From assembly GCA_017397835.1 (NCBI GenBank), contig JAFQHV010000006.1:1-40167 (forward strand): 40,167 nucleotides of DNA, read 5' to 3'. Both the position numbers and the translations under genes were made by a program. Positions 1 through 40,167 of this stretch are shown piece by piece; the stretch's first letter is position 1; each line of letters opens with the position of its first letter. This DNA comes from Oscillospiraceae bacterium (GTDB taxonomy: Bacteria > Bacillota > Clostridia > Oscillospirales > Oscillospiraceae). The notes beneath the pieces are model-generated. The model was not told where the DNA came from, did not search any database, and was given only the letters and a program-made list of their open reading frames with translations.

Positions 1-965
1 AAGCGGCGCATGGCGGTGCGCTCCAGACCGATGCCGAAGGCCCAGCCGGAGTAGACCTCGGGGTCGATGCCGGACATCTCCAGTACCTTGGGGTGGATCA
101 TACCAGCGCCCAGCAGCTCGATCCAGCCCTCGCCCTTACAGGTGGGGCAGCCCACGCCGCCGCACTTGTGGCACTGCACGTCCATCTCGCAGGAGGGCTC
201 GGTGAAGGGGAAGTGGTGGGGGCGGAAGCGGGTCTTGGTGCCCTCGCCGTACAGCTGCTCGACCACGGTGTTCAGGGTGCCCTTCAAATCGGCCATGGTC
301 ACTCCCTTGTCGATGACCATGCCCTCCACCTGGTGGAACATGGGGGAGTGGGTGGCGTCCACCTCGTCCTTGCGGTACACGCGGCCGGGGGCCACGATGC
401 GGATGGGCAAGTCCATGCTGTCCATGGCGCGCACCTGCATGGGAGAGGTCTGGGAGCGCAGCATGACCCGGCTGTCCTCGTCAAAGTAGAAGGTGTCGGA
501 CCAGTCGCGGGAGGGATGGCCCTCCTCGGCGTTCAGACGGTCGAAGTTCAGCTCGGCCAGCTCGATCTCAGGACCGTCCAGCACGGTGAAGCCCATGCCG
601 ATGAAGATGTCCTTGATCTCGTCCAGGGCGATGTACATGGGGTGCTTGTGACCCGTGACGGCGGGAGTGCCGGGGATGGTCACGTCCAGCGCCTCGTTCT
701 TGAGCTGCTGCTCCAGCGCGGCGGCCTCCAGCTTCTTGGCGGTGGCCTCGATGGCGGCTTCCAGGGCGGCGCGGACCTCGTTGGCCAGCTGACCCATGAC
801 GGGGCGCTCCTCGGCGGACAGGCCGCCCATCATCTTCAGCACGGCGGTCAGTTCGCCCTTCTTGCCCAGATACTGCACGCGCAGGGCGTCCAGCGCGGCG
901 CTGTCGGCGGCGGCGTCAAAGGCGGCCAGCGCCTCGGCGCGGATCTTTGCTAACTGTTCTTTCAT
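1..965 (-). CDS. pheS: Phenylalanyl-tRNA synthetase alpha subunit (partial, 3' end outside window)
   Basis: Catalytic subunit of the alpha2-beta2 phenylalanyl-tRNA synthetase, which charges tRNA-Phe in the cytoplasm. About 321 residues are visible and the stop codon lies beyond the left edge. The N-terminal coiled-coil region starts MKEQLAKIRAEALAAF. The class II catalytic core follows, with GHKHPMY, the motif 2 region around RVYRKDEVDATHSPMFHQ, and the motif 3 end GWAFGIGLERTAMRR, where the window cuts. A Cys-rich stretch (CHKCGGVGCPTC) lies before motif 3. The ATG at 965 has an AAAGGAAG ribosome-binding site. It lies only 33 bases behind the MFS gene on the same strand, so both are probably read from the Phe T-box leader further upstream. 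pheT would be expected beyond the edge. Identification is firm. Confidence 0.97.
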   Translation of the reverse strand, partial: MKEQLAKIRAEALAAFDAAADSAALDALRVQYLGKKGELTAVLKMMGGLSAEERPVMGQLANEVRAALEAAIEATAKKLEAAALEQQLKNEALDVTIPGTPAVTGHKHPMYIALDEIKDIFIGMGFTVLDGPEIELAELNFDRLNAEEGHPSRDWSDTFYFDEDSRVMLRSQTSPMQVRAMDSMDLPIRIVAPGRVYRKDEVDATHSPMFHQVEGMVIDKGVTMADLKGTLNTVVEQLYGEGTKTRFRPHHFPFTEPSCEMDVQCHKCGGVGCPTCKGEGWIELLGAGMIHPKVLEMSGIDPEVYSGWAFGIGLERTAMRR

Positions 966-998
966 AATATATTTCTTCCTTTCGTGGGTTTTACAAAG

Positions 999-2261
999 TT
1001 AAGGAGTTTCGGCGGCCTTATCCGCGTCCATCTTTCGGCAGGCCCGCTGGAACAGCACGCCGCTGGCGAAGTAGGTGACCAGCGCGGCGATGGACAGGGG
1101 CAGGAACGGGACGTTCCAGTCCAAAATCACGCCGATGGCATAGCCGAAGGCGCTGTTGAACAGATTCAGTACGAACAGGCGCAGGGCAGAGAAACTGCCA
1201 ATGACGTCGGCGGGGACGTACTGGTAGGTCACGATGCCGGGCAGAGAGCCGTACAGCATAAAGCCGCAGGAGGACAGACCCACCGCAAGGACGTAGAGGG
1301 GGAGGCTTCCAATAAAGCAGGAAGTGACCAGTACCACGCCGATGGTGGTGGTGGACAGCAGATACAGCCGACCCAGGTTGACCCGCTTCTGCAGCACAAC
1401 CAGCAGCAGACAGCCCAGGGTCCCGCCCACGGAGCCGGCAATGGTGAACAGACCCACCGCGGAGGGCTCGTGGGCAAAGGTCACCAGACCGATGGGGGTC
1501 AGGAAGGCCCGCACGCTGTCACCCACGGCGCGCAGAATGTTGGGGGTCATCAGCAGTCGGAACTGGGACAGGGGGAAAATCTGCCGGCACACGTGCAGGG
1601 GGGATACGTGCTTTCGTGCGGGGGTGGTAACGTCCTCGGAGCCGGGGCGGTACAGAAACATCAGGCTGGCCGTCAGCAGGATGCCGCCCACCGACAGGGC
1701 GGGCAGCCACACGTAGGGGTCCCGGGTGTCGGAATCGGTGAAGAAGGGAATGATAAGACTGCTTAAAATGGTGGCGATATAAGACAGCAGGCTGGTCAGA
1801 CCGATCAGCCGGGTGATATTGGGACCATTCAGACCAAGACGGACCATAGCCTTGGGGTCGAAGGTGGAATACAGACCCGTGTGCAGTACGCTTGCGATAA
1901 TATGGGCCAGCAGGATCAGCAGGAACACCGTGTTTCCCGGCATATCCGGGGCGAACAGCCGGATCAGCAGCAGAGTCAGGGGAGTGGTGGCCAGCATGGC
2001 GGTGATCAGAACCAGCATCCGTCGGAAGGAGGAGAACCGCTTGACCGCGTCGGCCAGACCGGGCAGCAGGAACAGCACCAGAGCGGTGGCCACGGTGCCC
2101 AGAGTGGAGTACAGAGCCAAATCATCATAGTGCAGGCCCTTGTTCAGCAGAAAATTCTGCAGCACCGTCAAGGGGAACAGAGAGCTGCTGACCGAGCTGA
2201 TGAAAGTGATCAGCATACGCAGGCTGGCGTTGTGCTGGTATGTGTCCTGGTTGTGAAGCAT
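999..2261 (-). CDS. MFS-type permease, first gene after a Phe T-box
   Basis: A 420-residue, strongly hydrophobic protein with about twelve predicted membrane segments and MFS-like character (for example a loop with GLADAVKRFSSFRR after the second or third helix). Substrate is not recognisable from sequence. The start is taken as the ATG at 2261 because a perfect AAAGGAGG lies about eight bases upstream; a TTG start at 2282 would place that site inside the gene. It lies directly between the Phe-type T-box leader and pheS, with 33 bases to pheS and no terminator or second leader between. Transcription should therefore rise when uncharged tRNA-Phe accumulates. By inference it could move phenylalanine, another aromatic compound or a peptide; an unrelated drug or metabolite exporter carried along in the operon cannot be excluded. 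Confidence 0.8.
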   Translation of the reverse strand: MLHNQDTYQHNASLRMLITFISSVSSSLFPLTVLQNFLLNKGLHYDDLALYSTLGTVATALVLFLLPGLADAVKRFSSFRRMLVLITAMLATTPLTLLLIRLFAPDMPGNTVFLLILLAHIIASVLHTGLYSTFDPKAMVRLGLNGPNITRLIGLTSLLSYIATILSSLIIPFFTDSDTRDPYVWLPALSVGGILLTASLMFLYRPGSEDVTTPARKHVSPLHVCRQIFPLSQFRLLMTPNILRAVGDSVRAFLTPIGLVTFAHEPSAVGLFTIAGSVGGTLGCLLLVVLQKRVNLGRLYLLSTTTIGVVLVTSCFIGSLPLYVLAVGLSSCGFMLYGSLPGIVTYQYVPADVIGSFSALRLFVLNLFNSAFGYAIGVILDWNVPFLPLSIAALVTYFASGVLFQRACRKMDADKAAETP

Positions 2262-2300
2262 GGCGGCGGCCTCCTTTGCCAAACCATGTGGTACAGGCGA

Positions 2301-2538
2301 AAAAAATACCCTTCATCCCACACAGCAAAGGGACGAAAGGCAACCTCCTTCCGCGGTACCACCCGCATTTGCGCCCAAGGGCGCACACTCATACCCCGAT
2401 AACGGCGGGTGACCGTCCGCATCTCTGCGGCTGCTCCCGGGCGAACCAAGCGACACGCTTCGGGGCGGCTTTCAGCCGGTGACCGCCCCTCTCTGCCAAG
2501 CGAAAACACGCTATTTTCCCGTTCCTCGCATTTAACTC
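2301..2538 (-). promoter_or_regulatory. T-box riboswitch leader, Phe specificity
   Basis: Read on the minus strand, the leader contains the Stem I element AGAGAGGGGCGG..., a candidate specifier TTC (Phe) at 2445-2443 followed by a purine, and the T-box sequence GGGTGGTACCGCGG near 2351-2364. It ends in a 13-bp terminator hairpin (arms 2330-2342 and 2307-2319) followed by a run of Ts at 2306-2300. Such leaders bind uncharged tRNA, which stabilises an antiterminator and allows read-through. Here the leader governs the MFS gene and, 33 bases after it, pheS. The TTC specifier agrees with pheS. The exact specifier position was judged by eye. Confidence 0.93.
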
Positions 2539-2544
2539 ACACCT

Positions 2545-2573
2545 TTTATAACATAAAACATATTGAAAAGCAA
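2545..2573 (-). promoter_or_regulatory. Promoter of the Phe T-box transcript
   Basis: On the minus strand, TTGCTT (2573-2568) is separated by 17 bases from TATAAA (2550-2545), a good vegetative sigma-A pattern. It overlaps the -35 of a plus-strand promoter (2563-2568), so this operon and the Fe-S operon are divergently transcribed from nearly the same spot. Confidence 0.7.
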
Positions 2574-2591
2574 GAGGAAATTCGTTATAAT
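2563..2591 (+). promoter_or_regulatory. Upstream promoter P1 of the sufC operon
   Basis: TTGAAA (2563-2568), 17-base spacer, perfect TATAAT (2586-2591). It would give a leader of about 155 bases before sufC. It overlaps the divergent promoter of the Phe T-box transcript. Confidence 0.6.
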
Positions 2592-2665
2592 AATCGCTGT
2601 GTGTCGCCCCGGAGGATTTTTTGTCACTTTCGTCTGTTTCGGGGGAAAATGTGGCAAAATAACTG

Positions 2666-2694
2666 TGGACAAATCAGGCGGCAAGCGATATAAT
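2666..2694 (+). promoter_or_regulatory. Proximal promoter P2 of the sufC operon
   Basis: TGGACA (2666-2671), 17-base spacer, perfect TATAAT (2689-2694). The start site would be near 2701, about 53 bases before the sufC ATG. Two tandem sigma-A-like promoters therefore precede the operon. I saw no convincing iron- or Fe-S-responsive operator. Confidence 0.65.
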
Positions 2695-2753
2695 AAGAAT
2701 GGTTACTATTATGAAAGGCGGCAATGCCGCGTGACTATACGGAGGAAACCAAT

Positions 2754-3479
2754 ATGCTTGAACTGAAGAACATCAGCTTCGAAGTCAATACTCCGGAGCA
2801 GCAGAAAGGAATTTTGAAGGACATCAACCTGACCATTGACGAGCGGTTCGTTGCCATCACCGGCCCCAACGGCGGCGGCAAGTCCACCCTGGCCAAGGTC
2901 ATCGCGGGCATCATCACCCCCACCACCGGCCGTATCCTTTTGGACGGAGAGGACATCACCGATCTGGACATCACCGAGCGAGCCAAGCGGGGCGTCAGCT
3001 TTGCCTTCCAGCAGCCGGTGCGATTCAAGGGTCTGACGGTCCGGGACCTCATCACTATGGCGGCGGGCAAGCCCATCAATGTGTCCCAGGCGTGTTCCTA
3101 CCTGTCCGAAGTGGGCCTGTGCGCCAAGGACTACATCAACCGCGAGGTGAACGCATCCCTGTCCGGCGGCGAGCTCAAGCGCATCGAGATCGCCATGATC
3201 ATCGCCCGGGGCACCAAGCTGTCCGTCTTTGACGAGCCGGAAGCGGGCATCGACCTGTGGTCCTTCGGCAACCTCATTCAGGTCTTTGAAAAGATGCACG
3301 AGACCATCAACGGCTCCATCATGATCATTTCTCATCAGGAGCGCATTCTGAACATCGCCGACCGCATCATCGTGCTGGCCGGTGGCCGCGTGGAGCGGGA
3401 GGGCACCCGGGACGAGGTGCTGCCCCACCTGCTGGCCGGTACCGGCAGCGTGTGCAGTATGCTGGCGGACAAGCTGTAA
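2754..3479 (+). CDS. sufC: Fe-S cluster assembly ATPase SufC
   Basis: ABC-type ATPase that powers Fe-S cluster assembly on its SufB/SufD-type partner; cytoplasmic. The protein has 241 residues. Visible motifs are Walker A GPNGGGKST (about 37-45), the signature SLSGGELKR (about 135-143) and Walker B with D160-E161 (VFDEPEAG), followed by the H-loop (ISHQE). MLELKNISFEV is a typical SufC opening. The ATG at 2754 is preferred over an upstream in-frame ATG at 2724 because GGAGG lies 8-9 bases before it. The next gene, 14 bases downstream, encodes the scaffold partner. No cysteine desulfurase (sufS), sufU or second scaffold gene lies nearby, which fits the two-gene minimal arrangement known from anaerobes. 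Confidence 0.95.
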   Translation: MLELKNISFEVNTPEQQKGILKDINLTIDERFVAITGPNGGGKSTLAKVIAGIITPTTGRILLDGEDITDLDITERAKRGVSFAFQQPVRFKGLTVRDLITMAAGKPINVSQACSYLSEVGLCAKDYINREVNASLSGGELKRIEIAMIIARGTKLSVFDEPEAGIDLWSFGNLIQVFEKMHETINGSIMIISHQERILNIADRIIVLAGGRVEREGTRDEVLPHLLAGTGSVCSMLADKL

Positions 3480-3493
3480 AGGAGGCTTGCTTT

Positions 3494-4411
3494 ATGGATC
3501 AAATTGAACGCAGCCTGCTGGAGCAGGTAGCTGAATTGCACGAGGTGCCGGAGGGTGCCTATAATATCCGGGCCAACGGTCAGTCCGCCGGACGGAACAC
3601 CACCGCCAATATCGATATCGTCAACAAGACCGACGGCCCCGGCATCGATATCATCATCAAGCCGGGAACTAAAAATGAAAGCGTCCACATCCCCGTCCTT
3701 ATCAGCCAATCCGGACTGAAAGAGACGGTGCTCAACGATTTCTACATCGGCGAGGACTGTGACGTGGTCATCGTGGCCGGCTGCGGCATCCACAACAGCG
3801 GCGACGAAACCAGCCAGCACGACGGCATTCACCGCTTCTTTGTGGGCAAAAACGCCCGGGTGAAATACGTGGAGCGCCACTACGCCGACGGCGACGGCAA
3901 CGGTCAGCGGGTCATGAACCCCGAAAGTGTCATCGAGATGGCCGAGGGCAGCTGGATGGAGATGGAGACCACCCAGATCAAGGGCGTGGACTCCACCGAC
4001 CGTAAGACCACCGCCAAGCTGGCCCAAAAGGCCACCCTCATCGTCAAGGAGAAGATCATGACCCACGGCAAGCAGTACGCCCGCACCGAGTTCACCGTGG
4101 ATATGGACGGCGAGGGCAGCAGTGCCAACGTGGTGTCTCGCTCCGTGGCCAAGGATACCTCCCGGCAGGAGTTCTACTCCCGCATCAACGGCAACGCCGC
4201 CTGCTCCGGACATACCGAGTGCGATGCCATTCTGATGGACAAGGCGCACGTTACCGCCGTGCCGGAGATCACCGCCAACCACATTGATGCCAGCCTCATC
4301 CACGAAGCAGCCATCGGCAAGATCGCCGGGGAGCAGCTCATCAAGCTCATGACCCTGGGCCTGACCGAGCAGGAAGCCGAGGAGCAGATCGTCAACGGGT
4401 TCTTGAAGTAA
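3494..4411 (+). CDS. SufB/SufD-family Fe-S scaffold, short form
   Basis: Partner of SufC and probable scaffold on which Fe-S clusters are built. It has 305 residues against roughly 480-500 for E. coli SufB, so it is essentially the conserved beta-helical core with little N-terminal extension. Two positions matching catalytically important SufB residues are present: Cys243 in HTECDAILMD (corresponds to E. coli Cys405) and Glu271 in IHEAAIGKI (corresponds to Glu434). This makes it more SufB-like than SufD-like in function. ATG at 3494 is preceded by GGAGG. It is the last gene of the operon and ends at a strong terminator. The pair resembles the SufBC-only minimal system (SMS) described for anaerobic prokaryotes; the equivalence is inferred from gene content and length. 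Confidence 0.88.
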   Translation: MDQIERSLLEQVAELHEVPEGAYNIRANGQSAGRNTTANIDIVNKTDGPGIDIIIKPGTKNESVHIPVLISQSGLKETVLNDFYIGEDCDVVIVAGCGIHNSGDETSQHDGIHRFFVGKNARVKYVERHYADGDGNGQRVMNPESVIEMAEGSWMEMETTQIKGVDSTDRKTTAKLAQKATLIVKEKIMTHGKQYARTEFTVDMDGEGSSANVVSRSVAKDTSRQEFYSRINGNAACSGHTECDAILMDKAHVTAVPEITANHIDASLIHEAAIGKIAGEQLIKLMTLGLTEQEAEEQIVNGFLK

Positions 4412-4422
4412 ACAATACAAAC

Positions 4423-4460
4423 AACCGGCACCGAGCGAATGGCTCGGTGCCGGTTTGGTT
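4423..4460 (+). terminator. Terminator of the sufC operon
   Basis: A perfect 14-bp stem (4423-4436 with 4442-4455, loop GAATG) is followed by a T-rich tract beginning TTTGG. Confidence 0.85.
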
Positions 4461-4470
4461 TTGCAAAGGC

Positions 4471-4499
4471 TTGTGGATGCGGAGAAGATGTGTTAGAAT
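4471..4499 (+). promoter_or_regulatory. Promoter of the membrane-anchored stalk-domain gene
   Basis: TTGTGG (4471-4476), 17-base spacer, TAGAAT (4494-4499); the gene starts at 4534. Confidence 0.5.
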
Positions 4500-4533
4500 T
4501 AAGTTGGAAAAACCCAATGGGCGGAGGTGCGCA

Positions 4534-5448
4534 ATGAAAAGAGGAAGGCGCATATGGATTACTGTTTTGGCGATTGCGGCGGCCTTTGTTTTCTTCGCGG
4601 TTATTCTGAATAGTTTGGATGTCGAAATTCTGCTGGTCAAGACGGACGTTGGGGTTCGTGTTAACGATGCGGACGTCGATGCCGGTTATCTTCACGGAAA
4701 CCCTGAGGCATTTATTTACAACGGAACGGCCTACGTTGCGGCCAATGCGGTGGGAAATGCGTTTGGGGAGAAGGTGTCGTGGGTTAGCGACGAGCGCATG
4801 GTGTACATTGGGGAACATCGGGCGAAGGAAACGATGCAGGCGGAGAATGTAGCGATTTCGTTTGACGCGAAAAGTATAACGAACGACCTGAACGTTGACG
4901 TGTACCGCTTCAAAGATATTCATACCGGCTCGGTGTTTTTGTTTTTTGTGATTGAAAATCAATCGGATCACAACTTGCGAATCAATGCTGATTTGAGATT
5001 CTATAACAAAAATGGAGCACTGATTGGAGTGAGCGGGGGGACAGCTTGCGCAGTTGAGAAGAAAACAAAGCAAGTTATAGATGTGTATCTCGGTTATTCG
5101 GAAGAAAACTACGCCAGTGCAGAATGTGTGCTGTCTGTTGAGGAAGAAACAAGTTACTGCTGTCTGACAACGCAGCTTACCTATGAAACAGATTGGACGA
5201 AGTATATAGAAGTTGTGTCCGTTACCAACAACAGCGATATAACGGCGGAGGATGTGGACGGTCACCTGTTCTTCTTCAAAAAGGGAAAGCTGATCGATGT
5301 AGCGGTTGCCTCCTTCTTTGATGATGATTATGAATTGAAGTCCGGGCAGACGGTCACGCGAGAGTTGAGCCGCCGCAAAGACTATGATGCGGTGGAAATT
5401 ATCATTACCGGCTATGGATACGCAATAACAGAAGAGGGCAACGGCTGA
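4534..5448 (+). CDS. Membrane-anchored protein with stalk (Cu-amine-oxidase-N-like) domain
   Basis: A 304-residue protein of unknown function. Residues 1-8 are basic (MKRGRRIW) and 9-27 form one hydrophobic segment, giving a signal anchor or signal peptide, so the rest should face outside. Residues about 38-90 match the stalk/copper-amine-oxidase N-terminal-like domain, with HGNPEAFIYNGTAYVA, then AVGNAFGEKVSWV and MVYIG. The remainder (about 100-304) looks like beta-rich domains carrying repeated 'N-N-S' type turns and is not recognised. ATG 4534 has GGAGG seven bases upstream. The gene 6180-6887 encodes a paralog with the identical string HGNPEAFIYNGT. Codon use is less GC-rich than in the flanking suf and cys genes, which hints at separate ancestry. 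A role at the cell surface is inference. Confidence 0.72.
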   Translation: MKRGRRIWITVLAIAAAFVFFAVILNSLDVEILLVKTDVGVRVNDADVDAGYLHGNPEAFIYNGTAYVAANAVGNAFGEKVSWVSDERMVYIGEHRAKETMQAENVAISFDAKSITNDLNVDVYRFKDIHTGSVFLFFVIENQSDHNLRINADLRFYNKNGALIGVSGGTACAVEKKTKQVIDVYLGYSEENYASAECVLSVEEETSYCCLTTQLTYETDWTKYIEVVSVTNNSDITAEDVDGHLFFFKKGKLIDVAVASFFDDDYELKSGQTVTRELSRRKDYDAVEIIITGYGYAITEEGNG

Positions 5449-5482
5449 ACGGGGGATATTGCTTCCGTAGAGTCGGCCCGAT

Positions 5483-5533
5483 GCGCCCGCAAGGGGTATG
5501 CCATTCCGTAGGGGCCGATGTCCTCATCGGCCC
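5483..5533 (+). repeat. Palindromic intergenic repeat, copy 1
   Basis: A CCCGCAAGGGG-type segment is followed by CCGTAGGG and a 9-bp stem (5512-5520 with 5525-5533, loop TCCT). The same extended arrangement occurs in opposite orientation at 25397-25449 (CCCGCAAAGGGG, then CCGTAGGG and a 9-bp stem with loop CCCT), and a shorter relative lies at 25485-25512. This is a dispersed REP-like element; whether it is mobilised in trans is not visible. Confidence 0.75.
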
Positions 5534-5701
5534 ACCGCCCCCTACGCCAAACCTATAGGTTTGCGCAATCGTCGGCGGAGTTCGATAGACAAACAGACTT
5601 ACAGAGGGTAGGCAATGCGGCAGCCCAATCGGCGCTGAATGGGTCAGAGGTGTCCGCCGACCGTGTGGGTGTGACCCCACGGAGGTTGCCCAAAGGAAGT
5701 T

Positions 5702-5731
5702 TTAAGAAACCATGGGTTTCTTAACGCCTTT
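5702..5731 (+). terminator. Probable terminator downstream of the stalk-domain gene
   Basis: Perfect 10-bp inverted repeat TTAAGAAACC / GGTTTCTTAA with a 3-base loop (5702-5724), followed after CGCC by six Ts. Confidence 0.55.
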
Positions 5732-5813
5732 TTTGTGTCTTTTGCGGCGCTACAAAAGACGCCCGCTCGGGGGCGGAACAACCCCGACCTCGCCCCGCAG
5801 GGCGAAGTTTTCT

Positions 5814-5850
5814 TAAAAAAACACGAGCCATCTTCGAATGACTCGTGTTT
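5814..5850 (-). terminator. Terminator of the XRE gene
   Basis: The arms AACACGAG / CTCGTGTT, extended inward by CAT/ATG, form a stem; read on the minus strand it ends in seven Ts. The TAA stop of the XRE gene (5850-5852) abuts it. Confidence 0.8.
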
Positions 5851-6068
5851 TATCGTTTGTCAGAAGCACCACTAACCCCGAGAATATAGTCGGTGGTGGT
5901 CTTATATAACGTTGCCAGCCGAATTAGGACATCGGTGGGAATATCTCGTAACCCTCGTTCATAGCGGCTGTATTGGGGCTGTTTCATTCCAAGGTAATCT
6001 GCGACCTGTTGTTGAGTCAGGTCGTGATCTTCCCGCAAATCCCGCAGTCGGGGATAATAATTATCCAT
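5850..6068 (-). CDS. Small XRE-family helix-turn-helix repressor
   Basis: A 72-residue DNA-binding protein made almost entirely of one HTH_3/XRE domain: LTQQQVADYLGMKQPQYSRYE covers the recognition helix region, and it ends with ATLYKTTTDYILG, typical of Cro/C1-like small regulators. The start at 6068 (MDNYYPRLRDL) matches the usual opening of this group; 6086 (MKVGIGM...) is possible, and neither has a clear ribosome-binding site. The gene is divergent from the secreted-protein gene at 6180. An inverted repeat lies exactly between them (6071-6101), overlapping both the XRE start and the -35 box of the secreted gene, so auto-repression and control of the neighbour are likely. A second XRE gene (25558-25785) is arranged the same way. 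Confidence 0.85.
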   Translation of the reverse strand: MDNYYPRLRDLREDHDLTQQQVADYLGMKQPQYSRYERGLRDIPTDVLIRLATLYKTTTDYILGVSGASDKR

Positions 6069-6070
6069 AC

Positions 6071-6101
6071 CAATACCAACTTTCATATCCGTTTGGTATT
6101 G
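6071..6101. promoter_or_regulatory. Inverted-repeat operator candidate for the XRE protein
   Basis: CAATACCAA (6071-6079) and TTGGTATTG (6093-6101) are perfect inverted repeats 13 bases apart. The right arm overlaps the -35 box at 6099-6104. Placement fits a repressor site controlling both directions. Confidence 0.6.
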
Positions 6102-6127
6102 ACATCCTATCACATTGAAACTATAAT
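6099..6127 (+). promoter_or_regulatory. Consensus promoter of the secreted stalk-domain gene
   Basis: Perfect TTGACA (6099-6104), 17-base spacer, perfect TATAAT (6122-6127). A promoter this strong normally needs a repressor; the overlapping operator candidate supplies one. Confidence 0.85.
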
Positions 6128-6179
6128 TATTCCATCCATAACCATATGGATATATTCCAAAAAAGGAGAGAAAACATCT

Positions 6180-6887
6180 ATGAAACACAAACGTATTTTA
6201 ACAGTGGTAGTCACCACCGCACTTCTGCTTGGACTGGCAATGCCGGTGCTGGCAGCAGTGGTCACCAAGACCATCACTGTAGAGACCGATGTTAAGGTCT
6301 ATGTAAACGATAAGGCTATCGATGCCGGTGACACTCACGGCAACCCCGAAGCCTTTATTTACAACGGCACTACCTACATCGCTGCCAAGGCGGTCAGCAA
6401 CTCCTTGGGGCAGAATGTGGCTTGGGATGGAAATACGAGGAGTGTACAGATTAGTACACCCAAGGAAGAGGTCAAGGACGCCTCTGCTAAAACACGCTTT
6501 GGGGTAGGCGAAAAGGTTGAATTAAAAAATGTTGTGGTCACTTTGAACTCTGTTACGGAAAACAGAGGTGCTAACTTTATGGAGCCGGATGATGGGAATG
6601 TGTTCCTAGTTTGTGAATTCGACATTGAAAACAATTCTACAAAAGAAATCGCAGTAAGTTCCTTGCTTTCATTTACGGCGTATGTGGATGACTATGCCGC
6701 TGGTCTAAGCATTGGTGGAATTGTTGCGGCAGGGAAGAATCAACTGGATGGTAGCATTGCCGCGGGCAAGAAAATGAACGGTATCGTAGCATATGAGGTT
6801 CCTAAGAATTGGGCGGAATTTGAAATTAAATTTACCCCCGATGTCTGGTCGGGTAATGATATTACATTTGTTGCGACACACGAGTGA
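6180..6887 (+). CDS. Secreted protein: stalk domain plus DUF4352-like domain
   Basis: A 235-residue exported protein of unknown role. A classical signal peptide occupies about 1-23 (ends MPVLAAV, cleavage probably after LAA). Residues about 35-85 are a stalk/copper-amine-oxidase-N-like domain with HGNPEAFIYNGTTYIAAKAV and NVAWDGNTRSVQI. From about residue 97 a beta-sandwich resembling DUF4352/telokin-like extracellular domains follows (VGEKVELKNVVVTL, DGNVFLVCEFDIENNS, GIVAYEVPKNW). The ATG at 6180 is preceded by AAAGGAGAG. It shares its first domain with the protein encoded at 4534-5448, suggesting duplication followed by different C-terminal parts. It is divergent from an XRE repressor and ends at a strong terminator shared with cysS. 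Confidence 0.78.
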   Translation: MKHKRILTVVVTTALLLGLAMPVLAAVVTKTITVETDVKVYVNDKAIDAGDTHGNPEAFIYNGTTYIAAKAVSNSLGQNVAWDGNTRSVQISTPKEEVKDASAKTRFGVGEKVELKNVVVTLNSVTENRGANFMEPDDGNVFLVCEFDIENNSTKEIAVSSLLSFTAYVDDYAAGLSIGGIVAAGKNQLDGSIAAGKKMNGIVAYEVPKNWAEFEIKFTPDVWSGNDITFVATHE

Positions 6888-6897
6888 TCAGTGCTAT

Positions 6898-6937
6898 AAA
6901 AGGGGCGGCCACCTTTTCGAGGGTGGCCGCCCCTTTT
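6898..6937. terminator. Bidirectional terminator
   Basis: A 16-bp stem (6898-6913 with 6922-6937) is bounded by A and T runs, serving both the secreted-protein gene and the convergent cysS. Confidence 0.9.
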
Positions 6938-6947
6938 GGCTTTCTGT

Positions 6948-8393
6948 TTACACTCTCTTCCAGCTTGCGCCGCCGGGGACGTCGGTGACCTCGATGCCCT
7001 TTGCCTTCAGCTCGTCACGGATGCGGTCGGCCTCGGCAAAGTTCTTGGCCTTCTTGGCCTCGCCACGGGCCAGCACCAGGGCGTCGATCTCCGCGTCGCC
7101 CTCGCCGGTAACGGTGTAGCCGCCGGCAGACTGGTTGGCCTGAGCCTTCTTCTGCTCGGCGCGGATCTTGGCCGCCTTGTCCAGCAGGGACAGGGACAGC
7201 ACCCGGTCATAGCTGTCCAAAATGGCCAGCTTGGTGGCATCGTTGGCCTTGGCCTTCAGGGCATCGTACAGGGCGGTGACACCCATGGAGGTGTTCAGGT
7301 CGTTGCCCATCTGCTCCTTGAATTTGCTCTCGTACTCGGCCAGCACGGCGGAGTCCACCTCTCCCTCGGGATTCAGGGCGGCGATGCGGGACAGGAGCTT
7401 GTTGAAGGCCACGGTGGCGTTGTCCAGATTCTCCCAGGAGAACACCAGACCCTTGCGGTAATGGCTCTGCAGGCAGAAGAAACGGTACACGATGGGGTCG
7501 TAACCCTTTTCCTCCAGCAGGGAGACGGTGAGGAACTCGCCCTTGCTCTTGCTCATCTTGCCGGAGTTGGTGTTCAGGTGGGCCACATGGAACCACTGCT
7601 TGCACCAGGCGTGGCCCAAATACGCCTCGGACTGGGCGATCTCGTTGGTGTGGTGGGGGAAGGCGTTGTCCACGCCGCCGCAGTGCAGGTCCAGATACTC
7701 GCCGTTGTACTTCATGGAGATGCAGGAACACTCAATGTGCCAGCCGGGATAGCCAACGCCCCAGGGGGAGTCCCACTTCAGGGCCTGATCCTCGAACTTG
7801 CTCTTGGTGAACCACAGAACGAAGTCGTTCTTGTTGCGCTTGTTGGAGTCCTCCTCCACGCCCTCGCGCACGCCCACGGCCAGGTCCTCCTCGTCGTGGT
7901 TGTGGAAGACGTGGTAGCTTTTGAGCTTGGAGGTGTCGAAATACACGTTGCCGCCGGCCTCGTAGGCAAAGCCCTTCTCCAGCAGGCCCTGCACGGTGGT
8001 GATGAACTCGGCGATCAGGCCGGTGGCGGGCTGGACCACCTCGGGAGTCTTGATGTTCAGCTTGGAGCAGTCGGCGAAGAAGGCGTCGGTGTAGAACTTG
8101 GCGATGTCCATGACGGTCTTATTCTCGCGCTTGGCGCCCTTGACCATTTTATCCTCGCCCTCGTCGGCATCACTGGTCAGGTGACCCACGTCGGTGATGT
8201 TCATGACGCGGTTGACGCTGTAGCCCTCATAGCGCAGGAACTTTTCCAGCACGTCCTCCATGATGTAGGAGCGCAGGTTGCCAATGTGGGCAAAGTGGTA
8301 GACGGTGGGGCCGCAGGTGTACATCTCCACGTGGCCGGGAGTATGGGTCTGGAATTCTTCCTTCTTGCGGGTAGCAGAGTTATAAAGATACAT
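6948..8393 (-). CDS. cysS: Cysteinyl-tRNA synthetase
   Basis: Class I synthetase charging tRNA-Cys; 481 residues, normal for the family. The HIGH-type motif is HIGN (36-39) in HFAHIGNLRSY. The zinc-binding Cys28 lies in YTCGPT, with further zinc ligands in GWHIECS and HHTNEIAQSE, and KMSKSKG lies near residue 280. ATG 8393 has GGAGG nine bases upstream. It is the second gene after cysE (57-base gap) behind a Cys T-box leader, so making cysteine and charging it are induced together when tRNA-Cys is uncharged. It ends at a bidirectional terminator. Confidence 0.98.
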   Translation of the reverse strand: MYLYNSATRKKEEFQTHTPGHVEMYTCGPTVYHFAHIGNLRSYIMEDVLEKFLRYEGYSVNRVMNITDVGHLTSDADEGEDKMVKGAKRENKTVMDIAKFYTDAFFADCSKLNIKTPEVVQPATGLIAEFITTVQGLLEKGFAYEAGGNVYFDTSKLKSYHVFHNHDEEDLAVGVREGVEEDSNKRNKNDFVLWFTKSKFEDQALKWDSPWGVGYPGWHIECSCISMKYNGEYLDLHCGGVDNAFPHHTNEIAQSEAYLGHAWCKQWFHVAHLNTNSGKMSKSKGEFLTVSLLEEKGYDPIVYRFFCLQSHYRKGLVFSWENLDNATVAFNKLLSRIAALNPEGEVDSAVLAEYESKFKEQMGNDLNTSMGVTALYDALKAKANDATKLAILDSYDRVLSLSLLDKAAKIRAEQKKAQANQSAGGYTVTGEGDAEIDALVLARGEAKKAKNFAEADRIRDELKAKGIEVTDVPGGASWKRV

Positions 8394-8450
8394 GGCTGTA
8401 ACCTCCGTATATTAAGAGTCGAGATTAGAGAGTTGAGAGTGAAGATATCT

Positions 8451-9089
8451 TCACTTTTCACGCTGCACTCTTTTTTCCAGTTCCTCCACCCGCTGAGACA
8501 GGGCGGCCAGCTTTTCCAGGGTGGGGTTGTTTACGCTGGTCTGATCCACGTCATCGGCGTAGTGGGTGTTGCGGCCGTCAATGCGGACGATCTGGGCGGG
8601 GATGCCTACAGCGGTGGCGTTGGCGGGCACCTCGGACAGCACCACGGCGTTGGCGGCGATACGGGCGTTGTCCCCAACCTTAAAAGGACCCAGCACCTTG
8701 GCGCCGGTGGATACCAGCACGTTGTTGCCGATGGTGGGGTGGCGCTTGCCCTGGTCCTTACCGGTGCCGCCCAGGGTGACCCCGTGGTACAGCAGGCAGT
8801 CGTCGCCGATCTCGGCGGTCTCACCGATGACGATGCCCATGCCGTGGTCGATGACCAGCCGCTTTCCGATGGTGGCACCGGGGTGAATCTCGATACCGGT
8901 CCAGAACCGGCTCCACTGGGAAACCACACGGGCGATGAATTTCATCTTATGGCGGTAGAAAAAGTGCGCGATGCGGTGGTCGATGACGGCGTGTACGCCT
9001 TGGTACAGCAGGAAAATCTCCAACTTGGAGCGGGCGGCGGGGTCACGCTTTTGATAGGCACCCAGCAGCTCATTCAGGGATTTGAACAT
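8451..9089 (-). CDS. cysE: Serine O-acetyltransferase
   Basis: Makes O-acetylserine from serine and acetyl-CoA, the first step of cysteine synthesis. It has 212 residues, in the range of short Gram-positive CysE proteins that lack the long N-terminal helical domain. The left-handed beta-helix hexapeptide repeats are visible (IHPGATIGKRLVIDHGMGIV, IGDDCLLYHGVTLGG, IGNNVLVSTGAKVLGP). The catalytic His lies in DHGMG, with a second conserved His in YHGVTLGG. A coiled coil (LAALSQRVEELEKRVQREK) forms the C-terminus. The ATG at 9089 was chosen for its AAAGGAG site; longer versions would read into the T-box terminator. First gene of the T-box(Cys)-cysE-cysS transcript. Confidence 0.95.
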   Translation of the reverse strand: MFKSLNELLGAYQKRDPAARSKLEIFLLYQGVHAVIDHRIAHFFYRHKMKFIARVVSQWSRFWTGIEIHPGATIGKRLVIDHGMGIVIGETAEIGDDCLLYHGVTLGGTGKDQGKRHPTIGNNVLVSTGAKVLGPFKVGDNARIAANAVVLSEVPANATAVGIPAQIVRIDGRNTHYADDVDQTSVNNPTLEKLAALSQRVEELEKRVQREK

Positions 9090-9120
9090 GACGCATCTCC
9101 TTTGGCGGTGCGGAGTGTAA

Positions 9121-9345
9121 AAGAAAAACCCCTTACACCCAACACGCAGGGTATAAGAGGCGATGACTCGCGGTTCCACTCTCATTTATCACTCAATAGC
9201 CGATATCGGGGCCGGGCCGGGCGGCATTACCCGCCGCGCTCGCGGACGCACTTCGCATTCGCCTTTCAAGGGCCGCTTTCAGTCGGTGACGGCCCCTCTC
9301 TGTTGGAAGGGGAGAATGCTACTTTTCCGGTCGTTGCGCTTATGG
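9121..9345 (-). promoter_or_regulatory. T-box riboswitch leader, Cys specificity
   Basis: On the minus strand: Stem I with AGAGAGGGGCCG, a specifier candidate TGC (Cys) at 9257-9255 in GAATGCGAA, the T-box sequence AGTGGAACCGCG (9180-9169), then a 12-bp terminator (arms 9149-9160 and 9129-9140) followed by a T-rich tract. A second in-frame-looking TGC at 9250-9248 makes the precise specifier uncertain, but both give Cys. It controls cysE-cysS. Confidence 0.94.
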
Positions 9346-9351
9346 ACTATT

Positions 9352-9380
9352 ATATTAGCACTTGTGGTTGGTTGTGTCAA
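9352..9380 (-). promoter_or_regulatory. Promoter of the Cys T-box transcript, inside the PPTase gene end
   Basis: Minus strand TTGACA (9380-9375), 17-base spacer, TAATAT (9357-9352). Both boxes lie within the last codons of the phosphopantetheinyl transferase gene upstream. Confidence 0.78.
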
Positions 9381-9918
9381 GCTTTTTCAGCCGGTCGGCA
9401 GTAACGGTGTGAAGGGCAGTGGGAGAGGAATGTCCGCACACAGCGCCCACCCAGCCGTGGCCGTACAGGGAGCAGAAGTGCAGACCGTCCCAATCTGCAT
9501 CCTCGTCAAAGGAAACGGAAATTTCGCGAAGGGGGATGGTCAGGCCGCAACCGTCCTGCTTGACCCGGGCCTCCTTCTTGGTCCACAGGGACAACAGGGC
9601 ACGTTGGGGGTCAGCCTGAACGTTGATCCACTCCAACTCGGCGGGGGAGCAGATGCGCTGGGCCAGCCGGGGGTGATGGGGTCGGACACACTCGATGTCC
9701 ACGCCCACGGGAAAATCATCCAGCGCGCACAGGGCAAAGCGGCCGCTGTGGCTGAGGTTGAACTGAAGCTGCGGATGGTCGGGGAAGAAGGGTTTTCCAT
9801 GCTCGGTACGGCTGATGGCAGGCAGACTGTCAAGGGAATACACCTTTTGGACGGCGTAGGCCAGCAGGGCGTATGCATCGGCCTTTTCTGTGATATCGGG
9901 ATAGAAAAACAGCTCCAT
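9355..9918 (-). CDS. 4'-phosphopantetheinyl transferase, Sfp type
   Basis: Transfers the phosphopantetheine arm from CoA onto carrier proteins (fatty acid, polyketide or peptide synthases). It has 187 residues, somewhat shorter than Sfp (about 224). The magnesium and CoA-binding motifs are clear: GVDIE (72-76), WTKKEA (112-117), and the N-terminal core motif around GKPFF and FNLSHSG (54-60). ATG 9918 has AGGAGGTGAG seven bases upstream. The stop lies within the promoter of the downstream cysE-cysS transcript, and no terminator separates them, so read-through into the T-box leader is likely. No partner synthase is present, so whether it serves primary or secondary metabolism cannot be told. 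Confidence 0.92.
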   Translation of the reverse strand: MELFFYPDITEKADAYALLAYAVQKVYSLDSLPAISRTEHGKPFFPDHPQLQFNLSHSGRFALCALDDFPVGVDIECVRPHHPRLAQRICSPAELEWINVQADPQRALLSLWTKKEARVKQDGCGLTIPLREISVSFDEDADWDGLHFCSLYGHGWVGAVCGHSSPTALHTVTADRLKKLDTTNHKC

Positions 9919-9983
9919 ATTCTCACCTCCTCTTCAGATGCAAACAGAATATCACAAAATTGGGCGGAACAGCGGCGTGGAGT

Positions 9984-10012
9984 GCATATTTTTTCCCCTA
10001 TGTTCCACAATA
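9984..10012 (+). promoter_or_regulatory. Sigma-G-like (forespore) promoter candidate for spoVAC
   Basis: GCATA (9984-9988), 17-base spacer, CACAATA (10006-10012), against a sigma-G consensus of roughly GHATR and CATNNTA. The same -35 and spacing occur before the YetF-like gene. The start site would fall near 10019, very close to the ribosome-binding site, which is a weak point. Confidence 0.45.
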
Positions 10013-10019
10013 GGGGAAA
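9992..10019 (+). other. Hairpin over the spoVAC ribosome-binding region
   Basis: A perfect 10-bp inverted repeat (9992-10001 with 10010-10019, 8-base loop) whose right arm runs into the AAAGGAG ribosome-binding site. It may be the terminator of an antisense transcript or a translation-limiting structure; it overlaps the sigma-G-like boxes. Confidence 0.45.
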
Positions 10020-10030
10020 GGAGTGATGGT

Positions 10031-10471
10031 ATGAACCTGAGCAACGAGGAATACAGCAAGCTGGTGGACCGCTACCAAACGCCGTCGCCCATGGGGAAAA
10101 ACTGCGTTTGGGCCTTTTTGGTTGGGGGCGGTATCTGCACCGTTGCTGAGCTGCTGATCCATGCCTTCCGGGCGGCGGGACTGGATAAGGACACGGCCTC
10201 CACCGTGGTATCGGTTATCTTGGTGTTTGCGGCGGCCCTGCTGACCGGCCTTGGCATCTTTGACAGCATCGCCCGGTTTGCCGGGGCGGGGACGCTGGTG
10301 CCCATCACCGGCTTTGCCAACGCGGTAGCCGCCCCGGCGCTGGAGTTCAAAACCGAGGGCTACGTCACCGGCATGGCGGTGAAGCTGTTTACCGTAGCCG
10401 GACCGGTGATCGTGTATGGTATTAGTGCAAGTGTAGTTTACGGGGTTATCTATTGGTTGTTCACTCTTTAG
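10031..10471 (+). CDS. spoVAC: Stage V sporulation protein AC-like membrane protein
   Basis: A 146-residue protein of the SpoVAC/SpoVAE-B family, part of the channel that moves dipicolinic acid into the developing spore and out again on germination. It begins MNLSNEEYSKLVDRY, with a typical family string PSPMGKNCVWAFLVGGGIC near residue 17. Four or so hydrophobic segments follow, including the conserved PITGFANAVAAPALEFKTEG (about 93-112) and VIVYGISASVVYGVIYW at the end. ATG 10031 has AAAGGAGTG upstream. Unlike the usual spoVAC-spoVAD-spoVAE operon it stands alone. The last 25 codons are duplicated 204 bases downstream (10600-10677), which suggests loss of a neighbouring copy. The assignment to SpoVAC rather than SpoVAE-B is by the N-terminal pattern. 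Confidence 0.85.
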   Translation: MNLSNEEYSKLVDRYQTPSPMGKNCVWAFLVGGGICTVAELLIHAFRAAGLDKDTASTVVSVILVFAAALLTGLGIFDSIARFAGAGTLVPITGFANAVAAPALEFKTEGYVTGMAVKLFTVAGPVIVYGISASVVYGVIYWLFTL

Positions 10472-10675
10472 GTAGCACGGCTACGGTGGGGACCCGTTTG
10501 TGACCCAACGAAGTGGTCAAAAACGGGAGACGACGAGCAACGAAGTGAGTGAGTTCTGCCGTGAGGCGGAATGAACGATACGCAGTTTGCGAGGAGGAAG
10601 CCGGGCCGGTGATCGTGTATGGCATCAGCGCAAGTGTGATTTACGGGATCATTTATTGGGTAACTGCGTTATTTT
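10472..10675. other. Intergenic segment between spoVAC and its relic copy
   Basis: No gene. The first 125 bases contain a short direct repeat AACGAAGTG (near 10507 and 10540), a GAGTGAGTTC-type motif common in intergenic repeats, and possible pairing of AACGGG with CCCGTT. The rest is the relic of a spoVA 3' end. Confidence 0.5.
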
Positions 10676-10677
10676 GA
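10600..10677 (+). pseudogene. Relic of a second spoVAC 3' end
   Basis: This stretch encodes AGPVIVYGISASVIYGIIYW followed by VTALF and a stop, versus AGPVIVYGISASVVYGVIYW in spoVAC (10396-10471). Most nucleotide differences are synonymous or conservative (Val to Ile), so both copies were under selection after the duplication. No start or upstream part remains. It is followed immediately by a strong terminator. Confidence 0.8.
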
Positions 10678-10710
10678 CAAAAAGGCTCGCCATCGGCGAG
10701 CCTTTTTGTC
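10676..10710 (+). terminator. Terminator downstream of the spoVAC locus
   Basis: Perfect 16-bp stem (10676-10691 with 10695-10710, 3-base loop) including five Ts in the right arm. Confidence 0.85.
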
Positions 10711-10741
10711 TGTTTCGCTGGCGGCAAACAGGGGAAAATCC

Positions 10742-10771
10742 TTGACAGAACGACCCTGCACATTATATACT
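10742..10771 (+). promoter_or_regulatory. Promoter of glnA-dapL
   Basis: Perfect TTGACA (10742-10747), then TATACT (10766-10771, 18-base spacer) or TATATA (10764-10769, 16-base spacer). The start site would be about 55 bases before glnA. I saw no GlnR- or NtrC-type site. Confidence 0.65.
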
Positions 10772-10831
10772 TAACGATTGAAATGAAAGCCTTAGAACCG
10801 CCGGAGGGCGGGAGAGAAAAGGGGTATTTTT

Positions 10832-12163
10832 ATGGCGTATACAAAAGAGGATGTCATCCGCATTGTGAAGGAAGAGGGCATCGAGTTTATCCGCATGCAG
10901 TTCGTGGATATTTTCGGTCAGCTGAAGAACGTGGTCATCACCGGCTCTCAAATCGAGAAGGCCGTGAACAACGAGATCGCCATCGACGGTTCCTCCATCC
11001 AGGGCTTCGTGCGAATCAACGAGTCCGATCAATATCTGTACCCCGACCTGAACAGCTTTGTGGAATTGCCCTGGCAGCCGGAGTACGGCAAGGTGGCCCG
11101 GCTGGTGTGCGATGTGCATAACCCCGACGGCACGCCCTTTGTGGGCGACCCCCGCGGTGTGCTGCACCGGGTCATCCAGCGCGCCAGGGACATGGGCTTT
11201 GACACCTTCAACATCGGCCCGGAGATGGAGTTTTTCATGTTCGAGACCGACGAGCGGGGCAACCCCACCACCCACACCAACGACGAGGTGAGCTACTTCG
11301 ACCTTGGCCCTCTGGACCGGGGCGAGCCGGCCCGCCGGGAGATGTGCATGGTGCTGGAGAAGATGGGCTTTGAGATCGAGGCCGTCCACCACGAGGTGGC
11401 CGCCGGTCAGCACGAGATCGGCTTCAAGTATGCCGAGGCGCTGGACGGCGCGGACAAGGTCATGACCTTCAAGCTGGTGGCCAAGACCATCGCGCAGAAG
11501 CACGGGCTCCACGCCACCTTTATGCCCAAGCCTATCTACGGTGTGGCGGGCAACGGTATGCATATGAATATGTCCCTGTTCAAGAACGGACAGAACGTGT
11601 TTTATGACCCCGACGACCCCCGTCAGCTGTCCCAGACCGCCTATCACTTCATCGCCGGCCTGCTGGCCCACGTCAAGGGCTTTACCGCCATCACCAATCC
11701 GCTGGTCAACTCCTACAAGCGACTGGTGCCCGGCTACGAGGCACCCTGCTACAAGGCGTGGTCCGCCTCCAACCGTTCCGCCCTGATCCGCATCCCCGCC
11801 GCCCGGGGCAAGGCCACCCGTGTGGAGCTGCGCAATCCCGACCCCTCCTGCAACCCCTATCTGGCCGTTGCGGTGTGTTTGGCCGCCGGTCTGGACGGCA
11901 TTGCCAACAAGCTGACCCCGCCCCCGGAAATTACCGAGAACATCTTTGAGATGGACAAGGACACCCGGATCGCCCACCACATCGACAGTCTGCCCGGCAG
12001 CCTGCGCGAGGCGCTGGACGAGCTGGAAAAGGACCAACTGATCCTGGACGTGCTGGGTGAGCACGTGGCCGAGAACTACATCGAGGGCAAGCGCAAGGAG
12101 TGGAACGAGTACCGCACCCACGTGACCTCCTGGGAGACCGAAAAGTACATTACCGTGTATTAA
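10832..12163 (+). CDS. glnA: Glutamine synthetase, type I
   Basis: Makes glutamine from glutamate, ammonia and ATP. At 443 residues it fits the shorter GSI-alpha type of Gram-positive bacteria, which is normally not adenylylated. Visible signatures are the beta-grasp domain with DGSSIQGF (about 51-58), the PEMEFFMF metal-binding strand, [10 protein letters not shown] (ATP/glutamate site), [13 protein letters not shown], and [10 protein letters not shown] with the catalytic Arg cluster. ATG 10832 follows an AAAAGGGG site that is not a strong match. dapL starts 12 bases after the stop, so the two are cotranscribed. Placement near a glutamate-fermentation cluster may be coincidental, but both act on the same glutamate pool. 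Confidence 0.97.
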
Positions 12164-12175
12164 GGAGCGATTGCA

Positions 12176-13393
12176 ATGACCAAGGTAAATCAAAACTTTC
12201 TGAAGCTGCCCGGCAGCTATCTGTTTTCCGAGGTGGCCCGCCGCATCGGCGCCTACTCCGCCGCCCACCCCGAGGCCAAGATCATCAAGCTGTCCATCGG
12301 TGACGTGACCCGCCCCCTGGCCCCCGCGGTCATCGAGGCCATGCACAAGGCGGTGGACGAAATGGCTGCGGCGGAGACCTTCCGCGGCTACGGCCCCGAG
12401 CAGGGCTACGACTTCCTGCGTAACGCCATTGCCGAGTTTGATTACAAGACCCGGGGCGTGGACATCGCCCCCGACGAGATCTTCGTGTCCGACGGCGCCA
12501 AGAGCGACTGCGGCAACATCGGTGACATCTTCGGTGTGGACAACGTGGTGGCCGTGTGCGACCCCGTGTACCCCGTTTACGTGGACACCAACGCCATGGC
12601 CGGCCGGGCAGGGGAGTATCAGCAGGAGCTGGGCCGCTGGAACAAGCTGGTCTATATGCCCTGTGTGGAGGCCAACGGTTTCGCCCCCGAGATTCCCGCC
12701 GAAAAGGCCGACCTCATCTACCTGTGCTTCCCCAACAACCCCACCGGTGCCGTGGCCAGCCGTGAGCAGCTGCAGGCGTGGGTGGACTACGCCAACAAAA
12801 ACGGCAGCGTGATCCTGTACGATTCTGCCTACGAGGCCTTTATCACCGAGGAGGATGTGCCCCACACCATCTACGAGATCGAGGGTGCCCGCACCTGTGC
12901 CATTGAGTTCCGTTCCTACTCCAAGACCGCCGGCTTCACCGGCAACCGCTGTGCCTACACCGTGGTGCCCAAGGAGCTGGAGCGGGACGGCGCCAAGCTC
13001 AACGCCCTGTGGAACCGCCGCCAGTGCACCAAGTTCAACGGCGTGCCCTACGTTATCCAGCGCGGTGCCGCCGCCATCTACACCCCCGAGGGACGCGTCC
13101 AGACCCGCCAGTCCATCGACTACTACCTGAACAACGCCAAGGTCATCCGTGAGGGTCTGAGCCGTGCGGGCCTGTCCGCCTCCGGTGGCGTGAACGCCCC
13201 CTACATCTGGTTGAAGACCCCCCACGGCATGAGCTCCTGGGACTTCTTCGACCTGGTGCTGGACCGTGCCAACGTGGCCACCACCCCCGGCTCCGGCTTC
13301 GGCCCCAGCGGCGAGGGCTATGTCCGCCTGACTGCCTTCGGCGGAGCGGAGGCCACGAAGGAAGCTGTGGAGCGCATTGTGAATATGTTGTAA
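12176..13393 (+). CDS. dapL: LL-diaminopimelate aminotransferase
   Basis: PLP enzyme converting tetrahydrodipicolinate directly to LL-diaminopimelate, the one-step route to lysine and peptidoglycan found in many Clostridia. It has 405 residues. The opening [20 protein letters not shown], the segment [11 protein letters not shown] and [10 protein letters not shown] are characteristic. The PLP-binding lysine is Lys250 in [14 protein letters not shown], and the C-terminal Arg for the substrate carboxylate lies in [12 protein letters not shown] 12176 has AAGGAG eight bases upstream, and the gene follows glnA by 12 bases. In a spore former the same pathway also supplies dipicolinate precursors. 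A generic class I aminotransferase is unlikely given the DapL-specific opening. Confidence 0.95.
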
Positions 13394-13399
13394 AAGCGG

Positions 13400-13428
13400 A
13401 CAGGCGCAGCGAATTTAGCTGCGCCTGT
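13400..13428. terminator. Hairpin after dapL
   Basis: An 11-bp stem ACAGGCGCAGC / GCTGCGCCTGT with a 7-base loop. There is no T tract on the plus strand; it may end transcription weakly. Confidence 0.45.
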
Positions 13429-13530
13429 TGCTATAGGCTGACTAAAATCAACATTTTTTAAGATGTCTGTTGTTCCGTTAACCTCCCGGGTGCGATAGAA
13501 TTGCGGCATAACACAAAGGAGGTTATCAAT

Positions 13531-13887
13531 ATGAACACAGATAAAATTGCAGCAGAGGCCATTGCCAAGGAGTACGCACCTAAGGACAATTCCAAGCTGG
13601 TTGCCTTGAAAAAACTGGACAAGCGGGCGAAATTGCCCGCCACGGTGTTTACCTATTCGTTCGGTATCGTGGCGAGCCTTGTGGCGGGTGCCGGAATGTG
13701 CCTGTCTATGCAGGTTATCGGCAGCGGACTTGCCGGTATGGTGTTCGGCATTTTGCTGGGTGTGATTGGCTTTGTCGGCTGCGGCGTCAATTATCCGATT
13801 TACAAGCGGATGCTCGAAAAGGGGAAGGCGAAGTACGCCTTTGAGATCATGCAGCTTGCCCGGGAGATCGCAGACGAGCGGGCGTGA
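13531..13887 (+). CDS. Small membrane protein, cotranscribed with a TetR regulator
   Basis: A 118-residue protein of unknown function. The first 45 residues are hydrophilic and lysine-rich (SKLVALKKLDKRAKLP), then two hydrophobic segments (about 48-66 and 70-90: YSFGIVASLVAGAGMCLSM and GLAGMVFGILLGVIGFVGC), then a cytoplasmic tail. ATG 13531 was chosen for the perfect AAAGGAGG eight bases upstream. The TetR-family gene begins 23 bases after its stop, so the pair is an operon and the regulator probably controls it. A weak promoter may end in TAGAAT at 13496-13501. Confidence 0.75.
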   Translation: MNTDKIAAEAIAKEYAPKDNSKLVALKKLDKRAKLPATVFTYSFGIVASLVAGAGMCLSMQVIGSGLAGMVFGILLGVIGFVGCGVNYPIYKRMLEKGKAKYAFEIMQLAREIADERA

Positions 13888-13910
13888 GTGCCTGTGCAGG
13901 GAGTGGTGAT

Positions 13911-14504
13911 ATGAACAGGTCCGAAAGCAAGTATTTCAATACCGCCGCAAAGATGGACCTTGCGCTGATTGAGCTGCTGAAACGAAAACCGCTGGAGTAT
14001 ATCACCGTGAGCGAGCTGTGTCGGACAGCGCAGGTCAATCGCTCCACCTTCTACCTGCACTACGAAACTGTCGGCGATTTGCTGGAGGAAGCCGCAAGGT
14101 ATCTGCTGGATGATTTTCTGTCTTATTTTCCGGGTGAAATGCGGGCGGTGGCACACAAACTTGAAACCTGTGCGCTGGAAGAACTGGTCTTTATTACGGA
14201 CAAATACCTGTCACCGTATCTGACCTATATCCGGGACCACAAAGAGGTGTTCGGTACGGCGCTTGCCCACGACAAGACCCTCGGCTTTGAAGGGGTGTAC
14301 AGGCAGCTGTTCCAATATATTTTCAACCCGGTCCTGGAGCGCTTTCACTACCCGGTCGCGGACAGAAATTATGTGATGATGTATTATCTCAACGGCATCA
14401 ACGCAATCGTTGTGGAATGGCTGAAAGATGGGTGTTCCAAGCCGATTGACGAAATCGCAGAGATCATTACCGTGTGTATTTATGGCAAGAAGATCCGGCT
14501 GTGA
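13911..14504 (+). CDS. TetR/AcrR-family regulator
   Basis: A 197-residue regulator. The N-terminal HTH is clear: YITVSELCRTAQVNRSTFYL (about 34-53) is the helix-turn-helix of TetR proteins, followed by HYETVGDLLEE. The C-terminal ligand domain resembles the group with DUF-type TetR_C regions of Firmicutes (YLSPYLTYIRDHKEVF, and YYLNGINAIVVEWLKDG near 150-166). ATG 13911 has GGGAGTGGTG upstream. It shares an operon with the small membrane protein before it and ends at a strong terminator. The ligand is unknown. Confidence 0.9.
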   Translation: MNRSESKYFNTAAKMDLALIELLKRKPLEYITVSELCRTAQVNRSTFYLHYETVGDLLEEAARYLLDDFLSYFPGEMRAVAHKLETCALEELVFITDKYLSPYLTYIRDHKEVFGTALAHDKTLGFEGVYRQLFQYIFNPVLERFHYPVADRNYVMMYYLNGINAIVVEWLKDGCSKPIDEIAEIITVCIYGKKIRL

Positions 14505-14525
14505 GCATGTAAGTGAAATGAAAAT

Positions 14526-14555
14526 CCGACCTGTGATATTCACAGGTCGGTTTTT
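14526..14555 (+). terminator. Terminator of the TetR operon
   Basis: Perfect 11-bp stem (14526-14536 with 14540-14550, loop TAT) followed by five Ts. Confidence 0.9.
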
Positions 14556-14569
14556 GCATATCTTGACAT

Positions 14570-15400
14570 TTAGTTGTCGATGTGTACCTGTTCACCGCTT
14601 TGGTACTCCCGGGCATAGCGGCCGGGGGAGGTGCCGGTCAGGTTGCCGAATGTGCGGATAAAGTGGGAGTTGTCGGCAAAGCCGGACTGTTCGCCGGCCT
14701 GCTGGACGCTGACACCCTCCTGCAATAGCTGACGGGCACGCAGTACCCGGCTGCGGATGATATAATCCATGACGGAAAAACCGGTTGCCGCCTTGAAAAT
14801 ACGGCACAGATAGTGCTTGTTGAGGAAGAAGTGACCGGCGATGCGGTCCAGAGAAAGTTGGTCGGTCAAATTGTCCTGAATATAGTCCAAAATGGGATTG
14901 ATACGGGCGAAATCTTTGTTTTGGACGACGTCGTCGGCAGGGGAGAGGTGCAGGATCTGCGAAGCCGCCAGCAGCAGTTCGATCAGGCTTACGGTCTGCC
15001 GCAGATCACTTCCGAAGCTGCCATCGTTCTGAATGGCCACCAGCGCCTGAAACAGGTCGGACAACTGCTCAAACTGATCGGGTTCCAGGGAAATACAGCG
15101 GAACGGTTCCTGCAGCAGGCGGACAAAGTCGGTCTGCTGGGTGGACAGCTCGGTCAAGGTGCGGCGGCTGATATGCAGCACGTAGCGGGAGTGAAACCCG
15201 TTGGCGATGGTGCGGTGCAGGGTGTTCTCACTAATGAGATACAGGTGTCCCCGCTGCAGGGGATAGATCTGATCCTTTACGAAGATGCTGCCGGAACTGG
15301 TCAGGGGGAGCATCAGCTCGTAATAGTCGTGAAAATGCAGGCGGCTCATGCTCCAACTGTCGTTTTGTTTGAGCCGCACGCGGAATTCGATACCGGTCAC
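14570..15400 (-). CDS. AraC-family regulator divergent from the glutamate-fermentation cluster
   Basis: A 276-residue transcription factor. The N-terminal half is a cupin-like sensing domain (HFHDYYELMLP, DQIYPLQRGHLYLISENTLH). The C-terminal 100 residues carry two HTH motifs of the AraC/XylS type (LSLDRIAGHFFLNKHYLCRI and VQQAGEQSGFADNSHFIRTF, ending GTSPGRYAREY). A GTG start at 15400 is chosen because AAAGGAGG lies about seven bases upstream and the cupin domain begins right there; longer open frames have no such site. It is transcribed away from gctA, with both promoters in a 217-base gap, which makes it the best candidate regulator of the gct-gcd-hgd operon. The inducer could be glutamate or a pathway intermediate; this is inference. 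Confidence 0.9.
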   Translation of the reverse strand: MTGIEFRVRLKQNDSWSMSRLHFHDYYELMLPLTSSGSIFVKDQIYPLQRGHLYLISENTLHRTIANGFHSRYVLHISRRTLTELSTQQTDFVRLLQEPFRCISLEPDQFEQLSDLFQALVAIQNDGSFGSDLRQTVSLIELLLAASQILHLSPADDVVQNKDFARINPILDYIQDNLTDQLSLDRIAGHFFLNKHYLCRIFKAATGFSVMDYIIRSRVLRARQLLQEGVSVQQAGEQSGFADNSHFIRTFGNLTGTSPGRYAREYQSGEQVHIDN

Positions 15401-15487
15401 AGGGCCGCCTCCTTTCTGTGATATCTTGCCCGAGAAATATGGGAAACCGCGGGGGAAAACTGCGGCTATTCCCGTTGACACAAATAT

Positions 15488-15516
15488 ATTATAGCATGGC
15501 AGGTTACGATATGCAA
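15488..15516 (-). promoter_or_regulatory. Promoter of the AraC-family gene
   Basis: Minus strand TTGCAT (15516-15511), 17-base spacer, perfect TATAAT (15493-15488). Confidence 0.7.
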
Positions 15517-15573
15517 ACTTTTTGCTAACATACCAAAAGAAAAAAATATGCGCCTGCGGTACACTGTTAACGA

Positions 15574-15592
15574 TAGAATGCGCAAGTGCGCA
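15574..15592 (+). promoter_or_regulatory. Putative -10 and TGCGCA tandem sites before gctA
   Basis: TAGAAT (15574-15579) could be a -10 box, without a good -35, as often seen at activator-dependent promoters. Directly after it lie two copies of the palindrome TGCGCA separated by AG (15579-15584 and 15587-15592). A half-similar ATGCGCC lies at 15548. These may be binding sites for the divergent AraC protein. Confidence 0.4.
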
Positions 15593-15617
15593 AAAATATT
15601 GCTTGGAGGTATGTAAC

Positions 15618-16721
15618 ATGGATAAAGTGTATTCCCTGCATGACGCGGTAGCCAAGTTTGTGGAAGACGGCGATTGCATCAGCTTCGGCGGCTTCACCAC
15701 CAACCGCAAGCCCTATGCGGCTGTGAACGAGATCCTGCGTCAGGGTCAGAAGGACTTTACGGTTTGGGCCGGCGCCGCCGGCGGTGACTGGGATATGATG
15801 ATCGGCGAGGGCCGCGTGAAGGCGTATATCAACTGCTACACCGCCAACTCCGGCTACACCAACGTGTCCCGCCGCTTCCGCGCCGCCATCGAGGCGGGCA
15901 AGCTGACCTATGAGGACTACTCTCAGGACGTGGTCATGCTGCAACTGCACGCCGCCTCCCTGGGTCTGCCCTTCCTGCCCGTGCGGCTGATGCAGGGTTC
16001 CGGCTTGATGAAGTACTGGGGCATCAGCGAGGAGCAGCGCAAGACGCTGGAAAAGGTGGATGACCTGAAGTGCGTTGAGATCGAAAACCCCTTCAAGCCC
16101 GGCGAGAAGGTGGTTGCCGTTCCCGTACCCCGACTGGACACCGCCATCATCCACGTGCAGCAGGCATCTCCCGACGGCACCTGTATCATCATGGGTGACG
16201 AGTTCCACGACGTGGACATCGCCATCGCCGCCCGCAAGGTCATCGTCACCTGCGACGAGCTGGTCAGCAACGAGTTTATCCGCCGCGACCCCACTCTGAC
16301 CCGTATCTTCGGCGAGTGTGTCAGCGCAGTGGTCCATTGCCCCTACGGTGCCTGGCCCACCCAGTGCTACGGCTATTACGACAACGACCCCAATGCGCTG
16401 CGTGAGTACGATAAGGCCTCCAAGTACCTGGATGCCGAGGATGCCGTGGCCCAGTTGGCCAAGGCTGCGGTCAAGGCCGAGAAGGCCGCTGAGAAGGCAC
16501 CCGGCGACGAGAAGTTGGCCGAGGCGGCTGCCCGTGCCCGCAAGGCGGCCGACGATGCCGCCGCCGGCGTTGCCATCCCCGAGACCTTCAAGGATTACCT
16601 GAACAAGTGGGTCTACTCCGTCACCGATCACAACGATATGCTCAACAAGATCGGCGGTCACCGGCTGATGAGCCTGCGCAACGCACCCCACCTGGGCTAT
16701 TCCAACACCCACATCAAATAA
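15618..16721 (+). CDS. gctA: Glutaconate CoA-transferase subunit A, with an Ala/Lys-rich insert
   Basis: With GctB it transfers CoA from acetyl-CoA (or glutaconyl-CoA) to (R)-2-hydroxyglutarate, the entry step of the hydroxyglutarate pathway. It has 367 residues against about 320 in Acidaminococcus. The CoA-transferase fold is evident from CISFGGFTTNRKPYA, VWAGAAGGDWDMMIGEGRV and GTCIIMGDEFHDVDIAIAAR. The excess length is a low-complexity, charged and alanine-rich insertion at about residues 273-319 (codons 16434-16574), after REYDKASKYL and before the conserved FKDYLNKWVYSV. ATG 15618 has TTGGAGGT upstream. gctB follows after 18 bases. It is the first gene of the operon and lies divergent from the AraC regulator. 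Confidence 0.95.
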   Translation: MDKVYSLHDAVAKFVEDGDCISFGGFTTNRKPYAAVNEILRQGQKDFTVWAGAAGGDWDMMIGEGRVKAYINCYTANSGYTNVSRRFRAAIEAGKLTYEDYSQDVVMLQLHAASLGLPFLPVRLMQGSGLMKYWGISEEQRKTLEKVDDLKCVEIENPFKPGEKVVAVPVPRLDTAIIHVQQASPDGTCIIMGDEFHDVDIAIAARKVIVTCDELVSNEFIRRDPTLTRIFGECVSAVVHCPYGAWPTQCYGYYDNDPNALREYDKASKYLDAEDAVAQLAKAAVKAEKAAEKAPGDEKLAEAAARARKAADDAAAGVAIPETFKDYLNKWVYSVTDHNDMLNKIGGHRLMSLRNAPHLGYSNTHIK

Positions 16722-16739
16722 GCAGGGAGGAAGAGAGAA

Positions 16740-17543
16740 ATGGCTGATTACACCAAGTACACCAAACAGGAGATGCAGGCTTACGCCATCGCCAAGAGCA
16801 TCAAGGAAAATCAAATTGTCATCGTGGGCACCGGCCTGCCCCTCATCGGTGCATCCCTTGCCAAGGCCGCTATTTGCCCCAGCTGCCATCCCATTGTGGA
16901 GTCCGGTCTGATGGACTGCGACCCCGTGGAGGTGCCCCGCTCCGTGGGTGACGACCGCTTTATGGCCCACTGCGCCGTTCAGTGGCCCAACATCCGCTTC
17001 ATCGGCTTTGAGGCCAACGAGTGGCTGCACAACGAGGACCGCCTGATCGCCTTTATCGGCGGCGCGCAGATCGACCCCTACGGCAACGTGAACTCCACCT
17101 GCATTTACGGCAGCGGCGACTATGTCAAGCCCCAGACCCGCTTCACCGGCTCCGGCGGCGCCAACGGCATTGCCACCTACTGCAACACTGTTATCATGAT
17201 GCAGCATCAGAAGCGCCGCTTCATGGAGAAGATCGACTACATCACCTCCTGCGGCTGGATGGACGGACCCGGCGGCCGTGAGCGTGCCGGTCTGCCCGGC
17301 AACCGCGGCCCCCAGATGGTGGTCACCGATCTGGGCATCATGAAGTTTGACGAAGAAACCAAGCGTATGTATCTAGCCTACTACTATCCGTTCTCCAGCC
17401 CCGAGATGGTGCAGGAGAACACCGGCTTTGAGATCGACGTGTCCCGTGCCGAGCTGATGGAGGGTCCCCCTCCCGAGATCATCAAGCTCATCCGTGAGCA
17501 GATCGATCCGGGTCAGGCCTTTATTAAGGTCCCCAAGGAATGA
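16740..17543 (+). CDS. gctB: Glutaconate CoA-transferase subunit B
   Basis: Second subunit of the CoA-transferase, carrying the glutamate that forms the covalent CoA-thioester intermediate. It has 267 residues, the normal length. Glu54 in HPIVESGLMD matches the catalytic Glu54 of the Acidaminococcus enzyme. Other family strings are IVIVGTGLPLIGASLAKA, FIGGAQIDPYGNVNST and GSGGANGIATYC. ATG 16740 lies after GGGAGGAAGAGAG. A 63-base gap with a small inverted repeat (GAGATAT/ATATCTC, near 17550-17566) separates it from gcdA. Confidence 0.96.
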   Translation: MADYTKYTKQEMQAYAIAKSIKENQIVIVGTGLPLIGASLAKAAICPSCHPIVESGLMDCDPVEVPRSVGDDRFMAHCAVQWPNIRFIGFEANEWLHNEDRLIAFIGGAQIDPYGNVNSTCIYGSGDYVKPQTRFTGSGGANGIATYCNTVIMMQHQKRRFMEKIDYITSCGWMDGPGGRERAGLPGNRGPQMVVTDLGIMKFDEETKRMYLAYYYPFSSPEMVQENTGFEIDVSRAELMEGPPPEIIKLIREQIDPGQAFIKVPKE

Positions 17544-17606
17544 GATAAGAGATATTTCATATCTCATATCTATCGCGATTTGAAAAAGAAACAGGAGGAA
17601 CTTATT

Positions 17607-19373
17607 ATGGGTTTCTATTCCATGCCCGGCTATTTCCAAAATATGCCCGTGGTTGGCAAGGCGGTCCGCCCCAACCCCGAAAACGCCGAAGAGCTGAAGG
17701 CGGTTGAGGCCGAGATCGACGAGAAGATCGCCCAGTGCCTTGCCAACGGCAAGCCCGACGAGGCGATGAACGAAAAGGGGCAGCTCACCGCCATGCAGCG
17801 CATCGCCCTGCTGGTGGACGAGGGGACCTGGTGCCCTCTGAACACCCTGTATAACCCCGAGGGGAACAAGACCGGCACCACCTCCATCGTCAAGGGTTTG
17901 GGCCGTGTCAACGGCAAGTGGTGCTGCATCATTGCCTCCGACAACAAAAAGCACGCCGGCACCTGGGTGCCCGGTCAGGCCGATGACCTGATCCGCGGCA
18001 GTGACACCGCCAAGCGCCTGCGCATTCCCCTTGTTTACCTGCTGGAATGTGCCGGCGTGGAGCTGGATAAGCAGGAGAAGGTGTACCCCAACCGCCGCGG
18101 CGGCGGTACGCCCTTCTACCGCAATTCCGAGCTGAACCAGCTGGGCGTGCCCGTTATCGTGGGCATCCACGGCACCAACCCCGCCGGCGGCGGCTACCAC
18201 TCCATTTCTCCCACCATTCTGGTGGCCCACGAGAAGGCCAACATGGCCGTGGGCGGCGCCGGTATCGTGGGCGGCATGAACCCCAAGCCCTACGTGGATA
18301 TGGAGGCCGCTTTGGCCCAGATCGAAGCCACCCGTGGCCTGCGCGCCGATCCTCCCGGCTCCGTGTCCATCCACTACGGTCAGACCGGCTTCTGGCGTGA
18401 AGTCTACGCCGAGCAGGAGGGTGTCATCGAGGGCATCAAGAAGTACATCGGTATGCTGCCCAACTACGATTTGGAGTTCTTCCGCGTGGCCGAGCCCGCC
18501 AACCCCGCCGGTGACCCCGAAGAGCTGTACGACATCGTGCTGAACAACAAGAACCGCCCCTACGATATGTATTCCGTCATCGCCCATCTGGTGGACGGCG
18601 GCGAGCTGATGGAGTTCAAGAAAGGCTACGGCCCCGAGATCATCACCGGTATCGCCAAGGTGGCCGGTCTGCCCGTGGGTATCGTGGCCAACCAGCAGGG
18701 TGTGTTCCCCAACTATCCCGAGTATAAGATGGCCAAGTACGGTCAGGCTATGGGTGCCGGCGGCAAGCTCTATCGCCAGGGCCTGATCAAGATGAGCGAG
18801 TTCGTCACCATGTGCGCCCGCGACCGCCTGCCCATCATCTGGGTGCAGGATACCACCGGTATCGACGTGGGTGACGATGCCGAGGTGGCCGAGCTGCTGG
18901 GTCTGGGCCAGTCCCTGATCTACTCCATCCAGTCCAGCAAGCTGCCCATGATGGAGATCACCCTGCGCCACGGCACCGCCGCCGCCCACTACGTTCTGGG
19001 CGGTCCTCAGGGCAACGACAACAATGCCTTCTCTCTGGGCTGCGCTGCCACCGAGATCAACGTCATGAACGGCAAGACCGCCGCCAACGCCATGTACACC
19101 GGCCGCCTTGCCAAAGAGCAGAAGGCGGGCAACGACCTGCAGCCCGTCATCGACAAGATGAACGAGATGATCGAGGACTACGACCTGAAGTCCAAGCCCC
19201 TCTACTGCGCTCAGGCCGGTCTGGTGGACGAAGTGGTCAAGATGCCCCTCATGCGCAACTACATGATCGCCTTCACCGAGTCCTGCTATCAGAACAGCGT
19301 GTCCGTCTGCCCCGTGCATCAGATGCTGCTGCCCCGGGTGTGTCGTGACTACGACAATCTGAACAACAAGTAA
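17607..19373 (+). CDS. gcdA: Glutaconyl-CoA decarboxylase alpha subunit (carboxyltransferase)
   Basis: Catalyses transfer of the carboxyl group from glutaconyl-CoA to biotin on GcdC, giving crotonyl-CoA. It has 588 residues, almost exactly the Acidaminococcus length (587). Two crotonase-fold carboxyltransferase domains are visible: the N-half with KGLGRVNGKWCCIIASDNKK and GGGGYHSISPT-type oxyanion loops (NPAGGGYHSISP), and the C-half with GLPVGIVANQQGVFPNYPEY, WVQDTTGIDVGDDAE and HYVLGGPQGND. It begins MGFYSMPGYFQNMPVVGKA. ATG 17607 has AGGAGGA upstream. It is unusual among decarboxylase genes in lying among gct and hgd genes and apart from gcdB/C/D, as in Acidaminococcus. Confidence 0.96.
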   Translation: MGFYSMPGYFQNMPVVGKAVRPNPENAEELKAVEAEIDEKIAQCLANGKPDEAMNEKGQLTAMQRIALLVDEGTWCPLNTLYNPEGNKTGTTSIVKGLGRVNGKWCCIIASDNKKHAGTWVPGQADDLIRGSDTAKRLRIPLVYLLECAGVELDKQEKVYPNRRGGGTPFYRNSELNQLGVPVIVGIHGTNPAGGGYHSISPTILVAHEKANMAVGGAGIVGGMNPKPYVDMEAALAQIEATRGLRADPPGSVSIHYGQTGFWREVYAEQEGVIEGIKKYIGMLPNYDLEFFRVAEPANPAGDPEELYDIVLNNKNRPYDMYSVIAHLVDGGELMEFKKGYGPEIITGIAKVAGLPVGIVANQQGVFPNYPEYKMAKYGQAMGAGGKLYRQGLIKMSEFVTMCARDRLPIIWVQDTTGIDVGDDAEVAELLGLGQSLIYSIQSSKLPMMEITLRHGTAAAHYVLGGPQGNDNNAFSLGCAATEINVMNGKTAANAMYTGRLAKEQKAGNDLQPVIDKMNEMIEDYDLKSKPLYCAQAGLVDEVVKMPLMRNYMIAFTESCYQNSVSVCPVHQMLLPRVCRDYDNLNNK

Positions 19374-19408
19374 TTTCTTGCGCTCCGGCGCAATAACGGA
19401 GAAACACT

Positions 19409-20194
19409 ATGGAAACCATTTATACACTGGGTATTGATATCGGTTCCACCGCTTCCAAGTGCGTGATGCTGGCCGACGGCAAAGAAATTGTCGCCAAGTC
19501 CCTCATCGCCGTGGGTGCCGGCACCAGTGGTCCTCAGCGGGCCATCGACGCCGTGCTTGAGGCGGCAGGGAAGACCCGCGAGCAGATTGCCTTCGTGCTG
19601 GCCACCGGCTACGGCCGCAACTCGCTGGAGGGGTTTGCCGACCACCAGATGAGCGAGCTGAGCTGCCATGCCCGCGGCGCTGCCTTCCTGTTTCCGCAGG
19701 TGCGCACCGTCGTAGACATCGGCGGACAGGACGTGAAGATCCTGCGGGTGGAAAACGGTGCTATGACCAACTTCCAGATGAATGATAAGTGCGCTGCCGG
19801 CACGGGCCGATTTTTGGACGTGATGGCCCGGGTGCTGGAGGTGGACGTGAACGATCTGGGAACGCTGGGCGCCAAATCCACCAAGGAAGTGGCCATCAGC
19901 TCCACCTGCACCGTTTTCGCCGAGAGTGAGGTCATCAGCCAGCTGGCTCAGGGTACCGATAAGTGCGATATCATCAACGGCATCCACAAGTCCGTGGCCG
20001 GCCGCGTGGCGGGCCTTGCCCACCGCGTGGGCGTGCAGGATGACGTGGTGATGACCGGCGGTGTGGCGCAGAACTCCGGCGTGGTGAATGCCCTGCAGGA
20101 GCAGCTGGGACACACCATCCACACCTCGCCCCTGACCCAGTATGTAGGCGCGTTGGGCGCCGCCCTGTTTGCTTACAAAAAGTGCAATAAATAA
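19409..20194 (+). CDS. hgdC: (R)-2-hydroxyglutaryl-CoA dehydratase activator
   Basis: ATP-dependent archerase: a homodimer with one [4Fe-4S] cluster at the interface that injects a single high-energy electron into HgdAB. It has 261 residues (family about 260). The ASKHA nucleotide-binding fold shows GIDIGSTASKCVML (phosphate 1), VVDIGGQDVK (phosphate 2) and VVMTGGVAQNSGVV. The cluster-binding cysteines are Cys128 in NDKCAAGTGRF and Cys167 in ISSTCTVF, equivalent to Cys127 and Cys166 of Acidaminococcus. ATG 19409 follows GGAGAAAC. It precedes hgdA by 20 bases, so activator and target are made together. The protein is expected to be very oxygen-sensitive. Confidence 0.97.
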   Translation: METIYTLGIDIGSTASKCVMLADGKEIVAKSLIAVGAGTSGPQRAIDAVLEAAGKTREQIAFVLATGYGRNSLEGFADHQMSELSCHARGAAFLFPQVRTVVDIGGQDVKILRVENGAMTNFQMNDKCAAGTGRFLDVMARVLEVDVNDLGTLGAKSTKEVAISSTCTVFAESEVISQLAQGTDKCDIINGIHKSVAGRVAGLAHRVGVQDDVVMTGGVAQNSGVVNALQEQLGHTIHTSPLTQYVGALGAALFAYKKCNK

Positions 20195-20214
20195 TCAGTA
20201 GGGAGGAAACTGTA

Positions 20215-21651
20215 ATGGCTAAAGAAGTTAGCCCCGGCGTTCTGGCGCTGCGCAAGGTGGTGGACGACGTCCACGCTGATGCCCGCAAGGCCAAGGCCGA
20301 AGGTAAGCTGGTAGGCTGGTCCTCGTCCAAGTTCCCCTGTGAGCTGGCTGCCGCATTCGATCTGGACGTCATGTATCCCGAGAACCAGGCCGCCGGTATC
20401 GCCGCCAACCGCGACGGTGAGATCATGTGTCAGGCAGCCGAGGATCTGGGCTTTGACAACGACATCTGCGGTTACGCCCGCATCAGCCTGGCCTATGCCG
20501 CCGGCAAGCGTGCGGCCCGCAAGTTTGACCCGGAGACCCTGGAGTATATCATCGACCCCAACTCCGGAAAACCCCTGAAGGACGAAAACGGCAAAGTTGT
20601 GATGGGGGAGGACGGCAAGCCCGTCAAGGACCCCAAGACCCAGCAGCCGTATACCGTACTTGTGGACATCCACGAGATCGAGGCCATGCCCGACGGACCC
20701 CTGAAGGACAAGTATTGGGAGTCTATCAAGCCCTACCGCCAGATGCGCATTCCCCAGCCCGACTTTTTGCTGTGCTGCAACAACATCTGCAACTGCATGA
20801 CCAAGTGGTATGAGAACATCGCCCGTATGTGCAACATCCCCCTGATCATGATCGACATCCCCTACAACAACACCGTGGAGGTCCACGATTCCAACGTGGC
20901 CTACGTCCGTGCTCAGTTCGACGCTGCCATCAAGCAGCTGGAGGAACTGACCGGCAAGAAGTTTGACGAGAAGAAGTTCGAGCAGGCGTGCGCCAACGCC
21001 AACCGCACCGCCAGTGCCTGGCTGCGTGTGTGCGACTACCTGCAGTACAAGCCCGCGCCCTACTCCGGCTTCGACCTGTTCAACCACATGGCCGACATCG
21101 TGACCGCCCGCGCCAAGGTGCAGGCGGCCGAGGCCTTTGAGCTGCTGGAGAAGGATCTGGAGCAGGCCATCAAGGAAGGCACCACCACCACGCCCTTCCC
21201 CGAGAAGTACCGCGTCATGTTCGAGGGCATTCCCTGCTGGCCCAAGCTGCCTGACCTGTTCAAGCCCCTGAAGGCCAACGGTGTCAACGTCACCGCCGTG
21301 GTGTATGCCCCCGCCTTCGGTTTCGTCTATGAGGATTTGGACGGTATGGCCCGGGCCTACTACAAGGCGCCCAACTCCGTTTGTATCGAGCAGGGTGTTG
21401 CCTGGCGTGAGGGTATCTGCAAGGACAACAAGGTGGACGGCGTGCTGGTCCACTACAACCGCTCCTGCAAGCCCTGGTCCGGCTACATGGCCGAGATGCA
21501 GCGCCGCTTTACCGCCGATCTGGGTATTCCCTGCGCCGGCTTCGACGGCGACCAGGCCGACCCCCGCAACTTCAATGCCGCCCAGTATGAGACCCGCGTT
21601 CAGGGCCTGGTGGAAGCCATGGAACAGAACGCCGCCAATAAGGAGGGTTAA
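20215..21651 (+). CDS. hgdA: (R)-2-hydroxyglutaryl-CoA dehydratase alpha subunit
   Basis: With HgdB, eliminates water from 2-hydroxyglutaryl-CoA through ketyl radicals, giving (E)-glutaconyl-CoA. It has 478 residues, matching the Acidaminococcus subunit. It belongs to the HGD-D/BcrC-like family of [4Fe-4S] proteins. Candidate cluster cysteines lie in LLCCNNICNCMTKW (about 186-197), and the segment VHYNRSCKPWSGYMAEMQRR near 417-436 is a family hallmark. It opens with MAKEVSPGVLALRKVVDDVH. ATG 20215 has GGGAGGAAAC upstream. A lysine- and aspartate-rich stretch at about 110-145 (EDGKPVKDPKTQQPYT) appears to be an inserted loop. The stop is separated from hgdB by three bases. Confidence 0.96.
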   Translation: MAKEVSPGVLALRKVVDDVHADARKAKAEGKLVGWSSSKFPCELAAAFDLDVMYPENQAAGIAANRDGEIMCQAAEDLGFDNDICGYARISLAYAAGKRAARKFDPETLEYIIDPNSGKPLKDENGKVVMGEDGKPVKDPKTQQPYTVLVDIHEIEAMPDGPLKDKYWESIKPYRQMRIPQPDFLLCCNNICNCMTKWYENIARMCNIPLIMIDIPYNNTVEVHDSNVAYVRAQFDAAIKQLEELTGKKFDEKKFEQACANANRTASAWLRVCDYLQYKPAPYSGFDLFNHMADIVTARAKVQAAEAFELLEKDLEQAIKEGTTTTPFPEKYRVMFEGIPCWPKLPDLFKPLKANGVNVTAVVYAPAFGFVYEDLDGMARAYYKAPNSVCIEQGVAWREGICKDNKVDGVLVHYNRSCKPWSGYMAEMQRRFTADLGIPCAGFDGDQADPRNFNAAQYETRVQGLVEAMEQNAANKEG

Positions 21652-21654
21652 ACG

Positions 21655-22791
21655 ATGAGCATTGAACTGATGATGAAGCAATTTCAGGACATCGCCAATA
21701 ACCCCAACAAGCAGCTGGCCGACTTCAAGGCCGCCGGCAAGAAGGTCATTGGTGTCCTGCCGTACTACGCCCCCGAGGAACTGGTCTACGCCGCCGGTAT
21801 GGTGCCCATGGGTATGTGGGGAAGCAATAAAAAGACCATCTCCCGGGCCAAGGAGTACTGCGCCACCTTCTACTGCACCATCGCGCAGCTTGCGCTGGAG
21901 ATGCTGCTGGACGGCACCATGGACCAGCTGGACGGTCTGATCACCCCCACCATCTGCGACACCCTGCGCCCCATGAGTCAGAACTTCCGCGTGGCCATCG
22001 GCGACAAGATCCCCACCATCTTCCTGGCTCACCCCCAGAACCGCTTTGCCGACTGGGGCCTGAAGTTCTGCATGGACCAGTACAACGATGTGCGCAAGAT
22101 GCTGGACAAGATCTCCGGCCACGAAATGACCGACGAGGATATCCGTAAAGCGATCAAGGTTTACAACGCTTCCCGCGCAGCCCGCCGCGAGTTCGTCAAG
22201 CTGGCCAACGAGCATTGCGACGTGGTCACGCCCACCCTGCGCTCCGCCGTGCTGAAGGCAAGCTGGTTCATGCTCAAGGATGAGTACACGGAAAAGCTCA
22301 CCGAACTGAATGAGGAACTCAAGAAGCTGCCCGCCGCCAACTGGAAGGGTGTGAAAGTGGTCACCTCCGGTATCGTGTGCGACAACCCCAAGCTGCTGGC
22401 CATCTTTGAGGAGAATCACATCGCCATCGCCGCCGACGACGTGGCCCACGAGTCCCGCGCCTTCCGCACTGATGCGGCTGAGGAGGGCGACCCCATGCTG
22501 GCCCTGGCCAAGCAGTTTGCCAACATCGACTACGACGTGCTGCTGTACGATCCCGCATCCTCCTCCAACCGCCGCGGCGAGTTCGTGGCCAATTTGGTGA
22601 AGGAGTCCGGCGCCCAGGGCCTGATCCTCTTTATGCAGCAGTTCTGCGACCCCGAGGAGATGGAGTACCCCTACCTGAAGAAGGCGCTGGACGAGGCCGG
22701 CATTCCCCACATCAAGCTGGGCGTGGACCAGCAGATGCGCGACTTCGGTCAGGCCAGCACCGCCATTCAGGCCTTTGCCGACGTGCTGTAA
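21655..22791 (+). CDS. hgdB: (R)-2-hydroxyglutaryl-CoA dehydratase beta subunit
   Basis: Partner of HgdA in the radical dehydratase, carrying the second [4Fe-4S] cluster. It has 378 residues (Acidaminococcus 379). Family features include GVLPYYAPEELVYAAGMVPM (about 31-50), then WGSNKKTISRAKEYCATFYC and TPTICDTLRPMSQNF with cysteines expected to be cluster ligands. The C-terminal half has LILFMQQFCDPEEMEYPYLK and IPHIKLGVDQQMRDFGQAST. ATG 21655 follows AAGGAGGGTTAAACG. A consensus promoter begins just 5 bases beyond its stop codon, marking a boundary inside the operon. Confidence 0.96.
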   Translation: MSIELMMKQFQDIANNPNKQLADFKAAGKKVIGVLPYYAPEELVYAAGMVPMGMWGSNKKTISRAKEYCATFYCTIAQLALEMLLDGTMDQLDGLITPTICDTLRPMSQNFRVAIGDKIPTIFLAHPQNRFADWGLKFCMDQYNDVRKMLDKISGHEMTDEDIRKAIKVYNASRAARREFVKLANEHCDVVTPTLRSAVLKASWFMLKDEYTEKLTELNEELKKLPAANWKGVKVVTSGIVCDNPKLLAIFEENHIAIAADDVAHESRAFRTDAAEEGDPMLALAKQFANIDYDVLLYDPASSSNRRGEFVANLVKESGAQGLILFMQQFCDPEEMEYPYLKKALDEAGIPHIKLGVDQQMRDFGQASTAIQAFADVL

Positions 22792-22795
22792 ACGA

Positions 22796-22824
22796 TTGAC
22801 AAGCCGGGGACCGGAGGATATAAT
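22796..22824 (+). promoter_or_regulatory. Perfect sigma-A promoter inside the gct-hgd-gcd operon
   Basis: TTGACA (22796-22801), 17-base spacer, TATAAT (22819-22824), both perfect matches at ideal spacing. It starts five bases after the hgdB stop and would give a leader of about 72 bases before gcdC. It allows independent transcription of gcdC-gcdD-gcdB. Confidence 0.85.
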
Positions 22825-22902
22825 GCTTTCGGTTTTTGGATATACTGTCTTATTACGTAAAATCGGTCCTTGGACCAATATATAAAGAAGGAGATCATGA
22901 TT

Positions 22903-23304
22903 ATGAACTACGTTATCACCGTTAACGGCAAGACCTACTCCGTCAGCGTGGAGAAAGAGTCTGCCGCCAAGGCGGCTCCCAAGGCTGCCGCGGCTCCTGT
23001 GGCCGCTCCCGTCGCCGCGCCTGCCGCTGCTCCTGTGGCTGCCGCTCCCGCTGCTGCGCCTGCCGCCGCCCCTGCCGCTGTGGCCGCCGGCGAGACCGCT
23101 GTGAAGAGCCCCATGCCCGGCAGCGTGATGAAGGTGGAGTGCTCCGTGGGTCAGTCCGTTAACGCCGGCGACGTGCTGGTGATTCTGGAGGCCATGAAGA
23201 TGGAGATCGAGGTCGCCGCCCCCTGCGCCGGAACGGTCAAGGCCATCTCCGCCGCCCAGGGCGCTGCCGTCAACACCGATGACCTGCTGGTCACGCTGGG
23301 TTGA
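22903..23304 (+). CDS. gcdC: Glutaconyl-CoA decarboxylase biotin carrier subunit
   Basis: Carries carboxybiotin from GcdA to the membrane subunit GcdB. It has 133 residues: an N-terminal domain MNYVITVNGKTYSVSVEKE, a flexible alanine-proline linker at about 23-63 built from repeats such as AAPVAAP and AAPAAAP, and a biotinyl domain whose lysine is Lys99 in EAMKMEIE. The ATG at 22903 lies nine bases after AAGGAG and is preferred over the ATG at 22897, which is too close to it. The linker length is typical for sodium-pump decarboxylases. It is followed by gcdD after 17 bases. First gene after the internal promoter. Confidence 0.95.
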   Translation: MNYVITVNGKTYSVSVEKESAAKAAPKAAAAPVAAPVAAPAAAPVAAAPAAAPAAAPAAVAAGETAVKSPMPGSVMKVECSVGQSVNAGDVLVILEAMKMEIEVAAPCAGTVKAISAAQGAAVNTDDLLVTLG

Positions 23305-23321
23305 TTCCGGGAGGTAGCTGA

Positions 23322-23636
23322 ATGTATTCTGGATTGACCTTTGAGCAGCTTGGCGGTTGGCCGGGTGCTCTGATGATCGCCGTGTGCGGCTTTGTGGTGG
23401 TGTTCCTGGTGCTGGCTGTGCTGGCGCTGATGATCACCGTCATTTCCAAGGTGGTGGCCGCTATCGAGCGCAAGCTGCCCGCCAAGGCCGCCGCGCCCGC
23501 AGCCAAGCCCGCTGCCGCCCCCGCACCCAAGCAGGAGGATGACGAGGAGATCATTGCCGTCATCACCGCCGCCGTCGCCGCCGAGATGGGGACCACTCCC
23601 GATCAGACCCGGCTGACCAGCGTGATTCGATACTGA
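23322..23636 (+). CDS. gcdD: Glutaconyl-CoA decarboxylase delta subunit (OadG-like)
   Basis: Small membrane anchor that assembles the sodium-pump complex. It has 104 residues: one transmembrane helix at about 16-42 (ALMIAVCGFVVVFLVLAVLA...), a charged segment, an alanine-proline stretch (about 52-68) and a C-terminal cytoplasmic helix with EEIIAVITAAVAAEMG. This is the layout of OadG/MmdD/GcdD proteins. ATG 23322 has GGGAGGTAG upstream. It sits between the biotin carrier and the membrane carboxylyase genes, as expected for this complex. Confidence 0.92.
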   Translation: MYSGLTFEQLGGWPGALMIAVCGFVVVFLVLAVLALMITVISKVVAAIERKLPAKAAAPAAKPAAAPAPKQEDDEEIIAVITAAVAAEMGTTPDQTRLTSVIRY

Positions 23637-23654
23637 TAGGGAGGAGACGGAACA

Positions 23655-24839
23655 ATGAACGTAATTCAGTTTTTTACGGACGTAATGTCCCGGATCCTCG
23701 GTGATTCCGGCTTTGCCAGCATCTTCAGCGGCAGCTGGAAGGAAGCGGTCATGATCCTGGTTGCCTGCGTGCTGCTGTATATGGGCATCGGCAAGAAGTT
23801 CGAGCCGCTGCTGCTGGTTCCTATCGCCTTCGGTATGCTGTTGGCCAACCTGCCCCTGACCGGCCTGATGGCTGCCCCGGCTGAAGGCGCAAGCCCCGGC
23901 TTTATGTGGGTGCTGTATCAGGGCGTGGGCCACGCCATCTATCCCTCCATCATCTTCCTTGGTATCGGCGCCATGACGGACTTTGGCCCTCTGCTGGCCA
24001 ACCCCAAGTCCATGCTGCTGGGTGCCGCTGCCCAAATGGGCATCTTTGCCGCGTTCCTGATGGCTTTGGGCCTTGGCCCTGTCACCGGCGGTGCGATTTT
24101 CTTCACCCCTGCTGAGGCTGCCGCCATCGGCGTTATCGGCGGCGCGGACGGCCCCACCGCCATTCTGACGGCGTCCAAGCTGTCCCCCCAGATCCTGCCC
24201 GCTATTGCCATTGCGGCCTACTCCTATATGGCGCTGATCCCCATGATCCAGCCCCCGCTGATGAAGCTGCTGACCACCAAGAAGATGCGCGCGGTCAAGA
24301 TGACTCAGCTGCGCACCGTGTCCAAGACCGAGAAGATCGTGTTCCCCATCGCGGTGGCCACCTTCGTCATCCTGCTCATCCCCGATACCGCGCCCCTGAT
24401 CGGTATGCTCATGCTGGGCAACCTGTTCCGTGAGTGCGGCGTGACCGAGCGTCTGTCCGACACCGCCCAGAACGCCCTGATCAACATCGTTACCATCCCC
24501 CTGGGCCTGTCCGTGGGCTTCAAGGCGACCGGTGAGGAGTTCCTGGACCCCAAGACCCTGGGTATCATCGCCCTGGGCCTGATTGCCTTCCTGCTGTCCA
24601 CCGCCGGTGGTCTGCTGCTGGGTGATTTGATGTACTTCCTGTCCAAGGGCAAGATCAACCCCCTGATCGGCTCCGCCGGTGTGTCTGCCGTGCCTATGGC
24701 CGCCCGCGTGGCCCAGTCTGTGGGTCAGAAGGAGAACCCCTCCAACTTCCTGCTGATGCACGCCATGGGTCCCAACGTGGCCGGTGTCATCGGCTCCGCC
24801 GTTGCCGCAGGCTTTATGATCAAGGTCTTCGGCGGCTGA
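23655..24839 (+). CDS. gcdB: Glutaconyl-CoA decarboxylase beta subunit (Na+-pumping carboxybiotin decarboxylase)
   Basis: Integral membrane subunit that decarboxylates carboxybiotin on GcdC and exports sodium ions. It has 394 residues with about nine to eleven hydrophobic segments. The highly conserved GGADGPTAI-type motif (Asp in [14 protein letters not shown], about 162-175) bears the aspartate linked to sodium binding. Further family strings are [27 protein letters not shown] and [16 protein letters not shown] 23655 has GGGAGGAGACGG upstream. Last gene of the cluster, followed by a strong terminator. Close homologs in oxaloacetate and methylmalonyl-CoA decarboxylases exist; context settles the substrate as glutaconyl-CoA. 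Confidence 0.96.
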
Positions 24840-24855
24840 TTTCCCCAAAAAGTGA

Positions 24856-24895
24856 GTGCTCCGCTGTGTAAATGTGCACAGCGGAGCACTTTTTT
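24856..24895 (+). terminator. Terminator of the glutamate-fermentation operon
   Basis: Perfect 13-bp stem (24856-24868 with 24877-24889) followed by six Ts. Confidence 0.92.
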
Positions 24896-24945
24896 GAGGG
24901 GAGAAGAGGGAAAAGAAAAAAGTTGCATTTTTTTGAAAATAGGGG

Positions 24946-24977
24946 TTGCATTATATAAACCTTTGTGCTATTATAAT
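24946..24977 (+). promoter_or_regulatory. Probable tRNA-Arg promoter
   Basis: A perfect TATAAT (24972-24977) lies about 20 bases before the tRNA. The best -35 candidate TTGCAT (24946-24951) is 20 bases away, which is too far for a standard promoter, so only the -10 is convincing. Confidence 0.4.
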
Positions 24978-24997
24978 CTAGCTGTCGCAAGCAGTAT

Positions 24998-25074
24998 GCG
25001 GCTGTAGCTCAGCTGGATAGAGTGTTTGGCTACGAACCAAAAGGTCGGGGGTTCGAATCCCTTCAGCCGTACCA
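24998..25074 (+). tRNA. tRNA-Arg (anticodon ACG)
   Basis: A 77-base cloverleaf with encoded CCA (25072-25074). The acceptor arm GCGGCTG pairs with CAGCCGT (a G-T pair at position 1). The D-arm contains TAGCTCAGCTGGATAGA. The anticodon stem TTTGG/CCAAA encloses loop CTACGAA with anticodon ACG, which reads CGN Arg codons after A-to-I editing. The T-arm contains GGTTCGAATCC. A terminator follows directly. The last 17 bases are repeated 181 bases downstream (see repeats). Confidence 0.97.
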
Positions 25075-25109
25075 AAAACGCAGATCACCATTCGGTGGTC
25101 TGCGTTTTT
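25075..25109 (+). terminator. Terminator after tRNA-Arg
   Basis: A 15-bp stem (25075-25089 with 25094-25108, one G-T pair, loop ATTC) ending in a run of five Ts at 25105-25109. Confidence 0.85.
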
Positions 25110-25114
25110 GCTTT

Positions 25115-25254
25115 TCGCGGCTGTGGGATTCGAACCCTGAGAGGGTGAGAGCCGTAAAAAACAGTCCGGTGGACTGTTTTTAGGCTCGAAGTCCGAAGCG
25201 GCTATGCTGCGAGGACGGCAGACGCGTAAGCGGCTGCATCCCTTCAGCCGTACC
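25115..25254. repeat. tRNA-derived repeat segment
   Basis: No gene. The acceptor-end sequence GCGGCT recurs at 25117 and 25198, GGGATTCGAACCCT (reverse of a T-arm) occurs at 25127, and ATCCCTTCAGCCGTACC at 25238-25254 exactly repeats the 3' end of tRNA-Arg (25057-25073). An internal hairpin AACAGTCC/GGACTGTT lies around 25160-25178. The 17-bp direct repeat at a tRNA 3' end resembles an attachment-site duplication, but the roughly 180 bases between contain no integrase or other gene. Confidence 0.65.
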
Positions 25255-25266
25255 TTATTCATATAG

Positions 25267-25380
25267 CGAAGGGATTCGAACCCTGAAAAAAAGCCTCCCT
25301 TGTGTAAAGGGAGGTGGCACGGCGTAGCCGCGACGGAGGGATTGCCAATCCCCCAGTCAGCCTGCGGCTGACCCCCCTTT
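25267..25380. repeat. Dyad-rich intergenic repeat
   Basis: No gene. After a reversed T-arm fragment (AGGGATTCGAACCCT near 25270), GCCTCCCTT...AAGGGAGG forms a hairpin (about 25288-25308), followed by GGCACGGCGTAGCCGCGACGG and a CAGCCTGCGGCTG palindrome. This has the look of miniature repeats common between genes of gut Firmicutes; that comparison is from memory. Confidence 0.5.
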
Positions 25381-25396
25381 ACATTGCGTAGTCGTC

Positions 25397-25449
25397 GGCC
25401 CGATGAGGGCATCGGGCCCTACGGATACGGTATACCCCTTTGCGGGTGC
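25397..25449 (-). repeat. Palindromic intergenic repeat, copy 2 (inverted)
   Basis: Reverse-complement relative of 5483-5533: a 9-bp stem (25397-25405 with 25410-25418, loop AGGG), then CTACGG and a CCCCTTTGCGGG segment. Both the stem-loop and the flanking motif are shared with copy 1, with compensated changes in the stem (GGGCCGATG versus GGCCCGATG). Confidence 0.72.
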
Positions 25450-25484
25450 AAGGGGGGCTTGGCGTGGTGCGAACCAATCACATT

Positions 25485-25512
25485 GCGTAGGGCGGCATGC
25501 CCTCATGCCGCC
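25485..25512 (+). repeat. Palindromic intergenic repeat, short copy 3
   Basis: GCGTAG followed by the 9-bp stem GGCGGCATG / CATGCCGCC with loop CCCT (25491-25512). Same loop and preceding GTAG as copies 1 and 2 but a different stem sequence, showing structure conserved over sequence. Confidence 0.65.
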
Positions 25513-25557
25513 GAAAAACAGAAACCCCTCCACCCCTTGATGGGGAGGAGGGGATGT

Positions 25558-25785
25558 TCAACGCTCCGGATATTGTTTGCCTTTTGGGATGCCAAGCAGA
25601 TAGTCGGCGGACACATCGAAGAACGTGGCAATGGATACGATGTCTTCGATACTCGGTTCATACTTACCGCACTCGATATAGGACACCTTGCGCTGGGTCG
25701 TATTCAAGGCCTTGCCCAGCTCGGTCTGGGAGAGATTTCGGTCCTCCCGCAGACCCCGAACCTTATCACCAAAAGAACCTTTCAT
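25558..25785 (-). CDS. Small XRE-family repressor (second copy of the arrangement)
   Basis: A 75-residue single-domain HTH_3 protein: DKVRGLREDRNLSQTELGKA, then LNTTQRKVSYIECGKYEPS as the recognition region, then IATFFDVSADYLLGIPKGK. ATG 25785 lacks a strong ribosome-binding site. It is divergent from the lipoprotein gene at 25926, and the gap contains a direct repeat AGACGGAAA and an inverted repeat over the lipoprotein promoter. It is only distantly similar to the XRE protein at 5850-6068, but the gene arrangement is the same. Confidence 0.88.
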   Translation of the reverse strand: MKGSFGDKVRGLREDRNLSQTELGKALNTTQRKVSYIECGKYEPSIEDIVSIATFFDVSADYLLGIPKGKQYPER

Positions 25786-25811
25786 TTACATCACCGAGTC
25801 CACAATACTAC

Positions 25812-25856
25812 AGACGGAAACTTTCTATTGACTTTTAGACGGAAAACATCTAAAAT
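25812..25856 (+). promoter_or_regulatory. Lipoprotein promoter with operator-like repeats
   Basis: TTGACT (25828-25833), 17-base spacer, TAAAAT (25851-25856). AGACGGAAA is directly repeated at 25812-25820 and 25837-25845, on either side of the -35 box. TTTTAGA/TCTAAAA (25833-25839 and 25849-25855) is a perfect inverted repeat across the -10. Both could bind the divergent XRE protein. Confidence 0.6.
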
Positions 25857-25925
25857 TGTATGAAGATAGGTGCTCTGTCAAAATAGGTGAGCATCAAAAG
25901 AAGAACTATTTATGGAGGAAAACAG

Positions 25926-26996
25926 ATGAAAAGAATTGTGTATCTGACCCTAGCTGCTGTTATGTGTATGTCGCTTTGTGCGTGCAAAAGCAAAGAAGTG
26001 ACCGGTGCGGAGGAACTAATCAATCAAATCGGCGGAGTGACGCTGGATAGTGAAAGTGCGATTGTTGCCGCTGAAACTGCCGTTGCCGCTTTAACTGAAA
26101 AAGATTTACAGAAGCTGGAAAACCTTCAGGTTTTGAAAGATGCGCGTACTGCGTATGACGTGCGTGACAATGAATTGGTAGAAGTTTGCGCCGCAATTGA
26201 TGAACTTGGTGATGTGACTCTGGAGCGTGAGGAAACTATTTCTGCGGCCCGTCGCTTGTATGAGTCCAAGGGCGAGGATATTAAAGCTCGAGTCGATAAT
26301 TATGCTGTGCTTACTGCAGCAGAAACTATGCTGACAGAGTTAAAGGTTGCGGAGGTTGTCAGGCTCATCAATGAAATCGGGACGGTCACCTTGAACAGCG
26401 GGGACAAAATTTCCGTGGCGCAGAGTGCGTATAATAGCCTGTCGGCGGATGCCAAGAGCAAGGTTGAAAACGCAAACGTAATTTCCGAGGCAAAGCAGAC
26501 GTTGAGTCAGTTGGAAGAAGAGGAAGCAGAGCGAGCCAAGAAAGCCGCAATTTCTAAGCTGAAGAGCACCACCGATCGAGTGGAGGGTATTACTTGGTAC
26601 GAAGCGAAGGTGCATCCTACCTACACAAACACTCGCTCTTTTGTACTGCCGTACATCGGTAAGAATAGCAGCAATGTATGGCTGCGTGTAAAATGCAACT
26701 ACACCGGGGATGACTGGGTGTTCTTTGAGAATGTTATTTTTGTAGTTGATGGCGAAAAATATACAAAGTATTTTAGTTACTATGATGTAGATCGCGACAA
26801 CGGCTATGGAGATGTTTGGGAAGTGGCTGATTTCGCTCCCAGCACATCAGATATTGAGATGCTGAAGAAGATTGCGGACTCCAAGGAAACGATTATCCGT
26901 TTTGAGGGTGACAGTAAGCGCCGCGATATAACGGTTAAGAGTACGGACAAGCAGGCGATCAAGGATGTTCTTTTGGCGTATGAAGCCATGAAATAA
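25926..26996 (+). CDS. Lipoprotein with three tandem helical repeats
   Basis: A 356-residue probable surface lipoprotein of unknown function. The signal sequence ends in lipobox LCAC with Cys20 as the likely lipidated residue. Residues about 28-205 comprise three repeats of about 55-60 residues, each with an 'IxxIGxVTLxxxxxIxxAxxxY' core: INQIGGVTLDSESAI, IDELGDVTLEREETI and INEIGTVTLNSGDKI, then a helix ending AEQxL-like. A short coiled coil (QLEEEEAERAKKAA) leads to a C-terminal domain (about 225-356) with WLRVKCNYTGDDWVFFENV and the final DITVKSTDKQAIKDVLLAY, not recognised. ATG 25926 has GGAGGAAAAC upstream. AT-richer than neighbours; divergent from an XRE repressor and flanked by repeats, which hints at acquired DNA. 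Confidence 0.78.
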   Translation: MKRIVYLTLAAVMCMSLCACKSKEVTGAEELINQIGGVTLDSESAIVAAETAVAALTEKDLQKLENLQVLKDARTAYDVRDNELVEVCAAIDELGDVTLEREETISAARRLYESKGEDIKARVDNYAVLTAAETMLTELKVAEVVRLINEIGTVTLNSGDKISVAQSAYNSLSADAKSKVENANVISEAKQTLSQLEEEEAERAKKAAISKLKSTTDRVEGITWYEAKVHPTYTNTRSFVLPYIGKNSSNVWLRVKCNYTGDDWVFFENVIFVVDGEKYTKYFSYYDVDRDNGYGDVWEVADFAPSTSDIEMLKKIADSKETIIRFEGDSKRRDITVKSTDKQAIKDVLLAYEAMK

Positions 26997-27003
26997 ATAA
27001 AGA

Positions 27004-27035
27004 GGGTATGCGGAGATATCTCCGCATACCCTTTT
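27004..27035 (+). terminator. Terminator of the lipoprotein gene
   Basis: A 28-base perfect palindrome centred on GATATC (27004-27031) followed by TTTT. Confidence 0.88.
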
Positions 27036-27104
27036 ATAATTTCCCCCGAAGTTGCAGAAGAAAACGGCTGGGTGAATGATTTGGCCTTACACGTTTGTTG
27101 GGGA

Positions 27105-27132
27105 TTGAAATCCCCCGAATATTTGCTATAAT
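27105..27132 (+). promoter_or_regulatory. Promoter of the cupin gene
   Basis: TTGAAA (27105-27110), 16-base spacer, perfect TATAAT (27127-27132). GGGGATT/AATCCCC flank the -35 as a small inverted repeat (about 27100-27115). Confidence 0.65.
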
Positions 27133-27158
27133 ATAGAAAAAACAAGGAGGGACTTGTT

Positions 27159-27503
27159 ATGATCAAAACCGCAAAGGACCTGACCGTTACCACCGAGGAC
27201 AACGCCCGTGGCGAGGTCAAGATGCACCTGCACAATCTGGCCGACTTCCCCGGCCGCAACCCCAAGCTGCGTATGTTCTCCAACGTGAAGCTCAAGCCCG
27301 GCGAGGAAGTGGAGTTCCACGTCCACACCGGCGAGTTTGAAAGCTACTACATCATCTCCGGCAAGGGCCTGTATCAGGACAATGAGGAATTTGTGGAGGT
27401 AGAGCCCGGCACCGTGACCTTTACCCCCTCCGGCCAGGGTCACGGCATCAAGAACATCGGCGACGACATTCTGGAGTTCATCGCCCTGATCGTTCTGGAC
27501 TAA
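27159..27503 (+). CDS. Single-domain cupin protein
   Basis: A 114-residue cytoplasmic protein consisting of one cupin_2 barrel. The two cupin motifs are visible: PGEEVEFHVHTGEFESYYIISG (split across about 47-68) with metal-ligand candidates His54, His56 and Glu60, and GTVTFTPSGQGHGIKN (about 85-100) with His97. Function within this large family is not predictable from sequence; related proteins include sugar isomerases and small-molecule sensors. ATG 27159 has AAGGAGGGAC upstream. Single-gene unit with its own promoter and terminator. Confidence 0.88.
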   Translation: MIKTAKDLTVTTEDNARGEVKMHLHNLADFPGRNPKLRMFSNVKLKPGEEVEFHVHTGEFESYYIISGKGLYQDNEEFVEVEPGTVTFTPSGQGHGIKNIGDDILEFIALIVLD

Positions 27504-27515
27504 AATGAAATAACG

Positions 27516-27550
27516 CAAAGGGCCCCGACCAGTTTGGTCGGGGCTCTTTG
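27516..27550. terminator. Bidirectional terminator
   Basis: A stem GCCCCGACCA / TGGTCGGGGC with AAAGG and CTTT flanks (27516-27550) separates the cupin gene from the convergent secreted-protein gene. Confidence 0.8.
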
Positions 27551-27564
27551 CTATTACGGAGGAG

Positions 27565-28200
27565 TTATGAGAAAACGAAATCGACCACAGAGAAACCGAA
27601 CATGGTGTCGTTTGCCTCCAGCACTGCGCGGAAGGAACACAGCACGTGGCCGTCCGCGGGGGCGGTCAGGGTGCCGTCCAAAAGGAACAGACCGTCCTGC
27701 GTGGGGATGGGGGCGGTCAGGCTGATATCGGCGGGGGCCAAATCACCCAAAGCCAAAGCGTATCGGTCCTTGGCGGGATCATAGCTGACGCGGCTGCCCA
27801 GCTCCGCGGGGATGGCAGGCAGCGTGTCACAGCGAGAGAACAGGGCAGCGAAGAAATCCTGCACGCACTCGGAGGGGAGAAGCAGAGCCCGCTCGGTCAC
27901 CTCGGCCCGGTCGTCTTCATGTCCGAAGAGAGTCAGGACGTAGTACATGGCGTTCCAAATAAAGCTGCCACTATCGGCATCGTAAGACAGGCCGCCTTCC
28001 AGCATGGACAGGGCCAACGCGGTCAGGGGGAGGCTGATACCGTCGGTCAGGGAACTGTCCGCGGGGACGGAACCGGGCAGAAAACCGGTCTCTTCCTGTT
28101 GCGTTTGCGGGGCGGCGTTCAGGTCATCCGCCAAAACGCTTGCGGACATAGGCAGGGCAAGCAGACAGACCGACAGCAGAACACAAAACAGTTTTTTCAC
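27565..28200 (-). CDS. Secreted protein of unknown function
   Basis: A 211-residue protein with a clear signal peptide (MKKLFCVLLSVCLLALPMSA, likely cleavage after SVLA, about residue 25). The mature part is acidic and has no motif I recognise. Two stretches look structured: LPLTALALSMLEGGLSYDAD (about 55-74), and a C-terminal beta-rich half with DGLFLLDGTLTAPADGHVLC. The start is a GTG at 28200, supported by AAAGGAGG about nine bases upstream. It is convergent with the cupin gene and divergent from the helicase. Confidence 0.75.
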   Translation of the reverse strand: MKKLFCVLLSVCLLALPMSASVLADDLNAAPQTQQEETGFLPGSVPADSSLTDGISLPLTALALSMLEGGLSYDADSGSFIWNAMYYVLTLFGHEDDRAEVTERALLLPSECVQDFFAALFSRCDTLPAIPAELGSRVSYDPAKDRYALALGDLAPADISLTAPIPTQDGLFLLDGTLTAPADGHVLCSFRAVLEANDTMFGFSVVDFVFS

Positions 28201-28393
28201 GGCGTGAGCCTCCTTTCCTTCTTTCTGATATCAGTATAACACCAGCTTATGGTTACATTCCTGTCCTTAACATTACGATGCGGTGAAAAATCGGTTACAG
28301 ATAATTACAGGCGGCTCGTCCACCCGTTAAAGTGTACGCGGACAAGACCTGAAAAAGACCGGCAGGGAAAATATTTTTTGCCCCTCTGCGCGG

Positions 28394-28422
28394 TTGACCT
28401 GTGGGGGAGAATGTAATAAAAT
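28394..28422 (+). promoter_or_regulatory. Promoter of the UvrD-type helicase gene
   Basis: TTGACC (28394-28399), 17-base spacer, TAAAAT (28417-28422). The -10 overlaps an upstream in-frame ATG (28421), which argues that translation starts at 28460. Confidence 0.6.
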
Positions 28423-28459
28423 GTTGGATAAGAAAACTGTCAAAACGAGAGGGAACACC

Positions 28460-30973
28460 ATGCTTGACCACGAACAGGAACTTCGATTTTGCAACGCGCG
28501 CCGGGCGGCCATCGCCCACGATTTTACCCGGCTGAATACGGAACAGAAGCAGGCCGTCCTGACTACGGAGGGCCCGCTTTTGCTGCTGGCCGGTGCGGGC
28601 AGCGGCAAGACTACGGTGCTCATCAACCGCATTGCCAACCTGATCCGCTACGGATGCGGTTCGGACAGTGTGGAGGTACCGGAGCACGTTACGGAGTACG
28701 ACCTCGCCTTTTTGGAAGGCTACGCCGCCGACCCCGCCGGGCAGGATGCTGACCGCGCCCGCCGTCTGTGCGCGGTGGACCCCGCCGTACCGTGGAGCAT
28801 TTTGGCCATCACCTTTACCAACAAGGCCGCCGGGGAGCTGAAAGAGCGCCTTGCCATGATGCTGGGGCCACAGGCCAACGACATTTGGGCCAGTACGTTC
28901 CACTCCGCCTGCGTGCGCATTTTGCGCCGGGACATCGACAAGCTGGGTTTTTCCTCCTCCTTTACCATCTACGATACAGACGACTCCCTGCGGGTCATCA
29001 AGGATATTTTGAAGGAGCAGAATATTGACGACAAGCAGTTCCCACCCCGGACGGTGCTTGGGTACATCTCCCGGGCCAAGGACGAGATGAAGCTGGCCGC
29101 CCAGTATCAGGAGGAGTGCCGCCGCAGCGGCGACTTCCGTACCCAGCGCATCGCTGCCATCTACGCCGAGTACGAGCGCAGACTGTGGGAGGCAAGCGCT
29201 CTGGACTTTGACGACATCATCCTGCAAACCGTGCGGCTTTTACAGCAGGACGAGCAGGTGCGCACCTACTACCAGCGTAAGTTCCGCTACGTCCTCATCG
29301 ACGAGTATCAGGATACCAACAATCTGCAGTATCTGCTGGCCTCCACGCTGGCGGGCGGATACGAGAATTTCTGCGTGGTGGGTGACGACGACCAGTCCAT
29401 CTACCGCTTCCGCGGCGCTACCATCGAGAACATTCTGTCCTTTGAAAAGCAGTACCCCAAGGCCCGCGTCATCCGTCTGGAGCAGAACTACCGCTCCACC
29501 GGCAACATTCTAGAGGCATCCAACGCCGTTATCCGCAACAATCAGGGCCGAAAGGGCAAGGAACTGTGGACGAAAGCGGGGGCGGGGGACAAGTTGCAGC
29601 TGTACACCGCCATGAACGAGAATGACGAGGCACAGTACGTGGCTATGCGCATTATGGACGGTTTCAGCAAGGGCAGGAAGTGGAAGGACCACGCCATCCT
29701 ATACCGCATGAACGCCCAGTCCAACCAGATGGAAAACGCCTGCAAGCGCAACGGCATTCCATACAAAATCATCGGCGGCACCCGCTTCTTTGACCGGGCC
29801 GAGGTCAAGGACATGGTGGCCTATCTGTGCGTGCTGAACAACACCGACGACGACCTGCGTCTGCAGCGCATCATCAACAATCCGCCCCGGGGCATCGGTG
29901 CCAAGACGGTGGAGACGGCCCAGGCCATTGCCATGCAAGAGGGCCGACCCCTGTTTCAGGTCATCAGCCGCGCGGCGGACTACCCCGACCTGCAGAAGGC
30001 GGCGGGTAAGCTGATGCAGTTTGTGGAAATGATCCGCACCCTGCAGAAGCAGGCGGAGGAGATGCCTCTGCCGGACTTCTATGAAGAACTGCTGGCCACC
30101 ACCGGCTACGCCGTCATGCTGGAGAGCAAGAACACCGTGGAGGATCGCACGCGGCTGGAAAACGTGCGGGAGCTGCTGACCTCCATCAACGGCTATTTGG
30201 AGAATGCCGGGGACGAACCCAGCCTGTCCGGTTTCTTGGATGAGATCGCCCTGTACACCGATTTGGACAGCCATGACGCCGGGGAGGACTGCGTGGTCAT
30301 GATGACCATGCACTCGGCCAAGGGCCTGGAATTCCCCGTGGTCTTTGTGGTGGGCGTGGAAGAGGGGGTATTCCCCGGTCAGCGCACCATCGGTGACCCG
30401 GAGGAGATGGAGGAGGAGCGGCGGCTCTGCTACGTGGCCATGACCCGGGCTAAGCAGCAGCTCTATCTGACCTGTGCCAACCAGCGTATGCTGTTTGGCC
30501 GCACCAGCTCCAACCGCCCCTCCCGCTTTGTAGGGGAGATCCCGGAGCAGTATCTGGAGCGCAGCGGCCGCAGCTTCCTTGACCGGGACCCGGACACCGA
30601 GTGGTCGCTGGGCATTCCCAGCCGCACCAGCGGGTACGGCGGGTACGAGGGAGGCTATCGCAGCGGGTATTCCCAGCGGCAGGCACCCGTTACCACCTAC
30701 AAAAGCGCTGCGCCCTCCGGGGCGGCCAAGTACCCCATCCCGGGCAAAAAGCCGGTGGCGACCCCTGTGGTCGGCGGCATCAAGTCTGCCTCCGCCGCGC
30801 CGTCCTTGGTGTTGCAGAAGGGCGACATGGTCAACCACAAGGCCTTTGGCAAGGGCATGGTCATCGCCACCCAAAAGGCGGGCGGTGACGTGCTGGTGGA
30901 GATCGCCTTTGACAACGTGGGCACCAAGCGGCTGATGCTGAAATTCGCCGCGGCCCAAATGACGAAACTATAA
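28460..30973 (+). CDS. pcrA: PcrA/UvrD-type superfamily 1 DNA helicase
   Basis: 3'-5' DNA helicase used in repair, replication restart and removal of stalled complexes. It has 837 residues, about 100 more than B. subtilis PcrA. Motifs in order: Q-motif LNTEQKQAV (25-33), Walker A GAGSGKT (45-51), AITFTNKAAGELKER (motif Ia), DEYQDTN (motif II), VVGDDDQSIYRFRGA (motif III), RLEQNYRS (motif IV), and TMHSAKGLEFPVVF and YVAMTRAKQQLYL (motifs V, VI). Between motifs I and Ia lies an insertion of about 45 residues (roughly 62-110). The end (LQKGDMVNHKAFGKGMVI onward) is the Tudor-like C-terminal domain that binds RNA polymerase in PcrA. ATG 28460 has GAGAGGG upstream. Single gene with its own promoter. 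Confidence 0.94.
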   Translation: MLDHEQELRFCNARRAAIAHDFTRLNTEQKQAVLTTEGPLLLLAGAGSGKTTVLINRIANLIRYGCGSDSVEVPEHVTEYDLAFLEGYAADPAGQDADRARRLCAVDPAVPWSILAITFTNKAAGELKERLAMMLGPQANDIWASTFHSACVRILRRDIDKLGFSSSFTIYDTDDSLRVIKDILKEQNIDDKQFPPRTVLGYISRAKDEMKLAAQYQEECRRSGDFRTQRIAAIYAEYERRLWEASALDFDDIILQTVRLLQQDEQVRTYYQRKFRYVLIDEYQDTNNLQYLLASTLAGGYENFCVVGDDDQSIYRFRGATIENILSFEKQYPKARVIRLEQNYRSTGNILEASNAVIRNNQGRKGKELWTKAGAGDKLQLYTAMNENDEAQYVAMRIMDGFSKGRKWKDHAILYRMNAQSNQMENACKRNGIPYKIIGGTRFFDRAEVKDMVAYLCVLNNTDDDLRLQRIINNPPRGIGAKTVETAQAIAMQEGRPLFQVISRAADYPDLQKAAGKLMQFVEMIRTLQKQAEEMPLPDFYEELLATTGYAVMLESKNTVEDRTRLENVRELLTSINGYLENAGDEPSLSGFLDEIALYTDLDSHDAGEDCVVMMTMHSAKGLEFPVVFVVGVEEGVFPGQRTIGDPEEMEEERRLCYVAMTRAKQQLYLTCANQRMLFGRTSSNRPSRFVGEIPEQYLERSGRSFLDRDPDTEWSLGIPSRTSGYGGYEGGYRSGYSQRQAPVTTYKSAAPSGAAKYPIPGKKPVATPVVGGIKSASAAPSLVLQKGDMVNHKAFGKGMVIATQKAGGDVLVEIAFDNVGTKRLMLKFAAAQMTKL

Positions 30974-31010
30974 ACGAAAAAGGGTGAAAATGTAAAAAAA
31001 GACTACCAAA

Positions 31011-31032
31011 ACACAAAATAGTGTGGTACAAT
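31011..31032 (+). promoter_or_regulatory. Palindrome and -10 before nrdR (possible NrdR site)
   Basis: ACACAAAATAGTGT (31011-31024) is an imperfect palindrome with the ACAC/GTGT ends of an NrdR box but two bases shorter than the usual 16. It lies just before TACAAT (31027-31032), a plausible -10. Autoregulation is possible, not shown. Confidence 0.3.
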
Positions 31033-31082
31033 CTTACGTAGTACATAAATAGTCGGTCAACCGACGTGATGGAGGTATTCTT

Positions 31083-31538
31083 ATGAAATGCCCTTTTTGC
31101 GGTCAACTGGAAAGTAAGGTAGTGGACTCCCGTCCCGCGGAGGAGGGGGCCAGCATCCGCCGCCGCCGCGAGTGTTTGGAGTGCCACAAGCGCTTTACCA
31201 CTTATGAGACGGTGGAAAGCCTGCCTTTGGTGGTCATTAAGAAGGACGGCAGCCGCCAGAGCTTTGACCGTGCCAAGCTGTTCAACGGTATGATGCGGGC
31301 CTGTGAGAAGCGCCCGGTGTCTTTTGACACGCTGGAGCGCATCGCCGAGGAGATCGAGCAGGAGCTGCAGAACTCTCTGGAGCGGGAGACCAGCACCGAG
31401 CGCATCGGCGAGCTGGTCATGGACCGGTTGAAGGACGTGGACGAGGTGGCCTACGTGCGCTTTGCCTCCGTCTACCGCCAGTTCAAGGATCTCAACACCT
31501 TTATGGCGGAGCTGAACAAGCTGCTGAAAAACAAATAA
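31083..31538 (+). CDS. nrdR: Ribonucleotide reductase regulator NrdR
   Basis: Nucleotide-sensing repressor of ribonucleotide reductase genes. It has 151 residues, normal length. The zinc ribbon has Cys3, Cys6, Cys31 and Cys34 (MKCPFC, CLEC), followed by basic residues RRRR. An ATP-cone occupies about 47-137 ([20 protein letters not shown] at its start). The end [16 protein letters not shown] is typical. ATG 31083 follows GGAGGTATTCTT. A small hairpin without T tract separates it from the NimA-like gene, so partial read-through is possible. No nrd structural gene is in the window. Confidence 0.97.
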
Positions 31539-31544
31539 GCATTG

Positions 31545-31575
31545 AAACGCCGGGGCTGTAAAGGCCTCGGCGTTT
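31545..31575 (+). terminator. Hairpin between nrdR and the NimA-like gene
   Basis: A 12-bp stem AAACGCCGGGGC / GCCTCGGCGTTT with a 7-base loop (one G-T pair) but followed by ACATC with no T run. Probably attenuates only partly. Confidence 0.45.
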
Positions 31576-31595
31576 ACATCAAAGGAGTGAAAGTC

Positions 31596-32057
31596 ATGAG
31601 AAGAAAAGACCGGGAGCGTGACCGGGAATTCGGTCTTGCGGTCATCGACAGCTGCGAGTACGGCACGGTTGCTCTGCAGGGAGACGAACCCTACTGCCTG
31701 CCCCTGTCCCTGGTGCGGGTGGGGGAGGATCTGTACTTCCACTGCGCGCTGGAGGGCAAGAAGATGGACCTGCTGCGCGGGAACAACAAAGTGTGGGTCA
31801 GTTTTGTGGGGGAAAATGTGGCCGCCGCCGATGACTTTACCACCTATTTTCGCAGCGCCATGGTCAGGGGTACGGCGACGGAGGTCGCCGACGAGGGGGA
31901 GAAAATCGCCGCCCTGCGCGCCCTGTGCGAAAAGCTCACCCCTGCCCATATGCCGGCCTTTGACGCGGCCATTGCCCGCAGCCTTAAGGTGACAGGTATC
32001 TGGAAGATCCACATGGATGAGATCACTGCAAAAGAAAAGCAACGCCCTGTGAAATAA
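31596..32057 (+). CDS. NimA-like pyridoxamine 5'-phosphate oxidase family flavoprotein
   Basis: A 153-residue split-barrel FMN-binding protein of the PNPOx-like family. It starts MRRKDRERDREFGLAVIDSC, a typical opening of the NimA-like group, then YGTVALQGDEPYCLPLSLVR, LYFHCALEGKKMDLLRGNNK and VWVSFVG. It ends VTGIWKIHMDEITAKEK, also typical. Related proteins include the nitroimidazole reductases NimA-J, but most members in gut anaerobes are uncharacterised, so resistance should not be assumed. ATG 31596 follows AAAGGAGTGAAAG. Its stop overlaps the first base of a bidirectional terminator shared with the convergent methyltransferase gene. Confidence 0.88.
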   Translation: MRRKDRERDREFGLAVIDSCEYGTVALQGDEPYCLPLSLVRVGEDLYFHCALEGKKMDLLRGNNKVWVSFVGENVAAADDFTTYFRSAMVRGTATEVADEGEKIAALRALCEKLTPAHMPAFDAAIARSLKVTGIWKIHMDEITAKEKQRPVK

Positions 32058-32093
32058 AAAGTTCCGCAGACCTTAGTCTGCGGAACTTTTTTT
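32057..32093. terminator. Bidirectional terminator
   Basis: A 15-bp stem AAAAGTTCCGCAGAC / GTCTGCGGAACTTTT (loop CTTA), with further Ts on the plus side. The methyltransferase stop (32073-32075) lies inside the hairpin. Confidence 0.9.
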
Positions 32094-32900
32094 GTATACG
32101 TGGATGTCAAATCCAATCTCCGTTTCCAGCCGGGACAGCCGGCTCAGGCGTTCCACGCCCTCTTTGGGGGTTTTCCACGCATAGGGAGTCATGGAGAACA
32201 GTGACATAATGTCTGTGCTGTCGTTCAGTGTGACGGTATAGCGCAGGGGGACGACCTGCTGCCATGTGAAACCGGGATAATCCTCCCGTTTGACCGGATT
32301 TTCGTAGGGGTTGTCGTACAAAACTTCTTTCATCTGCCACAGATGCCGCTCCGAAGGGACTACATAGACAAAATATCCGCCGTCGGTCAGCACACGGGCA
32401 AATTCCTCCGCCGACAGGGGGGAGAAGATATTATACAGCAGGTGAATACTGTTGTCCAAGACCGGCAGGCGGTAGGAGGAGGCCACGGCGAACTCGACGC
32501 CCGGGGCCTTTTTCGCCGCACGGCGCAGGGCGAACTTGGAGATGTCGATGCCCGCGATGTGGGCGTGGGGCAGGGCGGCGGCCAGACCGGCGGTGTAGTA
32601 CCCTTCGCCGCAGCCGCTGTCCAGCAGGGCAGGGGAGTCGATGTCCTGTGTTAGTTCGATAGCCAAATCGGTCAATGCGCTGCGCAGGGGGGCGTAGTAG
32701 CCCTTGTCCAAAAAGGCGCACCGGGCGGCAACCATCTGCTTGTCGTCGCCGGGGTTTTTGGAGTTTTTTTGGTTGGCGGGCAGCAGGTGGGTGTAGCCCT
32801 CGGCAGATAAATCATAGCTGTGGCCCGTGGGGCAGGTATAGGCGCGCTCGCCCCGCATTAGCGGCACGGCGCAGATGGGACAGCGGAACAGGCTGGACAT
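32073..32900 (-). CDS. 23S rRNA (guanine-N1)-methyltransferase, RlmA family
   Basis: SAM-dependent methyltransferase acting on a guanine of 23S rRNA helix 35 (RlmA-I at G745 in E. coli, RlmA-II/TlrB at G748 in Gram-positives); which position applies here cannot be told. It has 275 residues. The N-terminal zinc site is Cys7, Cys10, Cys23 and His27 (FRCPIC, YTCPTGHSYD), followed by LLPANQKNSKNPGD, a family signature. SAM-binding motif I is LLDSGCGEGYYTAGLAAALP, with IAGIDISKFALRRA as motif II. ATG 32900 has GGAGGTGATC upstream. Rearrangements of this residue affect macrolide (tylosin) response in some species, which is not established here. Confidence 0.93.
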   Translation of the reverse strand: MSSLFRCPICAVPLMRGERAYTCPTGHSYDLSAEGYTHLLPANQKNSKNPGDDKQMVAARCAFLDKGYYAPLRSALTDLAIELTQDIDSPALLDSGCGEGYYTAGLAAALPHAHIAGIDISKFALRRAAKKAPGVEFAVASSYRLPVLDNSIHLLYNIFSPLSAEEFARVLTDGGYFVYVVPSERHLWQMKEVLYDNPYENPVKREDYPGFTWQQVVPLRYTVTLNDSTDIMSLFSMTPYAWKTPKEGVERLSRLSRLETEIGFDIHVYKKSSAD

Positions 32901-32919
32901 ATGATCACCTCCTGGAATA

Positions 32920-32950
32920 AAAGGCCCGTGCAGTATTGCACGGGCCTTTG
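32920..32950. terminator. Hairpin between the hypothetical gene and rlmA
   Basis: A 13-bp stem AAAGGCCCGTGCA / TGCACGGGCCTTT (loop GTAT), bounded by A/T, ending the glyA transcript before the methyltransferase gene. Confidence 0.8.
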
Positions 32951-32956
32951 CTGCGC

Positions 32957-33310
32957 TTAACCGTTTCGTTCGGCTTCCTCGCGTTGGTATTGAGTCGGAG
33001 TTTTGTATTCGTTGTAGAAATCATAATCCGCGCAAGCGGTTTCAAAATCCGTAATATCCGTGAATACATCCTCCGTCATGCCGTGGGCCCGCATAAACTC
33101 ATTGATCCACGTCATCTTTTCCATGTACTCTTCTTTTCCAATGGAAAAGGTTGCCCGGTTTTTGGCACGGTACGATTCGGGCATGTGCTTTTTCAGTATC
33201 ACCAGTTTATCGAAGGCGTAATAGACCTGCCGGACGTCGTCGGAACTCATGCCCAGGGCCTTCATAACGTTGGATATCCTGTGTTCGGTTTTGAACTCGG
33301 CTTCTGCCAT
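32957..33310 (-). CDS. Hypothetical protein downstream of glyA
   Basis: A 117-residue, soluble, charged protein with no recognised domain and no signal or membrane segment. Mostly helical by eye: FKTEHRISNVMKALGMSSDD, then VRQVYYAFDKLVILKKHMPE, and a Tyr/Asp-rich end (DFETACADYDFYNEYK). ATG 33310 has a perfect AGGAGGT upstream, and the gene lies 36 bases behind glyA on the same strand, so it is very likely translated from that transcript. No cysteines or histidines in an obvious metal site. A link to one-carbon metabolism is suggested by position only. Confidence 0.75.
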   Translation of the reverse strand: MAEAEFKTEHRISNVMKALGMSSDDVRQVYYAFDKLVILKKHMPESYRAKNRATFSIGKEEYMEKMTWINEFMRAHGMTEDVFTDITDFETACADYDFYNEYKTPTQYQREEAERNG

Positions 33311-33346
33311 CTTACGTTACCTCCTGAATGGGAGTCTTGGTGGAAA

Positions 33347-34594
33347 TCAGCCGTTGTAGATGGGGTACTTGGCAGTCAGGGCCATGGCGGCGGCCTTGAT
33401 TTCCTCGGCCTTGGTATCGAAGCGGAAGGCGGTGTCGGCGATCAGCTTGCCCACCACCTTCATATCCTCCTCCACGAAGCCGCGGGAAGTAACAGCGGGG
33501 GTGCCCACGCGGATGCCGGAGGTGACAAAGGGCTTCTCCGGGTCGTTGGGGATGGCATTCTTGTTGGCGGTGATGCACACCTCGTCCAGTCGGTGCTCCA
33601 TCTCCTTGCCGGTGAGTTTGGCGGGACGCAGGTCAACCAGCATCAGGTGGTTGTCGGTGCCGCCGGAGACCAGGTTCAGGCCCTCGGCCATAATGGTGTC
33701 GGCCAAAACGGCGGCGTTTTTGACGATCTGCTGCTGATAGGTCTTGAATTCGGGCTTCAGCGCCTCGCCCAGAGCCACGGCCTTGGCGGCGATGATATGC
33801 TCCAGAGGGCCGCCCTGCGAGCCGGGGAAGATGGCGGAGTTCAGCTTCTTGGCGATCTCGGGATCGTTGGTCAGCAGCATGCCGCCGCGGGGGCCGCGCA
33901 GGGTCTTGTGAGTGGTGGTGGACACCACGTCGGCGTAGGGGACGGGGGAGGGATGGACACCGGCGGCCACCAGACCGGCGATGTGGGCCATGTCCACGAA
34001 GAGATAGGCGCCAACCTCGTGGGCGATGTCGGCAAAGGCCTTAAAGTCGATGACGCGGGGGTAGGCGGAGGCACCGGCCAGGATCATCTTGGGCTTGTGC
34101 TTGCGGGCCAGCTCACGGACCTGGTCGTAGTCGATGTAACCCTGCTCGTTGACACCGTAGGCCACCATGTTGTAGTTCTTACCGGAGAAGTTCACGGGGG
34201 AGCCGTGGGTCAGGTGACCGCCGTTGTCCAGGCTCATGCCCAGCACGGTATCGCCCAAATTGCACAGGGCCTGATACACGGCGTAGTTGGCCTGGGCGCC
34301 GGAGTGGGGCTGCACATTGGCGAACTGGGCGCCGAACAGCTGCTTGGCACGTTCGATCGCCAGGTTTTCCACTACGTCCACACACTGGCAGCCGCCGTAG
34401 TAGCGCTTGCCGGGATAACCCTCGGCATATTTGTTGGTCAGCACGGTGCCGGCAGCGGCCAGCACGGCGGGACTGACGATATTTTCGGATGCGATCAGCT
34501 CGATGTTTCGCTGCTGCCGGTCAAACTCGGAGCGGACAGCGGCGCCCAACTCGGGATCGACCTTGGAGAGAAAATCCATAGCAGAATGAATCAT
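33347..34594 (-). CDS. glyA: Serine hydroxymethyltransferase
   Basis: PLP enzyme interconverting serine and glycine with transfer of a one-carbon unit to tetrahydrofolate. It has 415 residues. The PLP lysine is Lys230 in [14 protein letters not shown]. Other hallmarks: [14 protein letters not shown] (31-44), [16 protein letters not shown] (54-69), HSGAQAN and [22 protein letters not shown] 34594 has GGGAGGTTC upstream. Cotranscribed with the hypothetical gene at 32957. Divergent from nth. Confidence 0.98.
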
Positions 34595-34623
34595 GGTGAA
34601 CCTCCCAAATTTTGATTGAACAC

Positions 34624-34651
34624 ATTATATCAAGTTCTGTCAAAAAAACAA
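34624..34651 (-). promoter_or_regulatory. Promoter of glyA
   Basis: Minus strand TTGTTT (34651-34646), 16-base spacer, perfect TATAAT (34629-34624). A TTGACA lies within the spacer but too close to the -10 to act with it. Confidence 0.6.
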
Positions 34652-34733
34652 TAGGATAAACGGAAAATGTATGTCGCTTTTGGGACGCAAATGTGGTAGA
34701 ATGAATAAAACTGTTTTTTGCGAGGTGAGTGAC

Positions 34734-35387
34734 GTGAAAGACCCTGCTTCTGTGCGTGCCATGATCGAGGAACTCAAGGCTCTGTATCCCGACAGCATTT
34801 GTTCTCTGAATTACGAAAAGGACTACGAACTGCTCTTTGCGGTGCGTATGGCCGCCCAGTGTACCGACGAGCGGGTCAATCAGGTCACCCCCGCCCTGTA
34901 CGAGCGGTTTCCCACCCTGCAAGCTCTTGCCCAGGCCGACGTTGCCGAGGTGGAGCGGTACATCCATTCTACCGGCTTTTTCCGGGCCAAGGCCCGGGAC
35001 ATCGTGCTGGCGTCCCAGATGCTGATCCGTGAGTATAACGGCAGGGTGCCGGACAATATGGACGACCTTTTGCGCCTGCCCGGCGTGGGCCGCAAGACGG
35101 CCAACCTGATCCTGGGCGACGTGTACGGCACCCCCGGCGTGGTGGTGGCGGACACGCATTGCATCCGCATTGCCGGTCTGCTGGGACTGACCGACGGCAC
35201 GAAGGACCCCGGGAAGGTGGAAATGCAGCTGCGGCAGGTTTTACCACCGGAGGAGTCCAACAACTTCTGCCACCGCATGGTGCTCCACGGCCGCGCTGTG
35301 TGCATCGCCCGGCGGCCCCGGTGCCAGAGCTGCACCCTGCGGCCCTGGTGCGACCATTTTGCAAAGCAAACGGAGGAAACAACGTGA
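34734..35387 (+). CDS. nth: Endonuclease III
   Basis: Bifunctional DNA glycosylase/AP lyase that removes oxidised pyrimidines. From a GTG start at 34734 it has 217 residues, the usual size. The helix-hairpin-helix LPGVGRKTANLIL contains catalytic Lys121, and Asp140 lies in VVVADTHCIRI. The [4Fe-4S] loop is Cys-X6-Cys-X2-Cys-X5-Cys near the C-terminus (CIARRPRCQSCTLRPWC). The GTG is preferred over the ATG at 34701, which sits on a possible -10 (TAGAAT 34697-34702); GAGGTGAG precedes the GTG. Its stop overlaps the start of the next gene by 4 bases, so the two are translationally coupled. Confidence 0.94.
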   Translation: MKDPASVRAMIEELKALYPDSICSLNYEKDYELLFAVRMAAQCTDERVNQVTPALYERFPTLQALAQADVAEVERYIHSTGFFRAKARDIVLASQMLIREYNGRVPDNMDDLLRLPGVGRKTANLILGDVYGTPGVVVADTHCIRIAGLLGLTDGTKDPGKVEMQLRQVLPPEESNNFCHRMVLHGRAVCIARRPRCQSCTLRPWCDHFAKQTEETT

Positions 35388-36031
35388 AAAAGACGGTTCT
35401 GCGCTGGAGCGTGTATCTGCTGGGCCTGTTCTCTTTGGCCTTTGGCATTGCTCTGAGCATCAAGGCAAATCTCGGCACCTCTCCCATCTCCTCGGTGGCG
35501 TACAGTATTTCCACCATTTGGGGCCTGAACCTTGGCGTTATGAACTTCCTTGTGTATGCTTCGTTCGTGGCAGCGCAGTTTATTCTGCGGGGCAAGAACT
35601 GCCGCGTTTACGACCTGCTGCAGCTGGTGGTCAGCCTTGTGTTCAGCTGGGCCATGGACAAGCTGGTGGGGGTCATTCCGTACGACAGCGCCGCCCACGG
35701 CCTGCCGGGCAACCTCCTGCTGATGCTGGTAGCCATCGTGTTCATCGGCATCGGCGTATCCTGCTCGCTGAATATGCGTTTGGTTCCCAACCCCGGCGAG
35801 GGCATCGTGCAGGCGCTGTCCGAGAAGACCGGCTGGAGTCAGGGCCTGACCAAAAACATCTTTGACATCGGCTGCGCCTGTGTGACCACCGCCATCAGCC
35901 TCGTCTTTGCGGGCAGGCTCATCGGTGTGGGTATCGGCACGGTGGCCGCTATGCTGGGCGTGGGCCGCGTGGTGGCCCTGTTCAACCATCTTGTGATGAA
36001 AAAGCTGCGTGTGGCAGCGGGTGTTGCGTAA
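35384..36031 (+). CDS. YczE/YitT-like integral membrane protein
   Basis: A 215-residue membrane protein with about five hydrophobic helices. The segment SIKANLGTSPISSVAYSIST (about 25-44) is the family hallmark; near 125-150 there is GIGVSCSLNMRLVPNPGEGI. Related YczE-like proteins have no settled biochemical function. GTG 35384 overlaps the nth stop (GTGA), with GGAGG about nine bases upstream. rarA starts 12 bases after the stop, making nth-yczE-like-rarA one operon. Confidence 0.85.
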   Translation: MKKTVLRWSVYLLGLFSLAFGIALSIKANLGTSPISSVAYSISTIWGLNLGVMNFLVYASFVAAQFILRGKNCRVYDLLQLVVSLVFSWAMDKLVGVIPYDSAAHGLPGNLLLMLVAIVFIGIGVSCSLNMRLVPNPGEGIVQALSEKTGWSQGLTKNIFDIGCACVTTAISLVFAGRLIGVGIGTVAAMLGVGRVVALFNHLVMKKLRVAAGVA

Positions 36032-36043
36032 GGAGTGAGTACG

Positions 36044-37306
36044 ATGTCCTATCGTCCCCTTGCAGACGAAATAAGACCGGAAACCCTTGACGACGTGGTG
36101 GGTCAGTCCCACATCCTCGGCAAGGACGGTCTGCTGCGCCGCATTATCGAAAGCGGCAGCATCCCTAATCTGATTTTCTACGGCCCCTCCGGAACGGGTA
36201 AAACCACCGTTGCCAACATCATCGCAAAACAGACCAACCGCCCCCTCCACCGGCTGAACGCCACCACCGCCTCCATCTCCGACATCAAGGCCATTATGGA
36301 GGAGATCGGCACCTTCATGGCGCCGGAGGGTGTGCTGCTTTACCTGGACGAGATCCAGTACTTCAATAAAAAGCAGCAGCAGTCCCTGCTGGAGTTCATG
36401 GAGAACGGCAAGATCACCCTTATCGCCTCCACCACCGAGAACCCCTACTTCGCCGTGTTCAACGCGGTGCTGTCCCGGGCCACGGTGTTCGAGTTCAAGC
36501 AGCACACCGCCCAGGACGTGCTGCCCGCCGTCAATCGGGGCATTTCCATGATGGAACAGCGGCTGGGCGCCACGGCGGAATGTGAGGACGGTGTGCGGGA
36601 GCATATTGCCGCCTCCTGCGGCGGCGACGTGCGAAAGGCTATGAACGCCATCGAGCTGCTGCTCACCTCTGCCAAGCGCAGTAAAGGTAAACTGCTTGTC
36701 ACCTTGGAGGATGCCAAGCTGGTGTCCCAGCAGTCGGCCATGCGGTACGACCGGGAGGGGGACGCCCATTTTGACATCGCTTCCGCCCTGATGAAGTCCC
36801 TGCGGGGCTCCGACCCCGACGCGGCGCTGCATTACTTGGCCCGGCTGCTGGAGGCGGGAGATATGATCACCGCCATCCGTCGGCTGCTGTGTTCCGCCAG
36901 CGAGGATGTGGGCATGGCCTACCCTCAGGCGGTGCAGATCGTCAAAGCCTGTGTGGACAGCGCCCTGCAGCTTGGTCTGCCCGAGGCGCGGCTTCCTTTG
37001 GCACAGGCGACCGTCCTGCTGGCCACCGCGCCCAAGTCCAACAGCGTCTATGCCGGCCTTGCCGCCGCTATGGAGGATATCCGGGCCGGACGGACCGGGG
37101 ACATCCCAAGAGAGCTGCAGAACGTCCACGCCGACTCTGCCGGTATGGAGCGGGAGCAGGGCTACAAATACCCCCACGATTTCCCCAACCATTGGGTTAA
37201 GCAACAGTATCTGCCCGATGCCATCAAGGACAGGAAGTACTATCAGTACGGCGATAATAAAACCGAGCAGGCCGCCAAAAAGTACTGGGATGAGATCAAA
37301 AAGTGA
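36044..37306 (+). CDS. rarA: Replication-associated recombination protein RarA/MgsA
   Basis: AAA+ ATPase acting at stalled replication forks, related to DnaX clamp loader subunits. It has 420 residues. Walker A GPSGTGKT (47-54), Walker B LLYLDEIQYFN (about 97-107), sensor 1 IASTTENPYFAV with the arginine finger region LSRATVFEF, and sensor 2 GDVRKAMNAIELL. The C-terminal MgsA tetramerisation domain has YPHDFPNHWVKQQYLPD. ATG 36044 lies eight bases after AAGGAG. Downstream of nth and a membrane protein in one operon; together nth and rarA point to DNA maintenance. Confidence 0.96.
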   Translation: MSYRPLADEIRPETLDDVVGQSHILGKDGLLRRIIESGSIPNLIFYGPSGTGKTTVANIIAKQTNRPLHRLNATTASISDIKAIMEEIGTFMAPEGVLLYLDEIQYFNKKQQQSLLEFMENGKITLIASTTENPYFAVFNAVLSRATVFEFKQHTAQDVLPAVNRGISMMEQRLGATAECEDGVREHIAASCGGDVRKAMNAIELLLTSAKRSKGKLLVTLEDAKLVSQQSAMRYDREGDAHFDIASALMKSLRGSDPDAALHYLARLLEAGDMITAIRRLLCSASEDVGMAYPQAVQIVKACVDSALQLGLPEARLPLAQATVLLATAPKSNSVYAGLAAAMEDIRAGRTGDIPRELQNVHADSAGMEREQGYKYPHDFPNHWVKQQYLPDAIKDRKYYQYGDNKTEQAAKKYWDEIKK

Positions 37307-37309
37307 AAC

Positions 37310-37345
37310 AAAAGATGCCGCCCGCCGGGCGGCATCTTTTTATAA
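37310..37345. terminator. Bidirectional terminator
   Basis: A 15-bp arm AAAAGATGCCGCCCG pairs with its complement through 37340, followed by further Ts. It ends rarA and, on the other strand, the DUF4363 gene, whose stop (37340-37342) touches it. Confidence 0.88.
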
Positions 37346-37720
37346 CACATTTTTCAAATCCAACCGTTCTGCCTCGGCCAGCAGTTCCAGCTGGGTGATG
37401 AGCTTGGCATTGGCGGCGGTGTACTGGTCAGGTTCTTCTAATTTCAAATACTCCACCACCTCGTGAAAGGTCAGGCGGATGGCATCGATGTCCGTGTGCC
37501 GGAGCAGGGTGTGGAGGTAGAAGTCGTGGGACTCCCACGCGGAAAGGGTTTGTTCGGTTTTCTCCAAAGCCTGCGGCCAGTTGTCTGCGGCGGCCAGTTC
37601 GGCAGACTGGGTCAGCTGCCGGCAAAACCCGTCCGTCATGCCGGTCAGGTAACGGCTGTTGGCTATGGTGGCGCCCAGCACGGCAAGCAGCAGGGCAGCG
37701 GCGATGATAAGGCGTTTCAT
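37340..37720 (-). CDS. DUF4363 family protein
   Basis: A 126-residue protein with one N-terminal hydrophobic segment (MKRLIIAAALLLAVLGATIA), a signal anchor, then an amphipathic helical domain (FCRQLTQSAELAAADNWPQA, EKTEQTLSAWESHDFYLHTLL, HEVVEYLKLEE). This layout is DUF4363, which is typically encoded next to DUF421/YetF proteins in spore-forming Clostridia, as here. Its start overlaps the stop of the upstream yetF-like gene by 4 bases (ATGA). A function in spore membranes is inferred from the partner and promoter. Confidence 0.85.
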   Translation of the reverse strand: MKRLIIAAALLLAVLGATIANSRYLTGMTDGFCRQLTQSAELAAADNWPQALEKTEQTLSAWESHDFYLHTLLRHTDIDAIRLTFHEVVEYLKLEEPDQYTAANAKLITQLELLAEAERLDLKNVL

Positions 37721-38406
37721 CGGCTTGCCTCCTTTGTATCCCCATCCACCAAATACACGGCTCCAAGCTCGTCCACCGTCATCAAAAACACCCGGTCGGG
37801 GGAGGGGACGTGATGCTTGCGAAGCTGGCGGTCCAGCCACCGGGCATCGTACCCGGCGGCTGTCAGGTTCTCTTTCAGCAAAAGACCGTCGCTGATGATG
37901 ACCCGGGGCAGGCCGGCATCCCCGGCGCGAAGGCCCATCTGTTTAACGGTGGGGGGGATTTGGTCGGCGTAGGGCAGGACGGACAGCGTTCCGTTGGTCT
38001 CCAGTATGGCGTAGCGGATCTGGGTCAGGTCGGTGTAGCCCTTCATGCGCAGCTCTTCCAGCAGCTCGTCCACGGTGAAGCGGTTGCGCCGCATTTCCCG
38101 CTGGTCGGGCTTGCCATCCCGGACCACGATACTGGGCTTGCCGCACAGCAGGACCCGCAGCCGGGTGCTTTTCATGGTCAGCACCGACAAAATCATGGTC
38201 AGGGCCAGCAAAGTGAGGATGGGGATCACCCCGGTGAGCAGGGGGATACCGAAGTCCTGCATAGGCACGGCGGCCAGATCGGCGATGAGCAGGGAAACCA
38301 CCAGCTCCGACGGTTCCAGCTCGCCCACCTGGCGCTTGCCCATGAGCCGCAGGCCGGCGATGATGAGAATGTAGAGAATGACGGTGCGGATAAAGGCGAT
38401 GGCCAT
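37717..38406 (-). CDS. YetF-like DUF421 membrane protein
   Basis: A 229-residue protein: three N-terminal membrane helices (FIRTVILYILIIAGLRLMGKR; PSELVVSLLIADLAAVPM; LLTGVIPILTLLALTMILSVL), then the two-part cytoplasmic YetF domain (KPSIVVRDGKPDQREMRRNRFTVDELLEELR as two pieces, and ETNGTLSVLPYADQIPP). The signature GKRQVGELEPSELVVSLL identifies the family. ATG 38406 with GAAAGGAG upstream; a much longer in-frame reading to 39600 would run antisense through carA and is rejected. Related YetF/2Duf proteins affect the spore inner membrane and wet-heat resistance in Bacillus. A sigma-G-type promoter stands upstream. Confidence 0.9.
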   Translation of the reverse strand: MAIAFIRTVILYILIIAGLRLMGKRQVGELEPSELVVSLLIADLAAVPMQDFGIPLLTGVIPILTLLALTMILSVLTMKSTRLRVLLCGKPSIVVRDGKPDQREMRRNRFTVDELLEELRMKGYTDLTQIRYAILETNGTLSVLPYADQIPPTVKQMGLRAGDAGLPRVIISDGLLLKENLTAAGYDARWLDRQLRKHHVPSPDRVFLMTVDELGAVYLVDGDTKEASR

Positions 38407-38435
38407 GGGCGGGCTCCTTTCCGTAGAGATAAGGT

Positions 38436-38464
38436 TATTATGCCGTTTCGAGGGCGAAATATGC
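38436..38464 (-). promoter_or_regulatory. Sigma-G-type forespore promoter before the YetF-like operon
   Basis: On the minus strand GCATA (38464-38460), 17-base spacer, CATAATA (38442-38436). The -10 matches the CATNNTA consensus completely and the -35 matches GHATR. Predicted start near 38429, 23 bases before the ATG. Confidence 0.7.
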
Positions 38465-38524
38465 CCGCTGGGTTTGGGTATTTGTACGGAATTGAAAAAA
38501 CGTAAAAAAACAGGGGAGAAGCCC

Positions 38525-38553
38525 TTGCAATTTGCCGAGGTTTTCGATACAAT
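38525..38553 (+). promoter_or_regulatory. Promoter of carA-carB
   Basis: TTGCAA (38525-38530), 17-base spacer, TACAAT (38548-38553); predicted start near 38560, giving a leader of about 108 bases. Confidence 0.65.
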
Positions 38554-38568
38554 ATACCGAACGAACTC

Positions 38569-38626
38569 GGGAGTTACTACGCGCCATCCGCAGGGATGAT
38601 GGATGCGCGCGGTCACTCCCTTTTTT
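38569..38626 (+). promoter_or_regulatory. Attenuator-like terminator in the carA leader
   Basis: GGGAGT (38569-38574) pairs with ACTCCC (38615-38620) around an inner GCGC/CATCC-GGATG/GCGC stem, followed by six Ts (38621-38626): a terminator before the gene. CATCC (38585-38589) can alternatively pair with GGATG at 38594-38598 or 38601-38605, giving competing folds. I see no convincing PyrR-binding loop, so the effector (pyrimidines, arginine or other) is unknown. Confidence 0.65.
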
Positions 38627-38667
38627 CGAGTAAGCAGACAATGGAACTGAAAGGCGGGATGCACAGT

Positions 38668-39750
38668 ATGAAAGCGACTTTGATTCTGGAAAACGGCAGC
38701 GTGTTTACCGGAACCAGCATCGGCAGCACGGAAGAAAAGATCTGTGAGCTGGTGTTCAATACCTCCATGACCGGTTATCAGGAACTGTTGACCGACCCGG
38801 CCTACGCCGGGCAGGGCGTGGTCATGTCTTATCCTCTGATCGGCAACTACGGTGTCAATGAGGAGGACGTGGAGTCCGACCGCACTTGGGTGGAGGCTAT
38901 CGTGGTTCGCCACCTGTCCGATCGTGGCAGCAACTTCCGCTGCCAGGGTGATCTGAATACCTATCTGAAGCAGAACAATATTGCAGGTGTGCAGGGTGTT
39001 GACACCCGTGCCCTGACGAGAATACTCCGCAACCAGGGGAGCATGATGGCTATGCTCACCTGTGCGGAGCATTTTAATGTCGCTCAGGTCATGGACAAGC
39101 TCCGCACCCATCGGGTGGCGAACAAGGTGGCCGAGGTCACCTGCAGCGAGGCCAAGGTCATTCCCGCCGAGGGTGAGCCGCGCTGCCACGCCGCCGTGCT
39201 GGACTGCGGTGTGCCCAACAGCATCATCGCCTGCCTGACTGCCCGCGGCTGCAAGGTGACCGTCCTGCCCGCCGCCACCGATGCCGAGGACATCCTGTCC
39301 GGCGGCTATGACGGCGTGGTGCTGTCTCCCGGCCCCGGCGACCCCGCCGAGAATACTGACATCATTGCTCAGGTGAAGAAACTGTACGACAGCAGCCTGC
39401 CCCTGTTCGGCTTCGGTCTGGGCCACCAGCTTCTGGCCCTTGCCGTGGGCGGCAAGACCGAGAAGCTGCCCTACGGTCACCGCGGCGGCAACATCCCCGT
39501 GCGCGACCTGGAGAAGGGCAAGGTGTTCATCACCGCCCAGAATCACGGCTACGCCGTGGTGGAGGGCAGTGTGGATGCCAACACCGCCGAGGTCAGCCAC
39601 GTCAACGTCAACGACGGCAGCGTGGAGGGTCTGAAGTACAAGCGCGCCAACTGCTTCACCATGCAGTTCAACCCTGAGGGCAACACAGGCCCCATGGAAG
39701 TGAAGTACGTCTTTGACCGCATCGTTGAGATTATGGGAGGTGCCAAGTAA
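38668..39750 (+). CDS. carA: Carbamoyl-phosphate synthase small subunit, glutaminase residues lost
   Basis: Normally hydrolyses glutamine and feeds ammonia to CarB for pyrimidine and arginine synthesis. It has 360 residues, normal length. The N-terminal CPSase_sm domain is clear ([37 protein letters not shown]), as is the class I amidotransferase fold ([20 protein letters not shown]). Yet the nucleophile elbow reads LFGFGLGHQ, with Gly250 where GICLGHQ carries Cys, and the triad His is Asn335 in MQFNPEG; only Glu337 remains. The frame is intact and codon use normal. ATG 38668 has AAAGGCGGG upstream; an upstream in-frame ATG (38641) is less likely. carB overlaps the stop by one base (TAATG). 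It should bind CarB but not release ammonia from glutamine. Confidence 0.95.
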
Positions 39751-40167
39751 TGCCCAGATACGCTGACGTTAAGAAAGTTCTTGTTCTTGGCTCCGGCCCC
39801 ATCGTCATTGGCCAGGCCGCCGAGTTTGACTATGCCGGCACTCAGGCCTGCCGTGCCCTGAAGGAGGAGGGACTGGAAGTCGTTCTGGTCAACTCCAACC
39901 CCGCCACCATCATGACCGACAAGGACATTGCCGACCATGTGTATATTGAGCCCCTGAATATCCCCTCCATCACCAAGATCATCGAGAAGGAGCGCCCCGA
40001 TGCCCTTCTGCCCAATCTGGGTGGCCAGACCGGCCTGAACATGGGCATGGCCCTGTATGAAAACGGTACGCTGGAAAAGTACGGCATCCGCCTGCTGGGT
40101 ACCAGCCCCGAGTCCATCCACAAGGCCGAGGACCGTCAGGGCTTCAAGGATTGTATGGAGTCCATCG
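39750..40167 (+). CDS. carB: Carbamoyl-phosphate synthase large subunit (partial, 5' part)
   Basis: Makes carbamoyl phosphate from bicarbonate, ammonia and two ATP. About 139 residues are visible before the right edge; the family is about 1,070 long. The start [20 protein letters not shown] is typical, followed by [51 protein letters not shown] and [15 protein letters not shown], the pre-ATP-grasp domain of the first synthetase half. ATG 39750 shares one base with the carA stop; GGGAGG lies about nine bases upstream within carA, so translation is coupled. Because CarA looks inactive as a glutaminase, this subunit would depend on free ammonia. Confidence 0.97.

Follow-up and report, generated by a model that had tools for sequence, protein, structure and literature searches.

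Carbamoyl-phosphate synthase (CPS) catalyses the step at which pyrimidine and arginine synthesis begins. Glutamine hydrolysis by the E. coli CPS requires Cys269 and His353 (PMC6245113). The same source, a 2018 review, takes the donor to be glutamine in the E. coli enzyme and, by extension, in all bacterial CPS, and states that very high and likely unphysiological levels of ammonia are needed for the E. coli enzyme to react with it. A second account files bacterial CPS under CPS II and allows ammonia to come either from outside or from glutaminase (PMC6022934). Human CPS1 is described as having Ser294 at the place of the Cys and as using external ammonia, for which another path has been proposed, and frog CPS1 is reported in the same paper to keep the triad yet to be unable to use glutamine (PMC4655335). 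Human CPS1 also needs N-acetylglutamate. Many members of NadE, a bacterial amidotransferase family, are described as ammonia-only (PMC3376133).

The locus described here lies near the end of a 40,167 nt stretch of DNA from an Oscillospiraceae genome (the window). Its two subunits, their gene order and their domains are those of E. coli CarAB (CPS II), but the glutaminase residues have been lost. As in human CPS1, which takes ammonia from outside (PMC4655335), the glutaminase-like domain is kept and the catalytic Cys is gone; unlike human CPS1, which is a single chain, the window system has a separate carA and carB. The Cys is replaced by Ser in human CPS1 and by Gly or Ala here, where the His is mostly gone as well. 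The tunnel residue Gly293 is given as Gln in human CPS1 (PMC4655335) and is still Gly in the window (motif GGN). Like NadE, the locus belongs to the bacterial amidotransferases, but single-domain NadE has no glutaminase domain, a state held to be ancestral, and the domain here is kept and was disabled later. The comparison with vertebrate CPS I made in the initial annotation of this DNA is apt in mechanism (Cys lost, domain kept), with the use of ammonia being what we infer for the bacterial enzyme. From its sequence, the enzyme would work like CPS I without being a CPS I member, because it has two chains and Gly instead of Ser. Among the open-licence PMC papers listed, none turned up that describes a bacterial CarA lacking the Cys, which is weak evidence of absence.

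The carA gene and its active site

The carA gene (38668..39750, + strand, as are all window features given below) encodes a CPS small subunit of 360 aa with a dead glutaminase site. There is an alternative in-frame ATG upstream at 38596 that would give a 384-aa reading. The N-terminal CPSase_sm_chain domain (PF00988, residues 5-130, 38680..39057) and the class I GATase domain (PF00117, residues 177-354, 39196..39729) both match, and the protein scores 416.5 bits on TIGR01368, for which the cut-off is 307.35. The two domains, the score over the cut-off and the adjacent carB place the protein within CarA. At the places of the Cys-His-Glu triad of glutamine-hydrolysing CPS (CPS II), in contrast, are Gly250, Asn335 and Glu337. 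A limit of annotation is exposed here: a CarA with a dead site is still labelled glutamine-hydrolysing, and because the window protein passes the cut-off of the glutamine-hydrolysing model, metabolic models built on labels of this kind would get the nitrogen donor wrong.

Residue equivalences were taken from an alignment to E. coli K-12 CarA. Gly250 (codon GGT, 39415..39417) is at the place of the nucleophile Cys269, in the elbow motif GFGLGHQ, and Asn335 (codon AAC, 39670..39672) is at the place of the triad residue His353, in the motif QFNPEG. Both substitutions had been reported in the initial annotation and the alignment bears them out. Glu337 (39676..39678) corresponds to Glu355, so the triad Glu is retained. 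Further replacements are Ala45 (38800..38802) for Ser47, which is Ser in 141/141 intact family rows with a letter there; Pro183 (39214..39216) for Lys202 and Pro221 (39328..39330) for Asn240, which are Lys and Asn, respectively, in 142/142 intact family rows; and Ile276 (39493..39495) for His295, two residues past the Gly aligned to the tunnel residue Gly293. A search for a second carA with an intact site, as had been proposed, found none in the same genome (G000; 1.84 Mb, rated 96% complete), where there is a single CarA match.

Distribution within the genus

A CarA match is present in 55 of the 64 genomes of the genus, and position 250 could be read in 54 of them (the remaining match is a fragment that ends before this position). 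The residue is Cys in 47 genomes and Gly in seven (G000, G308, G310, G311, G312, G313 and G351). Sequencing error, which the initial annotation had already thought unlikely, and chance are both rejected as the source of Gly250, since seven genomes carry the same Gly. The other six Gly CarAs are 67-92% identical to the window protein and the Gly codon among the seven is of two kinds, GGT and GGC. The CarA of isolate SIG489 (SVLO01000006.1) is 92% identical and has the same Gly; that of JAFQBN010000021.1, from goat cecum, is 90% identical and has the same Gly with the His retained. The CarA gene of G308 is identical to that of SIG489, and the gene of G310 to that of RGIG1669.

The triad His is absent from five of the seven Gly genomes, where the position is Asn (G000) or Asp (G308, G311, G312 and G313), and is still present in G310 and G351. 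In 46 of the 47 Cys genomes the residue is His; in G340 the position falls beyond the contig. Because G310 and G351 keep the His despite the Gly, the Cys went before the His in this clade. The two active-site losses of the initial annotation are both real, but the Cys was lost before the His and, as described below, these genomes also differ in other amidotransferase steps. Within the clade the His may have disappeared on several occasions, or disappeared a single time and later come back.

Six of the Gly genomes form one clade (100/100) in a 31-row tree, and in the 157-row tree described below G351 groups with them (SH-aLRT 99). The 31-row tree pairs G000 with G310 (95/55), although G308 is nearer to G000 by dS; pairwise dS among the genomes sharing the Gly reaches about 1. 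The Gly genomes are 1.5-1.9 Mb in size and others of the genus are up to 4.5 Mb. Some Cys genomes are also 1.6-1.8 Mb, but these are rated 65-86% complete. One of the nine genus genomes in which no CarA match was found, G309 (1.7 Mb, 87% complete), is like the Gly genomes in that it has a short GMP synthase and no CTP synthase match. This relative may have lost CarA altogether, or the gene may fall in a gap.

Distribution in the family and beyond

CarA was found in 202 of 300 sampled genomes of the family and had no match in the other 98. The initial annotation had proposed aligning CarA across the family at the two active-site positions; 158 loci from 155 genomes (G304, G104 and G252 contribute two each) were read: 30 from the 300-genome family search, 28 from the genus search and 100 further loci, with the second CarA matches of G043 and G072 left out. 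The nucleophile position is Cys in 143, Gly in 13 and Ala in two, so that 15/158 loci are without the Cys, a frequency that is not unbiased because the loci read are mostly the better-scoring matches. None of the 15 Cys-less CarA matches contains an in-frame stop.

A 157-row tree was built with the active-site columns removed and without L297, which is a fragment. The 15 Cys-less rows fall into eight groups on this tree, which requires at least eight changes, and the starred branches alone force eight. The tree comes from a quick search with SH-aLRT support alone, and it has long end branches, several of them on Cys-less rows. Loss of the glutaminase seems to be recurrent, with about eight lineages in the family to judge from the tree. 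The initial annotation was right in proposing a bacterial loss like that of CPS I, but the loss recurs within the family and is not a single separate case. Outside the family, one pattern scan of genome contigs gave Cys in 77/77 loci and His in the 76/76 that cover its position; the scan returned 80 loci, three of which are genus members, and many of the remaining 77 are from Marinobacter. If the reading given below is true, a bacterial counterpart of vertebrate CPS I has arisen several times in one family. These lineages would then be natural replicates of glutaminase loss, from which it could be seen which residues go, in what order, and what role the leftover subunit has.

Residues lost and selection on carA

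Across the 142 intact family rows, 67 columns are invariant (a single exception being allowed), and 38 of these are unchanged in all eight Cys-less lineages. The columns lost most often are 250 (in eight lineages), 183 and 335 (seven each), 221 (six) and 45 (five), which correspond to E. coli Cys269, Lys202, His353, Asn240 and Ser47; Cys269 necessarily comes first, as it was the criterion for choosing the rows. As read from the alignment, the invariant columns that most lineages have lost belong to the glutaminase site. Mutational work has reportedly addressed Ser47 and Lys202 as members of the amidotransferase catalytic array.

End branches are longer in the Cys-less rows (p = 0.004, with one row per lineage compared to the 142 intact rows). 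For six within-clade pairs, dN/dS is 0.19-0.27 for the GATase domain and 0.08-0.16 for the N-domain, in comparison with 0.02-0.145 for the GATase domain in eight outgroup pairs. In pairs with G351 the GATase value rises to 0.39-0.46, suggesting that constraint on this domain is loosening. Three pairs that include Cys-less rows from other lineages give 0.17-0.29. The dN/dS of carA with a dead site stays well below 1.

Taken together, the data suggest, with a probability that we put at about 0.83, that this CarA is a pseudo-glutaminase that partners CarB in an enzyme using free ammonia, as vertebrate CPS I does. Since the working glutaminase residues are lost, free ammonia is the most likely substrate. 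CarA would still fold and bind CarB, serving it in a structural or allosteric role; free ammonia from amino-acid fermentation would enter CarB and react with carboxyphosphate; and the carbamoyl phosphate produced would feed ATCase- and OTCase-type steps. In the window's clade, loss of the Cys would have come first, with the His and further residues decaying afterwards. Being strained, the nucleophile elbow accommodates Gly well once no side chain is needed there. Gly may perhaps be favoured at position 250, either because it relieves the strained elbow or because it opens the pocket. That the glutaminase was lost while CarA persisted as the partner to CarB, as the initial annotation had suggested, is well supported by the seven genomes of the genus, the roughly eight lineages, the dN/dS well below 1, the CarB that is intact as read and the lack of a second carA in the same genome. 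The main argument against the use of ammonia is that the E. coli enzyme is described as needing very high levels, unless the enzyme of this clade binds ammonia better or its host lives in much of it. Other points that weigh against this reading are the His retained by G310 and G351, the second CarA with Cys and His in G104, the loosening constraint in pairs with G351, a CarB with no sign of ammonia adaptation, and the relatives in which CarA had no match.

Alternatively, CPS could be decaying in small genomes, with CarA on its way to becoming a pseudogene and arginine and pyrimidines partly scavenged. The small size of the Gly genomes, their lack of a CTP synthase match and the raised dN/dS of the GATase domain are in keeping with decay. 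So is the lack of a CarA match in G309 and in 98/300 family genomes, which suggests that CarA is dispensable for some relatives. However, 15/15 Cys-less matches are without an internal stop, the N-domain of CarA and CarB are conserved, genes of the ATCase/OTCase type persist, and the Gly is common to genomes whose pairwise dS reaches about 1. This makes decay of the whole enzyme improbable.

Nitrogen supply and other amidotransferases

The window carries glnA, a type I glutamine synthetase (10832..12163), so the organism can still make glutamine; a glutamine synthetase was found in 8/8 genomes searched. Genes for a CoA-transferase pair, a carboxyl transferase, a dehydratase activase, 2-hydroxyglutaryl-CoA dehydratase-like subunits, a biotin carrier and a Na+-pump decarboxylase beta subunit lie at 15522..24839. 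Judging from these gene types the cluster is likely to be for glutamate fermentation, which would release ammonia and be a source of it. The glutamate-fermenting, ammonia-rich anaerobe of the initial annotation is plausible from the dehydratase-like, CoA-transferase, activase and Na+-pump decarboxylase genes. The ATCase/OTCase-type family PF02729, within which the two enzymes are not distinguished, was searched in seven small genomes and has two matches in each of six and one in G313.

CTP synthase (PF06418) had no match in 7/7 Gly genomes and none in 4/47 Cys genomes (Fisher p = 2e-6), although the seven Gly genomes are one clade and the association counts as about one event. Overall, 16/64 genus genomes are without a match, among them G303, a Cys genome rated 98% complete. 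Also among the 16 are eight small genomes (G000, G308, G309, G310, G311, G312, G313 and G351), in which CTP may depend on cytidine salvage.

The genus has two kinds of GMP synthase. The full-length kind has GICYGCQ in 30/30 copies read; of 27 copies of the short kind, 19 have a cut-down GATase remnant without GICYGCQ and eight have none. The short enzyme (L170-L175, L240, L249-L268) accompanies the full-length one in many genomes of the genus. Among the Gly genomes, G000, G308, G312 and G313 have the short kind only, G310 and G351 have both, and none was matched in G311. The full-length GMP synthase of G310 shares 81-85% identity with its counterparts elsewhere in the genus and lies on a contig with a GC content of 0.50 (12 kb read), against 0.54-0.59 at its other loci. 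It may be native or foreign. PurL keeps GICNGFQ and HGEG in 9/9 genomes (seven small, two others), and HisH of G000 is intact (GICLGMQ, QFHPEK). A general loss of glutaminases is rejected on these grounds; at the level of sequence motifs, the shift covers some amidotransferase steps but not all.

An intact glutaminase elsewhere in the genome could in principle feed ammonia to CarB in trans, in which case the enzyme would still depend on glutamine. Candidates are present in G000, where HisH has its site and a PuuD-like class I amidotransferase (G000:C6:92688) has GICQGIQ and QWHPEQ. However, CarA retains the domains that would fill the glutaminase seat, and its gene has a dN/dS well below 1; there is no link between the PuuD-like gene, which was read in G000 only, and CarB; and G000 has only three PF00117 matches. 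Supply in trans is thus very improbable.

A wider form of the free-ammonia reading is that gut Oscillospiraceae have repeatedly and adaptively swapped glutamine for ammonia in pyrimidine and arginine synthesis, with Gly or Ala leaving the nucleophile pocket empty and making the former glutamine site an entrance by which external ammonia gets to the tunnel, and that the window's clade has also lost CTP synthase and mostly lost glutamine-dependent GMP synthase. We regard this as speculative and rather doubtful.

CarB and the end of the contig

The start codon of carB shares one base (39750) with the carA stop codon, and the first 139 codons of carB (39750..40167) run off the end of the window, which is also the end of the contig. 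Contig C20 of the same assembly has most of a carB and overlaps the window by 264 bases at 91% identity; because the identity is only 91%, C20 is a strain variant or a second copy and not a clean continuation. Both contigs break inside carB (C41 at window positions 39750-40167, C20 at L116), and these breaks, with the overlap at 91%, suggest strain mixing. An assembly or binning artefact, which the fragmented assembly might invite, is hardly credible as the origin of the dead site given that the Gly is found in seven genomes with two codons and in CarAs 67-92% identical to that of the window.

The CarB comparison used five rows of the clade (G000 through contig C20, G308, G310, G312 and G313) along with seven from the outgroup, of which one is partial. 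Clade rows, outgroup rows and E. coli all have Cys, Ala and Ala at the three gate positions (Cys232, Ala251 and Ala314 in E. coli). At the remaining CarB positions checked, the clade agrees with the outgroups except at 955, where the outgroups vary too. Clade and outgroups jointly differ from E. coli at several of the listed positions, mostly in the C-terminal part. Five positions (3, 273, 336, 343 and 539, E. coli numbering) are constant in the outgroup and differ from it wherever a clade row has a letter. They were considered as a compensating change in CarB and rejected, as none is at the three gate positions. No mark of adaptation to ammonia was seen in CarB among the clade rows, the outgroup rows and E. 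coli, and CarB looks intact as far as it could be read.

A CarB of about 1345 aa with a C-terminal diaminopimelate epimerase domain is encoded at L342:9678-13715 and at L339:4990-9024, in each case adjoining a dead CarA; the CarB-DapF fusion, seen with these two dead CarA, was considered as part of the trait and not retained. G104 has two CPS (L339 and L340), one being the dead CarA with the CarB-DapF fusion and the other having a CarA that keeps both the Cys and the His, so the dead copy in G104 could be a spare. The CarB beside the intact CarA of G104 neighbours purF-, pyrG- and glmS-like genes, as judged from the starts of their sequences.
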